Source: an uncultured Lachnospiraceae bacterium
Lineage (GTDB): Bacteria > Bacillota_A > Clostridia > Lachnospirales > Lachnospiraceae
Length of the DNA: 64,000 bases
Direction: 5' to 3'
NCBI GenBank assembly: GCA_951801245.1
Contig: CATOMC010000006.1
Coordinates: forward strand, 44,439-108,438
The position numbers and the translations under genes were made by a program. Positions within the stretch are counted from its first letter, which is position 1. Each line of letters opens with the position of its first letter. This document shows positions 1 through 64,000 of this stretch, one piece after another. The notes under the pieces are model-generated. The model had not been told where the DNA came from. It ran no database searches and saw nothing but the letters and a program-made list of their open reading frames with translations.

Positions 1-106
1 TCTTATCGGTCAGTCCATAGTAAAAGATCATGCCAAGCGGAATGATGATGAACATGACCGACCACAGGACATAGGGGGTGGAGAGCCATTTGTTTTTAGA
101 TGTCAA
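1..106 (-). CDS. potB: Spermidine/putrescine ABC transporter permease PotB, N-terminal part (runs off the window)
   Basis: Only the first 35 residues are present. They read [19 protein letters not shown] and continue into a hydrophobic stretch ([17 protein letters not shown]), as expected for the first membrane helix of a PotB-type inner-membrane permease. The start is a TTG at 104-106 that overlaps the last codons of potA in another frame; a GGAGG at 116-120 lies nine bases upstream of it and supports this choice. The overlap implies translational coupling to potA. The assignment to PotB rests on position after potA and on the sequence style; a PotB/PotC distinction is inference. Confidence 0.75.
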
Positions 107-1169
107 TTGCTACCGCCTCCTCATCTTCAGATTCCGGTTTGTTCATGATCTGGATATTGAAAGGGTTTACCCGGATTCCCACTTCTTTCCCCACAGGGTA
201 AAGGGTCGTGGAGTGTACAAGCCATTCGAAACCTGCCGCCATGACTTCCATCTCATAGTGGACGCCCTTGAAGATCAGATGGGTGACGACACCCTGGATG
301 GCACCCTGATCCGGTTCCACTAAGATCACGTCTTCCGGGCGGATCACCACATCCACCGGTTTGTTGTGTCCAAAGCCTGTGTCCACGCAGGCAAAGCGTG
401 TTCCAAGAATACTGACCAGTTTATCATCTATCATGGTAGCGGAGATGATGTTACTGTCCCCGATAAAGTCTGCCACGAAGGCATTTTCCGGCTCATTATA
501 AATGGATTCCGGGGAACCAATCTGCTGGATATAGCCCTGATTCATGACCACGATGGTATCTGACATGGTGAGGGCTTCCTCCTGATCATGGGTCACATAG
601 ACAAAGGTGATCCCCAGTTCATTTTTCATACGGATCAGTTCATACTGCATCTCCTGACGCAGTTTTAAGTCAAGAGCACCCAGAGGTTCATCCAGAAGGA
701 GTACCTTGGGTTCATTGACGATTGCCCGGGCGATGGCGATACGCTGCTGCTGGCCGCCGCTTAAGGAATTGGGCATGCGGTTTTCATATCCTTCCAGATT
801 GACCAGTTTCAGGGCATAGCGGATCTTATCATCTATGTAACTTTTGGATTTTTTCTTGATCTTTAATCCAAAGGCGATATTTTCTGCAATCGTCATATGG
901 GTGAAGAGCGCGTATTTTTGAAAAACGGTATTTAACTGCCGCTTATTCGGCGGAATACGGGTGATATCCGTGCCGTCAAAAACTACTTTGCCGGTATCCG
1001 GATTGGCAAAGCCGCCCAGAATCCGAAGCGTAGTCGTCTTTCCACAGCCGCTTGGGCCAAGCAGTGTGACGAATTCATTTTCATGTATGTTCAGATTTAA
1101 CTCATCTAAGACCATCTGGCCGTCAAAAGATTTGGAGATATCGACAAGTTGAATCAATTCTTTTTCCAT
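96..1169 (-). CDS. potA: Spermidine/putrescine import ATP-binding protein PotA
   Basis: This is the ATPase of a polyamine (spermidine/putrescine) importer, acting at the cytoplasmic face of the membrane with PotB/PotC permeases and a PotD binding protein. The 357 residues match PotA length. Visible motifs are Walker A GPSGCGKT (about 38-45), the Q-loop FQKYALF (83-89), signature SLSGGQQQR (135-143), Walker B VLLLDEP (156-162), the H-loop VTHDQEEAL, and a C-terminal TOBE-like domain (about 240-345, with VIRPEDV). It is the second gene of a minus-strand operon that begins with an XRE-cupin regulator 41 bases upstream, and it overlaps potB. The regulator and the upstream palindrome suggest control by polyamine level. 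The family is certain; polyamine specificity is inferred from PotA-type similarity and the XRE-cupin neighbour. Confidence 0.93.
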
Positions 1170-1210
1170 GGGGAAGTCCCTCCTGTGTATGAAGTGATAG
1201 CCCTGCTATC

Positions 1211-1771
1211 CTAAAAAGTGGGCGGTGTACTGACCCACAAAAATATGGCGCCGCTTTTGCCGCCTGCCTTGACATAGTGTTCCGAATCCGGGGTGAAGTA
1301 GAAGGCATCCCCCTTTTTGGCCTTGATACTGCGGTTCCCGACAATGATCGTGATGGAACCGGAGAGTACATAGCCAAACTCTTCCCCTTCATGGGGCTGG
1401 TCAGGATACGTGGAGCCTTCTGCCTCCAGGGTAACACGGATGGGTTCCATCATATTCTTCTGGGCATTGGGAATGATCCATTCGATCTTATTGTGGAGTT
1501 CCGTATCCACCTTCTCAAAGAAATCATCTCGCCCAAAGACGATCTGTTCATCGTCCGCATCATTGAAGAAATCTTTTAAGTTGGAGCCAAGGCACTGCAG
1601 GATATCGATCAGTGTGGCGATGGAAGGGGAGGTGACATCGTTTTCCAACTGACTGATAAACCCCTTTGAAAGTTCACAGCGGTCAGCCAGTTCCTCCTGT
1701 GTCAGTCCCTTTTTGTTGCGCAGTTCTTTGATTTTGTTGCCCAGATCCATCCGGATGGAATTTGTGTCCAT
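1211..1771 (-). CDS. XRE-family HTH plus cupin regulator (polyamine operon regulator)
   Basis: The 186 residues hold an N-terminal Cro/cI-type helix-turn-helix (about residues 10-66, with LTQEELADRCELSKGFISQLEN) and a C-terminal cupin fold (about 110-182, with PHEGEEFGYVLSG and HYVKAGGKSG). The same two-domain layout is found in PuuR-type regulators of polyamine genes. It is the first gene of the pot operon and probably regulates itself and potAB through the palindrome at 1797-1811 just upstream of its start. The ligand, perhaps a polyamine bound by the cupin, is inference. The start at 1771 is followed by MDTNSIRMDLGNKI; the second Met is a possible alternative. Confidence 0.88.
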   Translation of the reverse strand: MDTNSIRMDLGNKIKELRNKKGLTQEELADRCELSKGFISQLENDVTSPSIATLIDILQCLGSNLKDFFNDADDEQIVFGRDDFFEKVDTELHNKIEWIIPNAQKNMMEPIRVTLEAEGSTYPDQPHEGEEFGYVLSGSITIIVGNRSIKAKKGDAFYFTPDSEHYVKAGGKSGAIFLWVSTPPTF

Positions 1772-1796
1772 GATGCCCCTCTCAATTCAGTAACAA

Positions 1797-1811
1797 TAAA
1801 CTAAAAGTTTA
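1797..1811. promoter_or_regulatory. Palindromic operator candidate of the pot operon
   Basis: TAAACT-AAA-AGTTTA is a perfect 6-bp inverted repeat with a three-base centre. It lies between the predicted -10 element and the start codon of the XRE-cupin regulator, where a bound repressor would block transcription. An autoregulatory site for that HTH protein is the simplest reading, by inference. Confidence 0.5.
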
Positions 1812-1837
1812 CTAACGCTAAACATACACTGAATCCC

Positions 1838-1865
1838 ATTATACAAGAATGTTGAGGTATGTCAA
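1838..1865 (-). promoter_or_regulatory. Sigma-A promoter of the XRE-cupin/pot operon
   Basis: On the minus strand TTGACA (1860-1865), a 16-base spacer and TATAAT (1838-1843) form a perfect-consensus promoter about 66 bases upstream of the regulator start codon. It is divergent from the promoter at 1936-1964, and the two share a gap of about 70 bases. Confidence 0.8.
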
Positions 1866-1935
1866 TGGGAAAATTACAAAATACTGCAAATAATGCAAAT
1901 CCTCAGGAAGAGGTATCCGGAAGAGACCTTAATGC

Positions 1936-1964
1936 TTTACATTTGAGGGCTTCATTGTTATAAT
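1936..1964 (+). promoter_or_regulatory. Sigma-A promoter of the lactonase gene
   Basis: TTTACA (1936-1941), a 17-base spacer and TATAAT (1959-1964) lie about 110 bases upstream of the lactonase start. The leader between promoter and gene contains no recognisable riboswitch. The 303-base gap 1772-2074 is accounted for by the two divergent promoters, the operator and this leader. Confidence 0.7.
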
Positions 1965-2074
1965 GAGACCATCGGGATAACACGTAAGAAAGCAAGTCTT
2001 GGTGTTAATCTGGAACAGCTTGACAGGATCAAAGAGTATCATACGAAAATAAGAGGCTGACTTGGAGGAATGAG

Positions 2075-3136
2075 ATGAACCAGGATAAATATGTGGCATA
2101 TGTATCCACTTATACGGTGGGCAAAGCAGACAAACATGGGATTAAGATTTATGATGTGGATATTGAAAATGGCAGAATGACAGAGAAGAATCAGGTGGAG
2201 ATTACCAATTCTTCTTATATTACCATTTCCCACAATCAGAAATATTTGTATTCCATCACAGACTTTGGTGTGGAGGCTTATAAGATTCTGCCCGGCGGTG
2301 ATCTGGAAGTGATCAATGAAGGATCGATCAATGGCATGAGAGGGTGTTACCTGTCCACGGATTATGAGGATAAACTTCTTTTTGTGGGAGGGTATCATGA
2401 CGGAAAGATCACGGTTTTGCGGCTGCGGGAGGACGGCGGCATCGGTGAGATTACCGATGAGGTCTATCATAAGGGGCTTGGAAGCATAGCGGAACGTAAT
2501 TTCAGACCTCATGTCAATTGTGTGAAGATGACCAGAGACAATCATTATCTGTGTGCGGCGGATCTGGGTCTGGATCATGTGAATGTGTATCGGGTGGATC
2601 ACGTAAACGGCAGGCTGAAACCTATTGACATGATCCGCAGCGAACAGGAATCTGCGCCTCGTCATCTGAAGTTCTCCAAAGACGGCAGGATCCTCTATAT
2701 TGTACATGAGTTGAAGAATTATATTGACGTTTATACGTATGAAGAGATAAACGGGAATCCGGAGTTTGAGAAGATTCAGACGATCTCCACATTGAATGAT
2801 TACCATGCGGGTGGTTCGGCGGCCAGCGCCCTCAATATTTCAGAGGATTTCAAATATCTGACCAGTTCCAATGCGGGTGATAACAGCGCTATTGTCTATA
2901 ACATCGATCAGACGACAGGGATGCTTGAGAAGATATTCTGTCTGCCGATCAGCGGAGATTATCCGAAGGATGCGATCCTTTTCCCGGACAATAAGCATCT
3001 GGTGTCCTTGAACCATGAGTCCAATACGATGACGTTCTTTAATGTGGATCTTGAAAACGGACTGCTTGTCATGAACGGCAAGGAGATCAAAGTGAATCAG
3101 CCTAACTGTATTATTTTCCATAAACTTGCCCAGTAG
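2075..3136 (+). CDS. Lactonase family beta-propeller protein (6-phosphogluconolactonase-like)
   Basis: The 353 residues match the YbhE/Pgl-type lactonase family, a seven-bladed beta-propeller that in E. coli hydrolyses 6-phosphogluconolactone. Typical repeats are visible: YVSTYTVG at the N-terminus, FRPHVNCVKMTRDNHYLCAADLG, APRHLKFSKDGRILYIVHEL, and a C-terminal blade with DYPKDAILFPDNKHLVSLNHESNTMTFF (two blades in a row). The start has GGAGG at 2064-2068 six bases upstream. No signal peptide is seen, so it should be cytoplasmic. It is monocistronic between its promoter and the hairpin at 3154-3196. The family call is firm; the substrate is uncertain because many members are uncharacterised in Firmicutes. 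Confidence 0.85.
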   Translation: MNQDKYVAYVSTYTVGKADKHGIKIYDVDIENGRMTEKNQVEITNSSYITISHNQKYLYSITDFGVEAYKILPGGDLEVINEGSINGMRGCYLSTDYEDKLLFVGGYHDGKITVLRLREDGGIGEITDEVYHKGLGSIAERNFRPHVNCVKMTRDNHYLCAADLGLDHVNVYRVDHVNGRLKPIDMIRSEQESAPRHLKFSKDGRILYIVHELKNYIDVYTYEEINGNPEFEKIQTISTLNDYHAGGSAASALNISEDFKYLTSSNAGDNSAIVYNIDQTTGMLEKIFCLPISGDYPKDAILFPDNKHLVSLNHESNTMTFFNVDLENGLLVMNGKEIKVNQPNCIIFHKLAQ

Positions 3137-3139
3137 ACG

Positions 3140-3170
3140 GCATAGTGAAGAATCCTTCTGCATATACATT
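3140..3170 (+). promoter_or_regulatory. Candidate sigma-E-type promoter of spoIVA, overlapping the left arm of a hairpin
   Basis: GCATAGT (3140-3146) resembles the sigma-E -35 element KMATATT, and TATACATT (3163-3170) matches the -10 element CATACAnT in all but the first base. The spacer of 16 is on the long side. Transcription would begin near 3176-3178, inside the right arm of the hairpin at 3154-3189. SpoIVA is a sigma-E gene in Bacillus, so a sigma-E promoter is expected here; this exact placement is my inference. Confidence 0.45.
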
Positions 3171-3196
3171 TACCAGTATATGCAGGAGGTTTTTTT
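3154..3196 (+). terminator. Terminator-like hairpin enclosing the spoIVA ribosome binding site
   Basis: The arms 3154-3167 and 3176-3189 pair over 14 positions (one G-U) around an eight-base loop, and seven T residues follow (3190-3196) directly before the spoIVA ATG at 3197. It has the form of an intrinsic terminator for the lactonase gene. The right arm also holds the spoIVA Shine-Dalgarno AGGAGG, so read-through RNA would be both terminated and untranslatable. Confidence 0.75.
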
Positions 3197-4684
3197 ATGG
3201 ATTTATTGCAGAATAGTACATATGACCTGTATAAAGATATACAGCTTAGAACAGGAGGAGAAATCTATCTTGGCGTGGTGGGTCCTGTCAGAACAGGAAA
3301 GTCTACCTTTATCAAACGCTTTATGAACCTCCTGGTGCTTCCTTATATGGAAGATGAACATGAGAAAGAACGGGCACAAGACGAAATGCCTCAGAGCGCC
3401 GGCGGCAAGACCATTACGACAACAGAGCCCAAGTTTATCCCCAAGGAAGCCGCCCATGTGAAACTGGGAACGGATATCAATGTGGATGTGCGGCTGATCG
3501 ACTGTGTGGGGTATATGGTGGAAGGCGCTACGGGCCATATGGAGCAGGAAGAAGAACGTATGGTCAAGACCCCCTGGTCCGTGGAAGAGATTCCGTTTAC
3601 CAAGGCGGCAGAGATCGGCACCAGAAAGGTTATCAAGGATCATTCCACAATCGGGATTGTTGTGACTTGTGACGGTTCTTTTGGAGAACTGGCCAGAGAA
3701 AACTTCTTAAATGCGGAAGAGCGTACCATTAAGGAACTGCAGGCCCTTGGCAAGCCTTTCATTGTCCTTTTGAACTCAGAGAAACCGTATGCGGAGGAGA
3801 CAAGAGCGCTTGCGGACGAAATCAGTGATAAATATCAGGTAACAGTGATGCCTGTCAATTGTGAGCAGTTGAAAAAGGAAGATATCAACCACATTATGGA
3901 AAATATCCTCTATGAGTTTCCGCTGACCATGATAGAGTTCTATATGCCCAAGTGGGTGGAGATGCTTTCTTGTGATCATAAGATGAAGAAAGATATCATT
4001 CAACAGATCAGGCAGTTGATGACCACTCTGAATAACATACGGGACATCACGGCAGATCATTTTGTGATGGAGAGCGAATATATCAGAAAGTGTAAGCTGG
4101 ACGGGGTCAACATGTCGGATGGCAGTGTGCGCATTATTCTGGATGTGGACGATGCGTACTATTATGAGATGTTAAGCGATCTTGTGGGAGAGTCGATCGG
4201 CAGTGAATACCAGCTTCTGGCAACGCTTCGGGAGATGGCGAAGATGAAGAGAGAGTATGTGAAAGTACTGCATGCGTTAGAAGCCGTGCGCTATAAAGGA
4301 TACGGCGTGGTGATGCCGGATCGAGAGGAGATTGTACTGGAGAAACCGGAACTGATTAAGCAGGGGAATAAGTTCGGGGTAAAAATAAAAGCCGAGAGTC
4401 CCAGCATCCATATGATCAAAGCAAGCATTGAAACGGAGATCTCTCCCATCGTGGGGACGGAGGAACAGGCAAGAGATCTGATTCAGTTTATTTCTGATAC
4501 AGGTTCCAGCGAGGAAGGCATTTGGGAGACCAATATTTTTGGTAAAACGGTGGAGCAGTTGGTCAATGATGGCATTAACGGCAAGATCTCCATGATCAAT
4601 GAGGAGAGCCAGGCCAAATTGCAGGAGACCATGCAGAAGATTGTCAATGACAGTAACGGCGGTATGGTGTGTATCATTATTTGA
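3197..4684 (+). CDS. spoIVA: Stage IV sporulation protein A (spore coat basement-layer ATPase)
   Basis: SpoIVA is the mother-cell protein that polymerises on the forespore surface in an ATP-dependent way to form the base on which the coat is built. The 495 residues match the family length (492 in B. subtilis). The N-terminal NTPase domain shows a Walker A GPVRTGKST (about 29-37), a switch-like DCVGYM near 97-102 and VVTCDGSFGELARENF; the C-terminus GGMVCIII is the hydrophobic end typical of SpoIVA. It is monocistronic. Its ribosome binding site lies in the hairpin at 3154-3189, and a sigma-E-like promoter overlaps that hairpin, so expression should depend on sporulation. The assignment is essentially certain. 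Confidence 0.97.
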   Translation: MDLLQNSTYDLYKDIQLRTGGEIYLGVVGPVRTGKSTFIKRFMNLLVLPYMEDEHEKERAQDEMPQSAGGKTITTTEPKFIPKEAAHVKLGTDINVDVRLIDCVGYMVEGATGHMEQEEERMVKTPWSVEEIPFTKAAEIGTRKVIKDHSTIGIVVTCDGSFGELARENFLNAEERTIKELQALGKPFIVLLNSEKPYAEETRALADEISDKYQVTVMPVNCEQLKKEDINHIMENILYEFPLTMIEFYMPKWVEMLSCDHKMKKDIIQQIRQLMTTLNNIRDITADHFVMESEYIRKCKLDGVNMSDGSVRIILDVDDAYYYEMLSDLVGESIGSEYQLLATLREMAKMKREYVKVLHALEAVRYKGYGVVMPDREEIVLEKPELIKQGNKFGVKIKAESPSIHMIKASIETEISPIVGTEEQARDLIQFISDTGSSEEGIWETNIFGKTVEQLVNDGINGKISMINEESQAKLQETMQKIVNDSNGGMVCIII

Positions 4685-4835
4685 CGATGGATGGGGTATC
4701 GCTTTGGTGATATTCTGGTATGTTTGTCTGTTGGCTCAGTGTCGGAAGTTTGTCGGTGCTGGGCCTTGACTTGTTTACGGGGTGTGATCTGCCTTATTAT
4801 TTTCAGGAAAGAAGATAGAAAAAACAAAACAGGTG

Positions 4836-4844
4836 TGGTATACT
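4836..4844 (+). promoter_or_regulatory. Extended -10 promoter candidate for punA
   Basis: TGGTATACT is an extended -10 element (TGn plus TATACT at 4839-4844) about 80 bases upstream of punA. There is no good -35 hexamer at the right distance, which fits an extended -10 promoter. A short 5-bp dyad (CTGCC/GGCAG, near 4859-4874) follows in the leader; it does not look like a purine riboswitch. Confidence 0.4.
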
Positions 4845-4924
4845 GTACGAAAAGCGGCTGCCTGCGCCGGCAGTGTGCTGTGGAAAAGATATAATAAGAA
4901 AAGGATTAGAGAGGTGGCAAACAT

Positions 4925-5758
4925 ATGAATCCTGTGTATGAGAAACTCTTAAAGTGTTATGAGTGTTACAAAGCAAAGATTGATTTTGATCCCAAGGTGG
5001 CGGTAGTACTTGGCTCCGGGCTTGGGAATTTTGCGAAAGTAGTGGATGTGAAAGCACAATTGCCTTACAGTGAGATCGAAGGTTTTCCGGTATCTACTGT
5101 GCCGGGACATGCCGGAAAGTTTATTTTTGGTTATATCAATGAGATACCAGTGGTACTGATGCAGGGACGCGTACATTATTATGAAGGATATCCGATCACT
5201 GACGTGGTGCTTCCGGCCAGGCTGATGAAGATGATGGGAGCGCAGGTACTCTTTTTGACCAATGCTTCGGGCGGCATCAATCCTTCCTTCCATGCGGGGA
5301 GCCTGATGCTGATCAAGGATCATGTGTCCCTTTTTGCACCGAATCCGCTGATCGGGCCAAACATCGATGAACTGGGGACCAGATTCCCGGATATGTCCCA
5401 TGTCTATGATGAGGATCTGCAGAAGATCATTACAGATACGGCCAGAGAGAATGATATTGAATTGTTCGAGGGCGTATATGCACAGCTTACGGGGCCTTCT
5501 TTTGAGTCTCCGGCGGAGATTCAGATGCTGTATAAGCTGGGCGTCAGCGCGGTGGGTATGAGTACGGTGGTGGAGGCCATTGCGGCGAACCATATGGGAA
5601 TGAAGATCTGTGGTGTTTCTTGTGTGAGCAATCTGGCGGCAGGCATGAACAGTGCACCGCTCACCCATGAAGAAGTACAGGAAGCGGCCAATGCGGTGGC
5701 ACCGAAGTTTGAGAAGCTGTTGGTGGAATCGATTACCAAATTTGGAGCTGTTATGTAA
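4925..5758 (+). CDS. punA: Purine-nucleoside phosphorylase (trimeric type)
   Basis: This cytoplasmic salvage enzyme phosphorolyses inosine, guanosine and their deoxy forms to base plus (deoxy)ribose-1-phosphate. The 277 residues match the trimeric PNP family (about 275). Motifs seen are VVLGSGLGNFA (about 27-37, phosphate-binding serine), VPGHAGKF, the phosphate-site GRVHYYEGY, TNASGGIN, the base-binding ESPAEIQML region, and VGMSTVVEA with CVSNLAAGM. A GAGGTGG ribosome binding site precedes the ATG. A terminator (5765-5797) separates it from the cytidine deaminase gene, but the two plus the following deaminase form a nucleoside salvage cluster. Confidence 0.95.
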   Translation: MNPVYEKLLKCYECYKAKIDFDPKVAVVLGSGLGNFAKVVDVKAQLPYSEIEGFPVSTVPGHAGKFIFGYINEIPVVLMQGRVHYYEGYPITDVVLPARLMKMMGAQVLFLTNASGGINPSFHAGSLMLIKDHVSLFAPNPLIGPNIDELGTRFPDMSHVYDEDLQKIITDTARENDIELFEGVYAQLTGPSFESPAEIQMLYKLGVSAVGMSTVVEAIAANHMGMKICGVSCVSNLAAGMNSAPLTHEEVQEAANAVAPKFEKLLVESITKFGAVM

Positions 5759-5764
5759 AATCAT

Positions 5765-5797
5765 AAGCGCATGCCTTTTGGAGGGATGCGCTTTTTT
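5765..5797 (+). terminator. Intrinsic terminator after punA
   Basis: GCGCATGCC (5767-5775) pairs with GGGATGCGC (5783-5791) with one mismatch around a seven-base loop, followed by six T residues. Confidence 0.85.
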
Positions 5798-5872
5798 CAG
5801 GAAAGCCAATGACGATTTATATGGTAACGTTCATCTGTATTTGTTATCATTGCATTACTTAGGAGGAGAACT

Positions 5873-6313
5873 ATGCTTTCGGAAGAAAAGATTCATGAGC
5901 TGATCGCCAGTGCCATAGCGGCAAGAGAGAACTCATATGCGCCCTATTCCCATTATCAGGTCGGTGCGGCTCTGCTGGTGGATAACGGGCAGATTATTAT
6001 GGGGTGTAATATCGAAAATGCCGCCTACACCCCCACAAACTGTGCGGAGCGGACGGCCTTTTTTAAGGCAGTCAGTGAAGGCATTCGGGGATTTCGTGCG
6101 ATTGCGGTGGCTGGCGGTCCGGCCGGAGAAGAGATTTCGCAGTTTGCCTATCCCTGCGGGGTCTGCAGACAGGTGATGATGGAGTTTTGCAATCCGGCCT
6201 CGTTTCAGATCATTGTGGCAAAGTCACGGGAGGAATATGTGTGTACGACGTTGGAACAATTGCTGCCGGACGGATTTGGTCCGGACAATCTGGATGCAGG
6301 AGAGAAAGTCTGA
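5873..6313 (+). CDS. cdd: Cytidine deaminase
   Basis: It deaminates cytidine and deoxycytidine to uridine and deoxyuridine in pyrimidine salvage. The 146 residues are of the homotetrameric, short cytidine deaminase type. The zinc site is clear: CAE at 57-59 (zinc ligand Cys and catalytic Glu) and PCGVC at 94-98 (two further Cys ligands). The substrate loop YSHYQVGAALL and GCNIENAAYTPT are also present. AGGAGG lies just upstream of the ATG. It sits between punA and the amidohydrolase gene, consistent with a nucleoside salvage group. Confidence 0.95.
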   Translation: MLSEEKIHELIASAIAARENSYAPYSHYQVGAALLVDNGQIIMGCNIENAAYTPTNCAERTAFFKAVSEGIRGFRAIAVAGGPAGEEISQFAYPCGVCRQVMMEFCNPASFQIIVAKSREEYVCTTLEQLLPDGFGPDNLDAGEKV

Positions 6314-6380
6314 AAGCGGAAGTGTTATGATAACAGATATAAGAATTGGCTATGAACAGAACAGGAAGGGGTGCTTTAAG

Positions 6381-7676
6381 ATGAACATCAGATTATATCA
6401 TGCAAAGATTCTGACCATGCAGGAGAAACAGATTTTGGAGGGGGAAGTATGGGTACAGGATCATAAGATTGTGTACGTGGGGGACGGCAGTGACGTGGAT
6501 GCAATCTACCGGGAACTGGCCCTTGAAAGCATTGTCTGGGACAGAGAGATTGACTGCGAGGGGAACCTTCTGATGCCCGGGTTTAAGAATGCCCACACGC
6601 ATTCCGGCATGACGCTTCTTCGTTCCTATGCGGATGATATGCCGCTGTCCGACTGGCTGAATAAGCAGGTATTTCCCATTGAGGCGAAAATGGAGGGTGA
6701 GATGATCTATCATCTGACGAAACTGGCCATCCTGGAATATCTGACCAGTGGTATCACGGCGGTCTTTGATATGTATCTGACACCGGAGACCATCGCACAG
6801 GCCTGTGTGGATATGGGGATGCGCTGTGTGCAGGTTGGCGGTGTGAATAATTTCAGCCAGTCTCTGGAACTGATCGAGCGCATGTATCAGCAATTGAACC
6901 ATGATGATCCGCTGCTTAGCTATTTTATTGGTTTTCATGCAGAATATACCTGTTCACGGGAACTGCTTGAGGGAGTGGCCAGACTGGCCCATCAGTATCA
7001 GGCGCCGGTATTTACACATCTTGCGGAGACCAGCGCAGAGGTGGAAGGCTGCAGGCAGCGTTATGGGATGTCACCGGTGAAGCTGTTAGATTCTCTTGGC
7101 ATGTTTGAGTATGGCGGCGGCGGTTATCATTGTGTCTATCTGGAGGAAGAGGATATGGATATTTTCCAGAAGAGGGGGCTTAGTGTGGTGACCAATCCCG
7201 GATCGAATACCAAACTGGCCAGCGGTATTGCGCCGATTGCGGCTTATCTGAAAAGAGGAATCAATGTGGCAATCGGAACGGACGGCCCTGCCAGCAATAA
7301 CTGTCTGGACATGTTCCGGGAAATGTTCCTGGTGACGGGACTGGCCAAACTTCGTGAACAGGATGCTTCTGCCGTAGATGCCGGGGAAGTGCTGAAAATG
7401 GCTACCGTGAACGGCTCTAAGGCCATGAACCTGCCGGATACGGATACGCTTGCCAAAGGCAAAGAAGCGGATATGATCATGATAGACCTGCATCAGCCGA
7501 ATATGCAGCCGCTTAACAATATTCCCAAGAACATTGTCTATAGCGGCAGCAAGCAGAATGTGAAGATGACCATGATCCGGGGTAAGATATTGTATGAAAA
7601 CGGACAGTTTACCAAAGCATATGATGTGGAAGAAATTTATAGAAAGGCGAATGAGATCATCAATCATCTCAGATAA
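6381..7676 (+). CDS. mtaD: Amidohydrolase, 5-methylthioadenosine/S-adenosylhomocysteine deaminase-like
   Basis: The 431 residues belong to the metal-dependent amidohydrolase superfamily (ATZ/TRZ and MTA/SAH deaminase group). Metal ligands are visible in NAHTHSGM (His 72 and 74), in FHAEYTCS and in THLAETSAEVEGC, and the catalytic Asp in GTDGPASNN (about 294). The likely reaction is deamination of S-adenosylhomocysteine, 5'-methylthioadenosine or adenosine to the inosyl product, which suits the neighbouring purine and pyrimidine salvage genes. I chose ATG 6381 because the protein then begins MNIRLYHAKILTM, the usual family start, with AGGAAGGGG upstream; an open frame extends further 5' but only as a shadow of cdd. 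The exact substrate is inference. Confidence 0.85.
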   Translation: MNIRLYHAKILTMQEKQILEGEVWVQDHKIVYVGDGSDVDAIYRELALESIVWDREIDCEGNLLMPGFKNAHTHSGMTLLRSYADDMPLSDWLNKQVFPIEAKMEGEMIYHLTKLAILEYLTSGITAVFDMYLTPETIAQACVDMGMRCVQVGGVNNFSQSLELIERMYQQLNHDDPLLSYFIGFHAEYTCSRELLEGVARLAHQYQAPVFTHLAETSAEVEGCRQRYGMSPVKLLDSLGMFEYGGGGYHCVYLEEEDMDIFQKRGLSVVTNPGSNTKLASGIAPIAAYLKRGINVAIGTDGPASNNCLDMFREMFLVTGLAKLREQDASAVDAGEVLKMATVNGSKAMNLPDTDTLAKGKEADMIMIDLHQPNMQPLNNIPKNIVYSGSKQNVKMTMIRGKILYENGQFTKAYDVEEIYRKANEIINHLR

Positions 7677-7678
7677 AT

Positions 7679-9373
7679 ATGGATGCTTTGTTTTTGGCGG
7701 GCGTGATCGTGCTTTTGATTGTGCTCTTTATGGGGAAAGAATACCTTGACAGCAAAACCTTTCAAAAGAGGATTCTGCAGAAACTGTTTCTGAGTTATGG
7801 CACGAAACCGAACCGGACATACGGACCGGAAGAACTGGGTCATATCAGTATGTATTATCAGAAACACCGGACCGGGGAGCAGATAGACGATATTACGTGG
7901 AACGATCTGCATCTGGATGAAATCTATGCGAGTATGAATACATCCTGCAGTGCGGCGGGAGATGAATATCTTTATTATCGGCTGCGCACGCCGCTTTATG
8001 ACGAAGAGCAGATGTCGGATATGGAAAAGCGGATTTGCTTTTTTATGGAACATGAAGCAGAAAGGCATAAGGTACAGCGTATTTTCTACCAGTTAGGCCG
8101 GATCAGAAAATATTCCATATATGAGTATCTGGATCATCTGGAATCACTGGGTGTCAGAAAGAACGGAAAATATCTGCTCTACGATCTTGCGGCGGCGGCC
8201 TGCTTTGGGCTGTTATTCTATTCTCTGCCTGTCGGATTGATCGCTTTATTGATTGTGTTGTGCCATAATCTGATCGGCTATTTTAAAGAATATAAAGAGA
8301 TAGAGCCATATATCAGCAGTTTCCGGTACATCCGCAGAATGCTTGGATGCGCGGAAAGGATGGGGAGGGAGCAGATACCGGTGATCGCTGTGGAGCAGGC
8401 AAGGCTGCGGGACTGCCATCAGAAGTTGAAAGGTTTTCTGCGCAATTCCTATCTTGTTATTTCAGCGGAGAAAGGAAACGGCAATCCGTTGGAAGTTGTG
8501 CTTGACTATCTGCGTATGCTCTTTTATCTGGACCTGATCCAGTTTAACCGGGCGCTCACGGCACTCCGGGGACATATGGATGAAGTAGACGAGATGATCA
8601 CCATATTGGGGGAGATTGAGACGGATGTGGTGGTGGGAGCCTATCGGAAAAGCCTTTTGGACGGCTATTGTGTGCCAAAGCTGCATTATGACGACAGGGC
8701 GGATCTTTTATTACGGGTGGACGATCTGTATCACCCGCTTTTGAAAGATCCTGTCAAAAACTCATTGAAAGTGACCAGAGGCGTTCTTTTGACCGGGTCC
8801 AATGCTTCCGGGAAATCTACCTTCCTGCGGGCAGTGGCCACTGCAGGGGTGCTATCGCAGACGATCCATACGTGTCCGGCTGACAGTTATGAAGCGCCGA
8901 TTTTTCGGATTTATTCGTCCATGTCCCTGCGGGATGATCTGACAGGCGGCGACAGCTATTATATGGTGGAAATCAAGTCCATCAAGCGGATCCTGGATGT
9001 GACCATGCAGAGGGATAAAAGGCCGGTGCTTTGTTTTGTGGATGAGGTGCTTCGGGGTACCAACACGGTGGAGCGGATCGCGGCATCTACACAGATTATG
9101 AAAATGCTTTCAAAGGGAAATACACTTTGTTTTGCGGCGACCCATGATGTGGAGCTGACCAGACTTTTGGCATCCTTATATGACAATTATCATTTCGAGG
9201 AAAAAATCGAGGAAGAAGATATTTATTTCCCGTATCTTCTGCTTAAAGGACCGGCCACGTCCCGCAATGCGATCGCGCTTCTCAATATGTTGGGATATGA
9301 CAAAACCATTATAAAAGAAGCCGAGGCCATGGCACAACGGTTCTTAAGCAGCGGCAGTTGGGGACTGTCATAA
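7679..9373 (+). CDS. Membrane-associated MutS-family ATPase
   Basis: The 564 residues carry a MutS core/lever region and a complete C-terminal MutS-V ATPase domain: Walker A TGSNASGKSTFLR (about 370-382), SSMSLRDDLTGGDSYY (the ST/N region), Walker B FVDEVLRGTN and ATHDVELT. Unlike MutS or MutS2, it has hydrophobic segments at residues 4-20 and about 168-197, which suggest membrane attachment, and it lacks the MutS mismatch-recognition domain and the MutS2 Smr nuclease. This resembles a poorly studied group often annotated as a MutS-domain protein in Firmicutes. It starts two bases after the preceding stop, with no clear ribosome binding site, so it is probably translationally coupled. The function is unknown. 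Confidence 0.8.
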   Translation: MDALFLAGVIVLLIVLFMGKEYLDSKTFQKRILQKLFLSYGTKPNRTYGPEELGHISMYYQKHRTGEQIDDITWNDLHLDEIYASMNTSCSAAGDEYLYYRLRTPLYDEEQMSDMEKRICFFMEHEAERHKVQRIFYQLGRIRKYSIYEYLDHLESLGVRKNGKYLLYDLAAAACFGLLFYSLPVGLIALLIVLCHNLIGYFKEYKEIEPYISSFRYIRRMLGCAERMGREQIPVIAVEQARLRDCHQKLKGFLRNSYLVISAEKGNGNPLEVVLDYLRMLFYLDLIQFNRALTALRGHMDEVDEMITILGEIETDVVVGAYRKSLLDGYCVPKLHYDDRADLLLRVDDLYHPLLKDPVKNSLKVTRGVLLTGSNASGKSTFLRAVATAGVLSQTIHTCPADSYEAPIFRIYSSMSLRDDLTGGDSYYMVEIKSIKRILDVTMQRDKRPVLCFVDEVLRGTNTVERIAASTQIMKMLSKGNTLCFAATHDVELTRLLASLYDNYHFEEKIEEEDIYFPYLLLKGPATSRNAIALLNMLGYDKTIIKEAEAMAQRFLSSGSWGLS

Positions 9374-9435
9374 TACTGGCGGGCGGCTGATCGACTGCGG
9401 CCAAACAGGAAGAAAAACAAGAAGGGAATTATGCT

Positions 9436-9918
9436 ATGAAGGTAACGATCTATACGGACGGGGCAGCCAGAGGCAATCCGGAAGGGCCTGGCGGATACGG
9501 TGTGGTCCTGCAGTATGTGGATCCGAAAGGGACTCTGCATGAGAGGGAATATTCTGCCGGATATAAGAAGACGACCAACAATCGCATGGAGCTGATGGCG
9601 GCGATCATAGGACTTGAGGCGTTGACGAAAGCCTGTGAGGTGACTCTGATATCCGACTCCAAATACGTCACAGATGCTTTTAACCAGCACTGGATCGAAA
9701 ACTGGGTCAGGAAGGGCTGGAAGACCGCAGGGAATAAGCCTGTCAAAAATGTGGATCTCTGGGAGCGTCTTCTGAAAGCAAAGAAACCGCATAAAGTGAC
9801 ATTCTGCTGGGTCAAGGGACATGACGGACACCCGGAAAATGAGCGCTGTGATAAGTTAGCGACTACGGCGGCGGATGGTGCGGACTTACTTGACGATGCG
9901 GGAGTAGCCGTGCTATAA
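9436..9918 (+). CDS. rnhA: Ribonuclease HI
   Basis: It degrades the RNA strand of RNA-DNA hybrids. The 160 residues contain the full catalytic set: D8 ([10 protein letters not shown]), E52 (RMELMA), D74 (SDSKYV) and D139 (ERCDKLA), plus VKGHDGH near 127-132, which includes the conserved catalytic-loop His. The protein has the E. coli-like handle region ([16 protein letters not shown]). The length is normal and the start has a GAAGGG ribosome binding site. It follows the MutS-like gene by 62 bases. Confidence 0.95.
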
Positions 9919-9977
9919 TAAGCCTAGTTTTGAGGCCATGTGGGCTATTTATTCAGGAAGAGAGAAGGTTGGGACAG

Positions 9978-10154
9978 ATGACAAACTTGATTTTATTTGT
10001 GAATTCATTTTTATCTTATTTATTGTGCTTTTTACTGATCGTTGCGCTGGTCGTAGTGGCCTGCATAATCGGTGCGAAGTGGCGCAAAAGCAAAGATGCG
10101 AAGGCGGCGGCACAGGCTTCCGGATCGGATGAGGCACAGCAGACAACCATATAG
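9978..10154 (+). CDS. Small single-pass membrane protein
   Basis: The 58 residues consist of one hydrophobic helix (about residues 3-33, FLSYLLCFLLIVALVVVACIIGA) and a basic, then Ala-rich tail (KWRKSKDAKAAAQ). Similar short proteins are common in Lachnospiraceae, where some are misnamed vanadium nitrogenase. The ATG at 9978 is preferred because the longer frame 5' of it lacks a membrane protein start and this ATG follows AGAAGGTTGGG. The function is unknown. Confidence 0.7.
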   Translation: MTNLILFVNSFLSYLLCFLLIVALVVVACIIGAKWRKSKDAKAAAQASGSDEAQQTTI

Positions 10155-10164
10155 ATTATTTTGC

Positions 10165-10188
10165 GGGGAAAGCAACTGGGCTTTCCCC
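10165..10188 (+). terminator. Hairpin after the small membrane protein gene
   Basis: GGGGAAAGC (10165-10173) and GCTTTCCCC (10180-10188) form a perfect 9-bp stem with a six-base loop. Only a weak T-rich tail follows (TGTTACAT), so termination may be partial. Confidence 0.55.
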
Positions 10189-10229
10189 TGTTACATATTA
10201 GCAGGAAACTGGATGAGAAAGGAGGCAGG

Positions 10230-11228
10230 ATGGCGAAGTCACCGAATCAGAAGTTAAAATTACTGTACCTATTAAAGATATTGACGGAACAGTCTGATGA
10301 GAACAACTGCCTGAGCGCACAGGCGCTGATCGATGCGCTGGCGTCCTATGATATCAAGGCGGAGCGTAAGAGTATCTATGACGATATCGCACAGTTAAAT
10401 GATTTCGGCTATGATATTGTCCTTGTGAAGTCCAAGACTGGCGGCGGGTATTATCTGGCTGACCGGGAGTTTGAACTGGCGGAGCTAAAGTTGCTTGTAG
10501 AGACGGTACAGGCATCCAGATTCCTGACCCTAAAAAAATCCAGAGAACTGATCGGTAAAATAGAGAAATTAGCCTCGAAAGCGCAGGCAGGGCAGTTACA
10601 GCGCCAGGTCTATGTGGCCAACCGCGTTAAGACGGCCAATGAGAGTATTTATTATATTGTAGATGATATTCACAGAGCCATTCAGAACAATGAGCAGATC
10701 TCCTTCCAGTATCTGGAATGGAATCTGCAAAAGGAGCTGGTGCCAAGACGGGACGGAAGACAATACCGGGTCAGCCCCTGGGCACTTACCTGCAAGGATG
10801 AGAATTATTATCTGATCGCCCACGACGGGGAGGAAGATAAGATCAAGCATTTCCGTGTGGACAAGATGGGCAAGATAGAAATCCTATCCGGCATCAGACG
10901 GGAAGGCGCGGCGCTTTTTGAGCGCTTCGATATCGCAGACTATGCCAATAAGACTTTTGGTATGTATGGCGGTCAGGAGGAGACGGTTACGCTATTATTT
11001 GAGAACCGGTTTATCGGAGTGGTGATAGACCGTTTCGGCAAAGATGTGCCGGTGAGGCCGCGGGACGAGGGGCATTTTACCGTGCGGGTCAAGGTGGCGG
11101 TCAGCGGTCAGTTTTTCGGCTGGCTTACCGGGCTTGGCACAGGAGCAGGCATTGTGTCTCCTAAGGAGGTAACGCAAGCCTATCAGGATCATCTGCGGGA
11201 GGTTCTTTTGCAATATCAGATATCATAA
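10230..11228 (+). CDS. WYL-domain transcriptional regulator
   Basis: The 332 residues have an N-terminal winged HTH (about 5-75, LKLLYLLKILTEQSDENN through YDIVLVKSKTGGGYYL) and a WYL domain (about 140-230, with QISFQYLEW, RVSPWALTCKDENYYLIAHD and HFRVDKM), followed by a WCX-type C-terminal extension. Such proteins are ligand-responsive regulators; some bind nucleic-acid-like ligands. I place the start at ATG 10230 because GGAGG lies at 10221-10225 and the product begins MAKSPNQKLKLLYLL. It precedes an aminotransferase gene by 29 bases and could regulate it, which is inference. Confidence 0.87.
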   Translation: MAKSPNQKLKLLYLLKILTEQSDENNCLSAQALIDALASYDIKAERKSIYDDIAQLNDFGYDIVLVKSKTGGGYYLADREFELAELKLLVETVQASRFLTLKKSRELIGKIEKLASKAQAGQLQRQVYVANRVKTANESIYYIVDDIHRAIQNNEQISFQYLEWNLQKELVPRRDGRQYRVSPWALTCKDENYYLIAHDGEEDKIKHFRVDKMGKIEILSGIRREGAALFERFDIADYANKTFGMYGGQEETVTLLFENRFIGVVIDRFGKDVPVRPRDEGHFTVRVKVAVSGQFFGWLTGLGTGAGIVSPKEVTQAYQDHLREVLLQYQIS

Positions 11229-11257
11229 ACGGAATTTGTCGGGAAGGGTAAAGTACT

Positions 11258-12427
11258 ATGAAAATACAGTTTGCAGATCGTATGAAAGACTTTGAGGAGG
11301 GAATTTTTCAGGTCTTAAATGAGAAGAAGACACAGATGGAGAAGCAGGGGCGTAAGATCTATAACCTGTCTGTGGGAACGCCGGACTTTGCGCCGGAGCA
11401 GCATGTGCTGGATGCGGTGCTGGAAGCGGCCGGAAAACCAGAAAATTATAAATATGCGCTTACGGATATCCCGGAACTGGTGGAGGCGGTGATCGGGCGT
11501 TACAAGAGCAGGTATGGCGTGGAACTTGCCAAAGAGGAAGTGATGAGTGTATATGGTTCTCAGGAGGGCATTGCCCATATCTGTATGACACTCTGTAATC
11601 CTGGGGAATCTGTTCTGGTACCGGATCCCGGATACCCCATTTTTGGCATCGGTCCTTCTTTGGCCGGCGCACGGATTGAGACTTATGCGCTGACGAAGGA
11701 GAATGGATATCTGCCGGATCTTGATAATATGGAAGAAGAGATGTTGTCCCGGGTAAAGTGCATGATCGTGTCCTATCCCTTAAATCCTGTTTGCAAGACC
11801 GCACCGGATTCCTTTTACGAGAAGCTGGTTCCCTGGGCGGCTAGACATCAGATCGTATTGATTCATGATAACGCTTATTCGGATATTATCTACGACGGCA
11901 GAGTAGGAAAATCCATCCTGCGCATTTCGGGAGCGAAAGAAAACACGGTAGAGTTTTATTCCCTGTCCAAATCCTTTAATTATACGGGGGCAAGAATGAG
12001 TTTCCTTGTGGGGAACCGTGAAATCGTGGCGAATTTCAAACGGCTCCGGTCTCAGATAGATTACGGGACGTTTCTGCCGGTGCAATATGGTGCAGTGGCG
12101 GCGCTTACGGGATCGAACCGGATGGTGAAGGAGCACTGTGCGGAATATCAGAGAAGAAGAGACGCACTCTGCGGCGGTCTGCGCAAAATCGGCTGGCAGA
12201 TAGAGGACAGTGAGGGCACCATGTTTGCCTGGGCGAAGATTCCCGATCAATATGATGACGATGTGGCGTTTGTGATGAAATTGTTTGAAAAGACAGGAGT
12301 CTTGTGTACCCCGGGAAGCAGTTTCGGGTCTTTGGGCCGGGGGCACGTGCGCTTTGCCCTGACGATTCCGGTGGAGCAAATAGACGAGGCAGTTGCCGCA
12401 ATCGCGCATGCAGGCATGATTGCATGA
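11258..12427 (+). CDS. Pyridoxal-phosphate aminotransferase, class I/II
   Basis: The 389 residues have the aspartate aminotransferase fold type I layout: NLSVGTPDFAP near the N-terminus, YGSQEGIAH (PLP phosphate site), DPGYPIF, the DNAYSDI Asp-x-x-Tyr pair, and the Schiff-base lysine in SLSKSFNYTGARM (about Lys 238). The usual NPTG motif reads YPLNPVCKTAP, keeping the Asn that contacts PLP but not the Thr-Gly. The amino donor and substrate cannot be told; LL-diaminopimelate aminotransferase-like or aspartate aminotransferase-like are the nearest groups. It is probably in one transcript with the WYL regulator and ends at a strong terminator (12459-12490). Confidence 0.85.
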   Translation: MKIQFADRMKDFEEGIFQVLNEKKTQMEKQGRKIYNLSVGTPDFAPEQHVLDAVLEAAGKPENYKYALTDIPELVEAVIGRYKSRYGVELAKEEVMSVYGSQEGIAHICMTLCNPGESVLVPDPGYPIFGIGPSLAGARIETYALTKENGYLPDLDNMEEEMLSRVKCMIVSYPLNPVCKTAPDSFYEKLVPWAARHQIVLIHDNAYSDIIYDGRVGKSILRISGAKENTVEFYSLSKSFNYTGARMSFLVGNREIVANFKRLRSQIDYGTFLPVQYGAVAALTGSNRMVKEHCAEYQRRRDALCGGLRKIGWQIEDSEGTMFAWAKIPDQYDDDVAFVMKLFEKTGVLCTPGSSFGSLGRGHVRFALTIPVEQIDEAVAAIAHAGMIA

Positions 12428-12458
12428 AATTTCGAATTTTGTCAATAGGTTTTTGTAT

Positions 12459-12490
12459 GGGATATGTCACAAAAAGACATATCCCTTTTT
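12459..12490 (+). terminator. Intrinsic terminator after the aminotransferase gene
   Basis: GGGATATGTC (12459-12468) and GACATATCCC (12476-12485) form a perfect 10-bp stem around a seven-base loop, followed by five T residues. Confidence 0.9.
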
Positions 12491-12514
12491 GGTAGTTTTT
12501 CTACGATGGTATCA

Positions 12515-12543
12515 TTGACATAACATGTTTATTATCTTATACT
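12515..12543 (+). promoter_or_regulatory. Sigma-A promoter of nrdDG
   Basis: TTGACA (12515-12520), a 17-base spacer and TATACT (12538-12543) form a near-consensus promoter. The NrdR-like boxes begin ten bases after the -10 element. Confidence 0.8.
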
Positions 12544-12552
12544 AATCCTAAA

Positions 12553-12598
12553 CCACTAAATATGGTATTATTATGTCAACTTATACCATATTTAGTAC
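12553..12598 (+). promoter_or_regulatory. Paired NrdR-box-like operators of nrdDG
   Basis: Two 16-bp boxes, at 12553-12568 and 12583-12598, resemble the NrdR box consensus ACACTATATATAGTGT (12 and about 11 matches). Their centres are 30 bases apart, close to three helical turns, which is the usual arrangement for NrdR. The cores ACTAAATATGGTAT and ATACCATATTTAGT are exact reverse complements, so the pair also forms a 14-bp dyad. NrdR is the ATP/dATP-sensing repressor of bacterial ribonucleotide reductase genes; binding here is inferred. Confidence 0.7.
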
Positions 12599-12657
12599 AT
12601 AATAAAAGGCGCAGGTGTGGGAAGGATGCCTGTTGCAGAGCACCACGGAGGGAATGT

Positions 12658-14847
12658 ATGAGCAGTAAATTTGAATCGGATAGTTCGGTTGGAGAGAATT
12701 TCAGTCTGGAGTATCAGCCGGAAAAAATCGTGAAGGTGATCAAGAAAGATGGCAGTCTGGAAGCATTTAATGTCCAGAAGGTTATCGATGCGGTAGGAAA
12801 AAGCGCGTATCGTGCTTTGACAAAATTTACCGATGAAGAGAAACGCCATATTTGTCAGACGGTCATTGAAAAAGTAAATGAGTTGGATGAGCCGCAGATT
12901 CCGATTCAGATCATGCACAATATTGTAGAGAGTGCCCTGGAGGATGTAAAGCCTATTGTTGCGAAGAGCTATCGTGACTACCGCAACTACAAGCAGGACT
13001 TTGTTCGTATGATGGATGACGTTTATAAGAAGAGTCAGTCGATCATGTACATTGGGGATAAGGAGAATGCCAATACGGACAGTGCCCTTGTATCCACCAA
13101 GCGCAGCCTGATCTTTAATCAGTTTAACAAGGAATTATATCAGAAATTCTTTATGACCACGGAAGAGATTCAGGCCTGTCGTGACGGGTATATCTATGTC
13201 CATGATATGTCTGCCAGACGGGATACCATGAACTGTTGTCTCTTTAATGTGGCGGAAGTGCTGAACGGCGGTTTTGAAATGGGCAATATCTGGTACAATG
13301 AACCCAAAACGCTGGACGTGGCCTTTGATGTGATTGGAGATATCGTTTTGAGTGCGGCCAGCCAGCAGTACGGCGGCTTTACGGTGCCGGAGGTGGACAA
13401 GATCTTAGAGCCTTATGCGGAGAAGTCTTATAAGAGGAATATTGAGAAATATACGAAACTCGGAGTCGATGAAAAGACGGCTAAGGCGCAGTCTATGGCG
13501 GATGTGGAGAAAGAGTTTGAGCAGGGTTTCCAGGGCTGGGAGTATAAATTCAATACGGTAGCCAGCAGCCGGGGGGATTATCCGTTTATCACCGTGACGG
13601 CAGGTATCGGTACCGGACGGTTCGCTAAGATGGGCACCATCATGATGCTCAATGTGCGCCGCAAAGGGCAGGGTAAGAAAGAATGCAAAAAGCCGGTGCT
13701 GTTCCCGAAGATCGTGTTCCTTTATGATGAAAATCTGCATGGCCCGGGCAAGGAGCTGGAGGACGTGTTTGAGGCAGGGGTCAAGTGTTCTGCCAAGACC
13801 ATGTATCCTGACTGGTTAAGCCTGACGGGCAAGGGCTATATTGCCAGTATGTACAAGCAGTATGGCAAAGTGATTTCACCTATGGGGTGCCGTGCGTTTC
13901 TCTCTCCCTGGTATGAGCGGGGCGGCATGCATCCGGCGGATGAGGAGGATTCTCCTGTCTTTGTGGGACGGTTTAATGTAGGGGCGGTTTCGCTGCATCT
14001 GCCGATGATTCTTGCTAAGTCCAGGCAGGAAGGAAAGGATTTCTATGATGTGCTGGATTATTATCTGAATCTGATCAGACAACTGCATATCAGAACCTAT
14101 GCCTATTTAGGAGAGATGCGGGCTTCCACGAATCCGCTTGCTTATTGTGAGGGCGGTTTCTTAGGCGGGCATTTGCAGCTCCATGACAAGATTAAACCGA
14201 TTCTGAAATCGGCGACGGCAAGTTTTGGGATTACGGCTTTTAATGAACTGCAGGAATTATATAACGGAAAATCTCTCGTAGAGGACGGTGCGTTTGCACT
14301 GGAAGTGCTTGAGCATATCAACAATAAGATTACGGAATTTAAAGAAGAAGACGGCCACCTTTATGCCATCTATGGGACGCCGGCAGAGAATCTCTGCGGC
14401 CTGCAGGTGAAACAGTTCAGGGCTAAATATGGTATTGTGGAGGGCGTTTCCGACAGGGAATATGTCTCCAACAGCTTTCATTGTCATGTAACGGAAGATA
14501 TCACACCGATTGAGAAACAGGATTTGGAGTATCGGTTCTGGGAGATGGCAAACGGCGGCAAAATCCAGTATGTCAAATATCCGATCGACTATAATATGGA
14601 AGCCATTAAGACTTTGATCAGACGGGCTATGGACATGGGATTTTATGAAGGGGTCAATCTGTCGCTTGCCTATTGTGATGACTGTGGCCATCAGGAACTG
14701 GAAATGGATGTCTGCCCCGTGTGCGGCAGCCGCAACCTCACGAAGATTGACCGCATGAACGGCTATCTGGCGTATTCCCGCGTACACGGCGACACAAGAC
14801 TCAGCGATGCCAAAATGGCAGAAATAGCAGAGAGGAAAAGCATGTGA
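12658..14847 (+). CDS. nrdD: Anaerobic ribonucleoside-triphosphate reductase (class III)
   Basis: It reduces ribonucleoside triphosphates to dNTPs under anaerobic conditions using a glycyl radical. The 729 residues (from ATG 12658, with GGAGGG five bases upstream) hold an N-terminal ATP-cone (about 17-110, KVIKKDGSLEAFNVQKVIDAV), the ten-stranded barrel core, the zinc site CDDCGHQ/CPVCGSRN near 676-695, and the C-terminal radical motif RMNGYLAYS (radical on Gly, about 704). It pairs with NrdG 148 bases downstream, which installs the radical. The ATP-cone gives allosteric activity control, and the NrdR-like boxes upstream give transcriptional control. Confidence 0.96.
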   Translation: MSSKFESDSSVGENFSLEYQPEKIVKVIKKDGSLEAFNVQKVIDAVGKSAYRALTKFTDEEKRHICQTVIEKVNELDEPQIPIQIMHNIVESALEDVKPIVAKSYRDYRNYKQDFVRMMDDVYKKSQSIMYIGDKENANTDSALVSTKRSLIFNQFNKELYQKFFMTTEEIQACRDGYIYVHDMSARRDTMNCCLFNVAEVLNGGFEMGNIWYNEPKTLDVAFDVIGDIVLSAASQQYGGFTVPEVDKILEPYAEKSYKRNIEKYTKLGVDEKTAKAQSMADVEKEFEQGFQGWEYKFNTVASSRGDYPFITVTAGIGTGRFAKMGTIMMLNVRRKGQGKKECKKPVLFPKIVFLYDENLHGPGKELEDVFEAGVKCSAKTMYPDWLSLTGKGYIASMYKQYGKVISPMGCRAFLSPWYERGGMHPADEEDSPVFVGRFNVGAVSLHLPMILAKSRQEGKDFYDVLDYYLNLIRQLHIRTYAYLGEMRASTNPLAYCEGGFLGGHLQLHDKIKPILKSATASFGITAFNELQELYNGKSLVEDGAFALEVLEHINNKITEFKEEDGHLYAIYGTPAENLCGLQVKQFRAKYGIVEGVSDREYVSNSFHCHVTEDITPIEKQDLEYRFWEMANGGKIQYVKYPIDYNMEAIKTLIRRAMDMGFYEGVNLSLAYCDDCGHQELEMDVCPVCGSRNLTKIDRMNGYLAYSRVHGDTRLSDAKMAEIAERKSM

Positions 14848-14862
14848 AAACAGCGAGCCACG

Positions 14863-14962
14863 AGCACAATGCCTCTGTTTATATGAGGCATTGTGCTTGC
14901 GGCGAGCGTCCATCATGAACGAAGGCGAAGCCGTAGTGAATGATGCGCTGCATGAAATGCAG
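14863..14962 (+). repeat. Cluster of hairpins between nrdD and nrdG
   Basis: Three dyads occur in 100 bases: AGCACAATGCCTC (14863-14875) with its perfect complement at 14885-14897; an imperfect CATCAT...ATGATG dyad (about 14911-14945); and CTGCAT-GAA-ATGCAG (14948-14962). None has a T-tract, so they are not intrinsic terminators. They may set the ratio of NrdD to NrdG or be a dispersed intergenic repeat; I cannot tell from one copy. Confidence 0.55.
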
Positions 14963-14995
14963 GGGTTTTCATGAAAAGTAAAGGATATATAAATT

Positions 14996-15505
14996 ATGAG
15001 ATACCATAATATAACGAAGGACGACATGCTAAACGGGGACGGCCTCCGGGTGGTGCTTTGGGTTGCCGGGTGTACGCACTGCTGTAAAGAGTGTCAGAAT
15101 CCGCTTACCTGGGATCCGGACGGCGGTCTGCTGTTTGATGAAGCGGCCAGACAGGAAATCTTTAAACAGTTGGACCAACCTTATATCAGCGGGATTACTT
15201 TTTCGGGCGGGGATCCGCTTCATTCGGCGAATCGCATGGATGTGAGAGGGCTGATGGAGGAGATTAAACAAAAATATCCTCAAAAGACGATCTGGCTCTA
15301 TACGGGTGATTGCTGGGAGGATATTCTACATTATCCCATGATGAAGTATGTGGATGTGCTGGTTGACGGAGAGTTTGAAATTGACCGAAAGGATGTAAAG
15401 CTTCTTTGGAAAGGGAGCAGTAACCAGAGAGTGATCGATGTTCAAAAAAGTTTGGAACAGACAGATCCGGTCATTCCGGTACTTCACTGCGGAGACTACG
15501 AATAG
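14996..15505 (+). CDS. nrdG: Anaerobic ribonucleotide reductase activating protein
   Basis: This radical SAM enzyme generates the glycyl radical on NrdD. The 169 residues begin MRYHNITKDDMLNGDGLR and contain the CxxxCxxC [4Fe-4S] motif (Cys 26, 30 and 33, in CTHCCKEC), followed by NPLTWD, the GITFSGGDPL SAM-binding motif and WLYTGDCWED. The length is normal for NrdG. AAGGA lies nine bases before the ATG. It is downstream of nrdD in the same transcript and upstream of the dUTPase-like gene. Confidence 0.95.
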   Translation: MRYHNITKDDMLNGDGLRVVLWVAGCTHCCKECQNPLTWDPDGGLLFDEAARQEIFKQLDQPYISGITFSGGDPLHSANRMDVRGLMEEIKQKYPQKTIWLYTGDCWEDILHYPMMKYVDVLVDGEFEIDRKDVKLLWKGSSNQRVIDVQKSLEQTDPVIPVLHCGDYE

Positions 15506-15520
15506 AGGCGGGATGAAAAG

Positions 15521-15961
15521 ATGGGAACAGAAACGATTAAAATTAAATATTTTACAGATCAAATAGATAAACTGACTTACATAGACGGCAAATCGGACTG
15601 GATCGATCTGCGGGCGGCGGCGGACGTTTGTCTGAAAAAGGGAGAGTTTAAGCTGATACCGCTTGGTGTGGCGATGGAACTTCCTGCAGGATATGAGGCG
15701 CATGTGGTGCCGCGCAGTTCTACTTTTAAGAATTTTGGTATCATCCAGACCAATCATCAGGGTGTGATCGATGCCTCTTACTGCGGTGATAATGATCAGT
15801 GGTTCATGCCGGTGTATGCAGTCAGGGATACGGAGATTCACATAAATGACAGAATCTGTCAGTTCCGGATCATGGAGAATCAGCCAAAGCTTGTGTTCGA
15901 CGAAGTGATACATCTTGATCACGCGGACCGCGGCGGGCATGGCAGTACCGGAAAAGCCTGA
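15521..15961 (+). CDS. dut: dUTP diphosphatase-like protein
   Basis: It probably hydrolyses dUTP to dUMP and pyrophosphate, keeping uracil out of DNA and feeding thymidylate synthesis; this suits its place after nrdDG. The 146 residues show the five trimeric dUTPase motifs in slightly divergent form: IDLRAA (motif 1), PRSSTFKN (2), [10 protein letters not shown] (3, catalytic Asp kept), RICQFRI (4) and RGGHGSTGK (5). The residue after the motif-3 Asp pair and motif 1 differ from the textbook versions, so a related dCTP/dUTP nucleotidohydrolase is possible. Confidence 0.85.
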
Positions 15962-16022
15962 CATGGATGACAGCCGGGAAAACAGGAAAGGCTGACCGAT
16001 TGGAAATGAAATGCTATGCGAT

Positions 16023-16052
16023 GCATAAGAAAACTCCTTCCAAGACATACTA
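16023..16052 (+). promoter_or_regulatory. Sigma-G-type (forespore) promoter of the germination gene
   Basis: GCATA (16023-16027), an 18-base spacer and CATACTA (16046-16052) match the sigma-G pattern GHATR-N18-CATNHTA at every defined position. Transcription would start near 16059, inside the loop of the hairpin at 16031-16087, leaving out its left arm. Sigma-G control is expected for a germination receptor gene. Confidence 0.6.
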
Positions 16053-16087
16053 TGGGAAACAATGGTAAAGTCTCGGAAGGAGTTTTT
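16031..16087 (+). terminator. Terminator-like hairpin enclosing the germination gene ribosome binding site
   Basis: AAACTCCTTCC (16031-16041) plus AGAC (16043-16046) pairs with GTCT (16069-16072) and GGAAGGAGTTT (16075-16085), with one mismatch and a 22-base loop. The right arm ends in five T residues and contains the Shine-Dalgarno GGAAGGAG for the GTG at 16091. RNA reading through from dUTPase would fold and hide the site. Confidence 0.7.
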
Positions 16088-16090
16088 GCG

Positions 16091-17560
16091 GTGAATAATA
16101 ATAACGGCATACAACAAAGCGAACAAGAACAAAGACAGCAGCAAAGCAGGCAGACGATGACCACGTCCCTGCAGGAAACAATGGAATATATGAAAACACA
16201 TATGTCTCCTGATTCCAGTTTTGATGTGGTCTACCGCGTGATTGAGGTGGGCGGCAGACAGGCCTGTATCTATTTTATAGACGGGTTCTGCAAAGATGAA
16301 CTGATGATGAAGATCCTGCAATATTTTATAGGGCTGACACCGGAGAATATGCCCGAGAGCGCCTATGAGATGTCTAAAAAAGCCACTCCCTATGTGGAGG
16401 TGGACTTAAAGGATAAGTGGGATGACATTTTCTATAATATTTTATCCGGTGTGTTTGCGCTCTTTATTGAGGGATATGACAGATGTGTGCTGATTGATTC
16501 CAGGACATATCCGGCCAGAGGCGTAGAGGAGCCGGATAAGGATAAGACGCTTCGGGGTTCCAAGGATGGATTCGTGGAGACGGTAGTCTTTAATACAGCC
16601 TTGATCAGACGGCGTATCCGAAGCACGGAACTTCGCATGGAGATGATGAATGCGGGAAAAAGTTCCCAGACAGATATCGTACTTTGCTATATGGATCATC
16701 GAGTGGATCATGCTTTTCTGGAAAAGGTGAAGAAAAGAATCAAAGAAATTCAGGTAGATGCGCTGACGATGAATCAGGAGAGCCTGGCAGAATGTCTATA
16801 CCAGCGTAAATGGTTTAATCCCTTTCCGAAGTTTAAGTTTACAGAACGGCCGGACGTTGCGGCGGCTCAGGTGCTGGAAGGAGATATCGTGATTCTGGTG
16901 GATAATTCTCCTTCGGCCATGATTGTACCGACTTCTATTTTTGATATTGTGGAAGAGGCGGATGACTATTATTTCCCGCCCATAACAGGAACTTATCTGA
17001 GGTTGTCAAGATTTATCATTTCGATTCTTACTTATGTTATGACGCCGACTTTTTTGCTTCTCATGCAAAATCCTGACTGGGTGCCGGAATCCTTTCAGTT
17101 TATCATGCTGCAGGAGAAGTCGAATATTCCGCTCATTGCACAGTTTTTGATTCTGGAGCTGGCAATTGACGGCTTGAAGCTTGCGGCGGTGAATACACCT
17201 AATATGCTGAGTACGCCGCTCAGTGTCATGGCGGCGCTTGTGTTGGGAGAGTTCTCTGTCAACAGTGGGTGGTTTAATAGTGAGGTCATGCTATACATGG
17301 CGTTTGTGGCGATCGCGAACTACACACAGCAGAATTATGAATTGGGATATGCCTTGAAATTCATGCGTATCATCAATCTTATTCTGACAGCGATGTTTGA
17401 TCTGTATGGATATATTGCGGCGATTCTCATTTTTGTGGTATCGATTGTCTGCAATAAGACTTTGTCTGATAAGAGTTATATCTATCCGCTCATCCCGTTT
17501 AATTTCAGACAACTGGCCAAACGTCTGCTGCGTCTGCGTCTGCCTGAGGCGAAGCAATAG
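16091..17560 (+). CDS. GerA-family spore germination protein, SpoVAF-like
   Basis: The protein belongs to the GerA A-subunit/SpoVAF family of spore inner-membrane proteins used in germinant response and in dipicolinic acid movement. The 489 residues have a Gln/Asn-rich N-terminus, a soluble domain (about 30-290, with FIDGFCKDELMMK and ALFIEGYDRCVLIDSR), and a C-terminal membrane domain with about five helices from 300 to 470. The start is GTG 16091, with GGAAGGAG eight bases upstream; the open frame continues 5' but has no better start. It stands alone, without gerAB/gerAC or spoVA genes, and its length is close to SpoVAF (493). The GerA-versus-SpoVAF distinction is a judgement. Confidence 0.88.
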   Translation: MNNNNGIQQSEQEQRQQQSRQTMTTSLQETMEYMKTHMSPDSSFDVVYRVIEVGGRQACIYFIDGFCKDELMMKILQYFIGLTPENMPESAYEMSKKATPYVEVDLKDKWDDIFYNILSGVFALFIEGYDRCVLIDSRTYPARGVEEPDKDKTLRGSKDGFVETVVFNTALIRRRIRSTELRMEMMNAGKSSQTDIVLCYMDHRVDHAFLEKVKKRIKEIQVDALTMNQESLAECLYQRKWFNPFPKFKFTERPDVAAAQVLEGDIVILVDNSPSAMIVPTSIFDIVEEADDYYFPPITGTYLRLSRFIISILTYVMTPTFLLLMQNPDWVPESFQFIMLQEKSNIPLIAQFLILELAIDGLKLAAVNTPNMLSTPLSVMAALVLGEFSVNSGWFNSEVMLYMAFVAIANYTQQNYELGYALKFMRIINLILTAMFDLYGYIAAILIFVVSIVCNKTLSDKSYIYPLIPFNFRQLAKRLLRLRLPEAKQ

Positions 17561-17758
17561 CCATGCATGGAAAAATATTAGGTAAAAATGGATTAATTTA
17601 AGTTAATAATAACTAAAATTAATTGCTGCAATTGTGCATGGTTAACGAAAATGAAAAATTCATTACGGGAGTCTTGTTATTTTGCCGGCAAGCTAGTAGA
17701 ATGAAGACAGATTTTCAAAAGAAAGACAGTTTGTGCAGGAATAATGGAAGGAATGATG

Positions 17759-17816
17759 GCAGGAGTTATTTCATAGAGGTTTTGCTTTGCTATAGAATTG
17801 CTATGAAAGCTCCTGC
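17759..17816. repeat. Long imperfect hairpin in the 467-base gap 17561-18027
   Basis: GCAGGA (17759-17764) and TTTCATAG (17769-17776) pair with CTATGAAA (17801-17808) and TCCTGC (17811-17816), with an asymmetric inner loop. The surrounding gap is AT-rich. Its only open frame (17623-17850) lacks a ribosome binding site and family features. Apart from this dyad and the tandem repeat at 17897-17967 I see nothing else in the gap. Confidence 0.4.
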
Positions 17817-17896
17817 AATTTATAAGTTAAATATTGGAATATTTAGCTAATTTGAAGTTAAAATATTAAGCTATATGTAATAAATGTATCATGTGA

Positions 17897-17967
17897 TTTG
17901 GAAGTTACATAAAGACGAACACATAACGTAATTTGGAAAGCGCTATAAAGACGAACACATAACGTAA
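17897..17967. repeat. Two-copy tandem repeat upstream of the sugar operon
   Basis: Two units of 35-36 bases (17897-17931 and 17932-17967) share TTTGGAA at one end and an identical 24-base core (17909-17932 and 17945-17968), with a variable linker of five to six bases between. The copies lie about 100 bases upstream of the SGNH esterase gene, so they probably bind a regulator of that operon. Confidence 0.75.
17935..17948 (+). promoter_or_regulatory. cre-like (CcpA/LacI-family) operator candidate
   Basis: GGAAAGCGCTATAA matches the catabolite-responsive consensus TGWAARCGYTWNCW at 12 of 14 positions and is centred on the palindrome AGCGCT. It sits in the linker between the two tandem repeat cores, ahead of a sugar-degradation operon. 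It could serve CcpA or a local LacI-family regulator not in this window. Confidence 0.45.
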
Positions 17968-18027
17968 TCCACACTTTGGTCAGGCATAAAAAGTATCAAA
18001 ATATAAAAGAAACAGAGGAGACTGCTT

Positions 18028-19164
18028 ATGGGATATGAAATTCAAGCACGAAAGGGCTGGGTTCACAGGGGGAATCTTGGCCGGCTCAAACAGATGATGA
18101 GAAGGGCGGCCAAGGGGGATCGTATGACGATGGCGTTTTTAGGCGGTTCCATCACACAGGGATCGGTGTCCACGAGTTACACGAACTGTTATGCATATCT
18201 GGTATTTGACTGGTTTGTGAAACGGTTTCCACGGACGGCCTTTACCTATATCAATGCAGGTGTGGGCGGCACGACTTCCCAGTTTGGTGCAGCGAGGGTG
18301 GAAGAAGATGTACTGCTGTATAAACCGGATTTTGTGAGTATCGAATTCTCGGTCAATGATGATAATACAGACTTTTATCAGGAGACTTATGAGGGGCTTG
18401 TGCGCAGAATTTATGGAAATGTCTGTGAACCAGCGGTGCTGTTGATCCATAATATCCGTTATGATACGGGGGTGAGCGCGGAAGAAAAACATCGGGAAGT
18501 GGGCGCGCATTATGACTTGCCCAGTGTCAGCATGAAACCTACAATCTATCCTAACGTCGTTTCCGGTGCCATTGAGAACCGTCAGATCACGCCGGATGAC
18601 TTGCATCCGAACACAGACGGACATGCGCTTGTGGCGGAAGTAATCACAGATTTTCTGGATAGAGTCTACATACAGATGTATGAGGAGGAGGCGCCTGGCA
18701 AGATGCCGGAACCGCTCACAGCCAATGCCTATGAGCATGCCAAACGATATCAGAATCATAACAGTCGGCCGGTCTGCAACGGTTTTACAGCGGATACCGC
18801 CTTTAAAAAATACGTCAATGATGCATTTCGCTACGGATTTACGGCTTCGCAAAAAGGTGACAGCATCACCTTTGAGGTGGAAGGGACAGAGATCGCGGTG
18901 CAGTATCGGAAGTCCGTGAATCATCCGGCGCCGGTGGCGGTTGCCGTGGTAGACGGCGAGGAAGAAAGTGCGGTTACGCTGGATGCCAATTTCGACGAGA
19001 CTTGGGGAGACTGTCTCTACATCAGCACCGTGGCACATCATATAGAGGCAGGAAGACATAAGGTGGAGATACGACTTGTGGAAACGCACGAAAATGACGC
19101 GGTGCCGTTTTATCTGGTTTCCGTGATCGCATCGGACGCTTATCATGGGTGGAAGACAGAATAG
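18028..19164 (+). CDS. SGNH/GDSL-family hydrolase, probable carbohydrate acetyl esterase
   Basis: The 378 residues carry the SGNH signature: block I GGSITQGS (nucleophile Ser about 43), the Gly of block II in NAGVGGTTSQFG, Asn in SVNDDN, and the catalytic Asp-His pair in DDLHPNTDGH (about 191-200). A C-terminal beta-sandwich-like domain (about 245-375, with ITFEVEGTEIAVQYR) may bind carbohydrate. There is no signal peptide, so it acts inside the cell. It lies directly ahead of a GH1 glycosidase fused to mannose-6-phosphate isomerase, which suggests it removes acetyl groups from imported oligosaccharides, for example acetylated manno- or gluco-oligosaccharides. The acetyl ester substrate is inference; the fold call is firm. 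Confidence 0.82.
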   Translation: MGYEIQARKGWVHRGNLGRLKQMMRRAAKGDRMTMAFLGGSITQGSVSTSYTNCYAYLVFDWFVKRFPRTAFTYINAGVGGTTSQFGAARVEEDVLLYKPDFVSIEFSVNDDNTDFYQETYEGLVRRIYGNVCEPAVLLIHNIRYDTGVSAEEKHREVGAHYDLPSVSMKPTIYPNVVSGAIENRQITPDDLHPNTDGHALVAEVITDFLDRVYIQMYEEEAPGKMPEPLTANAYEHAKRYQNHNSRPVCNGFTADTAFKKYVNDAFRYGFTASQKGDSITFEVEGTEIAVQYRKSVNHPAPVAVAVVDGEEESAVTLDANFDETWGDCLYISTVAHHIEAGRHKVEIRLVETHENDAVPFYLVSVIASDAYHGWKTE

Positions 19165-19187
19165 CAGTGAGAGAGGATAAAAGAAGG

Positions 19188-21491
19188 ATGTTTCGAGAAG
19201 ATTTTGTATGGGGTGTTGCCAGTAGTTCTTATCAGATAGAAGGACGCGATCCGCAGGATGGTGCGGGGAAGATGATATGGGATACTTTCACGGAAGAAGG
19301 CAGGATTCAAGACGGGACAAATGCCTATATAGCGTGTGACCATATGCACCGCTATCAAGAAGATTATAAGCTGATGCGCCTTCTGGGGGTGAAAGCATAT
19401 CGATTTTCTGTCAGTTGGGCAAGGCTTATGCCGGAGGGAACGGGCAGGGTCAATGAAAAGGCGGTGGCACTTTACCGGGATATGATCAGGGAAATGCAAA
19501 AGAATGGCATTACGCCATATCTTACCATGTATCACTGGGAACTGCCGCAGGCAATTCAGGACAGGGGCGGCTGGCTTAATGAGGAGATTATTGACTGGTT
19601 TGGAGAGTATGCAAGGGCGATCGCTGAGAATTTCTCCGACCTTTGTGAATATTTTATCACACTCAATGAGCCGCAATGTTTCGTGGGACTGGGACATCTG
19701 CATGGTATCCATGCGCCGGGTAAGAAAATGAGTTATCAGGAGACCTTCCAGATTGCCCATAACGCGTTGCGGGCACACGGACAGGCAGTCATCAATCTGC
19801 GCAGATATGCATCCCGCCCGATCCAGGTAGGATATGCGCCCACATGCGGCATGGCCTATCCGGCAACGGATACACCGGAGGATATAGAAGCGGCAAGACA
19901 GGTGCTTTTTTCCTTCTATAACCCGATGGATGACTGGACGTGGAATGTGGCGTGGTTCTCGGATCCGGTATTTCTGGGCAAGTATCCAGAGGAAGGACTT
20001 TCCAGGTTTGCGCAATACCTGCCGGACATAACGAAAGAAGATATGAAATTAATCTCACAGCCACTGGACTTTATGGGACAGAATATTTATAATGGTTATA
20101 TCATCCGTGCAGGAAAAGACGGAGCACCGGAGTTTGTGGACAGACCGGCAGGATTTCCCAAAACAGCGGCGGGATGGCCTGTGACTCCGCAATGTCTCTA
20201 CTGGGGCGTGAAATTCCTCTACGAGAGATATCAACTGCCCCTTTATATCACGGAAAATGGCATGTCCTGCCATGATATCCTGTCAAAAGACGGGAGAGTA
20301 CATGATCCCAACCGGATTACATTCCTGGATTCTTATCTTTCTGCCTTACAGAAAGCCAGTGATGACGGTGTTGATGTAAGAGGATATTTCCTGTGGACGT
20401 TTCTGGACAATTTTGAATGGGACAAAGGATATCATGAACGGTTTGGCATCGTGTATGTGGATTTTAAGACCCAGAAGCGAATCGTAAAAGATTCGGCTTA
20501 CTGGTATCAAAAAGTAATGGAGACGAATGGCGCTATGTTATCAATCAATGAACAAGAAAGACCAATTTTATTCTTGAATCCGGTATTCAAACAGATGATC
20601 TGGGGCGGCAGCCGTCTGGGAAGCGACTGGCCTTATCAGATTCCGGGAGACAATACCGGAGAGTGCTGGGCGGTCAGCGCCCATCCCAATGGGGATTGTA
20701 CGATCCGAGAAGGGATTTACGAAGGATGCACGTTATCACAATTATGGGACAAACATCCGGAACTGTTCGGTGAGACCGGGTTTGACCGGTTCCCGCTTCT
20801 GACCAAGATTATTGATGCGAAGGCAGACCTGAGTATTCAGGTGCACCCGGATGACGCTTATGCCAAGGTGCATGAGAACGGCTCTTTCGGTAAGACGGAA
20901 TGCTGGTATATTCTGGATTGCGAAGAAGATTCTACGCTGGTGATCGGGCATCACGCGAAGGACAGACAGGAACTGGAGGATATGATCCGTCAGGGAAGAT
21001 GGAGTGAGTTTATCCGGGAGATTCCAGTCAGCAAAGGAGATTTTATCCAGATCGATCCGGGTACCGTACATGCGATTAAAGGCGGTATCATGCTGTTGGA
21101 GACACAGCAGAACAGCGATATTACATATCGCGTCTATGATTATGACAGGCTCACTGATGGTAAGCCCAGGCAGCTCCATGTGGCACAGAGTATTGATGTG
21201 ATCACAGTACCGGCCAAGTCTGCCAAAGAAAGTGTGATGCAGGCAAAAGACCTGCCGAAGGATCAGATGAATCTGTTGATTTCCTGTGACTACTATAAAG
21301 TCTGGAAGCTGGATGTGACCAGTCAGGTTTCCTTTGAACAGGAATACCCGTTCCTGATCATGAGCGTGACAGAAGGGGAAGGACTGCTTGGCGGACAGAT
21401 GATACAAAAGGGTGATCACCTGATCCTGCCATGCGGCTATGGAACGGTGGAATTACAAGGCACGATGGAGATCATTGCATCTACCGTCTGA
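19188..21491 (+). CDS. Fusion protein: GH1 beta-glycosidase plus mannose-6-phosphate isomerase (class I)
   Basis: One uninterrupted frame encodes two whole enzymes. Residues 1-about 449 are a family GH1 glycosidase: FVWGVASSSYQIEG at the N-terminus, acid/base Glu in TLNEPQCF, nucleophile Glu in YITENGMS, and FLDNFEWDKGYHERFG, the pattern of enzymes acting on unphosphorylated sugars. Residues about 450-767 are a complete ManA-type isomerase: FLNPVFKQMIWGGSRLG, the zinc site QVHPDD with later GKTECWYIL and GTVHAIKGG, about 318 residues as in stand-alone ManA. The join is at an internal ATG (20535) preceded by GGAGA. The start at 19188 gives the usual GH1 opening; upstream in-frame starts (19149, overlapping the esterase gene; GTG 19167) are possible. 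ManA interconverts mannose-6-P and fructose-6-P, which hints that the GH1 part frees mannose, perhaps from beta-mannosides. Confidence 0.88.
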   Translation: MFREDFVWGVASSSYQIEGRDPQDGAGKMIWDTFTEEGRIQDGTNAYIACDHMHRYQEDYKLMRLLGVKAYRFSVSWARLMPEGTGRVNEKAVALYRDMIREMQKNGITPYLTMYHWELPQAIQDRGGWLNEEIIDWFGEYARAIAENFSDLCEYFITLNEPQCFVGLGHLHGIHAPGKKMSYQETFQIAHNALRAHGQAVINLRRYASRPIQVGYAPTCGMAYPATDTPEDIEAARQVLFSFYNPMDDWTWNVAWFSDPVFLGKYPEEGLSRFAQYLPDITKEDMKLISQPLDFMGQNIYNGYIIRAGKDGAPEFVDRPAGFPKTAAGWPVTPQCLYWGVKFLYERYQLPLYITENGMSCHDILSKDGRVHDPNRITFLDSYLSALQKASDDGVDVRGYFLWTFLDNFEWDKGYHERFGIVYVDFKTQKRIVKDSAYWYQKVMETNGAMLSINEQERPILFLNPVFKQMIWGGSRLGSDWPYQIPGDNTGECWAVSAHPNGDCTIREGIYEGCTLSQLWDKHPELFGETGFDRFPLLTKIIDAKADLSIQVHPDDAYAKVHENGSFGKTECWYILDCEEDSTLVIGHHAKDRQELEDMIRQGRWSEFIREIPVSKGDFIQIDPGTVHAIKGGIMLLETQQNSDITYRVYDYDRLTDGKPRQLHVAQSIDVITVPAKSAKESVMQAKDLPKDQMNLLISCDYYKVWKLDVTSQVSFEQEYPFLIMSVTEGEGLLGGQMIQKGDHLILPCGYGTVELQGTMEIIASTV

Positions 21492-21519
21492 ACGGATGCG
21501 GGATTGCTCTAATAGAAAC

Positions 21520-21548
21520 AAAAAGACACTGTTTTACGGTGTCTTTTT
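21520..21548. terminator. Bidirectional terminator between the sugar operon and the MATE gene
   Basis: AAAAAGACAC (21520-21529) and GTGTCTTTTT (21539-21548) form a 10-bp stem with A and T tracts at its two ends, so it can act on both convergent transcripts. The MATE gene stop codon (21534) lies within it. Confidence 0.85.
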
Positions 21549-22910
21549 GTTGTGTTCGAACCCGTGTACCCAGTCAGCTTTCAGGAAATAAATAAGAAAG
21601 ACAATAGAACTTAAACTCCAGGTCAGCGGATAGGCCCAGAAGATGACATTGATCACCGGATGGAAGTGCACCGCGATGGTGATGTAGCTGACTCTGACGA
21701 TGCACCAGAAACAGAGCATGGTAAACATAGGCACGGCAGCTTTCCCGGCACCTCTTAAGATACCCGCAATGCAGTGGGAGAACGAGAGAAGGAAATAGAA
21801 AAGGGTGGTGATTCTCGCATGCGTGGTGCCGTAGGCGATGACTTCCGGAGTACGGTTGAAGGCCGCGATCAGGGCAGGGATCGTAAAGTAAATAAAGATA
21901 CCCACAATTTCTGCCATGATAACAGAACACAGAATCCCGAACCGGGCGCCCTTTTTGGCTCTGTCGTACTGCCTGGCACCGAGATTCTGGCTGATGAAAG
22001 TGGTAAGCGCCATGGCGAAACAGGTGATGGGCAGGAAACCGAAACCTTCTATTTTGGAATAGGCGCCGCTTCCGGCCACGGCCATTTTACCGAATTTATT
22101 AATGTTGGACTGTACCACCACATTCGCCAGGGCGATGATAGAGTTCTGGAAGCCGGCCGGCAGTCCGTTGGCGATGATTTGCTTTAACATGGGCAGATCG
22201 AAACGGATGTGGCTTAGACAGACCCGGTATTCTTCCGGGCTTTTGCGCGTGAGGCGGAAAAGACATAAAAAGGCACTGAGAAACTGCGAAAGGATCGTGG
22301 CAACCGCGGCGGAACCCACGCCCATTCTCAACACAGCCACAAATAACAGATCTAGCAGCACATTGATGACAGACGAAATGATTAAATAAATCAACGGATT
22401 GCGGCTGTCACCGATGGACTGCAAAATTCCCACGAAGACATTGTACATGACAAAGGACAAAGAACCTATAAAATAAATCCTGAAATAAACGGTGGATTCA
22501 GGAAGTACATCTGCGGGCGTTCCCATCCATATCAGAATCCGGGAGGTGAGCAGTGTCCCGAATACGGTCAGAAAAAGACCGGAGGCCAGTCCGAAAGCCA
22601 CCGTGGTATGCACGGCCTTTTTCACTTCTGTATAATCCCGTGCGCCGAAATATCTGGCGATCACCACGCCGGCACCCACAGAGATGCCCTGAAAGAATCC
22701 AACCATAAGGAAGATCAGATTTCCGGAAGAGGAAACCGCGGCAAGTGCGTTGCTGCCAAGAAAATTCCCGACAATCAGGGAATCCGCCGTATTATAGAGC
22801 TGCTGGAAAAGATTGCCTACAAAGAGCGGCAGGGCAAAAGCGGTGATCTGTTTCCAGATGCAGCCTTCTGTCAAAAGAGTGGTTTTGGAAGGTTTATTGT
22901 CTGTGTGCAT
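21534..22910 (-). CDS. MATE family efflux transporter
   Basis: The 458 residues have twelve predicted membrane helices arranged as two six-helix halves, with the typical MATE openings FALPLFVGNLFQQLYNTADSLIVG (about 26-49; quoted in two overlapping parts: FALPLFVGNLFQQ and NTADSLIVG) and, in the second half, GLPAGFQNSIIALANVVVQ. Members export cationic drugs or metabolites using Na+ or H+ gradients. The start at 22910 (MHTDNKPSKTT) has GGAG seven bases upstream; an open frame extends 50 codons further 5' but looks non-coding. A perfect palindrome at 23008-23026 lies upstream and may be an operator. The substrate is unknown. Confidence 0.9.
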   Translation of the reverse strand: MHTDNKPSKTTLLTEGCIWKQITAFALPLFVGNLFQQLYNTADSLIVGNFLGSNALAAVSSSGNLIFLMVGFFQGISVGAGVVIARYFGARDYTEVKKAVHTTVAFGLASGLFLTVFGTLLTSRILIWMGTPADVLPESTVYFRIYFIGSLSFVMYNVFVGILQSIGDSRNPLIYLIISSVINVLLDLLFVAVLRMGVGSAAVATILSQFLSAFLCLFRLTRKSPEEYRVCLSHIRFDLPMLKQIIANGLPAGFQNSIIALANVVVQSNINKFGKMAVAGSGAYSKIEGFGFLPITCFAMALTTFISQNLGARQYDRAKKGARFGILCSVIMAEIVGIFIYFTIPALIAAFNRTPEVIAYGTTHARITTLFYFLLSFSHCIAGILRGAGKAAVPMFTMLCFWCIVRVSYITIAVHFHPVINVIFWAYPLTWSLSSIVFLIYFLKADWVHGFEHNKKTP

Positions 22911-23007
22911 GGTTTTTCTCCGATCTAATACTTTCCTTACGGATGGCAGCATGATATGATAAATGCAGGTTGTCTTTGCAAAACGTTTAAAAGCTGTAAA
23001 AGCAAAA

Positions 23008-23026
23008 TGTCTACCATTGGTAGACA
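23008..23026. promoter_or_regulatory. Perfect 9-bp palindrome upstream of the MATE gene
   Basis: TGTCTACCA-T-TGGTAGACA is a perfect inverted repeat with a one-base centre, about 100 bases upstream of the MATE start codon. Such sites are typical of TetR, MarR or MerR operators controlling efflux pumps. No such regulator gene is adjacent, so the protein that binds here is unknown. Confidence 0.5.
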
Positions 23027-23068
23027 CAAAAAAGGCAAATTTATTGTAAGATATTGTCACTGGCAGGA

Positions 23069-23506
23069 TTACTCTTTTGCGGTATCCAACACAGCAAAAT
23101 GATGGTCAAACAGCAGTCCGTTTACATCCAGTATAGACATTTTATGCTGCAGGGCGAACAAGATCAGGGCATCGCGTTCATCTCTTGCGTATAATTCTCT
23201 GTTGCAGGAAAGCTTTAGCATTTTCTGTGTTTCTTCATCAGATAAATTCATGCCGAAAGCCAGGGCAATCAGTTTATCACGAGAAGGTACTTTTTGACCG
23301 GCAAAAATCCTGTAGACATAGGCTCTGCCGAGGAGTGAACCGCGTATCACATCTGCTCTGCAGAGTCCTTTTTGGGTGAGCAGCGTGTGGAGATGTTCTG
23401 AGAGACTGACATTTACAAACTGATTTTTGTTTGACACAAGATAATCTTCGATGTCCGTTACGATTTTGATCTCATGATTTAATTCAGCGGTTGACTTATA
23501 GTTCAT
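23069..23506 (-). CDS. Small HTH-like protein divergent from a Ser/Thr kinase
   Basis: The 145 residues have a central segment (about 36-90) with the rhythm of a Cro/cI-type HTH: LSEHLHTLLTQKGLCRADVIRGS, split as LSEHLHTLLTQKG and LCRADVIRGSLLGRAYVYRIF, then KVPSRDKLIALAFGMNLSDEETQ. The rest (NRELYARDERDALILFALQHKM) is helical. Proteins of this kind recur beside Ser/Thr kinase genes in Lachnospiraceae. It is transcribed away from the kinase gene with a strong promoter at 23534-23562. Whether it binds DNA or is a kinase partner is unknown. Confidence 0.7.
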   Translation of the reverse strand: MNYKSTAELNHEIKIVTDIEDYLVSNKNQFVNVSLSEHLHTLLTQKGLCRADVIRGSLLGRAYVYRIFAGQKVPSRDKLIALAFGMNLSDEETQKMLKLSCNRELYARDERDALILFALQHKMSILDVNGLLFDHHFAVLDTAKE

Positions 23507-23533
23507 GTTCTGTTTTGCCTTTCTTTTTTACTT

Positions 23534-23562
23534 ATTATAGCTGTTTTGTCAGAAGGTGACAA
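23534..23562 (-). promoter_or_regulatory. Sigma-A promoter of the small HTH gene
   Basis: On the minus strand TTGTCA (23557-23562), a 17-base spacer and TATAAT (23534-23539) lie 28 bases upstream of the start codon. Confidence 0.75.
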
Positions 23563-23639
23563 CTTCTTTAGGAAAGAATTTGAACACAACTATGTGAGAT
23601 GATAAAAAGATATATTATACCGAAAGGAAACTGGGAAAG

Positions 23640-25115
23640 ATGGAGTACAAAGAGATAAGTTTACTGAAACAGAGCGACAGGGGCACGATACATCTTGTAC
23701 AAGATAAGTCGGGAAAAGAACGGTTTGTCCGAAAAGTATTAAAGGGGCAGTATCCGATTTATACGCAGTTACAGTCGATTAGCCATCCGAATCTGCCCAA
23801 AGTGTATGAAGCTGTCCTGGATGGGGAGTCAACAACAGTCATAGAAGAATATATTGCGGGCAAGGCGCTTGGAAGCACGGCACTATCGGAGAAACAGTTC
23901 CTTGGTGTTGTCCGGGAATTATGTGATGTTCTGGAATATCTGCATGGAGAGGGTATCATTCACCGAGATATTAAACCTTCCAATCTTATTATGGCTGATG
24001 ACGGACATGTCCGCCTAATCGATTTTGACGCGGCGCGGATTCCGAAGACGGAACAGGAGCAGGATACGCATCTTCTGGGTACCAGAGGCTATGCAGCACC
24101 GGAACAATACGGATTTGCACAGACAGATGAACGAACAGATGTTTATTCATTGGGGATCACATTGGAGCGGATTTTGGGAGATGATTACAAAAGACCGCGC
24201 TACAAGAAGATTCTCCATAAGTGTAGCGATTTGGATCCCAACAAAAGATATCAGACGGTCAGGGAAGTGCGGGATGCATTTTTAAGAAAGAGGCAAAAAA
24301 GGATTTATTGCTGGGCGGCAGTCTGTGCTGTTTTGGTCCTGATGTCAGGCATGGCATTCTATAAGGCAGGTGTTTTCGGCGGCGGAAACGATGAAAGCAC
24401 GAAACTGACAGTACTGCAGGCGCCGAAAGATCCGCATTGGGACGGGGATACCGGGACGATGCTGTGGGGAAATGTGCCGGAGTCGGGTCATGGGGACGGC
24501 GTGTGTTACTATTGGAAATTATACAGAAGAGATACGGCCAAAGCCCCAAAGCCCGATGAAGAAGACTGGTGTGTCGAGGGGGATATGCGGGGCGATAATA
24601 CACAGCCTGAGTGGTTTGATATGAACTTTTCCTCCTATTTTGAGGAAAACGGATTTTATTATATTGCGGTAAGTGCGGTAGGAGATGGAATACAATATGC
24701 CGATAGTCCTTATGCGGTATCAGACGCTTTTGAATATACGGGCGACAATGCACCGACGCTTCCTGTCCCCACAGATTTAGCATGGAAGATTGTAGAGGAA
24801 GAGGGGGACGGCGTATCGGAAAGAACCTACTGGGCTACATGGGGCAACCTTGACGAGTATGAGGATAAAGATCACTTTGATGTATGGGTATACGATCAGG
24901 ACGGAAATTACGTCATGAATAATACCTGGACAAAAGAGTGGATTGAGGAAAGGGGCAATGGTGGCATACGGATCCGAAAAGAATTCCTTTCAGACCGGGA
25001 AGGTTCCTACCGATTCACAGTTCGGGTGCTGACCTCCAGACCCAATGAATTCCAGTGCAGCCCCATGCCAGACCCAGTGCCGGAAGAATATTACAGCCCC
25101 TGGTATTCTAATTAA
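23640..25115 (+). CDS. Transmembrane Ser/Thr protein kinase with extracellular FN3-like region
   Basis: The 491 residues begin with a Hanks-type kinase domain (about 5-215): K32 in FVRKVL, catalytic loop HRDIKPSN (108-115), the metal-binding motif as DFD instead of DFG, GTRGYAAPEQYG and DVYSLG. A basic stretch and one membrane helix follow (about 221-243, AAVCAVLVLMSGMAFY). The outer part (about 255-491) has two beta-rich units with endings such as SYRFTVRVLTS, resembling fibronectin type III repeats, instead of the PASTA repeats of PrkC. It should sense something outside the cell and phosphorylate cytoplasmic targets. The next gene encodes a secreted protein with similar outer domains, a possible partner. 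Confidence 0.85.
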   Translation: MEYKEISLLKQSDRGTIHLVQDKSGKERFVRKVLKGQYPIYTQLQSISHPNLPKVYEAVLDGESTTVIEEYIAGKALGSTALSEKQFLGVVRELCDVLEYLHGEGIIHRDIKPSNLIMADDGHVRLIDFDAARIPKTEQEQDTHLLGTRGYAAPEQYGFAQTDERTDVYSLGITLERILGDDYKRPRYKKILHKCSDLDPNKRYQTVREVRDAFLRKRQKRIYCWAAVCAVLVLMSGMAFYKAGVFGGGNDESTKLTVLQAPKDPHWDGDTGTMLWGNVPESGHGDGVCYYWKLYRRDTAKAPKPDEEDWCVEGDMRGDNTQPEWFDMNFSSYFEENGFYYIAVSAVGDGIQYADSPYAVSDAFEYTGDNAPTLPVPTDLAWKIVEEEGDGVSERTYWATWGNLDEYEDKDHFDVWVYDQDGNYVMNNTWTKEWIEERGNGGIRIRKEFLSDREGSYRFTVRVLTSRPNEFQCSPMPDPVPEEYYSPWYSN

Positions 25116-25245
25116 TTCATAAAATATCTCCTGACGGTAGACCAAAAGTCTGAATGGATATTGTATGATAGCAGAGTAATAAGAGGCGGAGGATTCATGT
25201 TACCTGCCGCAAATACATGACTTTTGAGTCTGGAAGGAGAAAATA

Positions 25246-26727
25246 ATGAAAAATCGATTAAAAAGGTTGACCTTAATCTTAGGAACGGCTATATTGATGC
25301 TGTGCCAGAGTGGTGAAGGGGCTTCGTTGGTGCGGGCACAGGAGAAGGAAGAGACTCGGTTGACTGAGAACACAGCAGAGAAGAAAACAGAAGGCACAGA
25401 AGAGAAGAAGGAAGAGGCGGACCCGGAAGGAAAGAAGGAGGAGGCAGGCCCAGAGGGTAAGCAGGAAGAAAAGGAGACAGAGGGTAAGAAAGAAGAGGAG
25501 AAAAGGGAAGAAGATACAGAAGAAAAGAAAGAAGAGAAAGAGACAAAAGCAGCGGAAGAAATTGACGGCAAAGAAGAAGACACAACATTGTCTGATACAT
25601 CTGCAGAAAGCGAGAGCGAACAGCTTGAAAAGGCGACAGATCTGCGCTGGACAAGTAATGGACAGGGTTCTTTTACCAATCCCAACGAGTATGCTTTTTT
25701 TAGAATTGAAGTATCAAAAGAAGACAGTGACTTTAGTCAGATATGGAATGACTATTACGACGCCCGTGGGAAAGATGAGGTGGTGACGCTTGATCTTTAT
25801 CATCTGGTTGCGGCAGGCGGTTCCGGGACATATAGGTTTCGGGTAATGGCAGTGGCAAATGGTTATCAGGAGTCTGACTGGACCGATTATAGTGATAGTT
25901 TTACATATACAGAGCCTGCCGAACAACTTCCCATACCGAATATCAGTGTATCGGACGGAATTGTGTCCTGCACCCTTCCGGAGGGCAGCCAATATACATT
26001 AGAAACAGATTATGGATTCAATTATGTGGTGTTTACATCGGATGATGAGGAGATCGCTCAATGGGGAAACAATTATGAATCCATTAATGCGATAGAAACC
26101 TTTGATGAAGTATTGACCAGTGGGCGCCAGTATTTTATAAGAGTGCAGACACTCAGCAGAGACATCACGAGATATAAGGACAGCGACTGGACGGATGGCG
26201 AGGAACTGATCGATAAAAGGGACGATGGAGATAAGAAAAAATCCCGCAAAGAGGATAAAGTTACCAAAGTGACAAAGACGGAAGAAGAAAATAGCGAAGA
26301 AGTTTCCGCTCCCGAAGCAGAGGTATGGAAACCGTCCACGCCGGATGAGATCAAACGATATGAAGTGTTTGGAAAGGACAGGCCGGTGTATACGGCTGCC
26401 GAAGGGAATACCTATCCCGTAACAATCTCTAATGCTATGCAGGGAAAACAGTGTTTCGATGTGTTCGAGGCCGTATTAGAAGGCTGGAAGATTGGAAGGA
26501 CATACAACATCATGCCTTCCGGCAGACAGGTATATAAGATGGATGGTAAAGTACGCATTACACTGCAGATTCCACAGCAATTACGGGCGGAGGGCAGAGC
26601 GTACAAAATGATCTGCGTTACGCAAAGCGGACAGCCCATCGTGCTTAATGACCTGGATTCTGCGGCGGAGACCATTACGTTTGAGACAGACAGCTTTTAT
26701 GCATTTGCGCTGGTTTATAAGGATTAA
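25246..26727 (+). CDS. Secreted protein with Glu/Lys-rich segment and FN3-like domains
   Basis: The 493 residues start with a signal peptide (KRLTLILGTAILMLC, cleavage likely after VRA at about 32). A long low-complexity Glu/Lys stretch follows (about 33-110, repeats of the EEKKEE and GKKEEA kind). Then come two FN3-like units (about 125-320, with GTYRFRVMAVANGYQESDW and QYFIRVQTLSRD), a second charged linker, and a C-terminal beta domain (about 365-493) ending ITFETDSFYAFALVYKD. There is no LPXTG or lipobox, so the protein is probably released or held through charge. It follows the kinase gene by 130 bases and shares its type of outer domain. Function unknown. Confidence 0.75.
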   Translation: MKNRLKRLTLILGTAILMLCQSGEGASLVRAQEKEETRLTENTAEKKTEGTEEKKEEADPEGKKEEAGPEGKQEEKETEGKKEEEKREEDTEEKKEEKETKAAEEIDGKEEDTTLSDTSAESESEQLEKATDLRWTSNGQGSFTNPNEYAFFRIEVSKEDSDFSQIWNDYYDARGKDEVVTLDLYHLVAAGGSGTYRFRVMAVANGYQESDWTDYSDSFTYTEPAEQLPIPNISVSDGIVSCTLPEGSQYTLETDYGFNYVVFTSDDEEIAQWGNNYESINAIETFDEVLTSGRQYFIRVQTLSRDITRYKDSDWTDGEELIDKRDDGDKKKSRKEDKVTKVTKTEEENSEEVSAPEAEVWKPSTPDEIKRYEVFGKDRPVYTAAEGNTYPVTISNAMQGKQCFDVFEAVLEGWKIGRTYNIMPSGRQVYKMDGKVRITLQIPQQLRAEGRAYKMICVTQSGQPIVLNDLDSAAETITFETDSFYAFALVYKD

Positions 26728-26755
26728 GATAAAATAGTATAGGAATGTTTAAGGT

Positions 26756-26792
26756 AAGCCACAGACGCCTGCACTGCAGGTACCTGTGGCTT
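26756..26792 (+). terminator. Hairpin terminator after the secreted protein gene
   Basis: AAGCCACAG (26756-26764) pairs with CTGTGGCTT (26784-26792), and an inner CCTGCA/GCAGG dyad extends the structure. The tail (GTTATC) is only weakly T-rich. Confidence 0.65.
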
Positions 26793-27324
26793 GTTATCTG
26801 AGAGAGGAAGGCGCCGGGCATGTGCAGGGATTCGGCTCTGCGGATGTAGTGATCGGTGAAGGCACGGACATTTTATCACGGGCGGGGTATCTATGGTGAT
26901 TTATTGAAATTAGTAATTTACGTAAGTGGGCTGGAAGGGCAGTGTTTATCAGGGACTGAGGATGTTTTGGATTTTTAAGAGTATGTAAGAAGATCAGTCT
27001 GTCATACATATATTTTGACAAGATTTTATGAAAAATAGGGCAGGAAGTTCTTTTCATTCAGACGAAGACGATTTTGTACGATTTTCAGAGATAGTTTCTT
27101 TTTCAGGGCTGCTTTGTGTAGGAATTGATGATACAATAGACCCAGAGTCAGCACTCTGCGTCCTAAGAATTACTACGTAATTCTTTTGAGGCTGCCAGGG
27201 CTGACAGCTTTTGTGGCTTTCATACAATAGACGCAGGCTGCGAGGAATGACAGCTTATGAAACTAAAATAAGATTCGGTTAAGCTGTACAGGCGGATCAT
27301 ATAAAGAGACGGAGGTATATAAAC
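26793..27324 (+). other. 532-base intergenic region with repeated promoter-like motifs and a hairpin
   Basis: No convincing gene is seen. The region holds a perfect 9-bp hairpin AAGAATTAC-TAC-GTAATTCTT (27166-27186) and two copies of TACAATAGACSCAG (27133-27146 and 27224-27237), a motif that recurs at 52349-52362. TACAAT is a plausible -10 element, so these may be tandem starts for the lipoprotein gene at 27325. The 5' half (26793-27060) shows nothing recognisable. Confidence 0.5.
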
Positions 27325-28704
27325 GTGAAAAAGGAAAAGGGAAGTTCTCTGAAACAGGGTATTGCTTTATTGTGTGCGGCCAGTACACTATTAGCTGGCT
27401 GCGGCGGGAAAGAGGCTGGGTCAGAACAGCGCAATATTGAGCCGATAGAACAGTCTGATGGACAGGTCGGGAACGTGTTTGTTGAGGGAACTGAAACTCC
27501 CGAAGCGGAGGAAACAGGTGTACCTGACAGCACAGACACGGGAAATGCTGACGAAGCAGATACAGAGAATGTACAGGCTATGTATGCGGCGCAGGTCAGA
27601 CATTACTACGGCGGCATTCTATCTCAGATCACGGCGGCATGGCAGCTTCCAGATGGAGAGTTGGACACGTCCTCTTTGGAAAACGGGTTTGGGAAGATGA
27701 GCGATAATCGTTTTGCGGTGGCGGATATTGACGGGGACGGCAGGGAGGAATTGATCGTTTGCTATGCCAATGCAAGTATGGCAGGCATGATGGAAATTAT
27801 CTATGATTACGATCCAGTTGTCGGTGAATTAAAACGCGAGCTTACGGAATGGCCGATGCTTACCTATTATGACAATGGTTTGATTAAAGCGGAGGCTTCC
27901 CACAACCATACGCACGGAGAGTTCTGGCCCTTTGCGCTTTATCAATATGAAACGGAGAGCGATTCCTATAAGCAGATTGCCTATGTGCATACCTGGGATA
28001 AGGGAATTTCCGACATATATGAGGATCAGCCTTTCCCAGAGGAGTTGGATACGGATGAGGACGGGACTTTGTTCAACATTTCGGAGGGTGCGGAACCATC
28101 CTACGAATACGAAAACTACAAATATAATCAGGCAGACTTTGAAAAATGGTACGATGGAATGATGGATGGCGCACAAGAGATTTCTGTTCCCTATCAGTCT
28201 TTGGAATATGAATCCTATGCAGATTTTGTGCCGGCCTATCTGAGACTGAAAGCGGAAGAAGCGGGCAGAGAACGGACCGATACGGCGGACGATTTAGGAT
28301 TGTTGATTCTAAGTGAGGATTATTTTCTCAATGCAGCACAGACCCTGCTCGCGGAAAAATATGGTGTTGAACTGGAACAGCCAGAACCGAATTTTGAGGA
28401 GCACACGGTTGGGCTGGTCGACGGGAGAGAAGTCTTTTCCTTCACGGCGCTTGATGCGGGCGATCTTTCCTATTCCGGCGAGAAAGTGGGGGATGTGACG
28501 ATTTTCAGCATTTATCCCGGTATCGGCGTAGATGATGCGTGGAAAAAGTTAAATGCCTATGGATTTTACGCGTCTCCCTACGGGGAAGTGGAGAATTGTC
28601 TCATTACGGGGGATGGCTTCGGCAATATCAGTATCTGGTTTTCGGCGGAGGACAACATGGTGACGCAGATTACGGTTATGCCTTTCTGCGCTTTTGCGGG
28701 ATAG
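27325..28704 (+). CDS. Lipoprotein of unknown function
   Basis: The GTG start has GGAGG nine bases upstream. The 459 residues begin with a lipoprotein signal ending in the lipobox LLAGC (Cys 26), then a Glu/Thr-rich linker (about 30-85). The body contains two Asp-rich loops resembling calcium-binding repeats (ADIDGDGREEL near 132-142 and DTDEDGTL near 243-250). No enzyme motif is recognised. It lies 57 bases upstream of a two-component system and ABC exporter, and may be an extracytoplasmic accessory or sensor for them; that is inference from position only. Confidence 0.72.
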   Translation: MKKEKGSSLKQGIALLCAASTLLAGCGGKEAGSEQRNIEPIEQSDGQVGNVFVEGTETPEAEETGVPDSTDTGNADEADTENVQAMYAAQVRHYYGGILSQITAAWQLPDGELDTSSLENGFGKMSDNRFAVADIDGDGREELIVCYANASMAGMMEIIYDYDPVVGELKRELTEWPMLTYYDNGLIKAEASHNHTHGEFWPFALYQYETESDSYKQIAYVHTWDKGISDIYEDQPFPEELDTDEDGTLFNISEGAEPSYEYENYKYNQADFEKWYDGMMDGAQEISVPYQSLEYESYADFVPAYLRLKAEEAGRERTDTADDLGLLILSEDYFLNAAQTLLAEKYGVELEQPEPNFEEHTVGLVDGREVFSFTALDAGDLSYSGEKVGDVTIFSIYPGIGVDDAWKKLNAYGFYASPYGEVENCLITGDGFGNISIWFSAEDNMVTQITVMPFCAFAG

Positions 28705-28761
28705 TTGAAATCGGGAAACTGCGGGAAATTGCGCAGGGGAAATGGAAGGGATTGGTGAAAA

Positions 28762-29412
28762 ATGAAACATATTTTGGTAGTGGAAGATGACGCATCTATT
28801 TCGTCGGCGCTCACATATGCTTTGGAAAAAGAAGGATACCGCACGACACATTGCAGAAATATTGCCGATGCGCTGCGAGAAACGGCAGTATCTGTTTTTG
28901 ATCTTGCGCTTCTCGATATGCAGCTTCCCGATGGTTCCGGCAAAGAAATTGCATCACGGTTAAAATCCGGTTACATTCCGATACTGTATGTAACCGTCGT
29001 GGACGACGAGGATGAAATTGTAAAATCGTTAGATGACGGTGCCGCCGATTACATCACCAAGCCGTTTCGCATGCGTGAGCTGCTTTCGCGGATCAAAAAG
29101 GCGCTGCATGAAAACAGCGGCAGTGAAATCTTGAAGATCGGCAAGGCGGTAATTGACGTCGACGCGGGAAAGGTCCGTATAGAAGGGCAGGAAATCAGTC
29201 TGACGGCGCTGGAGTACCGGCTTTTGCTTATTTTTGCGCAGAATCAGTCCATTCTTTTAAAGAGGGAACAGATTCTGGAGCGCATTTGGGATATAAGCGG
29301 CAACTTTGTGGAGGATAATACGCTGACCGTATATGTCAAGAGACTGCGTGAAAAACTGGGAGATGCGGTTTCTATTACAACTGTCAGGGGGATTGGGTAT
29401 CGTGTGGGTTAG
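28762..29412 (+). CDS. OmpR-family response regulator
   Basis: The 216 residues have a receiver domain (1-about 118) with the acidic pair DD at 9-10, phospho-acceptor Asp in LLDMQLP (about 52), and Lys in ITKPF (about 101), and a winged-helix DNA-binding domain (about 125-216, with LTALEYRLLLIFAQN and TVRGIGYRVG). It controls transcription when phosphorylated by the kinase encoded by the overlapping next gene. The likely target is the ABC exporter that follows, as in BceRS-type detoxification modules. Confidence 0.92.
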   Translation: MKHILVVEDDASISSALTYALEKEGYRTTHCRNIADALRETAVSVFDLALLDMQLPDGSGKEIASRLKSGYIPILYVTVVDDEDEIVKSLDDGAADYITKPFRMRELLSRIKKALHENSGSEILKIGKAVIDVDAGKVRIEGQEISLTALEYRLLLIFAQNQSILLKREQILERIWDISGNFVEDNTLTVYVKRLREKLGDAVSITTVRGIGYRVG

Positions 29413-30226
29413 TAAAAAAGAACTTTTATCACTTTCCGAGGGGATTCGTGCAGCGCTTGATGGACAGCCCTTCGATCCGCGCGATAACAGGGAAGGCGCG
29501 TTCAGTATTTTGAAAAACGATATTTATATGTTAACACACGCCGGACAAGAACAGAGAAATGTTTTGGAAGAAGAGAAAGAGCGTCTGGCGGAATATCTGT
29601 CTGATATATCCCATCAGTTAAAGACACCGGTTTCCTCGATTCTTCTCATGGAGGAGTTAATGATTGACGCGCCCGAAGAGACGCAGCGGGATTTCCTTCT
29701 CGGCATAAAAAGGGAAGTCCGTCATATGGAGTGGCTTATTTCTGCACTTTTAAAGATGGCTAAGCTGGATTCCTCCGTCGTGAACTTTCACGCGCAGGAG
29801 ACAATGGTCAGCCATTTGCTGGGAGAGGCGCTTAAGTCCCTGGACATTATTCTGGATATCAGGAACCAGCATATACGTCTTTTGCATGATATATCTTTAT
29901 CCTGTGATAAAAAGTGGACTATGGAAGCGATGATTAATCTTTTGAAAAATGCTTCTGAATGTTCCGGTGATAACAGCGAAATTTTAATGGACAGCGGACA
30001 AAATCCGCTCTATGACTGGATATCTATTACGGACGCTGGAGAGGGCTTGAAAAAGGAACAAATCGCCGGACTGTTTCGCAGATTTGAAGGGTCGCAGAAG
30101 GAAAACGGTTATGGGATAGGGCTGCCGCTTGCGCTTTCCGTCATGCGTGCGCAAAACGGAGATATTGAGGTTTCGCCTGGCGGGAACGGAGTCGGCGCTA
30201 CATTTTTTATGAAATTTTACAAATAG
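29402..30226 (+). CDS. Sensor histidine kinase lacking transmembrane segments
   Basis: The 274 residues contain the phospho-acceptor box SDISHQLKTPVSSI (His about 74), the N-box MINLLKNASE, G1 DAGEGL and G2 GYGIGLPLAL, so the catalytic core is complete. No membrane helix precedes it: the frame starts at GTG 29402, inside the end of the response-regulator gene, and reads straight into the linker (WVSKKELLSLSEG). Related kinases have one or two helices just before this point. AGGGGGA lies nine bases upstream of the GTG. It may be a soluble kinase that takes its signal from the neighbouring ABC transporter, or a gene that lost its 5' end. Confidence 0.85.
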   Translation: MWVSKKELLSLSEGIRAALDGQPFDPRDNREGAFSILKNDIYMLTHAGQEQRNVLEEEKERLAEYLSDISHQLKTPVSSILLMEELMIDAPEETQRDFLLGIKREVRHMEWLISALLKMAKLDSSVVNFHAQETMVSHLLGEALKSLDIILDIRNQHIRLLHDISLSCDKKWTMEAMINLLKNASECSGDNSEILMDSGQNPLYDWISITDAGEGLKKEQIAGLFRRFEGSQKENGYGIGLPLALSVMRAQNGDIEVSPGGNGVGATFFMKFYK

Positions 30227-30294
30227 TCACCGGGGAGTCACTTTTCTTATTTATAACTATAAGAAACGATGTAAAATAAGAAAAGGGGTGTCAT

Positions 30295-30978
30295 ATGGAG
30301 ATTTTGGAAGTAAACGAACTGACAAAGATATATGGAAGCGGCGATAATCGGGTAACTGCTCTGGATCATGTCAGTTTTCAGGTGAAAAAAGGTGAGTTTG
30401 TCGCCATTGTGGGAGCGTCGGGCTCGGGGAAATCTACGCTTATGAATTTGATAGGAGGCATAGACCGCCCCACATCGGGAGATGTTATTGTCGATGGCAG
30501 GCGCATCTTCGATATGGATGAGAGCGCTCTGGCAATTTTCAGGCGCAGAAATATCGGCATTGTCTATCAATTTTATAATCTGATCCCGAATTTAACAGTA
30601 GTTGAGAATATCATGCTTCCCTGTCTGTTAGATAATCGAAAGCCCGATGCACAGAAGCTGGCAGAGATTTTGAAAATGACTGATTTATCGGATCGCAGGG
30701 ATCATCTTCCGGGAGAACTCTCCGGCGGCCAGCAGCAACGCGTTTCCGTGGGAAGGGCGCTTATCAACGCCCCGACGTTTATTCTGGCTGACGAGCCGAC
30801 AGGGAACCTTGACAGCAAAGCGGGCAGGAGAATTACGGAACTTCTTACGGCGGCAAACCGCAGGGAAAACCAGACGCTGATTCTGATTACCCACGACGAG
30901 AAGATCGCTCTGCTGGCGGATAGAATACTTACTATCAGTGATGGACGGATCATCAGAGACGAGGTGATGCGCGTATGA
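30295..30978 (+). CDS. ABC transporter ATP-binding protein (LolD/MacB/BceA type)
   Basis: The 227 residues show Walker A GASGSGKS (about 39-46), the Q-loop VYQFYNLIP, signature [10 protein letters not shown], Walker [14 protein letters not shown] and the H-loop ITHDE. The DEPTGNLDS form is characteristic of the LolD/MacB/BceA group, whose partners are FtsX-type permeases. Its end overlaps the start of the permease gene by four bases (ATGA). Together they probably form an exporter or peptide-resistance module regulated by the upstream two-component system. Confidence 0.92.
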
Positions 30979-32966
30979 ATATTTTATGCTCATTTGCCTT
31001 TAATCAATTAAAGAGAAAGAAGAGCAGAACAGCGATTACCGCCTCGGCAATCGCGCTGTCCGCCGCGCTTCTTTCGGCGGTCGTCAATTTTGTGGCAAGC
31101 GGCAATGCGATGCTTGCGGGTTTTCTCGGCGAGGGCTACGGCTTGTATGGCGGCGCCTATATGATGATGCTGCTCGTTCCCGCCGTATTTCTGGCGGCGC
31201 TGATTGCGTCGATGTCCGTCATCGTTATTTCCAACGCGTTTCGCATGAGTGCGAACGAGCGGATGGCGCAGTTTGGTACATTAAAATGTGTCGGTGCTAC
31301 GAAAAAACAGATTTATAAAACGATCATGTATGAGTGCATCTTGCTTTGTATTGCAGCGATTCCGTTCGGCATTCTTTTGGGGTATGGGTTCAGTTTTATC
31401 GGCATAGGGGTGGTGAACCTCTATATGGATGAGTTGAATGTGCTGGTGCGTTCCATGATGAAGCGGGTAAACTTCAGCCTTTCCTTTACGTTTTCATTGA
31501 CTGCGCTTGTTACTTCGGTCATCATTTCTCTGGGAACGGTTCTGTTTGCGGCTATGCTTCCGGCACGGAAGGCGATGCGTATTTCTGCGCTGGACTGTCT
31601 GAGAAACGGCGGTGAAACAGACACGTCAGGGTACAAACGTACCAAAATTACTGTGGATGCCAGAAGAAATATCGAATACCAGATGGCGCGCAAAAACGTG
31701 TCGTCCAACCGTAAAAGGATGCACTCAGCGGTGACAGCGTTTTCCATCAGTATCATGCTGTTTATCACGATGAGCGGTCTGCAGGAAATTGCGGCAGACA
31801 TACAAAATTATATCTATACGGATCAAGGATATACCGTCATCGCGGATTATACGGCAAAGTTTAAGAATACCATCCATCCAAAAACAGGACGAAGACAGCA
31901 GGAGTGTGCATATCCGATTGACGCGCATACGGCGGAAGAGATTACGCAGCAGCTTATGGAATATGATGAAACGGATGTTTACGGAAGCGGGCAGGATTAT
32001 TCCACCTATGTAGCCCGCCTTGCCGCGCGGGATATCACGGAGGAAATGCGGCAGGTTTTGGCGGCGGAATATGGGGAGGAACAACCGGAGATTATTTTGG
32101 AAGTGGAACGGATCATTCTGGATGACAGACACTACGGAGAACTGTGCGAACAGGCAGGAACGGCGTATGGCGGAGTGATACTGCTTAACGATTATAAATA
32201 TAATGACAACGGAACAGAGCGGCATATTGCCCCTGTTTCGTTGACAACGTCCACGTTGAAACTGGAAACGGCTGACGGCAGTTCGGAAGAGATTACGATT
32301 GACGGTGTGTTGGAAACATTGGAAATCCCCGGAACTTTGATGTATCCGAATACAAATCCCATCCGTCTCGTCGTTCCCTCTGCGGGAATGTCGGTACGCG
32401 GCTATAACTGGATGGCGAATCCGGAGGATGAGGAAGGGTTTATGGAGTATGCAAGGAGCGTATTGGAAGGTTATTTTCCGCAGCACGGCATGGAATATGA
32501 CGAAGCGGGGTTTACAAGCAGGGTGTACGGCACGCATGATTTTGTAAAAATTATGAATATCGCAATTGTTCTTGCAACGTTTTTCCTCTATGCCTTCGTT
32601 TTTCTGCTTGGGCTGATCGGTGTGCTGAATGTCATAAGCACCGTCAGCTTTCAGATTAAACTGAGGGCGAGGGAACTTGCGGTTTTGCAGAGCGTCGGCA
32701 TGACACCGGACTCGATACAGAAGATGCTCAATATAGAAAGTATTCTATGCGCTGGCAAAGCGTTGATTGTCGGCTTGCCGCTCGGTATGGGTATCGTTTT
32801 CATTATGGCGCACTGTGTAAAGAAGCTGTTTCCGATTTCCTTCCATATGCCGTGGATGGCAATTTTGGTCACGATTGTGATTTCCGTTATCGTTATGTGG
32901 GGCACTGTGCGGATTTCGGCGGCCGCGCTCAAAAAGCAGAATATTATTGAAACGATTAGGGTCTGA
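30975..32966 (+). CDS. FtsX-like ABC transporter permease
   Basis: The 663 residues have an N-terminal helix, three grouped helices with the FtsX core (about 60-210, with [20 protein letters not shown] quoted as RMAQFGTLK and [11 protein letters not shown]), a helix near 255, a large outer domain (about 280-525) and three C-terminal helices with [18 protein letters not shown]. This two-core layout is that of MacB/BceB-like permeases that move or sense peptides in the membrane rather than import nutrients. The codon use of this gene is richer in CG-containing codons than its neighbours, which may mark transfer. The substrate is unknown. Confidence 0.88.
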
Positions 32967-33087
32967 TATTCGTATCGTATTTACCTGTATGGCAGCTATG
33001 ACAGATTCCGTGGCGCCGGCTTTTGCCTGAATGATGTGTGCTATGCAGTCAGCGGTGACCAGACGGAGGGTATCATAGTCAGTCATT
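32967..33087 (+). pseudogene. Possible short coding remnant
   Basis: Directly after the permease stop an open frame without a start reads IYLYGSYDRFRGAGFCLND and ends at a TAG at about 33090. It looks protein-like but matches no family I recognise. It may be the 3' end of a deleted gene; evidence is weak. Confidence 0.25.
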
Positions 33088-33112
33088 TATAGGAAATATA
33101 CAAAGAGTAAAA

Positions 33113-33157
33113 GAGTAATCCCATGACACATCTCGTATCATGGGATCACCCTTTTTA
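33113..33157. terminator. Bidirectional terminator between the exporter and cotJC
   Basis: GTAATCCCATGA (33115-33126) pairs with TCATGGGATCAC (33138-33149) with one mismatch, followed by CCTTTTT on the plus strand and CTCTTTT on the minus strand. It would end both the exporter operon and the (reassembled) cotJ operon. Confidence 0.8.
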
Positions 33158-33178
33158 TTTCATGTCAAAAGCCGAAAT

Positions 33179-33610
33179 TTATTTCACATTTCCTTCACAG
33201 CAGTCAAATCCCGGGTTGAATGCGTAGAAGTTCTTTTCGTTCAGGCGATCTTGTACGATGCGCAGTGCTTCACCGAATCTCTGGAAATGCACGACTTCAC
33301 GCATACGAAGGAATTTGATGGGTTCACAGACATCAGGATCATGCACCAGACGCAGAATGTTGTCGTACGTTGTACGGGCTTTTTGCTCTGCCGCCATATC
33401 CTCCATCAGATCCGTAATGATATCGCCTTTGGACTGGAACTCGCAGGCATTAAAGGGAACACCGCCTGCCGCCTGCGGCCAGATACCGATTGTGTGATCC
33501 ACATAATAGTTGCGGAATCCACTGGCCTCTATTTCTTCCATGGACAGATTTTTCGTCAACTGGTGCACGATGGTAGCAACCATTTCCAGGTGTGCCAGTT
33601 CTTCTGTACC
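33179..33610 (-). pseudogene. cotJC: cotJC, 3' part (separated from its 5' part by the 9.35-kb element)
   Basis: These 143 codons begin GTEELAHLEMVATIVHQ and encode the rest of CotJC, a spore coat protein of the manganese catalase family. Conserved parts are the metal-ligand helix EELAHLEM, GIWPQAAGGVPFN, DLMEDMAAEQKA and MREVVHFQRFGEAL. The reading frame is free of stops and frameshifts. It has no start or ribosome binding site of its own; upstream it runs into element DNA. Joined at the GTACC core to the 5' part (42952-43143), it gives a 204-residue protein of normal family length. Intactness of both parts points to recent insertion or to selection for rejoining. Confidence 0.92.
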
Positions 33611-33633
33611 CACCTTGTGCTCAGAAATGTTCC
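33606..33633. other. Left attachment site (attL) of the cotJC element
   Basis: The core GTACC (33606-33610) is shared with the right junction (42956-42960). On the element side, after nine bases, lies CTCAGAAATGTTCC (33620-33633), the inverted partner of the right-end repeat with 13 of 14 matching bases. On the chromosome side the sequence is cotJC codons. Confidence 0.88.
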
Positions 33634-33859
33634 AAATCATGCCTTATGTGGACAAGTCAAGTGCCCTTGGCTTATCTAAATGGAGTTAAACAAGCTCTTT
33701 TTCTATGGGAAACCACACCATTGTCTACTTCAATCGTGTGCGCTTTACTATGCTGACTTTTGAAGTATGCAAAAGTATTGCGTTTTCAAAAAAGGACTAA
33801 CCCCTCTGTTATATCGTACAAACCCTTATGAATACATTATGGCGAGGTGGTGTTGATGA

Positions 33860-34060
33860 TTGAAATGTCGTGAGTTTATTTATGTCGGAGAGCCTGCTCC
33901 GCAAATTACCGAACAGGCATACACAGCGTTTTATCTGCATCTTCAAAGGTCAATACTTGCTTCTTTGGAAAAGAGGGAGCTTTTGACCCATTCGCAATAT
34001 AGCTGCTGTATCGAGGAAATAGAAAAACAATACCGTCAGAAAAACCGCAGCCAGGCCTAA
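33860..34060 (+). CDS. Small protein next to the recombinase
   Basis: The 66 residues (start TTG, directly after an in-frame stop, with GAGGTGG nine bases upstream) read KCREFIYVGEPAPQITEQAY and end in a helical, basic tail (EEIEKQYRQKNRSQA). I do not recognise the family. Its position 117 bases upstream of the recombinase and inside the element suggests an accessory role such as directionality factor or regulator, but nothing in the sequence proves it. The region 33641-33859 in front of it shows no other gene. Confidence 0.5.
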   Translation: MKCREFIYVGEPAPQITEQAYTAFYLHLQRSILASLEKRELLTHSQYSCCIEEIEKQYRQKNRSQA

Positions 34061-34084
34061 CCGCTCGGCTCTTTACATATAGAG

Positions 34085-34109
34085 ATGTGCAATTTAATTA
34101 TTTGCACAT
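34085..34109. promoter_or_regulatory. Palindrome upstream of the recombinase gene
   Basis: ATGTGCAA (34085-34092) and TTGCACAT (34102-34109) form a perfect 8-bp inverted repeat with a nine-base centre, about 70 bases ahead of the recombinase ATG. CATACAAG just after it resembles a sigma-E -10 element in seven of eight positions, but no good -35 is present. It may be an operator for recombinase expression. Confidence 0.4.
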
Positions 34110-34177
34110 TCGACATACAAGCAAACAGTCATTATACCTAAACTACGGCAAGTCATTGTCGGGAAAGGAAAGGTTTT

Positions 34178-35794
34178 ATGCCAACATTACGATATGAACT
34201 CTTAAACCAAGAGAGAAAAATGCAGGAAACGAAAAAAAGAGTTGCAGCCTATTGCCGTGTTTCCACGGATAATGAAGACCAAGCCAATTCTTTTGAAAGT
34301 CAACAGCGGTATTTCCGCCAGTATATTGAGCGTAATCCCGATTGGGAGCTTTATGCCATATTTGCCGATGGGGGCATCTCTGGCACAAACACGAAAAAAC
34401 GAAAAGAATTTAACCGCATGATTGGGTGTGCTAAAAACGGCGATTTTGATTTGATTATTACAAAGGAGATTTCCCGTTTTGCGAGAAATACCCTTGATAG
34501 TATATTCTATACCCGTGACCTCAAAGAGCACGGTGTCGGCGTTATCTTTCTAAACGACAACATCAACACCTTAGACAGCGATGCAGAGCTTCGCCTTGCC
34601 ATTATGTCCTCTATCGCACAGGAGGAAAGCCGTAAGACTTCCGAGCGTGTGAAATGGGGACAGAAACGTCAGATGGAGCAAGGCGTTGTGTTCGGACGCA
34701 GTATGCTTGGTTACGATGTAAAGGACGGAAAAATGACTATCAACGAGGAGGGAGCAAAAATCGTCCGCCTTATCTTCCACAAGTTTGTGTACGAGGGAAA
34801 AGGTACTCATGTTATTGCCCGTGAGCTTCGGGAGGAAGGCATTGAGCCTATGCGTGTGAAGGAATGGCAAAACACCGTCATTCTCCGCGTTATCCGCAAC
34901 GAAAAATACTGCGGCGATTTGGTACAGAAGAAAACCTATACGCCAGACTTCCTATCCCATGAGAAGAAATACAACCGAGGACAGGAGGAATTTGTCATTC
35001 TCAAAGACCACCATGCGCCGATTATCTCTCGTGAGCTTTTCGATAAGGCAAACCGCATTTTGGATACAAAATCGCTTTCGCAGGAGGGCAAGGCAAAACA
35101 CAGCAGCCGCTATCCGTTTTCGGGGAAAATCAAATGCGGCAGATGCGGAGCAAGTTATGTCGCCCGATATAAGACCCGCAAAGACGGGAGCAGATACAAG
35201 GCGTGGCGTTGCTATGAAGCGGCAAACCACGGTAGCCAGCATATCGACAAGGCGGGCAGACAAGTGGGCTGCTCTGGTGAGAGTATCCGCAATGAAGATG
35301 CGATTTATTTGTTGTATCTTGTTTGCAGGGAGCTGAAAATCAACCGCCAGCAAGTTGTCGATAATCTCACCAAGACGATTGAATTATGTTTGCGGACAGA
35401 TCTAACAGGAACAAGTACGAGTGCCTTATCGGAGAAAATCGAAGAAGCTAATAAAAAGCGTACAAGTCTTATAGACCTTTACACAAGCGGCGACATAGAC
35501 AAAATCGAATTTACTGCTCTAAGAGCCAAGTATGACGAGGATATTGAAAGGCTAAAGTCTAGGGCAGATGGAATTGAGCAACAGCAAACAATGGGACTCA
35601 AACATCAGGAATTGATGGAAGATATAAAGAACGCCATTGACGAGTTGATTAACGGTATTCAGTACGAGGACGAATACTATACCCAGATACTTGATAAGAT
35701 GGTAATCAATGATAAAAACCACATAGATGTTTATCTGAAAATGCTGCCGCATAAGTGGAGTTTTATGGTAGCAAAGGCGTTACGGGGGCTTTAG
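34178..35794 (+). CDS. Large serine recombinase (element integrase)
   Basis: This is the site-specific recombinase expected to integrate and excise the element. The 538 residues have a resolvase catalytic domain (about 20-165) with nucleophile Ser 29 in YCRVSTDNED and the arginine-bearing motifs SRFARN and EESRKTSERVKWGQ, a recombinase domain (about 185-300), a zinc ribbon with CGRC (about 319-322) and two later Cys, and a long C-terminal coiled coil (about 420-490). That is the full layout of a large serine integrase. It lies at the left end of the element, reading inward from attL. It ends at a 12-bp hairpin (35812-35841). Skin elements and Tn4451-like elements use this enzyme class. Confidence 0.95.
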   Translation: MPTLRYELLNQERKMQETKKRVAAYCRVSTDNEDQANSFESQQRYFRQYIERNPDWELYAIFADGGISGTNTKKRKEFNRMIGCAKNGDFDLIITKEISRFARNTLDSIFYTRDLKEHGVGVIFLNDNINTLDSDAELRLAIMSSIAQEESRKTSERVKWGQKRQMEQGVVFGRSMLGYDVKDGKMTINEEGAKIVRLIFHKFVYEGKGTHVIARELREEGIEPMRVKEWQNTVILRVIRNEKYCGDLVQKKTYTPDFLSHEKKYNRGQEEFVILKDHHAPIISRELFDKANRILDTKSLSQEGKAKHSSRYPFSGKIKCGRCGASYVARYKTRKDGSRYKAWRCYEAANHGSQHIDKAGRQVGCSGESIRNEDAIYLLYLVCRELKINRQQVVDNLTKTIELCLRTDLTGTSTSALSEKIEEANKKRTSLIDLYTSGDIDKIEFTALRAKYDEDIERLKSRADGIEQQQTMGLKHQELMEDIKNAIDELINGIQYEDEYYTQILDKMVINDKNHIDVYLKMLPHKWSFMVAKALRGL

Positions 35795-35811
35795 AAACGC
35801 TACAAAAGCTA

Positions 35812-35841
35812 AAGCCTCAGAAAATTCCATTTCTGAGGCTT
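35812..35841. terminator. Hairpin after the recombinase gene
   Basis: AAGCCTCAGAAA (35812-35823) and TTTCTGAGGCTT (35830-35841) form a perfect 12-bp stem around a six-base loop. It lies between the convergent recombinase and AraC genes and may serve both. Confidence 0.7.
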
Positions 35842-35842
35842 A

Positions 35843-35914
35843 ACTACCTACAGAAGCATATCGGGCTGCATACTCAGCACCGCACCGGCCGCACTTGAGT
35901 TTTCCTGTAAATCC
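35843..35914 (-). pseudogene. Remnant of a second serine recombinase (zinc-ribbon segment)
   Basis: In a frame different from the AraC gene, the minus strand reads GFTGKLKCGRCGAEYAARY, which aligns with FSGKIKCGRCGASYVARY of the nearby intact recombinase. At DNA level it is diverged, so it is not a recent copy. The AraC gene reads through this remnant in another frame to make its last residues. Confidence 0.7.
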
Positions 35915-36786
35915 GTGCTGCCATTGGCAACGGAAGCGTTGTCTGAGTTCCGGATCTGATTTCGGTATGCCATGGGACTCATACCCTGTATACGGCGGAA
36001 GCTCTGTGAAAAATAGCTGGGTGAGGAAAACCCCAGCATTTCTGCAATTTGAGACAGCGACAGGCTTGTTTCTGCCAAAAGGTGCATGCTCTCCTGAACT
36101 CTGCATAATAACAGATAATTGATGGGAGAGGTACCGTATTCCCGGCTGAAGGCGTGTGACAGATAATATTTACTTACATGGGCAACGGCAGCCAGGTTGT
36201 CTAATGTCAGGTTTTCCTTAAAGTTATTTTCAATATAGCGGCGTACAACAGCGCATTCCTTGCTGGACTTATGGGCGGCGGGGATGAAAGTAACGGTAAA
36301 TTTACTGCTCCGCATTAATAGAAGCAGAACCACCTCCAGAAGATCCTGGCAGACGGTGTTGTAGCCGGGAAGTTTGGTTTCAATCTCCTTTAACAGGCAG
36401 CGAAGGTAGAACAGTATCTGTTCGCCGTCAGTCTGAAAATGGATGATAGAGTATCCATCCCCCCCATCGTCCCCGGCAATGACTTCCAGTCCGTCCACGC
36501 CCATGACGATGTATTCCAGCGGATCGTCTTCTGAGCTTCTTTCTGTATGCTCAGTACTGGAATTCACGATCAGTACATCGTTGACGCCAATAGGTACAGA
36601 TGTGCCTGCAAGCAGCAGGTAGCCGGAACCGCCCGTAACATAGAATACCTCGGCACAGGGGTGAGTATGAAAGATGGAGCGCCATTCGGGGCTGTAGCGG
36701 GTGACGCTCACATAACGCAGTTTCGTGACAGATCGGTCTACAGGATTGACGGCCAAAGGGTCGATCACATAATGGCTGGTACTCAT
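35848..36786 (-). CDS. AraC-family transcriptional regulator of the GNB/LNB operon
   Basis: The 312 residues have an N-terminal cupin sensor domain (about 25-110, with SIFHTHPCAEVFYVTGGSGYLLL in parts: FHTHPCAEVFYV and GGSGYLLLAG) and a C-terminal double HTH (about 185-285, with LTLDNLAAVAHVSKYYLSHAF and LSLSQIAEMLGFSSPSYFSQSF given as overlapping pieces YYLSHAF and GFSSPSYFSQSF). It is divergent from the transporter-GH112 operon. It probably activates that operon via the direct repeats at 36988-37021. The tail after YRNQIR (about 282-312) is not part of the family and is encoded by recombinase-derived DNA read out of frame. Confidence 0.88.
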   Translation of the reverse strand: MSTSHYVIDPLAVNPVDRSVTKLRYVSVTRYSPEWRSIFHTHPCAEVFYVTGGSGYLLLAGTSVPIGVNDVLIVNSSTEHTERSSEDDPLEYIVMGVDGLEVIAGDDGGDGYSIIHFQTDGEQILFYLRCLLKEIETKLPGYNTVCQDLLEVVLLLLMRSSKFTVTFIPAAHKSSKECAVVRRYIENNFKENLTLDNLAAVAHVSKYYLSHAFSREYGTSPINYLLLCRVQESMHLLAETSLSLSQIAEMLGFSSPSYFSQSFRRIQGMSPMAYRNQIRNSDNASVANGSTDLQENSSAAGAVLSMQPDMLL

Positions 36787-36820
36787 AGATCAGGAAATCC
36801 TCCCTTCAAAAATTAAGTTA

Positions 36821-36849
36821 ATTATAAAAGGTTTTGGTATGAAAAACAA
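36821..36849 (-). promoter_or_regulatory. Sigma-A promoter of the AraC gene
   Basis: On the minus strand TTGTTT (36844-36849), a 17-base spacer and TATAAT (36821-36826) lie 35 bases upstream of the AraC start codon. Confidence 0.7.
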
Positions 36850-36987
36850 GAAATGTGCTACATAAATATGGTGGGAATATTTAGATTGAGAAGTAAAATG
36901 CTGAAATAAGACAAAAACAGAAGGGTATTATTTGTCAATATGCATATATATTTGGGGAAATTTAGAATGAAATTGATAAAAAAGTCC

Positions 36988-37057
36988 AAAAAGAGCAAGA
37001 TATATAAAAAAAAGAGCAAGAAAGGGGGATGGAAAGAAGAAGAGAAATTGTTATACT
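36988..37057 (+). promoter_or_regulatory. AraC-type direct repeats and activator-dependent promoter of the GNB/LNB operon
   Basis: AAAAAGAGCAAGA occurs twice (36988-37000 and 37009-37021), 21 bases apart, two helical turns, as AraC-family dimers require. The second copy ends eight bases before the place of a -35 hexamer (37029-37034, ATGGAA, poor), and TATACT follows at 37052-37057. A good -10 with no -35 next to two activator half-sites is the layout of an AraC-activated promoter. The 339-base gap 36787-37125 is otherwise AT-rich leader. Confidence 0.65.
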
Positions 37058-37125
37058 AAAAACAGTTACGAGTAGAAGCAGTGATACTCCGTTAACTACA
37101 TATTAATCAGGAGGTAGAAAGAGTT

Positions 37126-38538
37126 ATGAAAAAGGTATTAAGCATGCTTTTAGTGGGTGCCTTGACGGCGACCACACTGGCTGGCTGTGGCGGCAATGAA
37201 CAGGCACCTGCAGCAGAGGCTCCTTCCGCAGCAGAAGAAAAGGAAGAAGTGAAGGCCGAAGCACCGGAAGAAACGCCGGAAGAAGCACCAGAGGAGGCAC
37301 CTGCAGAGGGAGCGACCATCACCGTTGCAGCGATTGAGACTGCTTATGGCAGTCAGATGTGGCAGGATGTCTGTGCCGCATTTACAGAGCAGACAGGTAT
37401 CAACGTAGAGTTGATCACCGACAAGAATCTGGAGGATGTGATCGGACCGTCCATGCAGGCGGGAGATTTCCCCGATGTGATTCATCTTGCGACAGGACGT
37501 GAGAAGGCTCTGACAGAGACCTTCATTAAGGATCAGAATATTGTTGATATCACAGATGTTCTGTCCATGACAGTACCTGGCGAGTCCGCTAAGGTAGGAG
37601 ATAAGATTGCAGGTGGTTTCACAGAGACCAGTCTGACCAACCCTTATGGCGACGGTAAGACTTATCTGGCACCGATGTTCTATTCTCCTTGCGGTCTGTT
37701 TTACAATGCCGGCCTGTTCGAGGAGAAAGGCTGGGAAGTTCCGACTACTTGGGATGAGATGTGGGTGCTTGGCGATGAGGCTGCAGCAGAGGGAATCGCT
37801 CTGTTTACTTATCCTACAACGGGTTACTTTGATGCATTCTTCTATGCTCTTATGTATTCCGTAGGCGGCGCTGATTTCTTTGATCAGGCTACCAACTATG
37901 CAGAAGGTGTTTGGGATACTGAGGAAGCAAAGACTTGTTTTGAAATCGTAACGAAGCTGGCAAGCTATACAGAAAAGACCACTCCGGCACAGGCAAACGA
38001 TCAGGACTTCACAAAGAATCAGCAGTTGGTTCTGGACAATAAAGCGTTATTCATGCCCAATGGTACTTGGATCGTAGGCGAGATGGCGGAAGCTCCCAGA
38101 GCTGACGGGTTCCAGTGGGGAATGACGGCTCTTCCGGCTGTAACGGCTGGCGGCGACGGCTATAGCTATACCTGGTTTGAGCAGGCATGGATTCCCGGCG
38201 GTGCACAGCATCAGGACGAGGCAAAACAGTTTGTTGCATTCTTGTACAGCGACACTGCATGTGAAATCTTTGCAGGCGCAGGCGCTATTCAGCCGGTACT
38301 GAACATTGCTGAGAAACTGGAAGGCGATAACCAGATGTTCTATTCCATCTATGACAAAGGCGCTAAGGCGGCTATGGGTAATTTCGCAGCTTATGACAGC
38401 GCTACGGTAGGCGTAAGCAACCGTGAAGTATGGTTTGATCCGGTAAACTCTCTGGTATCCGGCAATATGACAGAGCAGGAGTGGGTTGATGGCATTAAGG
38501 CAGCGAATGACCAGATGCGTGCTAATCTGATCCAGTAA
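37126..38538 (+). CDS. Sugar ABC transporter solute-binding lipoprotein (GNB/LNB operon)
   Basis: The 470 residues begin with a lipoprotein signal (lipobox LAGC, Cys 21), an acidic Pro/Glu/Ala linker (about 27-60) and a family 1 extracellular solute-binding domain (ITVAAIETAYGSQMWQDV through the C-terminus, with FPDVIHLATG and FYSPCGLFYNAGLFEEKGW in parts: YSPCGLFYNA and LFEEKGW). It should bind an oligosaccharide outside the cell and deliver it to the permeases downstream. The GH112 enzyme in the operon makes galacto-N-biose or lacto-N-biose the likely ligand. A terminator-like hairpin (38575-38610) follows, which would give more binding protein than permease. Confidence 0.9.
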   Translation: MKKVLSMLLVGALTATTLAGCGGNEQAPAAEAPSAAEEKEEVKAEAPEETPEEAPEEAPAEGATITVAAIETAYGSQMWQDVCAAFTEQTGINVELITDKNLEDVIGPSMQAGDFPDVIHLATGREKALTETFIKDQNIVDITDVLSMTVPGESAKVGDKIAGGFTETSLTNPYGDGKTYLAPMFYSPCGLFYNAGLFEEKGWEVPTTWDEMWVLGDEAAAEGIALFTYPTTGYFDAFFYALMYSVGGADFFDQATNYAEGVWDTEEAKTCFEIVTKLASYTEKTTPAQANDQDFTKNQQLVLDNKALFMPNGTWIVGEMAEAPRADGFQWGMTALPAVTAGGDGYSYTWFEQAWIPGGAQHQDEAKQFVAFLYSDTACEIFAGAGAIQPVLNIAEKLEGDNQMFYSIYDKGAKAAMGNFAAYDSATVGVSNREVWFDPVNSLVSGNMTEQEWVDGIKAANDQMRANLIQ

Positions 38539-38574
38539 TCTGAAATGGTAACAAGGTTGTAAAAGTGAATAAAG

Positions 38575-38610
38575 AAACGGCGGTGGCGGGCTGCTTACCG
38601 CCGTTTTTTT
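38575..38610 (+). terminator. Intra-operon terminator after the solute-binding protein gene
   Basis: AACGGCGGT (38576-38584) and ACCGCCGTT (38597-38605) form a 9-bp GC-rich stem followed by a run of seven T residues (38604-38610). Partial termination after the binding-protein gene is common in such operons. Confidence 0.85.
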
Positions 38611-38682
38611 AGAAGCATGAAATGCTCTGAGGGAGGAAAGAGTGTCCGAAGACATGGAATGCCAGGAAAGGAGTTCTGACGT

Positions 38683-39570
38683 ATGAAGAAACGTTCCGGC
38701 CGCAATGGATTTATCTTTCTTTGTGTGGCGCCCGCAGTAATATTGTTTACTGTTTTTATGATTATTCCAACGATAAATGTTTTCAGAATGTCTTTGTTCC
38801 AGCGTAGTGCTTATTCTACTACGGAAGACTTTGTCGGAATGGAAAACTTTACCCGTTTGATGAAAGATACAAACTTTATCCGCTCTATGCAGAATACTAT
38901 TCTTCTGATTGTGGTAGTGACCATTGTAACTTTTGCTTTTGCTCTGGTGTTTGCCGCTATCTTGACGCGTGAGAAGATCAAGGGACAGAATTTCCTGCGG
39001 ATCATATTTTATATTCCCAATATTTTGTCAGTGGTGGTAATTTCAGCAATCTTTAGTGCTATTTATGATACGAACAATGGTACTTTAAACAGCCTTCTGT
39101 CTCTGTTTAGCGGTAAGACCGTGCAGGTTTTGTGGAAGGGAGAGAACATGGTAATGGTCAGTCTGATCATTGCTATGGTATGGCAGGCGATCGGTTATTA
39201 TATGGTTATGTACATGGCTTCCATGGCCAGTGTGCCGCAGAGCTTGTACGAGAGTGCAGGACTGGATGGCGCCGGCCGGGTTACGCAGTTCTTCCAGATT
39301 ACATTACCGCTGATCTGGACCAACATCCGTACAACGCTGACATTCTTTATTATCAGTACGATTAATATGGCGTTTCTGTTTGTAAAAGCTATGACCTCCG
39401 GCGGGCCTAACGGGGCATCCGAAGTTGCGCTGTCCTATATGTATAAGCAGGCTTATACCAATTCTTCTTATGGCTATGGAATGGCTATCGGTGCACTGGT
39501 GTTCGTTTTTTCTTTTGGATTATCGGCGTTGGTCAATGTGGTTACCAAACGGGAACCGTTGGAATTTTAA
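38683..39570 (+). CDS. Sugar ABC transporter permease (MalF/LacF type)
   Basis: The 295 residues have six predicted helices (first at about 11-33, LCVAPAVILFTVFMIIPTINV in parts: LCVAPAVILF and FMIIPTINV) and the EAA loop near 200-220 (YESAGLDGAGRVTQFFQITLP given as YESAGLDGAG and FFQITLP), which contacts the ATPase. It pairs with the next permease for oligosaccharide import. No ATPase gene is in the operon, so a shared MsmK-type ATPase encoded elsewhere must energise it, as is usual for Firmicute sugar importers. Confidence 0.92.
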   Translation: MKKRSGRNGFIFLCVAPAVILFTVFMIIPTINVFRMSLFQRSAYSTTEDFVGMENFTRLMKDTNFIRSMQNTILLIVVVTIVTFAFALVFAAILTREKIKGQNFLRIIFYIPNILSVVVISAIFSAIYDTNNGTLNSLLSLFSGKTVQVLWKGENMVMVSLIIAMVWQAIGYYMVMYMASMASVPQSLYESAGLDGAGRVTQFFQITLPLIWTNIRTTLTFFIISTINMAFLFVKAMTSGGPNGASEVALSYMYKQAYTNSSYGYGMAIGALVFVFSFGLSALVNVVTKREPLEF

Positions 39571-39582
39571 GGAGGGCAGTCT

Positions 39583-40470
39583 ATGGAACGGACAAAAAAG
39601 ACGTCGGCCGATCGGCTGTATATGGCGTTTATCTATGTGGCTTTGATTACTTTGGCTGTGACCATTATTATACCAGTGGCCTGGGTGTTTATGGCGTCTG
39701 TGAAAGAAAACAGCGAGTTTTATGGGAACCCGTGGGCTTTGCCGGCCGGGTTGTATGTTCAGAACTTTGCCGATGCCTGGGGAAAGGCCAGAATGGGCGA
39801 ATATATGCTGAATTCTGTACTGGTAACAGCGTTGGCGCTGGTTATTCTTCTGGTGGTGGCTTTACCTGCAGCTTATGCACTGTCCCGCTTTGAATTCCGG
39901 GGACGTAAGTTTTTGAATGCGGCATTTATGGGCGGTTTGTTTATTAATGTTAACTATATTGTAGTTCCCATTTTCCTGATGTTAGTAGATGGAGACAAGT
40001 TCTTGCGCGGTCTCATAGGGGATGGATTCCTGCTCAATAATATCTTTGTGCTGGCAGTGGTCTATGCGTCTACGGCGCTTCCGTTTACCGTTTATCTTTT
40101 GTCAGGGTATTTTGCTACGTTGGCGCATGATTATGAGGAAGCGGCATATATTGACGGGGCCGGTTACGGCAGGACCATGTTGAAGATTATTTTCCCTATG
40201 GCACAGCCTTCTATTATCACTGTGATCTTATTTAACTTCCTGTCCTTCTGGAATGAGTATATTATAGCGATGACGTTGTTATCAGATCCAAAGGGTGGAA
40301 AGACATTGCCCGTAGGATTGATGCAGTTGACGCAGGCACAGCAGTCAGCAGCTCAGTATGGTCAGCTTTATGCAGGTCTGGTTCTGGTAATGCTGCCAAC
40401 ACTGATTCTCTACATTTGTGTACAGAAGAAGTTGACACAGGGTATGACACTGGGTGGTCTGAAAGGGTAA
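39583..40470 (+). CDS. Sugar ABC transporter permease (MalG/LacG type)
   Basis: The 295 residues have six predicted helices and the EAA motif YEEAAYIDGAGYGRTMLKI (about 186-204). It begins 12 bases after the previous permease, with GGAGGG before the ATG, and forms the second half of the transmembrane channel. Together with the binding protein at 37126 it probably brings in galacto-N-biose/lacto-N-biose from mucin or milk glycans. Confidence 0.92.
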   Translation: MERTKKTSADRLYMAFIYVALITLAVTIIIPVAWVFMASVKENSEFYGNPWALPAGLYVQNFADAWGKARMGEYMLNSVLVTALALVILLVVALPAAYALSRFEFRGRKFLNAAFMGGLFINVNYIVVPIFLMLVDGDKFLRGLIGDGFLLNNIFVLAVVYASTALPFTVYLLSGYFATLAHDYEEAAYIDGAGYGRTMLKIIFPMAQPSIITVILFNFLSFWNEYIIAMTLLSDPKGGKTLPVGLMQLTQAQQSAAQYGQLYAGLVLVMLPTLILYICVQKKLTQGMTLGGLKG

Positions 40471-40479
40471 GGTGAGAAT

Positions 40480-40683
40480 ATGAAATTCTGGAAAGAGCAT
40501 GTGGGTTTACGGGTATGGTTTATTGCAATGTTTTTTGTAGTTGGCATGTGCTTGGTCGTTGGAGGTTGGAAAATGACGGGTGATCTGATGGGACTGTTCC
40601 TGATGATTGTAGGCCTGGTTTTCCTTTTGGCAGCTATCATGATTTATAATAAGCCATATGAGGATCCCAAAAGCCGGCGATAG
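40480..40683 (+). CDS. DUF6903-type small membrane protein
   Basis: The 67 residues have two membrane helices (about 11-30 and 35-58: FIAMFFVVGMCLVVGGW and GLFLMIVGLVFLLAAIM) and a short hydrophilic tail. Small proteins like this are found just upstream of GH112 genes in Lachnospiraceae. It lies ten bases after the permease gene. A role in the transporter complex is possible; nothing specific can be said. Confidence 0.75.
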   Translation: MKFWKEHVGLRVWFIAMFFVVGMCLVVGGWKMTGDLMGLFLMIVGLVFLLAAIMIYNKPYEDPKSRR

Positions 40684-40752
40684 GCTATGCATCATATGTT
40701 CGGCGGCAAAGGAATCTATAGAGTATGAAATAAAATTACCGAGGTATTGTAG

Positions 40753-42924
40753 ATGAGCGAGAAGATTGAGAAGAGCGGACGGGTTACGATCCCCACAGAT
40801 GTGGACGTGGTACCGGAGACTTTGGAATTGTTAAAACGGTGGGGAGCGGATGCTATCCGTGATTGTGATGGGACAGATTATCCGGAGGCACTAAAAGGGG
40901 TGAATGCCAAGGTGTATTCCACCTATTATACGACCAGGAAGGATAATGCCTGGGCTAAGTCTAATCCGGATGAGGTGCAGCAATGCTATATTATGACAGG
41001 GTTTTATACGGCAAAAGAGGAACCTTTGCGGATTCCGCTCATGGCAGGTATCAGCCGTGAATTGTTGGCCGTAAACACCAGGAATGACAGGAAGCGCTGG
41101 TGGGAAGTGATGGACAGGACACTGGGGACGCCTGTGGACCCGGAAGAATGGTTCTATGAAGAGGAGAGCGGTTGTGTTGTTCTGCCAGATCCCAAGGCCT
41201 GGCACGAATATACGGTGAGTTTTTTGGCTTATCTGATCTGGGATCCGGTGCATATGTACAATGCAGTGATCAATGACTGGAGTGATTTTGAACACCAGAT
41301 CACTTTTGATGTGCGCCAGCCAAAGACAAGAGAGCATACCATGCAAAGGCTGCGGCGTTTTGTGGAAGAGCATCCTTATGTGGACGTAATCCGCTATACA
41401 ACTTTCTTCCATCAGTTTACACTGATATTTGACGAATTAAGGCGGGAGAAGTACGTGGACTGGTATGGTTATTCCGCATCGGTTTCCCCGTATATTCTGG
41501 AACAGTTCGAGAAGGAAGTCGGATATCGTTTCCGTCCGGAGTTTATTATAGACCAGGGTTACTATAACAATCAATATCGGGAGCCAAGCCGGGAGTATAA
41601 GGATTTCATGGCTTTTCAACGCCGGGAAGTAGCTGCTCTGGTAAAAGAGATCGTGGATCTGACGCATGAGTTGGGCAAAGAAGCCATGATGTTTTTGGGT
41701 GATCACTGGATCGGTACGGAACCTTTTATGGAGGAATTTGCTACAACGGGCATTGATGCCGTGGTAGGTTCTGTGGGCAACGGCTCCACGCTGCGGCTTA
41801 TTGCGGATATCCCGGGAGTGCCTTATACAGAGGGACGCTTTTTGCCGTATTTCTTCCCGGATACGTTCAAGCCGGGCGGGGATCCTGTGAAGGAGGCCAA
41901 AGAGAACTGGGTAACGGCCCGCCGGGCAATTCTGCGTAAGCCCATCGATCGGATCGGTTACGGGGGCTATTTAAAGTTGGCCTATCAGTTCCCTGATTTT
42001 ATCGAATATGTGGAGAGTGTGTGTAAGGAATTCCGGGAACTTTATGATAATATCAAAGGGACGGAAGCCTTTTGCCAGAAACGTGTGGCCGTGCTCAACT
42101 GTTGGGGACGTATGCGTTCCTGGGGATGTCATATGGTGCATCATGCCCTCTATCAGAAGCAGAATTATAGTTATGCCGGCGTGATCGAAGCGTTGTCAGG
42201 GGCACCGTTTGATGTGAAGTTTCTATCTTTTGACGACATTCGGGAGAATCCCCGGGTGTTAGAAAAGATCGATGTGCTGATCAACGTGGGAGACGCAGAC
42301 ACGGCACACACGGGCGGCGCAGTCTGGGAGGATGCCGTGGTATCTTCTGCCATCAGAGAGTTCCTTTATAAGGGCGGCGGTATGATCGGTGTGGGAGAGC
42401 CTTCCGGGCATCCCTATCAGGGACGGTTCTTGCAGCTTGCATCAGCCTTAGGGGTAGAGAAAGAGACAGGATTTACGCTGGGCTATGACAAATATAACTG
42501 GGAGGAGCATCCGGATCATTTCATTCTGGAGGATTGTAAGGATCCTGTGGATTTTGGAGAGGGAAAGAAGAGCATCTATGCACTGGAAGGAACGCAGATT
42601 CTTGTACAGCGGGACAAAGAGGTGCAGATGGCTGTGAATACTTATGGAAATGGCCGTTGCGTATATATTTCCGGTCTTCCCTACAGCTTTGTCAACAGCC
42701 GGATTCTCTATAGGGCTGTAATGTGGAGCAGCCACAGTGAAGAGCAGCTTTGCCAATGGTTTTCCAGCAATTATAATGTGGATGTTCACGCCTATGTCAA
42801 GAACGGAAAGTTCTGTGTCGTGAATAATACTTACGTACCCCAGTCTACGGTAGTGTATAAGGGGGACGGGGAAAGTTTTCCTCTGGATCTTGGAGCCAAT
42901 GAAATAAAGTGGTATGAGATTTAA
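40753..42924 (+). CDS. lnpA: 1,3-beta-galactosyl-N-acetylhexosamine phosphorylase (GH112)
   Basis: It cleaves galacto-N-biose (mucin core 1 disaccharide) or lacto-N-biose (human milk oligosaccharide unit) with phosphate, giving galactose-1-phosphate and GalNAc or GlcNAc in the cytoplasm. The 723 residues match GH112 in length and sequence: GRVTIPTDVDVVPETLELL given as GRVTIPTDVD and VPETLELLKRWGADAIRDCDG in part WGADAIRDCDG, YYTTRKDNAWA, WYGYSASVSPYILEQFE, FIIDQGYYNNQYR (catalytic acid region) and MMFLGDHWIGTEP. It is the last gene of the cargo operon. The stop is 11 bases before the right-end repeat of the element, and no terminator is seen, so transcripts would run across attR, antisense to cotJC. 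Confidence 0.94.
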   Translation: MSEKIEKSGRVTIPTDVDVVPETLELLKRWGADAIRDCDGTDYPEALKGVNAKVYSTYYTTRKDNAWAKSNPDEVQQCYIMTGFYTAKEEPLRIPLMAGISRELLAVNTRNDRKRWWEVMDRTLGTPVDPEEWFYEEESGCVVLPDPKAWHEYTVSFLAYLIWDPVHMYNAVINDWSDFEHQITFDVRQPKTREHTMQRLRRFVEEHPYVDVIRYTTFFHQFTLIFDELRREKYVDWYGYSASVSPYILEQFEKEVGYRFRPEFIIDQGYYNNQYREPSREYKDFMAFQRREVAALVKEIVDLTHELGKEAMMFLGDHWIGTEPFMEEFATTGIDAVVGSVGNGSTLRLIADIPGVPYTEGRFLPYFFPDTFKPGGDPVKEAKENWVTARRAILRKPIDRIGYGGYLKLAYQFPDFIEYVESVCKEFRELYDNIKGTEAFCQKRVAVLNCWGRMRSWGCHMVHHALYQKQNYSYAGVIEALSGAPFDVKFLSFDDIRENPRVLEKIDVLINVGDADTAHTGGAVWEDAVVSSAIREFLYKGGGMIGVGEPSGHPYQGRFLQLASALGVEKETGFTLGYDKYNWEEHPDHFILEDCKDPVDFGEGKKSIYALEGTQILVQRDKEVQMAVNTYGNGRCVYISGLPYSFVNSRILYRAVMWSSHSEEQLCQWFSSNYNVDVHAYVKNGKFCVVNNTYVPQSTVVYKGDGESFPLDLGANEIKWYEI

Positions 42925-42935
42925 CAGCAGTATCC

Positions 42936-42960
42936 GGAACATTTCAGAGGCTTCGGTACC
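42936..42960. other. Right attachment site (attR) of the cotJC element
   Basis: GGAACATTTCAGAG (42936-42949) is the element-side repeat, followed by six bases and the core GTACC (42956-42960), after which cotJC codons continue. Joined to the left end (33611-33633) it forms an attP-like site with 14-bp inverted arms separated by 20 bases centred on the core. Confidence 0.88.
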
Positions 42961-43143
42961 TATATCGGTCAATATGCCGGCTACTTCTCGGTAGGGGGCA
43001 GCATATCGCTGCGACAGGTAGCGCATGGAAGCACCCATTTCACCGTCAGGGCCGCCATATTGACTGATAATAACCTGTGCGATATCAGCATTTGATTCTT
43101 TGATATTTACCGGAAACTCTAATCTTTTCTCATAATTCCACAT
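42952..43143 (-). pseudogene. cotJC: cotJC, 5' part (interrupted by the element)
   Basis: The first 64 codons of cotJC are present: MWNYEKRLEFPVNIKESNAD at the start, then IAQVIISQYGGPDGEMGASM and YREVAGILTDIGTE. GGAGG lies nine bases before the ATG, and the start overlaps the cotJB stop (TAATG). After GTE the frame enters element DNA and runs open, antisense to the GH112 gene, to a stop at 42448; the extra residues (ASEMFRILLLNLIPLYF) do not belong to CotJC. The natural continuation EELAHLEMV is found at the other end of the element. Confidence 0.93.
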
Positions 43144-43421
43144 TAATGACATCCTCCTTCCCAGGGCATGGGGCTTAAAGCCCATTGCCAGTCCTTACAA
43201 TCCGATACATCCGCGCAGGAGATTGTAAGCGGTGTATATTTGGTGGAGTATTCCTGTCTGGCCTGGTTTGCCATACGGTTATAATGTCTGAAATATTCTA
43301 AAGCATTTCTGTCAGTGGGATGGGTATCCAGATAAAGAGACAATTCAGTGACAACAAAAGATAAGACGCCAATATCATGAAGCAGTTTCTCCTGCTCACT
43401 GGCAAATTGCATATTCATCAT
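43143..43421 (-). CDS. cotJB: Spore coat protein CotJB
   Basis: The 92 residues belong to the CotJB family, a small spore coat protein expressed in the mother cell with CotJA and CotJC. Visible features are the helical N-terminus (FASEQEKLLHDIGVLSFVV), LDTHPTDRNALEYFRHY and a C-terminal tryptophan-rich WQWALSPMPWEGGCH. The start overlaps the cotJA stop by four bases (ATGA). MMNMQF offers three possible Met starts close together. The C-terminal Cys/His end is normal for the family. Confidence 0.92.
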   Translation of the reverse strand: MMNMQFASEQEKLLHDIGVLSFVVTELSLYLDTHPTDRNALEYFRHYNRMANQARQEYSTKYTPLTISCADVSDCKDWQWALSPMPWEGGCH

Positions 43422-43588
43422 TTACAGCATCTCCTTCCTGTGAATGGTTTATTAAGTTCCGGGAAGATGGTGCCGTCCTGATAGCCTTCTTCCAGATTCT
43501 CACAGATTCCTTTGAAGTGCTGCCAGGGAACATAGGCCATAGCGACAGGGAAATCGTCGATATTTTCTTTGTACATATAGTCTTTCAT
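43418..43588 (-). CDS. cotJA: Spore coat associated protein CotJA
   Basis: The 56 residues run MKDYMYKENIDDFPVAMAYV, then PWQHFKGICENLEEGYQDGT and IFPELNKPFTGRRCCK. The segments VAMAYVPWQ, the acidic middle and IFPELNKPF are typical of CotJA. The gene is short and easily missed. It is the first gene of cotJABC and is followed by cotJB with a four-base overlap. GGAAAGG lies upstream of the ATG. The AT-rich upstream region (43589-43720) should hold the mother-cell promoter, but I cannot assign it. Confidence 0.92.
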   Translation of the reverse strand: MKDYMYKENIDDFPVAMAYVPWQHFKGICENLEEGYQDGTIFPELNKPFTGRRCCK

Positions 43589-43798
43589 AATTTCCTTTCC
43601 TGATTTGCAAGTTCTTTTTCATTATAATATGATATAATAATTCCTGCGTGTTTGCTGATTTGCACAAGAACACAAAAAATTCACAATTTGGTACGAATAG
43701 AGACACATTTTTCCAGTACATTTATAAGAGTGTTTTTCCCATTATGGATAATGGTCTGAAAGATGTTAAGGATTTGAACGAAAAAGGAGGAGTTTAGT

Positions 43799-44881
43799 TT
43801 GATACAAGTAGAGAATTTGGTCAGGCGATATGGGGATCATGTGGCGGTAGATGCGTTATCCTTCAACGTGGAGCCAGGGAAGATATATGGTTTTGTCGGG
43901 CCAAACGGGGCCGGCAAGTCCACGACCATGAATGTGATGACAGGATATATAGCTGCCAGCAGCGGCACGGTGGTGATTGACGGGCATGATATTTTAAAGG
44001 AGCCGCTTGCGGCGAAAGCATGCATCGGTTATCTGCCGGAGGTGCCGCCGCTGTATATGGGCATGACGGTACAAGAGTATCTTATGTTTGTGGCACAATT
44101 AAAGCGTGTGCCGAAAAAGGAAAGAATAGAGCACGTGGAAGCAGTGAAGGACAAAACGGGTCTCCATGATATGGGGGAGCGTCTGATACGCAATCTGTCC
44201 AAAGGATATAAGCAGCGGGTAGGTTTCGCCCAGGCCTTGATCCATGATCCCAAAGTGTTGATCTTAGATGAGCCCATGACGGGTCTTGATCCGAAGCAGA
44301 TCATAGAGATGCGGGATTTGATCAGGAATCTTTCCGGAAGTCATACGGTCATCCTAAGCTCCCATATTCTTTCGGAAATCAGTGCGGTTTGTGACCATAT
44401 CATGATTATTTCCAAAGGGAAACTGGCAGCCAGCGGGTCGCCGCAGGAGTTGGAAGAGATGATGCAGGCGAAGGCGGAAGTGGAAGTTGTGGTGGCGGCC
44501 TCACAGGAGCAGGTGCAGGATGCGCTTGCCGGATTAGAACAGGTTGAGGATCTTAGGGCAGAAGCCGGAAAAGAGGCAGGAACTGTCGCGGTCTATATTA
44601 CAGCGAAGGATAATGCCGATATCAGAAAAGAACTGTCTGTTGCGCTTGCATCTGCCGGCCTGCCCATTTTGTCCATGAACCGGACGGAGAGATCCCTCGA
44701 AGATATTTTCCTGGAATTGACACAGGAAGTATCTGAGGAGGAAAACGACCAGGAGCCGGCAGGAGAAGCAGAGCCGGAAGATAAGCAACAGGCCGGACAA
44801 GAGGCTGCCTGTGACGGCAGGAAAGATTGTACGGATAAGAACGAAACAAAGGAGGTGACAGAACATGACGGCGATCTATAA
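43799..44881 (+). CDS. ABC transporter ATP-binding protein (GldA-like)
   Basis: The start is a TTG with GGAGGAG upstream. The 360 residues have Walker A GPNGAGKST (34-42), the Q-loop YLPEVPPLY, signature LSKGYKQRVGFAQ, Walker B VLILDEPMTGLDP and the H-loop LSSHILSE, followed by a regulatory domain and an acidic, low-complexity tail (about 315-360). It overlaps the next gene by 17 bases. Its partner is an ABC-2 permease fused to a GldG-like domain, so the pair resembles the GldAFG transporter. In Bacteroidetes that system supports gliding; in Firmicutes its role is unknown. Confidence 0.88.
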   Translation: MIQVENLVRRYGDHVAVDALSFNVEPGKIYGFVGPNGAGKSTTMNVMTGYIAASSGTVVIDGHDILKEPLAAKACIGYLPEVPPLYMGMTVQEYLMFVAQLKRVPKKERIEHVEAVKDKTGLHDMGERLIRNLSKGYKQRVGFAQALIHDPKVLILDEPMTGLDPKQIIEMRDLIRNLSGSHTVILSSHILSEISAVCDHIMIISKGKLAASGSPQELEEMMQAKAEVEVVVAASQEQVQDALAGLEQVEDLRAEAGKEAGTVAVYITAKDNADIRKELSVALASAGLPILSMNRTERSLEDIFLELTQEVSEEENDQEPAGEAEPEDKQQAGQEAACDGRKDCTDKNETKEVTEHDGDL

Positions 44882-46988
44882 AAGGGAGTTGAGAGCCTTT
44901 TTTACTTCGATGATGGGATGGCTGTTTGTGGCAGTCAATCTCTTTGTGATGGGTATCTATTTTGTGGTCTACAATATGATGCTCGGGTATCCCACCATAT
45001 CTTATGTACTGCAGAGTGTTGTACTCATCTTTAATATGACGATTCCGATCCTGACCATGCGCGGTCTTTCGGAAGAGCGCAGGAATAAGACGGATCAGTT
45101 AATTCTGACAGCGCCGGTATCCGTGGGACAGATCGTGCTTGGTAAGTATTTTGCCATGGTAACGGTGATCGCGGTCCCCGCCGTGTTTGCCGGGATTGTG
45201 CCGCTTTTTTTAAGGCAGGCGGGAACGTTTCAAACGGGAGTTTCCTATGCGTCCCTGCTGGGGTTCTTCTTATACGGTTGTCTGGCTTTGGCCGTGGGAC
45301 TTTTTCTGTCATCCTTGACGGAAAGTGTGGTGATTGCCGCTGTGCTGTCTTTTGTCGTACTTTTCCTGGGGTTTATCATGGGTGGTATCTGCAATATTAT
45401 CTCCGGATTTGGCACCACAGGATTTGCTGATATCGTGGTCAAAGTACTGTCCTGTTTTGACATGGTGAGAAGGTTCGATATTCTTTCCGGCGGCTATCTG
45501 GAGATGGAGGCGGTGGTCTATTATCTGTCGGCCGCGGCGCTGGCGCTTTTTTGTACGACACAGTCGATTCAGAAACGCAGATACAGTGTCTCCGGCAAGG
45601 GCATCAGGCTGGGAGCCTATAGTGTGGCAGGGATACTGGCAATGACAGGCATTACGCTGGCGGTGAACATTTCTCTCAATTATGTGCCTGACCGCTATAC
45701 ATCCTTTGATGTGACCACCAACAATCTATATACGCTGACGGAAGATACGAAGACATTTCTTCAAAACCTTACAGACGATGTGACGATCTATGTGTTAGTG
45801 GATGAGAGCGGTAAGAATGAAGATTTGGATAAGACGCTGACACGGATGGAGGAGCTTTCTAAACATTTAAAGGTAGTGTATGTGAATCCTATGGTCAATC
45901 CGAAGTTCTATTATAACTATACCGATATCGAACCTGCAGACAACAGTATGATCGTGGTGTGCGGCGATAAGAGCAGGGTTGTGGATTACGGCAGCATATA
46001 TACTTTTGAAATGAATTATAATACCTATAGTTACGAGGCCGATGGATATGACGGGGAGGGGCAGATCGTCTCTGCAATGACTTATGTCACTTCTTTAGAG
46101 GTGCCGAAGTTCTATTTGGTGTCAGGGCATGGAGAATTGGACTTTGAAGAGCCGTTTTTAAATGCCATCAAGAAGGAAAATGTGACTTACGAGGAACTGC
46201 CTCTTTATGCAGCGGATGAAATCCCTGCGGATGCCAGGGGCATTATCATCAATGCGCCCACCAGTGACTTTTCTAAGGAGGATGCGGATAAAGTCATCTC
46301 TTATCTGGAAAAGGGCGGTCATGCACTGATCATACCGACTGTGGTGGATGTGGAAATGACCAATTTTGACAGGATACTGGAATACTATGGCGTGTCTGTG
46401 GTGGATGGTGTGATCGTGGAGGAAGACAGGGAGCATTATTATCAGAATCCCTATTATCTTTTCCCGCATATAGAGTCTGATGAGATCACGGAGTATGTGA
46501 TGGATGGGGCGGTTTTTGCACCTTTTTCCAGAGGGCTGTCCTATGATGATATGGCGGAGGATGTTCTATATACACCGCTTCTGACTACCAGTGAGGACTC
46601 TTTTAGTAAGATCGGAGTAACAAACGGCGAGGATTACAGCAGACAGGAAGGGGATATCGACGGCCCTTTTGCAGTCAGTCTGAGGGCAGAGAAGGAGACG
46701 GAAAGCGGGGAGATCTCCAGAGCGCTTTTTGTGGCCAGTGAGAGTTTATTTACGGTCACTTCGGATGACATGACGCCGGGCAATAATGAAAAGCTGTTCA
46801 GCAGTATGATAGGTGCCCTGGCGGGGCATGAGAGTGTTGTGGGGATCCCGGCCAAAAGTTTTGCCATGAGTCCGCTAGTGTTCTCCGCACAGACGGTACT
46901 GACTGCTTCGGTAGTGTTTCTGTTCCTGCTGCCGGGTATGTTCCTGCTAAATGGTGTGGTGATCTGGATCAGAAGGAGGAAACGATAA
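44865..46988 (+). CDS. Fused ABC-2 permease and GldG-like protein (GldF-GldG type)
   Basis: The 707 residues join two functions. Residues 1-about 240 are an ABC-2 permease with six helices (IYKRELRAFFTSMMGW, PILTMRGLSEERRNKTDQLI, GFFLYGCLALAVGLFLSSLT). A seventh helix near 250-272 leads into a large outer GldG-like domain (about 275-660: FDVTTNNLYTLTEDTKTFL, VYVNPMVNPKFYYNY, VSGHGELDFEEPF), and a last helix (about 677-700) returns to a basic tail RRRKR. The outer domain resembles the GldG/IFT52-type region. It forms a transporter with the ATPase of the overlapping gene upstream. The substrate is unknown. Confidence 0.85.
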   Translation: MTAIYKRELRAFFTSMMGWLFVAVNLFVMGIYFVVYNMMLGYPTISYVLQSVVLIFNMTIPILTMRGLSEERRNKTDQLILTAPVSVGQIVLGKYFAMVTVIAVPAVFAGIVPLFLRQAGTFQTGVSYASLLGFFLYGCLALAVGLFLSSLTESVVIAAVLSFVVLFLGFIMGGICNIISGFGTTGFADIVVKVLSCFDMVRRFDILSGGYLEMEAVVYYLSAAALALFCTTQSIQKRRYSVSGKGIRLGAYSVAGILAMTGITLAVNISLNYVPDRYTSFDVTTNNLYTLTEDTKTFLQNLTDDVTIYVLVDESGKNEDLDKTLTRMEELSKHLKVVYVNPMVNPKFYYNYTDIEPADNSMIVVCGDKSRVVDYGSIYTFEMNYNTYSYEADGYDGEGQIVSAMTYVTSLEVPKFYLVSGHGELDFEEPFLNAIKKENVTYEELPLYAADEIPADARGIIINAPTSDFSKEDADKVISYLEKGGHALIIPTVVDVEMTNFDRILEYYGVSVVDGVIVEEDREHYYQNPYYLFPHIESDEITEYVMDGAVFAPFSRGLSYDDMAEDVLYTPLLTTSEDSFSKIGVTNGEDYSRQEGDIDGPFAVSLRAEKETESGEISRALFVASESLFTVTSDDMTPGNNEKLFSSMIGALAGHESVVGIPAKSFAMSPLVFSAQTVLTASVVFLFLLPGMFLLNGVVIWIRRRKR

Positions 46989-47093
46989 ACTGTCACGTTC
47001 GTCCGGGGGAGCAGGGTTGGATAAGGATATTGACTTCCGCCTGAGTTTGTGCAAAAATAGATGTGTAAATTCCGGGAAGGTTATGCAAAAAGA

Positions 47094-47111
47094 TTGTGAA
47101 AATATTAACAA
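47094..47111 (+). promoter_or_regulatory. Rex operator of the hydrogenase gene
   Basis: TTGTGAAAATATTAACAA matches the Rex consensus TTGTTAANNNNTTAACAA at every defined position except one. It lies 23 bases upstream of the hydrogenase start codon. Rex is the NADH-sensing repressor of fermentative and hydrogen-producing genes in Firmicutes, so the gene should be on when NADH is high. A clear -35/-10 pair is not visible. Confidence 0.8.
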
Positions 47112-47134
47112 CCTTTTTGAGATGGAGGGTTAAC

Positions 47135-48613
47135 ATGAGAGGAATCGACACACAGGTTAGGAAGAACAGAAGACGTATTTTTAAGGAAGTAGCAAATCTG
47201 GCTTACCACTCAGAGAATTTGAAGGATGACATTGAGGCGCTTCCTTATAAGATTGTAGATTATGACGAATCGGAATATGAGAGTATTTACAGAGAACGTG
47301 CGATTGTACGGGAACGGATCCGTCTGGCCATGGGGTTATCTCTTCGGCCGGAGAATCAGCCGGTGCATTTGACGCAGGGACTTGAGGAGAGCAATATTTC
47401 CGAGAAATATTATGAGCCGCCGTTGATGCAGGTCATCCCTTCGGCGTGTAATGCCTGTCCGGAGAATATGTATCATGTGACCGATCACTGTATGGGCTGT
47501 GTGGCGCATCCCTGCCGGGAAGTCTGTCCCAGAGGCGCCATCTCCATGAAGAACGGAAAGTCCGTGATCGATCAGGAGAAATGTATCAGATGTGGTAAAT
47601 GTAAGGCCATCTGTCCTTATGATGCCATTTCCCATCAGGTGAGGCCCTGTGCGGGCGCATGCGGCGTGAATGCGATCAAAAATGATGAAAAGGGCCGTGC
47701 AGTGATCGACAACGATCTGTGCGTTTCCTGCGGCCAGTGTATGGTCAATTGTCCTTTCGGTGCGATCGCGGATAAGTCGCAGATTTTCCAGTTGATCCGT
47801 GCGATGCAGTCGGGCGGTAAGATCATCGCGCAGGTGGCGCCTGCCTTTGCGGGGCAGTTCGGGCCGGATGTGACGCCGGATATGTTAAAGACAGCCCTGA
47901 AAGAACTGGGGTTCTATGATGTATATGAGACGGCCATCGGTGCGGATATGGGCGCCATCGCAGAAGCGGAACATTATGCGAAGGAAGTGGCGACAGGCAA
48001 CCTGCCTTTCAGCCTGACTTCCTGTTGTCCGTCCTGGTCGGTGCTTGCCAAAAAGTTCTTCCCGGAGACCATCGATAAGATATCCAATGCATTGACGCCT
48101 ATGGTAGCAACAGCAAGGGTGATCAAAGAAGAACATCCGGATGCAAAGGTGGTGTTTATCGGGCCCTGTGCGTCCAAAAAGCTGGAGGCGTCCAGAAGGA
48201 CCATCCGTTCCGATGTGGATTTTGTCATCACCTTTGAGGAACTGGCAGGGATTTTTGAAGCCAGGGGTATTTTCTTAAAAGAGATTCAGGCCTTAGATGA
48301 AATGAAAGGCGCTACCGGAGCAGGAAGAGGATACGGTGTGGCAGGCGGTGTAGCCAGCGCTATTGAAGAGTGCGTGAGAGAGTATTATCCTGACGTGGAA
48401 GTCCATATAGAACATGCGGAAAGCCTTTCCGAGTGTAAGAAGATGCTGATGTTAGCCAAAGCAGGAAAGAAGAACGGCTGTCTGATCGAGGGTATGGCCT
48501 GTCCTGGCGGCTGTGTTGCAGGTGCGGGAACCAACATTGCGGTGCCTGCGGCGGCCAAGGCGGTGAGTGCCTTTAAGGCGGCGGCGCCACAGAAGATACC
48601 GGATCAACAATAG
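47135..48613 (+). CDS. [FeFe]-hydrogenase, monomeric ferredoxin-type
   Basis: It makes or consumes H2 at an H-cluster, with electrons from ferredoxin. The 492 residues have an N-terminal helical region, several [4Fe-4S] Cys clusters (CNACPENMYH, CMGCVAHPCREVCPRGA, CIRCGKCKAICPYDAIS, CVSCGQCMVNCPFGAIA) and the three H-cluster motifs: TSCCPSW (about 294-300), GPCASKKLE (343-351) and GMACPGGC (453-460). The motifs differ slightly from the TSCCPGW and EVMACPGGC forms of well-known group A enzymes and fit group B-type enzymes. The start at 47135 has GGAGGG upstream. The Rex site points to redox control. Maturases are not in this window. Confidence 0.9.
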   Translation: MRGIDTQVRKNRRRIFKEVANLAYHSENLKDDIEALPYKIVDYDESEYESIYRERAIVRERIRLAMGLSLRPENQPVHLTQGLEESNISEKYYEPPLMQVIPSACNACPENMYHVTDHCMGCVAHPCREVCPRGAISMKNGKSVIDQEKCIRCGKCKAICPYDAISHQVRPCAGACGVNAIKNDEKGRAVIDNDLCVSCGQCMVNCPFGAIADKSQIFQLIRAMQSGGKIIAQVAPAFAGQFGPDVTPDMLKTALKELGFYDVYETAIGADMGAIAEAEHYAKEVATGNLPFSLTSCCPSWSVLAKKFFPETIDKISNALTPMVATARVIKEEHPDAKVVFIGPCASKKLEASRRTIRSDVDFVITFEELAGIFEARGIFLKEIQALDEMKGATGAGRGYGVAGGVASAIEECVREYYPDVEVHIEHAESLSECKKMLMLAKAGKKNGCLIEGMACPGGCVAGAGTNIAVPAAAKAVSAFKAAAPQKIPDQQ

Positions 48614-48651
48614 ACAGAGAGAAAAGATGAGAAATCGAAATGAGGGAAAAC

Positions 48652-50112
48652 ATGGAAAAAATTAGAACACGGTATGCACCCAGCCCTACCGGGCGGATGC
48701 ATGTGGGGAATCTGCGGACGGCATTGTACGCTTATCTGATCGCGAAACATGAGGGCGGTGATTTTATCCTGCGGATTGAGGATACGGATCAGGAGCGTTA
48801 TGTGGAAGGTGCAGTGGATATTATTTATCGTACTTTGGAGCATACGGGGCTTGTGCATGACGAAGGCCCTGACAAGGACGGCGGCGTAGGACCCTATGTG
48901 CAGAGTGAAAGGCAGAAACAGGGAATTTATCTGCAGTATGCCAAAGAACTGGTGGAAAAGGGTGAGGCCTATTACTGCTTCTGTGATAAAGAACGGCTGG
49001 CTTCGCTGACCAGGACAGTGGCCGGTAAAGAAATCAATATTTATGATAAACACTGCCTGCATCTGACGAAAGAAGAAGTAGAGGCAAATCTGGCAACCGG
49101 CAGACCTTATGTCATCAGACAGAATAACCCTACGGAAGGCACCACGACCTTTCATGATGATATCTATGGCGATATCACGGTGGACAATGCAGAGCTGGAT
49201 GATATGATTTTGATCAAATCCGACGGTTATCCCACTTATAATTTTGCCAATGTGGTGGACGACCATCTGATGGGGATCACACATGTGGTGAGAGGAAACG
49301 AGTATCTTTCTTCTTCCCCCAAGTATAACCGTCTTTATGATGCTTTCGGCTGGAAGGTGCCGGAATATGTGCACTGTCCGCTGATCACGGATGAGGAGCA
49401 TCAGAAGCTTTCCAAGCGCTGCGGCCATTCTTCTTATGAGGATCTGATCGAACAGGGATTCCTTTCGGAGGCAATCGTCAATTTTGTGGCGCTTCTGGGA
49501 TGGAGTCCGGAAGACAATAATGAAATTTTTACGCTGGAAGAACTGGTGGGCAAATTCGACTATCATCATCTCTCCAAGTCTCCGGCGGTATTTGATTATA
49601 CAAAGTTAAAATGGATGAATGGCGAGTATATGAAGGCCATGGACTTTGACCGGTTCTATGAGATGGCGGAGCCTTATCTGAAAGAGGCAGTCACAAAGGA
49701 TTTGAATCTTAAGAAGATTGCGGCTATGGTCAAAACGAGGATTGAGATTTTCCCGGATATCAAAGAGCATGTGGATTTCTTTGATGAACTGCCGGAATAT
49801 GATGTGGAGATGTACACCCATAAGAAGATGAAAACGAATGCAGAGACTTCGCTGGCGGTGTTAAGCGACCTTCTGCCCCTTCTGGAAGCGCAGGAGGATT
49901 ACAGCAACGATGCCCTTTATGCAACGCTTTCCTCTTATGTGGAACAAAAAGGATGTAAGAACGGTTATGTGATGTGGCCCGTAAGAACTGCCGTGTCTGG
50001 TAAGCAGATGACGCCGGGCGGGGCAACGGAACTTATGGAGATTCTTGGAAAGGAAGAGTCTCTTGCGAGAATCCGCAAGGGCATCGAGAAACTGAAAAGT
50101 GCCTGCAGTTAA
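48652..50112 (+). CDS. gltX: Glutamate-tRNA ligase
   Basis: It charges tRNA-Glu (and in many Firmicutes also tRNA-Gln, later amidated). The 486 residues show the class I signature as RMHVGNLR following YAPSPTG, the second signature KLSKRCG, and [17 protein letters not shown]; the C-terminal helical anticodon-binding region is present, with normal length. I prefer ATG 48652 because GAGGG lies five bases before it and the product starts [17 protein letters not shown] 48640 is an alternative four codons upstream. The gene overlaps the helicase gene by 14 bases. Confidence 0.95.
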
Positions 50113-51913
50113 ATGCACGCCTGATCAGGAAAGAGCGATCAGGCACACTGCCGGACCGGCACAGATTATAGCCGGGCCCGGCAGTGGCAAAACCTTTGTC
50201 ACGGTAAACCGTATCCGACACCTGATCTTGGAAGAAGGAATCGCACCGGACCACATCCTGGTGATCACCTTCACCAAAGCTGCGGCTTTGGAAATGCAGC
50301 AACGCTTTTTTACACTCATGGAAGGAGAGAGGCCGCCCGTCTGGTTCGGCACCTTTCATGCGATATTCTATCACATTCTGAAACAGTCAGCGCAGTATCG
50401 CGGCTATACCATCATAACGGAAGCTGAGAGAAGAAAACTGATCGGACAGATCATACATATGCACAGGCGGTTCCTATATCTGCAGGAGGAAGACAAGGAA
50501 GAGATTCTGACTGCCATCAGCAGCTATAAGGCCGGTGCAAAAGAGGACACAATACAGATATCAAAGATGACTCGGGAGGATTTTCAGTTCCTGACAGCGG
50601 AATATCAAAGCTATCTGCAGGAATTCGGACAGTTTGATTTTGACGACCTGATGCACAAATGTCTTGCGATGCTGCGTGAGGATACCGCCTGTCTTGCAAG
50701 GTGGCAGGCACAGTTTCGTTATATTCTGGTAGATGAGTTTCAGGATATTTCACCGGTGCAGTATGAGATTGTGAGACTTCTTGCGGCACCCGATGATAAT
50801 CTCTTTATCGTAGGGGACGATGACCAGTCCATCTATGGCTTCCGGGGAGCAAGTCCGGACAGTATGATGAGGTTTTTGACAGATTATGATAAGGCCGCAC
50901 AGATTCTGCTGCATGTCAATTACAGATGCCATGAAAGCATTGTCAGGGCCGCCGGATGCGTCATCGCAGAGAACAAGAAGCGGCTTTTAAAAGAGATCAG
51001 GGCCGTACACCGGGATGGCGCGGGGATGGAACTGTGCAGCTATTCCGATGAGGAAGCGATGCAGAAGGCTCTGGTGGAGCGGCTTTTGCAGGAACGAAAA
51101 GAGGGCACTCTCACACATTGTGCCATCCTCTGCCGGACCAATTTTGCCTGCAGCCTGTGGGCGCAGATCCTTCACGAAGAGAAAATCCCTTACGTGATGA
51201 AGGAGAAACCCAAAAACCGCTTTGCGCATTTTGTGATTCAGGATATCAGGGCGTATCTTTCCCTTGGGCAGGGAGACTTGCTAAGAAGGGATTTTCTGCG
51301 TGTCATGAACAGGCCGCTTCGCTATCTAAGACGCGATAGTATGCCTAAAGAGCATATAGACGAGAAAGAGATGCTTCTGTGGTATGCTTCCGTGCCGACG
51401 GTGCAGGAGACACTGCAAAGACTTTTTCGTGATCTGCATCAGTTATCCGGCAGGAAACTTCATCTGCAGATTCATTATATCCGTAAGGTGATCGGCTATG
51501 AGGATTTCCTGCGGGAAAAATACAGCGGCAGGCGTGCGGAAGAACTTGTGCGCATGGCAGAAGAGTTTGAGACATTTGCCCGGAAGTTTGGTACGATAGA
51601 AGAGATGAATGCCTATATAGACCATTATACGGAAATTCTGCAGGAACCGGTGAAGAAGAAAGAAGGGGCCGCCCTGATGACAATGCATGCGTCCAAAGGG
51701 CTTGAGTTTAATACGGTATATCTCCCAGGTTTAAGTGAAGGGCAGATTCCCTATGCGAGATCGGTCACGGAGGAACAGATTGAGGAAGAGAGGCGGATGT
51801 TTTATGTGGCAATGACCAGGGCTAAGCAGAAGCTGTGCCTTCTGACGCACAAAGGAAGAACCGGGAAAGACGGGCCTTCCCGGTTTCTGAAACCATTGCA
51901 GGAGTCTAAATGA
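50099..51913 (+). CDS. UvrD/PcrA-like superfamily 1 DNA helicase
   Basis: The 604 residues have motif I GPGSGKT (26-32), [20 protein letters not shown], motif [10 protein letters not shown] (about 211-218), motif [16 protein letters not shown], motif [30 protein letters not shown] given as [10 protein letters not shown] and FNTVYLPGL, and motif [13 protein letters not shown]. It is shorter than PcrA or UvrD (about 720-740) because the 2B region and C-terminal tail are reduced, so its partners and role may differ. The start is a GTG inside the end of gltX, giving a 14-base overlap and probable translational coupling. It ends against a convergent DUF1292 gene with no gap. Confidence 0.9.
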
Positions 51914-52246
51914 TCAGTCTACCAGTTCGTCGAATTCCGCATTGTCCAGATATTCGTCAAAGGCATCTGCCACGGATTCGTACTCCTCATCATCTTCAAT
52001 ATAACCAAGTTCCGGTTCCTCATTGGGGTCATCGGGATTTTCGTGATAGTGATAAAACCATACTTCGCCGTCCATGTTTTCTCCGTTTTGGTCAAGCGGC
52101 AGAAGGGCGATATAGTCCTTTTCGGCTACGGTCAGGATCGTGACGATGGCACAGGTTACTTTTGTGCCGTCTTCCAAGTCAAGTTCCACGGTCATTTCTT
52201 CTCCGTCTAAGCTCTCTTGTGTCATTTCCTTGTCATTTTTGGACAT
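51914..52246 (-). CDS. DUF1292 family protein
   Basis: The 110 residues are strongly acidic and match the DUF1292 family: TVELDLEDGTKVTCAIVTIL given in part as LEDGTKVTCAI, then EKDYIALLPLD, EVWFYHY and the acidic tail IEDDEEYESVADAFDEYL. Small proteins of this kind are widespread in Firmicutes and have no established role. It is convergent with the helicase; the two stop codons are adjacent. AGGAGG lies in front of the start. Confidence 0.9.
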   Translation of the reverse strand: MSKNDKEMTQESLDGEEMTVELDLEDGTKVTCAIVTILTVAEKDYIALLPLDQNGENMDGEVWFYHYHENPDDPNEEPELGYIEDDEEYESVADAFDEYLDNAEFDELVD

Positions 52247-52338
52247 ACAAATGCCTCCTTTTGTCTGGAATTAATTATATTTTACAGAAAACAAGCAGAA
52301 GATGCAATCTATATTTAAATTTATATACAGAATTTGTG

Positions 52339-52390
52339 ATATATATGGTACAATGGACGCAGAGTCAGCACTATATATATATGGTACAAT
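52339..52390 (+). promoter_or_regulatory. Tandem extended -10 promoters of the GH13-like gene
   Basis: ATATATATGGTACAAT occurs twice (52339-52354 and 52375-52390), 36 bases apart. Each copy contains TGGTACAAT, an extended -10 element, without a clear -35. Between them lies TACAATGGACGCAG with AGTCAGCACT, a sequence nearly identical to one at 27133-27156. Confidence 0.55.
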
Positions 52391-52434
52391 AGGAATATTG
52401 ACAGAACTTATGACTGAAATAGACGGAGGTTTGC

Positions 52435-54441
52435 ATGCGAAAAACATTCCAGTTGGCAAGAACACAGGCATATCCGTTGGGCGCTTCCTTTCAGGAGGAG
52501 GGTCTGCGTATCGCGGCCGTGTGTGACCGGAGACAAAAGGACGGTTCACGCTGCGAGGCGGGTGTGATTTTGTATGATAGAAAACATGTAAGAGGAATCA
52601 AGATTCCTTTCCCGGCAGAATATAGGATTGGGTCAGTCTGCTCTATGCTGATTCAGGATTATCATGATGTAGAGTGTTATTATCTGCTCTATCAGGGAGA
52701 GGATATCTATCAGGATCCTTATTGTAAAGATGTGGAGCATCTCTACCGCTATGGTGCGGTCAAAAAGACCTTGCCTAGATGTAAGGCGCAAAGTCCTTCT
52801 TTTGACTGGCGCGGGGATACACCGCCAGGGATTTGCTACGAGGATGCCATTATTTATGCACTGCATGTGCGTGGATTTACGAAGCACCAGTCTTCCGGAG
52901 TAAAGGATAAGGGTACTTACAACGGAATCGTGGAGAAGATTTCTTATTTGCAAGAATTGGGCATTAATATGGTGTTACTCATGCCGGCTTATGAGTTCGA
53001 AGAGGTGATGCCGGACAACACGTTACAGACTATGGAAGAGGCTGTCTTGTCTTACCGGCAGAAATTGCCGGAGAAAGCCAGTGAGGATGCAGACAGGAAG
53101 CCGAGGCTTAATTATTGGGGATTTCAGAAGGGCCTTTATTATATTCCAAAGACATCATATTCTTCCGGGAGAAATTCGACTGTGGAATATAAGAATATGG
53201 TCAGAACTCTGCACGAGAATGGCATCGGTGTTATCATGCAGTTTTATTTTCCGATGGAAATATCGCCGGTGGAGATACTTGATATCCTGCGGTTCTGGGT
53301 GCTGGAATATCATATCGACGGCTTCCATGTGATGGGGGCGCAGCTTCCCATAGAACTTTTGGCAAGCGATCCTTTGCTGACGGATACGATGCTTTTGTCG
53401 GACAGACAATTTCAGAAAGCACACGCAGACATAAGGAGCAGCCTTGGCTGGATGAACGACAGCTTCCTTTATGACATGCGGCGCTTCTTAAAAGGGGATG
53501 ACAATCTGATCGAGTCTTTTCTCTACCATGTGCGGGAGAACCGGCCGGAAGCAGGGACCATCAATTATATGGCTAAGTGGGACGGGCTCAGACTGGCGGA
53601 TATGGTTTCCTACGACCGCAAACATAATGAAGAAAACGGAGAAGATAATAAAGATGGGACAGACTATAACTGTAGCTGGAATTGCGGCGTAGAAGGAAAA
53701 AGCCGCAAAAAGGCTATTTTGGAACTGCGTACCAGGCAGATGAAGAATGCGATGACACTGCTTTTGATGTCCCAGGCGACGCCCCTTATTTATAGTGGCG
53801 ACGAATTTGGCAATACACAGGAAGGTAACAATAACCCTTATTGCCAGGATAATGCAACGGCCTGGATCAAGTGGAATTTCACGCAGGGCGGCAGGGAACT
53901 GCTGGAATATACGAAAAAACTGATTGCGCTTCGCAAGGCGCATCCGATCCTGCACAGCAGGATGCCTCTTAGGGGAATCGATTCTCTTTCTTGTGGCTAT
54001 CCGGATATTTCCGTTCACGGACAGGAGGCCTGGCGTCCGGATACCAGCCCGGCAAGCCACACGATCGGTATCATGTACTGTGGATTTTATGGACAAAAGG
54101 ATGGGGAACGTGACGACAGTTTCTTTTATATTGCGGTGAATATGCACTGGGAGGCACAGGAATTGGGACTGCCGAAACTTCCGAAGGGGAAAATATGGTC
54201 TCATTTTGTGGCGACTGCTAAGGAAGTGTCGGAGATTGCGGTCAAAGAGAACTCACAGGAAATTTTAGTGCCGCCGCGGACAATTACGATCTTTCAGGCA
54301 GTTGAGACGGCGGCAGACAAGGATGCCAATCTGGCAGGTAAGAAGGCAGGCAGGAGGCCAAACAGCCCGAAAGTGTCAGGAACACAGCAAATGGGAACGA
54401 AAAAGAGCAGGACAGCGGACGAAAAATGTTCGAAGAAATGA
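52435..54441 (+). CDS. GH13 isoamylase/GlgX-like protein without catalytic residues
   Basis: The 668 residues follow the glycogen debranching enzyme layout (N-terminal beta domain, barrel, C-terminal beta domain). GlgX-type hallmarks are kept near region IV: KWDGLRLADMVSYDRKHNEE and NGEDNKDGTDYN, and later PLIYSGDEFGNTQEGNNNPY. The catalytic sites are not: region I reads VIMQFYFPM instead of the DVVYNH form; region II reads DGFHVMGA instead of DGFRFDLA, so the nucleophile Asp and its Arg are absent; region III reads LLSDRQF where the acid Glu should be. Only the region IV Asp remains. It is probably a non-hydrolytic glycogen-binding or regulatory protein. The tail (about 625-668) is Lys-rich. 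Confidence 0.82.
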   Translation: MRKTFQLARTQAYPLGASFQEEGLRIAAVCDRRQKDGSRCEAGVILYDRKHVRGIKIPFPAEYRIGSVCSMLIQDYHDVECYYLLYQGEDIYQDPYCKDVEHLYRYGAVKKTLPRCKAQSPSFDWRGDTPPGICYEDAIIYALHVRGFTKHQSSGVKDKGTYNGIVEKISYLQELGINMVLLMPAYEFEEVMPDNTLQTMEEAVLSYRQKLPEKASEDADRKPRLNYWGFQKGLYYIPKTSYSSGRNSTVEYKNMVRTLHENGIGVIMQFYFPMEISPVEILDILRFWVLEYHIDGFHVMGAQLPIELLASDPLLTDTMLLSDRQFQKAHADIRSSLGWMNDSFLYDMRRFLKGDDNLIESFLYHVRENRPEAGTINYMAKWDGLRLADMVSYDRKHNEENGEDNKDGTDYNCSWNCGVEGKSRKKAILELRTRQMKNAMTLLLMSQATPLIYSGDEFGNTQEGNNNPYCQDNATAWIKWNFTQGGRELLEYTKKLIALRKAHPILHSRMPLRGIDSLSCGYPDISVHGQEAWRPDTSPASHTIGIMYCGFYGQKDGERDDSFFYIAVNMHWEAQELGLPKLPKGKIWSHFVATAKEVSEIAVKENSQEILVPPRTITIFQAVETAADKDANLAGKKAGRRPNSPKVSGTQQMGTKKSRTADEKCSKK

Positions 54442-54449
54442 GGATGTTT

Positions 54450-54989
54450 ATGAACAAGGCATGGCAACACTTTAAGACGATCACATATCATAGATGGCTG
54501 GTCATGCAGGGGTGTTTCCGGGTGGGACTTTTCCGCCAGGGACTTCTTCATGATCTTTCTAAATACAGTCCGACGGAATTCCTGGTGGGAGCCAGGTACT
54601 GGCAGGGGGATAGAAGCCCCAATAACGCAGAAAGAGAGCAGATCGGTTATTCTTCTGCGTGGCTGCATCACAAAGGACGCAACAAGCATCATTACGAGTA
54701 CTGGATTGACTACAATACCCGTGATATAGAGGGCGGTATGGCACCTGCGCCTATGCCGACACGTTATGTGATCGAGATGTTTATGGACCGGGTGGCAGCC
54801 TGCAAGGTCTACCATAAGGAGGCTTATAAAGACCAGGATCCACTGGCTTACTATATGTCTTCTAAGACACCGCCGCCGCTGCATCCTAAGACCAAAAGAA
54901 TGTTGGAATTTCTGCTGCATATGTTGGCAGAGAAGGGGGAGGAAAAAACCTTCCGTTATATCAGGACAAGGATACTGTCAAGACATTAA
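54450..54989 (+). CDS. DUF5662 family protein
   Basis: The 179 residues start MNKAWQHFKTITYHRWLVMQ and contain GLLHDLSKYSPTEF, RSPNNAERE, WLHHKGRNKHHYEYW and PMPTRYVIEMFMDRVAACK. The HDLSKY and HHKGRNKHH motifs look like a metal-binding HD-type arrangement. The family is common in Lachnospiraceae with no assigned role. I chose ATG 54450 since GAGG is six bases upstream and this matches the usual family start; an upstream Met at 54426 would overlap the GH13-like gene. Confidence 0.8.
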   Translation: MNKAWQHFKTITYHRWLVMQGCFRVGLFRQGLLHDLSKYSPTEFLVGARYWQGDRSPNNAEREQIGYSSAWLHHKGRNKHHYEYWIDYNTRDIEGGMAPAPMPTRYVIEMFMDRVAACKVYHKEAYKDQDPLAYYMSSKTPPPLHPKTKRMLEFLLHMLAEKGEEKTFRYIRTRILSRH

Positions 54990-55077
54990 TGGATTATGAA
55001 TAAGGACAACAGGACAAGTGACATCTCCCGAATGGGCGCATAGGATATGGTATGAGAAAAAAAGGAGATGAAGCCTT

Positions 55078-55305
55078 ATGAACTGTTGTTGGATCCTTCT
55101 GTTGTTATTATTCTGCGGACAGAATGGGAACGGTATCTGTGGGCAGCCGGACAGAGGGTGTGGTTGTGAAGTAGAACCGCCGAAGTCGCCTTGCTGTAAC
55201 AGAAATCCGGAGCCTTGTCCGTGTGATGAACCCAGGTTTGAGCCACGTTTCGAGTCGAGACCGTTTAGCGGAAACGGCGCTACTTGTGGCTGTGAAGAGA
55301 AGTAA
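55078..55305 (+). CDS. Small cysteine-rich protein
   Basis: The 75 residues begin MNCCWILLLLLFCGQNGNG, a short hydrophobic start, and continue with 11 more Cys in pairs (CGC, CC, CPC, CGC) and two RFE repeats (PRFEPRFESRP). AGGAG lies upstream of the ATG. The pattern suggests a secreted or membrane-tethered, metal- or disulfide-rich peptide; a spore-surface role would fit but is not shown. The family is not recognised. Confidence 0.6.
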   Translation: MNCCWILLLLLFCGQNGNGICGQPDRGCGCEVEPPKSPCCNRNPEPCPCDEPRFEPRFESRPFSGNGATCGCEEK

Positions 55306-55310
55306 GTGCA

Positions 55311-55345
55311 TGCCCTTTCTTTTCGGTTGACGAAAGGAAAGGGCA
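55311..55345 (+). other. Long hairpin upstream of trpS
   Basis: TGCCCTTTCTTTTCG (55311-55325) and CGAAAGGAAAGGGCA (55331-55345) form a 15-bp stem (one G-U) with a five-base loop. A T-run follows only about ten bases later, so it is a weak terminator or a leader structure. It is too short for a T-box. Confidence 0.55.
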
Positions 55346-55395
55346 ATGATAAACTGATTTTTGGTACAAGCATAAGAGTAGGAGGCAATAACGAC

Positions 55396-56400
55396 ATGAT
55401 AGATGGAAATAAAGTATTATTCAGTGGAATGCAGGCAACAGGAAACCTGACGCTCGGCAATTATCTGGGAGCCTTGAAGAACTGGGTGACCCTTTGTGAT
55501 GAGTATCAGTGTTTCTATTCCGTGGTGGACTTACATTCCATAACCATAAGACAGGATCCGGCCGAGTTAAGAAAACGTGCCAGAAATCTTCTGACGCTTT
55601 ATATTGCGGCGGGCATTGATCCGGAGAAGAACTGTCTTTATTACCAGTCTCATGTTTCCGGTCATGCAGAATTGTCCTGGATCCTGAATTGCTTTACGTA
55701 TATGGGAGAATTAAACCGTATGACCCAGTTTAAAGATAAAGCAGCCAAACATGCGGATAACATCAATGCAGGGCTGTTTACCTACCCGGTGCTTATGGCG
55801 GCCGATATTCTGCTCTATCAGGCGGATGTGGTGCCGGTAGGCAAAGACCAGTTGCAGCATCTGGAGATCACGCGGGATATCGCTCAGCGCTTTAACGCCA
55901 TTTATGGTGACGTGTTTACCATTCCGGAACCCTATGTGGGCAAAACAGGCGCCAGCATTAAGAGCCTGCAGAATCCAGAGAAGAAGATGTCCAAGTCAGA
56001 TGAAAACCCCAATGCCAGCATTTATCTGATGGATGATCCGGATACGATCCTGCGTAAATTTAAGAGGGCGGTGACAGACTCACAGGCGCAGGTACGCTAC
56101 TGCGAAGAACAGCCCGGGATCCATAATCTGATCGATATTTATTGTGTCTGCACCGGCAAGACGCCGGAGGAGACAGAGAAAGAATTTGACGGCAGAGGAT
56201 ATGGAGACTTCAAGATGGCAGTGGGAGAAGCGGTTGTCAGTGTTTTGAAGCCTCTGCAGGATAAATATGATGATCTTGGCAAAAACAAAGATTATATTGA
56301 CAAGATCATCAAAGAAAATGCGGAGAAGGCTAACTACTATGCCAGCAAAACGCTCCGCAAAGTCCAAAAGAAAGTGGGATTCCCTGAAAGAGTGCGTTAA
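55396..56400 (+). CDS. trpS: Tryptophan-tRNA ligase
   Basis: It charges tRNA-Trp. The 334 residues contain the HIGH-like TGNLTLGNYLGAL (about 14-26), MAADILLYQADVVPVGKDQ and the KMSKS loop KKMSKSDEN (about 195-203), with normal family length. ATG 55396 is chosen because GGAGG lies ten bases upstream and the product starts MIDGNKVLFSGMQATG; the frame extends 30 codons further 5' through the hairpin and is not coding. Confidence 0.95.
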   Translation: MIDGNKVLFSGMQATGNLTLGNYLGALKNWVTLCDEYQCFYSVVDLHSITIRQDPAELRKRARNLLTLYIAAGIDPEKNCLYYQSHVSGHAELSWILNCFTYMGELNRMTQFKDKAAKHADNINAGLFTYPVLMAADILLYQADVVPVGKDQLQHLEITRDIAQRFNAIYGDVFTIPEPYVGKTGASIKSLQNPEKKMSKSDENPNASIYLMDDPDTILRKFKRAVTDSQAQVRYCEEQPGIHNLIDIYCVCTGKTPEETEKEFDGRGYGDFKMAVGEAVVSVLKPLQDKYDDLGKNKDYIDKIIKENAEKANYYASKTLRKVQKKVGFPERVR

Positions 56401-56410
56401 GATGCCTTGA

Positions 56411-57157
56411 TCATCCCTGAAATACATCGGTAAAATACCCGGCGGCGGAGATCGGTTCGCCGCTTTCTATCAGGTGCGTGGTATCTCCCATCACCTGTGC
56501 CCGGAAAAAGGCGTTGCCGTTCATCCGCTCCTCTGAGGCGAGAATGGTTACGGAGGTGGGTGCCAGATAGAATCCGTGCAGTAAGAGGGCGGGAGAGATG
56601 CCGAGCAGATGGCTTAACATCATGCAGGTGATGCCTAAGTGACAGAAGATAACGATGGTATCCTGATTACCTGCAGATATGTCGCTCTCTTTTGTATCTT
56701 TGGAGGCGGTCACATAATAATTATTGTGCCGTATATAGCCATAAGAAGAAAGAAGATCGTCTAATCCCTCACAAACTTCCTCATAAGCGGGCAGAAGTTC
56801 CGGATTGGAACGATAAATCTCTGCTTCTTTCCAGTGCTCCTTATCATACATTTGTGGGATCTGCGTCCAGTATTCGGGCATAAAATCCCAGGGAACGCCG
56901 TGGCGGCCGGTCACCGGATCGTCTATAAAATAGGCAAATTCTTTCAGCCATTCATAAGTGATGGCTTTCCGTCCCGTCTCTGCAAGAGAATAGGAAGCGG
57001 TCTTCCTGGCCCGTCCCAAAGGAGAACAGTAAAATTGTGTGATTCCATTCCATTTTGCGACCCGCCTGGAAAGCAGCTTTGCTTCCCGGATTCCTTTTTC
57101 TGTCAAAGAATCGTTCACATAATCGGGGTCGCCATGTCTGATAAAAATAATTCGCAT
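56411..57157 (-). CDS. Histidine phosphatase superfamily protein
   Basis: The 248 residues start MRIIFIRHGDPDYVNDSLTE, with the catalytic RHG motif at 7-9, then YCSPLGRARKTA (second Arg) and FCHLGITCMML with the second catalytic His. This is the phosphoglycerate-mutase-like fold; members remove phosphate from sugar phosphates, nucleotides or proteins. An insertion around 85-130 (PWDFMPEYWTQIPQMYDKEH) may shape the substrate pocket. The gene is convergent with trpS, with ten bases between stops. The substrate is unknown. Confidence 0.88.
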   Translation of the reverse strand: MRIIFIRHGDPDYVNDSLTEKGIREAKLLSRRVAKWNGITQFYCSPLGRARKTASYSLAETGRKAITYEWLKEFAYFIDDPVTGRHGVPWDFMPEYWTQIPQMYDKEHWKEAEIYRSNPELLPAYEEVCEGLDDLLSSYGYIRHNNYYVTASKDTKESDISAGNQDTIVIFCHLGITCMMLSHLLGISPALLLHGFYLAPTSVTILASEERMNGNAFFRAQVMGDTTHLIESGEPISAAGYFTDVFQG

Positions 57158-57315
57158 ACGTAAATCCAGCCTTTCTGAAAATTTCTTTCTTATTTTTAGT
57201 AAATTTTAATTAGTTTTTCTCTCAACCTTGATATATAATAACATAGATACTATTTGGAGGAAAGATGGACTTCTGATATCGTCGGTAAATCATAAGAAGC
57301 CCGAAGGAGGAGATT

Positions 57316-58344
57316 ATGTTTGGACGAAACGAAACGAAGAAGGAACCCGGTCCGGGTAAAGTGCCGGTCGGGAAATGGTTAAACGGCGGCAAGATTGTTC
57401 TGGCGGTCATCATACTGGCGGTACTCGTGAGCAGTTCCTATTATTCCATTCAGGAAGAAGAGCAGGCGGTTGTGTGTACTTTTGGCTCACCCAAGGCGGT
57501 CACGACACCGGGACTTCATTTTAAGATACCGTTTATTCAGACAGTCACGAAAGTCAATACTACGATTCAGGGATTTACGATCGGATATCAGCAGGACATG
57601 GGGGAGGATATGGAAGATGCCCTGATGATCACTTCTGATTATAATTTCATATATGTTGACTTTTATGCGGAGTATAGAGTGACCGATCCGGTCAAAGCGC
57701 TCTATGCTTCCGAGAATCCGGAACTTATTTTGAAGAATATCGCACAAAACTGTATCAGGACGACGATAGGTTCCTATAGCGTTGACAGTGTACTGACAAC
57801 TGGCAAGAATGAGATCCAGTCTAATATCAAGCAGATGATATTGGATAAACTGGAAGATTATGATATTGGTATCCAGTTGGTCAACATCACGATTCAGGAT
57901 GCAACGCCGCCTACCACAGAGGTGGAAAATGCCTTTAAAGAAGTGGAGACGGCCAAGCAGGGGAAAGAGACAGCCCTGAATAATGCAAACAAGTACCGGA
58001 ATGAACAGATTCCCGGGGCGGAAGCAGAATCAGATAAGATACTGCAGGATGCGGAGGCAGCCAAACAGCAGAGAATTAATGAAGCCAACGGACAGGTGGC
58101 AAGATTCAATTCCATGTACGAAGAGTATGCCAAGTATCCGGAAGTGACGAAGAAACGTATGTTCTATGAGGCGGTAGAGAATATCCTGCCAGAGATCAAG
58201 GTGGTCATTCAGAGTGCTGACGGTAATACCAGCACGGTACTTCCGCTGGATAGTTTTGTTTCTGATTCGTCTTCGTCCATCAACGATACTTCCGGTAGTG
58301 CAAATGCAGATAACGAGACGGATACAGAAGGGGAGGAGGAATAA
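57316..58344 (+). CDS. hflK: SPFH/band 7 protein HflK
   Basis: The 342 residues have one membrane helix near the N-terminus (about 27-46, IVLAVIILAVLVSSSYY), an SPFH domain (about 47-230, with EEEQAVVCTFGSPKAV and TPGLHFKIPFIQTVTKV) and a long coiled coil (about 205-275, KEVETAKQGKETALNNANKYR in parts). In E. coli HflK and HflC form a membrane cage around FtsH protease and limit its activity. hflC follows after two bases. The acidic, Ser-rich tail (about 310-342) is low complexity. Confidence 0.88.
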   Translation: MFGRNETKKEPGPGKVPVGKWLNGGKIVLAVIILAVLVSSSYYSIQEEEQAVVCTFGSPKAVTTPGLHFKIPFIQTVTKVNTTIQGFTIGYQQDMGEDMEDALMITSDYNFIYVDFYAEYRVTDPVKALYASENPELILKNIAQNCIRTTIGSYSVDSVLTTGKNEIQSNIKQMILDKLEDYDIGIQLVNITIQDATPPTTEVENAFKEVETAKQGKETALNNANKYRNEQIPGAEAESDKILQDAEAAKQQRINEANGQVARFNSMYEEYAKYPEVTKKRMFYEAVENILPEIKVVIQSADGNTSTVLPLDSFVSDSSSSINDTSGSANADNETDTEGEEE

Positions 58345-58346
58345 GT

Positions 58347-59396
58347 ATGCCTGAATACACACAGAATCAGAACGATAACGTGGAATATTTCAATTCTGAC
58401 GGCACGAAAAAGAAACATAAAAAAGAGAAGAAAAAGAATTCCAAATCCGGGTTTGTGCTTGGTGTTCTCGCCGTGCTGGCAGTAGTTCTTCTGACCAACG
58501 GCCTTGTGGTGACCAGACAGAATCAGTTTAAACTGATCAGACAGTTCGGCCGTGTGGACCGGGTGGTGACGGTGCCTGGACTCAGTTTTAAGATACCTTT
58601 TGTGGAGTCAGTGGATACTGTACCCAAGGAGCTTCTGCTCTATGACCTGCCTGCTTCCGATGTGATCACATCCGATAAGAAGACTATGATCGTGGACAGC
58701 TATGTTTTATGGCATGTGACCGATCCGTTAAAATTTGCCCAGACATTAAGCTGCTCTGTGAGTAATGCAGAGGGGCGTATCGATGCTATCGTCTACAATG
58801 CGGCCAAAAATACCATATCCAACATGAAACAGGACGAGGTGATCAGAAGCAGGGACGGCAAGATGACGATTACCGTCTCCGAGGTGGAAACTGATATCGA
58901 GGGAAATGACTTAAATCTCTCGCAGGAAGAGGAAGTGATCGAGATCACTTCACTGACGGAAGAGATTATGAGGCAGATCAATCATGTGGAGGAGCAGTAC
59001 GGGATTGAGATTGTTGCGGTGGAAGTCAAGAAACTGGATCTGCCGGATGACAACAAACAGGCAGTCTATACCCGTATGATCTCAGAGAGAGAAAATATTG
59101 CCGCGCAGTATACGGCAGAAGGTAAATCTGAGGCTAAGATGATAGAAAATACCACAGATAAAGAAGTATCCATTATGCTTTCCGATGCCAAGGCGAAGGC
59201 TGAGGCAACCATTGCAGAAGGAGAGGCTGAATATATGCGGATCCTTTCCGATGCTTATTCCGACCCGGAGAAGACGGACTTCTATTCCTTTGTGCGGGCG
59301 CTGGATGCGTTGGAAGAGAGTATGGTGGGAGATAATAAGACAGTCATCTTATCGGATGACTCACCGATCGCACAGATCTTTAACGGAAGATATTAG
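58347..59396 (+). CDS. hflC: SPFH/band 7 protein HflC
   Basis: The 349 residues have a charged cytoplasmic N-terminus (KKKHKKEKKKNSKSG), one helix (about 36-53, VLGVLAVLAVVLLTNGLVV), an SPFH domain (about 54-250, with FKLIRQFGRVDRVVTVPGL and FKIPFVESVDTV) and a helical tail with MISERENIAAQYTAEGKSEA and AEATIAEGEAEYMRIL. An acidic insertion (about 175-205, EGNDLNLSQEEEVIEITSL) is longer than in E. coli HflC. It is the partner of HflK; the genes are two bases apart. Confidence 0.88.
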   Translation: MPEYTQNQNDNVEYFNSDGTKKKHKKEKKKNSKSGFVLGVLAVLAVVLLTNGLVVTRQNQFKLIRQFGRVDRVVTVPGLSFKIPFVESVDTVPKELLLYDLPASDVITSDKKTMIVDSYVLWHVTDPLKFAQTLSCSVSNAEGRIDAIVYNAAKNTISNMKQDEVIRSRDGKMTITVSEVETDIEGNDLNLSQEEEVIEITSLTEEIMRQINHVEEQYGIEIVAVEVKKLDLPDDNKQAVYTRMISERENIAAQYTAEGKSEAKMIENTTDKEVSIMLSDAKAKAEATIAEGEAEYMRILSDAYSDPEKTDFYSFVRALDALEESMVGDNKTVILSDDSPIAQIFNGRY

Positions 59397-59428
59397 TGTG
59401 GGATTTCCTGGAGGGGTGTAATACAAAT

Positions 59429-60289
59429 ATGAATATTGATACTTTTTTTGCAACATTGGATTCCTTTTTTGAAAAGAATGAAATAGACAAGATTGATGGC
59501 TTCTTAGTATCCTCCCTGGCCCAGGCCAAGGAGGAGGAAGACTATGCGGCCTATATTTCCATCTGCAATGAGATGATCGGATTTTACCGCAGTACATCTG
59601 CTTTTGAAAAGGCCTATGTGGCGGCGGAGGATGTGCTGCTTTTGATGGAAGAATTAAAGCTGGATCATACGGAACACTTTGCAACCACCCTTCTAAATGC
59701 GGCTACCGCCTACCGGGCGGCCGGGGATTATGCTCAGGCGCTGCGCCTTTACAGACAGGCCTTGCAGATCTATGAGGGCATCATACCGCCAGATGACTAC
59801 CGGTATGCAGGGCTTTATAACAATATGAGCATCCTGTTGGAAAAAATGGAAGAAAATGAGGATGCAATCGCCTGTGCCAGGAAGGCCCTTGCCATTACAG
59901 AGCAGTTAGAAGGAGGCCGGATACAGACGGCGGTGACACTGACCAACATGGCGTTAGTGTACTTTAAAATCCCGGACACCGAGGAGGCCAGAAAGCTTTT
60001 AGAGAGGGCGCTGGCTATTTTCGAACAGGACGGCGAAGGGACCGATGAACATTACAGCGGCGCACTGGCCGGTATGGGAGAAGCCTGTTTCCGAACGGAA
60101 GAGTATGAGAAGGCACTGGCATATTACGAGAAAGCGCTTGCCAAAGTGAAACTTCATTATGGAGAGAATGTAAGTTACGGTGTTTTGTGTGAAAACTGTG
60201 CGGCAGTCTGTGAACGGATGGGAGATGAGGCGGCGCAGAAACGGTATCTGGACAAAGCAAAAGAAGTGATGGAGAGATACGGCAGATGA
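59429..60289 (+). CDS. Tetratricopeptide repeat protein
   Basis: The 286 residues contain about six TPR units from residue 45 onward, for example AAGDYAQALRLYRQALQIYE, NNMSILLEKMEENEDAIACA, and TEEYEKALAYYEKALAKVKL. TPR proteins are scaffolds. I place the start at ATG 59429, which follows GGAGGGG by 12 bases; a GTG at 59396 overlapping the hflC stop is a second possibility. The gene overlaps the DUF4037 gene by four bases (ATGA), so the two are coupled and may work together. Confidence 0.85.
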   Translation: MNIDTFFATLDSFFEKNEIDKIDGFLVSSLAQAKEEEDYAAYISICNEMIGFYRSTSAFEKAYVAAEDVLLLMEELKLDHTEHFATTLLNAATAYRAAGDYAQALRLYRQALQIYEGIIPPDDYRYAGLYNNMSILLEKMEENEDAIACARKALAITEQLEGGRIQTAVTLTNMALVYFKIPDTEEARKLLERALAIFEQDGEGTDEHYSGALAGMGEACFRTEEYEKALAYYEKALAKVKLHYGENVSYGVLCENCAAVCERMGDEAAQKRYLDKAKEVMERYGR

Positions 60290-61260
60290 AAGGGTTAGAA
60301 CTGGCGGAAAAATATTATCAGACTTATGGCGCAAAGATGCTGGAGGAGCAATTTGCACAGATAGAGGATCAGGCGGCTGTCGGACTGGTAGGTTATGGTT
60401 CCGAGTGCCTTGGATTTGACGATGAGATTTCCAGAGATCACGATTATGGCCCCTCTTTCTGTATCTGGTTGCCCGGCGTGATTTACAAAGAATATGGCGC
60501 CCAAATGCAGGCGGCCTATGACGCTCTGCCAAAGGAGTTCATGGGCTATGAGGCACGCATCGAGGAAGAACAGGGAAAAGGCCGGGTGGGCGTTTTATGT
60601 CTGGAATCCTTTTACGAAGATATCATTGGACGGTGCACGGTGCCGGAGACAGACGCACAATGGCTTGCTATCCCGGAGGAAATGCTGGCGACAGCAGTAA
60701 ACGGCAGGGTCTTTGCGGATCCTTCCGGGCAGTTTAGCCGCATTCGGGAAGGGCTTAAGCAGTACTATCCTCATGATGTCTGGATCAGGAAAATCGTGGA
60801 CAGCATGGCAAAAGCGGCGCAGGCAGGACAATATAACTATGCCCGTGCCATGAAGCGCGCAGAGCGGATCGCGGCGGAGATGGCATTGACAGAGTTCATC
60901 AGGGAAAGCATGCACCTGGTCTATCTGCTCAACAAGACCTATGCGCCTTTTTATAAATGGATGCATCGCGGCATGCAGGACCTGGCGGTCTGTTCGGAGA
61001 TAGGAGATATGTTGGGGCTTCTTTATCAGATACCGGATCCTGCTTCTGCCTGGGAAGGTGTCTCATCCGGGGAGTATGTCTATAATTTGAACACCAATGA
61101 TGGAAGGGTACTGATCATAGAAGCAGTCTGCAATATTCTGGTGCAGGAATTGAATGCACAGGGACTTTCCGATCTGCAGGACAATTTCCTGCAGAACCAT
61201 ATTCAGACAGTACTGGGGCACATACAGAGCCACAAAACAAAAAATGAAGTACTTGCATAA
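60286..61260 (+). CDS. DUF4037 family protein (nucleotidyltransferase-like)
   Basis: The 324 residues have an N-terminal segment GLVGYGSECLGFDDEISRDH followed by DYG, which resembles the nucleotidyltransferase core (Gly-Ser, then Asp pair). A C-terminal DUF4037 part follows (about 150-310, with AGQYNYARAMKRAERIAAEM). The family is found next to TPR proteins in many Lachnospiraceae. A nucleotide- or aminoglycoside-modifying role has been proposed for related folds, but the substrate here is unknown. Confidence 0.82.
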   Translation: MKGLELAEKYYQTYGAKMLEEQFAQIEDQAAVGLVGYGSECLGFDDEISRDHDYGPSFCIWLPGVIYKEYGAQMQAAYDALPKEFMGYEARIEEEQGKGRVGVLCLESFYEDIIGRCTVPETDAQWLAIPEEMLATAVNGRVFADPSGQFSRIREGLKQYYPHDVWIRKIVDSMAKAAQAGQYNYARAMKRAERIAAEMALTEFIRESMHLVYLLNKTYAPFYKWMHRGMQDLAVCSEIGDMLGLLYQIPDPASAWEGVSSGEYVYNLNTNDGRVLIIEAVCNILVQELNAQGLSDLQDNFLQNHIQTVLGHIQSHKTKNEVLA

Positions 61261-61351
61261 AATCCTGAATATAGTAAAATAATGCTGTATCTTTAGTGGA
61301 TTGGATTCTATGTGATGATCCAACAATGACAGAAAAAGGAGCTGTCCCCAG

Positions 61352-62557
61352 ATGGCTGGATTTGAAGTGGCAGGCAGAAAGTTCCGGACAGAGGTAGATT
61401 ATAAGGCTGCTCTGCGGGATAAAGCCAAAATAGACGCAATCAGGAAACAGATTAATATGGAACAACCGGGAGAAGTGATCACTCTGTACGGCAAGATGCA
61501 GTCCGGGAGTTTTCGGTTTGAAACTGCTGTGGGTAATGACTTTGACGATGAGATCTACGAACTGGCCCAGGAATTTAAGAAGCAGGGCTATAACCAGAAT
61601 AGTAGGATAGACTTGCGCAAAATAGGAAAAAGCGGGACGAAGAACAGTTCCAAAAGCCGCCCAAAGAAGGTGTCTGCGTCTGATAACAAAAAGAACAGCG
61701 AAACAGAAGTGTCTTTAGATCATTATGACAAGGCAATGCAGAAAGAAATTCTGTCAGAACTCAAGAAGCGTGAGAGACACCGCAAATTTATTGTGGCACT
61801 CTGCGCGGTTACTGCGGTCGCCTGTTTTGCCTATTTCGGAGTCTATTCCTATTTTACGGAAAGAACCGAGATGGATTATGAGAATCTGGCGCAATTGAAG
61901 GGGTCTTCTAACCTTGCGGCCTACGTAGAGGCACAGAGAACAACGATTCACCGGACGCAGGAAGAAGAGGTGAACCTGACTGTGCTGGAAGAATATCAGA
62001 CCCTTTATAATAAGAATAAGAAACTGATCGGCTGGATCAAAATTGATGATACCAAGATTGATTATCCGGTCATGCAGACAGCCAATAACGAATACTATAT
62101 GGATCACAATTTCAATCAGGAATACGATAAAAACGGCAGTCTGTTTCTGGACAAAGATTGTGATATCGTACACAGAAATACCAACCTGATCATTTATGGC
62201 CATCATATGAAGTCCGGTAAAATGTTTGGCGGACTCAATAAATACAGCAGTGAAGAGTATTGCAAGAGCCATCCGAACATTCAGTTTGATACCATCTATG
62301 AGCGGGGCACATATGAGGTGATGTATGTATTCCGTTCCAGGATTTATAATGAGGACGAGGTAGTATTTAAATATTATCAGTTCCTGGATGCGGCTTCCGA
62401 GCAGGAATTTAATTCCTATATGCAGGAGATGGCGGCACTGTCTCTCTATGATACCGGTGTGACGGCAAGCTATGGGGATCAGCTTTTGACGTTATCTACC
62501 TGTGACTATTCCGAAGAGGACGGCCGGTTTGTGGTGGTGGCTAAGAGGGTGATGTAG
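61352..62557 (+). CDS. srtB: Class B sortase with N-terminal cytoplasmic extension
   Basis: The 401 residues have an unusual cytoplasmic N-terminal region (about 1-140), one membrane helix (about 146-168, IVALCAVTAVACFAYFGVY) and an outer sortase B domain (about 205-401). The catalytic His lies in YGHHMKSG (about 284-286), the Cys in LSTCDYSEEDGRFVVVAKR (about 384) and the Arg in the same strand. Sortases join proteins bearing a C-terminal sorting signal to the wall; no such substrate is in this window. The N-terminal region begins FEVAGRKFRTEVDYKAALRD and is conserved-looking. Confidence 0.92.
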   Translation: MAGFEVAGRKFRTEVDYKAALRDKAKIDAIRKQINMEQPGEVITLYGKMQSGSFRFETAVGNDFDDEIYELAQEFKKQGYNQNSRIDLRKIGKSGTKNSSKSRPKKVSASDNKKNSETEVSLDHYDKAMQKEILSELKKRERHRKFIVALCAVTAVACFAYFGVYSYFTERTEMDYENLAQLKGSSNLAAYVEAQRTTIHRTQEEEVNLTVLEEYQTLYNKNKKLIGWIKIDDTKIDYPVMQTANNEYYMDHNFNQEYDKNGSLFLDKDCDIVHRNTNLIIYGHHMKSGKMFGGLNKYSSEEYCKSHPNIQFDTIYERGTYEVMYVFRSRIYNEDEVVFKYYQFLDAASEQEFNSYMQEMAALSLYDTGVTASYGDQLLTLSTCDYSEEDGRFVVVAKRVM

Positions 62558-62600
62558 GGAGGGGTATTTAGTATTTCCTATAAATATAAAAAGAAATATT

Positions 62601-62703
62601 TTCTTGTAGATTCCAGGTGAATATGATATGTTTATTTCACTTGGAATATCTACAGAAGTCATTCTAATGTCCGGAAAGGACATCTTAAAGAGCATTTCGC
62701 TCT
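62601..62703 (+). other. Three successive hairpins in the 311-base gap 62558-62868
   Basis: Hairpin 1 pairs 62601-62621 with 62636-62657 over about 20 positions with small bulges. Hairpin 2 is ATGTCC-GGAAA-GGACAT (62667-62683). Hairpin 3 is AGAGC-ATTTC-GCTCT (62689-62703). A structured leader or a small RNA for the Rpn-type gene is possible. An open frame across this gap (62628-62951) looks non-coding. Confidence 0.45.
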
Positions 62704-62868
62704 GTAATTCCGAGAGAGTAACTGATGATATATGTGCAGTTCGGCGCCTTGTTAAAGAGTGTTTTGAATCGGTCAAGCTGTACATGATAGTAACGGAAAT
62801 ATGCCACAACAGTACTGTCTTATGTATGGTCTGTATGACATATCTCCAGAAAGAAAAGGGAACAGATT

Positions 62869-63738
62869 ATGCAGACAGAGGAGACGAAAAAAGTAGTAAA
62901 ATGGGAACAGGAATTACCGGAAGGAACGATTTCGTATCAGATGACCAATGATTTTATGTTCAAAACGGTGTTCCAACAAAACAACAAGGCGTTGAAAGGA
63001 TTGTTGTGTGCCTTACTGGATATGAAAATGGAAGAAATTAGAACAATCAGAGTATTAAATCCGATTCATGAGGGAGATGTGATCAATGATAAATCAGTGA
63101 TATTAGACCTGCTCCTGGAACTGAATGATAACAGAATCATCGATATTGAGATGCAGGTGGAGAATGAAGGGAACTGGGAAGAACGGTCGCTGACTTATTT
63201 GAGCAGGGAGTTTGACCATTTGCAGAAAGGTGAAGACTACAAGAATCTAAAGAAAACAATACATATAGGGATCCTGGACTTTACGCCAAAAGGATTTCCG
63301 GAGAAATTATACACGGATTATTACTTTTATCATTATAATACCGGACATAAATATAGTGACAAAATGTCAATCCGCGTGTTACAATTAAATCAGCTTGGGA
63401 ACAAAGAAGATGAAGAGACAATGCCTGAACTTTATCGATGGGCGAAGTTGTTTAAGGCGACAAGCTGGGAGGAGATGAAGATGTTGGCGAAACAGGATGA
63501 GGGAATCAAAGAGTGTGTGGTCACATTAAAGGAACTGACTGACGATGAGAGAGCACGGATGCAGTATGAGGCCAGGGTCGATTACCAGCGCAGACTGAAA
63601 GATGCGGAATTATATGGAATAGAAAAAACATTGGTTTCTACAGTTGACAATGCCATGCATAATCTGAATCTGACGTTAGAGCAGGCATGTGCCGCTCTTG
63701 GAGTCACATTGGAAGATTATAGAACTGCAACAGAATAG
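62869..63738 (+). CDS. Rpn-family / PD-(D/E)XK nuclease family transposase-like protein
   Basis: The 289 residues match the Rpn recombination-promoting nuclease/putative transposase family: MTNDFMFKTVFQQNNKALKG in the N-terminus, then the PD-(D/E)XK core ILDLLLELNDNRIIDIEMQV (Asp, then Asp-x-Glu) and WEERSLTYLSREF. The tail has helical repeats. These proteins nick DNA and raise RecA-independent recombination in E. coli. Many copies occur per Lachnospiraceae genome. It stands alone between the hairpin region and a terminator. Confidence 0.88.
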   Translation: MQTEETKKVVKWEQELPEGTISYQMTNDFMFKTVFQQNNKALKGLLCALLDMKMEEIRTIRVLNPIHEGDVINDKSVILDLLLELNDNRIIDIEMQVENEGNWEERSLTYLSREFDHLQKGEDYKNLKKTIHIGILDFTPKGFPEKLYTDYYFYHYNTGHKYSDKMSIRVLQLNQLGNKEDEETMPELYRWAKLFKATSWEEMKMLAKQDEGIKECVVTLKELTDDERARMQYEARVDYQRRLKDAELYGIEKTLVSTVDNAMHNLNLTLEQACAALGVTLEDYRTATE

Positions 63739-63780
63739 TGTGAAATGATCATATAAATTATGAATATAGTCTGATGGCAT

Positions 63781-63818
63781 GAAAACAGGAATCTGCCCCC
63801 GGTCAGACTCCTGTTTTC
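63781..63818 (+). terminator. Terminator after the Rpn-family gene
   Basis: GAAAACAGGA (63781-63790) and TCCTGTTTTC (63809-63818) form a perfect 10-bp stem, with an inner TCTG/CAGA dyad. The remaining 3' tail (63819-64000) has a perfect hairpin GTTCAGCC-TTTC-GGCTGAAC (63867-63886) and no gene. Confidence 0.8.
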
Positions 63819-64000
63819 ACGTTATGATACCGAAATTGTCTAAAGAAGATACAAAAACAAGTAACAGTTCAGCCTTTCGGCTGAACGGAATTAAAAAGTT
63901 GTTATAAAAATGACGAAATTTTTTTGCCCCATAGAAGCGACTTTTCCACTTAAAACAGACTTATATCTACCAAAGGGTCATGAAAAACCAGTTTTAGAAA

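Follow-up and report, generated by a model that had tools for sequence, protein, structure and literature searches.

Intervening elements in sporulation genes

In skinCd, which interrupts sigK in Clostridioides difficile, the recombinase CD1231 was described as constitutive (sigma-A) and the 72-aa CD1234 as its directionality factor, under sigma-E and SpoIIID (PMC5025042). The window (the whole 64,000-nt stretch of DNA analyzed here) carries an insert in the coat gene cotJC that resembles skinCd (PMC5025042) in several respects: its large serine recombinase has a sigma-A-like promoter and its small gene a sigma-E-like one, it interrupts a mother-cell gene, its core is short and, in sequence, restoration is precise. 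Unlike skinCd, the target is cotJC and not sigK, no phage genes were seen, the insert is a composite with a metabolic cargo unit, and the computed pI of the small protein is 7.7, vs. 5.5 for CD1234 (PMC5025042). Like gin in gerE of Bacillus cereus, the insert is a non-phage serine-recombinase element in a sporulation gene whose rejoining falls within a short common core; gin measures 28.6 kb with three recombinases, vs. a helper unit of 2.2 kb with one, and its cargo differs (PMC5595907). Yin in yabG of Clostridium botulinum (PMC10747680) and vfbin, vrin and SP-beta in spsM (PMC4191935) are likewise intervening elements in sporulation genes and are unlike the cotJC insert in being prophage-like and in lying in different genes. 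The term ‘cotJ’ was absent from the main text on yin (PMC10747680) and on the spsM elements (PMC4191935), and no earlier report of an element in cotJC was found in the open-licence PMC literature (bioRxiv excepted).

A serine-recombinase element in codons 62-63 of cotJC, predicted to be excised in the mother cell at sporulation and thereby to rebuild the gene, is the reading adopted here, with a probability of about 0.7. The element would be classed as a sporulation gene-intervening element: a recombinase element splits a sporulation open reading frame, the core is short, the joint is lossless and a natural empty site exists.

The SCC elements of staphylococci also use a serine recombinase and a fixed chromosomal site, and form tandem composite units, some without a recombinase of their own; they leave the target gene rlmH functional. 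Unlike SCC, the insert in the window splits a sporulation gene. Plain SCC membership was rejected, with a CcrB model score of 135.6 bits (cut-off 900) and cotJC, not rlmH, as the target.

In-silico restoration of cotJC

The interrupted operon lies on the reverse strand and begins with cotJA (43418..43588; PF11007, E = 1.4e-14), followed by cotJB (43143..43421; PF12652, E = 1.1e-27), behind which stand the pieces of cotJC. The 5′ piece (42957..43143) holds codons 1-62 up to the core (64 codons to DIGTE, 42952-43143), and the 3′ piece (33179..33610, same strand) runs from codon 62 and matches the Mn-catalase family (PF05067, E = 3.3e-27). Open reading frames and Pfam matches thus confirmed the original prediction of a cotJC interrupted by a 9.35-kb insert, with its pieces on one strand in gene order. 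The exact rebuild that it proposed was reproduced: removal of 33606-42955 leaves an uninterrupted CotJC of 204 codons (204 aa), and the same protein (...TDIGTEELAHL...) results from any joint from 33601/42950 through 33611/42960. By joint comparison, the predicted GTACC core is common to both joints, as core 1 at the junction of the 3′ piece and the helper unit (33606-33610), and as core 3 at the junction of the cargo unit and the 5′ piece (42956-42960).

A related strain with an uninterrupted gene had been named as a test, and the closest relative, a sister genome (G455), has an uninterrupted cotJC with GTACC at the joint; its CotJC protein is 99% and its gene DNA 86% identical to those of the window. 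The intact gene is collinear with window positions 33109-33610 and 42951-44683, the two alignments overlap by 10 bases at the core, and TTCTTCTGTACC at its joint is identical to the window joined in silico. Restoration is far beyond chance, as this gene is collinear with both flanks and the overlap falls at the core. In G373 and G040, whose intact cotJC genes are more distant, D-I-G-T-E-E-L is likewise encoded, and GTACC is absent through synonymous changes. These collinear flanks, together with like splits in many independent assemblies, leave the chance of an assembly artefact negligible.

Expression of the cotJC pieces as separate polypeptides, with DNA excision unneeded, would draw on the in-frame ATG that the 3′ reading frame (33179-33640) has inside the element. 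However, the cut interrupts GTEELAHLE, a conserved motif in this Mn-catalase-type protein, the gene lies in three or more pieces in some other genomes, and the 3′ piece presumably lacks the operon promoter; this explanation was considered very improbable.

Architecture of the insert

The insert had been taken as a single element; the split and the exact joint stood, but it is probably not one unit, because it encloses a third core (core 2, TACC, 35845..35848) and an adjoining attachment arm. It looks composite, with a helper unit (33607-35844) adjoining a cargo unit (35845-42956) at this putative internal attachment site. The helper unit (2.2 kb) consists of a 66-aa gene and the recombinase. 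Its left attachment arm, CACCTTGTGCTCAGAAATGTTCC (33611..33633), is a partial inverted repeat of the right arm by sequence comparison, and its right arm, CCATTTCTGAGGCTTAA (35827..35843), is part of an inverted repeat 3′ of the recombinase stop. On the other side of core 2 lies FTGKLKCGRCGAEYAARY (35849..35905, reverse strand), probably the cargo unit's left arm together with a short remnant of a recombinase zinc ribbon. The right arm of the cargo unit, GGAACATTTCAGAGGCTTCG (42936..42955), was located by an arm motif scan, which placed the motif at 75 sites in the 81 sequences scanned.

The internal core is flanked by an arm on both sides; its sequence, CTACC, is that of most relatives, and cores 1 and 3 have GTACC instead. 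An exit of the helper unit only, by recombination of core 1 with core 2 so that the cargo stays and cotJC is permanently split, would fit both features. Against it, the longest identity (GTACC) is between cores 1 and 3, and the full joint restores cotJC exactly; such a partial exit was judged improbable.

The recombinase (34178..35794, forward strand, 538 aa) has the Resolvase, Recombinase and zinc-ribbon domains (PF00239, PF07508, PF13408) and the dyad attP of a large serine recombinase. In PHROGs, against which the recombinase and the small protein were scanned, only the recombinase had a match (integrase family phrog_95, E = 3.6e-128). The cargo unit, without a recombinase, encodes an AraC-family regulator (35848..36786, reverse strand; PF12833), whose C-terminal end differs from its G001 homologue near the breakpoint, and then, on the forward strand, a carbohydrate ABC transporter binding protein (37126..38538; TIGR03850, above cut-off), two ABC permeases (38683..39570 and 39583..40470; both PF00528), a small DUF6903 protein (40480..40683; PF21844) and a 1,3-beta-galactosyl-N-acetylhexosamine phosphorylase of GH112 (40753..42924; TIGR02336, 956 bits, above cut-off). 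Family names predict growth on galacto-N-biose or lacto-N-biose, and the organism is probably a gut dweller. A near copy of the cargo operon is present elsewhere. No phage structural or replication families were found in the seven element proteins (Pfam, NCBIfam), which does not indicate a prophage-like element, and no RNA families exceeded the gathering score in 33000-43800.

Small gene, promoters and proposed excision

The 66-aa gene (33860..34060, forward strand, TTG start) is a predicted recombination directionality factor and was found in 73 of 80 loci. Its product was modeled as two helices (mean pLDDT 88.9), with no Pfam family above cut-off. The gene evolves as coding sequence, with differences per codon position of 0.27/0.15/0.39 and stops in 0 of 74. 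Against programmed excision, 3 of the 76 loci whose upstream sequence was long enough lack it, and of 74 copies 15 begin with CTG and 4 with a codon that is not a start codon.

A sigma-E-like promoter (33809..33838, forward strand) precedes it, with -35 TTATATC, a 15-nt spacer containing a conserved GTACAA, and -10 AATACATT; the call used the B. subtilis sigma-E consensus. In 23 of 42 loci left after dereplication, vs. 2.2 expected in shuffled sequence, the best match 5′ of the small gene scored at least 12/15, a count that is not independent because the loci are related, and the spacer was 15 nt in 34 of the 36 small-gene loci with a motif score of at least 11. The same motif was found 5′ of the recombinase in 7 of 47 loci vs. 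3.6 expected. The control tells against the scan, as cotJA promoters were barely detected (11/61 vs. 6.0 expected). Of 24 relatives, 23 have a spore sigma-E that scores above its family cut-off. The recombinase has a sigma-A-like promoter of its own (TCGACA-N17-TATACC, 34110..34138, forward strand), a block conserved by eye.

The proposed likeness to skin-type elements has a sound basis: a large serine recombinase, a natural attB in the sister genome, a dyad attP, reading frames that stay open in relatives, and the sigma-E-like promoter that precedes the small gene. From sequence, we infer programmed excision in the mother cell as follows. The recombinase would be produced constitutively from its sigma-A-like promoter, and the 66-aa gene, as directionality factor, would be transcribed only in the mother cell, by RNA polymerase carrying sigma-E; its transcript is expected to start a few bases 3′ of CATACATT and to be sigma-E dependent. 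Together, the two proteins would recombine core 1 with core 3, releasing both units as one circle; cotJC would then have an open frame with GGTAC in it. In the forespore the element would stay, so that the next generation would inherit the split gene and the cargo. Against such excision, the exact attP pattern of the excised circle had 0 matches in the viral contigs.

Recurrence and spread

Of 80 loci with a recombinase of the window's family, most of them from Lachnospiraceae-type gut bacteria, 74 also contain cotJC pieces. Among 246 genomes with a match, cotJC was split on one contig in 62; only same-contig cases were counted, and mere contig breaks were rejected on this basis as the source of multi-piece genes. 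Splits recur at four sites (about residues 32, 64, 137 and 178) and involve several unrelated recombinase lineages, and one locus (L003) has three full-length recombinase ORFs at three sites around one cotJC. Cultured commensals such as Lachnospiraceae bacterium A2 and COE1 (loci L022 and L033) have an element at the site of residue 64. Cargo in relatives includes AbiEii-family genes, Cas9 and transporters.

Eighteen two-piece sequences were compared at their joints (window included; L088 duplicates L012, and L090-L093 and L096 lack a recombinase of the window family). The coding-strand prefix common to both joints ranges from none (L096) to 10 bases; it is GG only in L028, L071, L074, L077 and L092, and GGTA to 10 bases in the others. 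The six loci with only GG or nothing in common weigh against programmed excision. Joined in silico at the same codon, 17 of the 18 have a frame that is open over 199-230 aa; the exception (L045) has only part of the 3′ piece.

Horizontal spread is clear. Sixteen locus pairs are at least 95% identical at third positions of the recombinase; in 14 of them, cotJC third positions were only 36-57% identical (one remaining pair is a duplicate, the other L060/L061). The split is consequently undatable from the divergence of recombinase vs. cotJC, and as the elements move between species, many of the insertions could be young, and a frame that is still intact is no proof of selection in the split state.

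Taken family-wide, cotJC of Lachnospiraceae-type gut bacteria could be a serially interrupted docking site, with several recombinase lineages at four sites, several mother-cell excisions per coat protein, ferried cargo, and a sigma-E-driven small factor outside the searched family libraries; we give this broader proposal even odds. The papers cited here name a few sporulation rearrangements, each a single case. If true, the proposal would make a coat gene an insertion hub across a bacterial family, with elements still moving between species, and would offer dozens of natural replicates on how mobile elements come under developmental control. The minimal helper unit would be suited to testing directionality control. 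The elements may explain why cotJC looks broken in some genomes of gut spore-formers, and the proposal would suggest that metabolic and defence cargo can ride where loss occurs only in the terminal mother cell.

Possible selection on the split gene

An ordinary mobile element that integrates in and inactivates cotJC, with excision for transfer only and a host that lives without CotJC, would account for the horizontal spread and has fitting cargo in relatives (AbiEii-family genes, Cas9). Full-length cotJC paralogues (63-68% identity) in 5 of 22 genomes also favor it, as cotJC may then be dispensable; G009 has a paralogue of 33%, and the window organism's own genome may hold a second copy. Decay of the split gene was, however, hardly seen. 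No stops were found in the first 62 codons of 72 cotJC 5′ halves, and 26 of 27 3′ halves were open. Of the pieces flagged for stops in genome searches, 20 were inspected, and none had a stop internally; the stops sat at the junction (at residue 29 in three pieces and at residue 64 in one) or outside the piece. At residues invariant among 22 intact genes, departures amounted to 1.47% in 71 split genes vs. 1.08% in intact genes (leave-one-out), so that conservation is near that of intact genes. The conserved sigma-E-like promoter also counts against inactivation, and convergence of unrelated recombinase lineages on cotJC would be odd if each were a knock-out. Simple inactivation was therefore considered unlikely.

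A weak test of selection while split, for which only near pairs are usable, came from L060/L061 and L021/L079: the 5′ half had 13% third-position differences and zero amino-acid changes. For L021/L079 a shared insertion is not certain, because the distance from recombinase to 5′ piece differs. Two displaced 3′ copies behind intact genes were tested; one had decayed (L081) and the other was open (L114), so that such copies give no clean control.

Recombinase relatives at least 60% identical were absent from the phage and plasmid collections (best 48.0% and 48.5%). No GH112 match was found in the viral contigs, nor was a terminal repeat seen in the stretches of the 12 recombinase loci there; four of these loci carry cotJC matches (L117, L118, L119, L121).

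Insertion site in cotJC

On the minus strand of the window, cotJA and cotJB were followed by codons 1 to 62-64 of the spore-coat gene cotJC, and the remainder of the gene was found 9.35 kb further on, with strand and order unchanged. GTACC was present at both joints, read as GGTAC within Gly62-Thr63. Exact restoration of cotJC was reproduced in silico: removal of 33606-42955 left a single open frame of 204 codons. An uninterrupted frame was also seen in a related genome without the insert. A CotJC match was obtained in 53 of the 60 genomes in the genus of G077, among them the sister genome G455, whose unbroken CotJC was 99% identical to the joined protein of the window. G455 DNA aligned to 42951-44683 and 33109-33610, with the alignments meeting at the core, and read TTCTTCTGTACC at the cotJC joint. 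On one side collinearity with the window was largely kept as far as 52640, and on the other it extended for ~500 bases. Judged by sequence, the uninterrupted G455 site is the natural attB, and it is near certain that the insert is a large-serine-recombinase element occupying an exact attB within cotJC.

Recombinase and attachment arms

The recombinase of the insert (538 aa) was of the large serine type (PF00239, PF07508, PF13408; a PHROG integrase family), and its top solved-structure match by sequence was 3g13, a putative conjugative transposon recombinase. Joining the insert ends gave an attP in which arms GGAACATTTC and GAAATGTTCC flank the core. From 164 relatives in a single scan of genome contigs the best 80 were kept; cotJC pieces were present in 74 of these 80 loci, and none were found in L001, L037, L052, L054, L064 and L066. 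Across the 80 loci and the window the right-arm motif occurred 75 times (L054 among them, as a weak match), adjoining cotJC codons in 66 by a strict rule, plus L055 by eye; the other 8, including the window's internal core, had no adjoining cotJC codons.

Eighteen sequences, counting the window, contained both cotJC pieces (L088 and L012 come from the same genome). Of these, L090-L093 and L096 did not belong to the window's recombinase family, apart from L093 (61%) and L091 (50%). In silico joining gave an open frame of 199-230 aa in 17, the exception, L045, being cut short. In 12 of the 18 the two pieces shared at least GGTA at the joint, or failing that 10 identical bases; the common prefix was GG alone in L028, L071, L074, L077 and L092, and zero bases in L096.

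At three loci (L053, L118, L121) the cotJC 3' piece came after the recombinase on the same strand, so the opposite element orientation is possible. On two IMG/VR contigs classed as viral (L117, L119) a middle cotJC piece lay between two convergent recombinases, and such elements can therefore be called viral.

Recurrent split sites

CotJC was matched in 246 of the 396 family members of G002; full match lists were used for 160 of these, and the other 86 had a single match each as read from the table. Splits were hand-picked, and the pieces had to share contig and strand and be >500 bases apart. Split cotJC was found in at least 62 of the 246 genomes, at residue 64 in 28, 32 in 22, 178 in 10 and 137 in 9, with two split sites on a single contig in 7 genomes. 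Identity to the window's recombinase was 29-31% at site 32, 26-28% at site 137 and ~25% at site 178; at site 64 the recombinases were of the window family (≥61%) or a second type (50-52%), with L094 and L096 at ~20%. L003 carried full-length recombinase ORFs at sites 32, 64 and 137, and its genome had an additional cotJC 3' piece on another contig. The split sites lie in conserved motifs of the Mn-catalase-type CotJC (GGPDGE, GTEELAHLE, AAEQKAR, HFQRFGEA), which contain metal ligands.

Conservation of the split gene

The simplest account is that of a mobile large-serine-recombinase element, tolerated in cotJC because it would leave the gene in the mother cell, a predicted final step to which we assign a probability of roughly 70%. 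No stop occurred within the first 62 codons of 72 cotJC 5' halves (window and one duplicate counted), and 26 of 27 3' halves were open. The remaining one (L081) was a displaced copy that follows an intact gene; the displaced copy in L114, unlike L081, was open. From a larger number of stop-flagged pieces in the genome searches 20 were examined, and none had a stop inside: residue 29 in three and residue 64 in one were at the junction, and the rest were outside the aligned piece. The violation rate at residues invariant across 22 intact genes was 1.47% for 71 split genes and 1.08% for the intact genes themselves (leave-one-out). Sixteen locus pairs had recombinases ≥95% identical at third positions, and in 14 of them the identity at cotJC third positions was 36-57%. 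The element thus spreads sideways, so young insertions can account for part of the frame and residue conservation. Two close pairs had 13% third-position change and zero amino-acid change.

Intact cotJC followed by a displaced 3' copy was observed in L081 (G373), G406 C4, G187 C4 and G077 C68 (from ~residue 56-60) and in G195 C4 (from residue 159); G077 had two such copies, separated by 3.5 kb. The copies behind intact cotJC possibly reflect elements carrying a replacement 3' end.

Small gene and putative promoters

A 66-aa gene preceded the recombinase in 73 of the best 80 loci; it was absent from L065, L069 and L079, and the remaining four (L005, L017, L019, L080) begin too near a contig end. 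It showed coding-type evolution, with a first codon of CTG in 15/74 and a non-start in 4/74. Its protein matched no Pfam family above cut-off, had 58 relatives in a protein search and was modeled as two helices (mean pLDDT 88.9, pTM 0.61).

The B. subtilis sigma-E consensus is KMATATT, CATACAHT, and upstream regions were scored against it (maximum 15). A conserved block lay 5' of the small gene and read TTATATgGTACAAnC-n7-CATACATT in many loci. Best matches ≥12/15 preceded the 66-aa gene in 23 of 42 dereplicated loci vs. 2.2 expected, the recombinase in 7 of 47 vs. 3.6, and cotJA, a weak positive control, in 11 of 61 vs. 6.0. The spacer contained a conserved GTACAA/GGACAA, which bears a weak resemblance to a SpoIIID box. 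By inspection, the recombinase promoter seemed sigma-A-like. Spore sigma-E was above cut-off in 23 of 24 relatives. In skinCd, CD1231 is reported to be made constitutively, with the 72-aa CD1234 as a directionality factor controlled by sigma-E and SpoIIID (PMC5025042); the layout here, a sigma-A-like recombinase promoter and a small gene with a sigma-E-like promoter, is the same.

A second sporulation sigma gene, a weaker match to the sigma-E model, was in two pieces in G014 (C63:54121-56712, ~1.9 kb apart) and G019 (C191:13398-19095, ~5.1 kb apart). It is perhaps sigK, and skin-type elements are possible there.

Proposed tandem structure and cargo

Two right arms were present in the window. 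The one after the recombinase stop adjoined the likely left arm of a second unit, not cotJC (minus strand, ...GATATGCTTCTGTA joined to GGTAGTTAAGCCTC; counterpart in L076 and L093, GATGCTTCTGTA joined to GGTA). Left-arm likeness comprised TGCTTCTGTAGGTA, plus a 2-base shift further out, making this sequence a good but not strong candidate for the left arm of another unit; L036 had a like junction with a full left arm. We read the insert as a putative tandem of a 2.2-kb helper unit (66-aa gene and recombinase, 33607-35844) and a 7.1-kb cargo unit (35845-42956). The latter encoded an AraC regulator, an ABC transporter (binding protein TIGR03850), DUF6903 and a GH112 phosphorylase, and was without a recombinase except for a short zinc-ribbon remnant. 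This remnant (35840-35905) was in another frame, overlapping the araC end at the internal attachment site.

A G001 copy of the GH112 operon was 85% identical over 35931-42932 and without attachment arms; it lay behind four other ORFs on a contig ending ~600 bases past it. Among the 60 genus members the window's GH112 type was found in G001 alone (94%), 33 had copies of just 35-56% identity and 26 had none. We infer that the cargo unit arose by operon capture. A hairpin after the unarmed operon (L150, near 10994-11025) contained GAGGCTTTTGCACCGATATCGG, which resembled the cotJC joint (15/20 bases, the top match within that locus) and is perhaps a pseudo-attachment site permitting capture, or chance.

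Cargo elsewhere at site 64 (L058 5053-9030; L012 2584-3486; L026 2746-3684; L028 5500-9309) included a 1325-aa Cas9, AbiEii-family genes, and MATE and double-ABC genes. The smallest site-64 insert (~1.6 kb; L092, G353, 655-2857) encoded a Spo0A C-terminal domain as a stand-alone protein (PF08769, E = 4.7e-31), together with a recombinase-like ORF that continued into the 3' junction.
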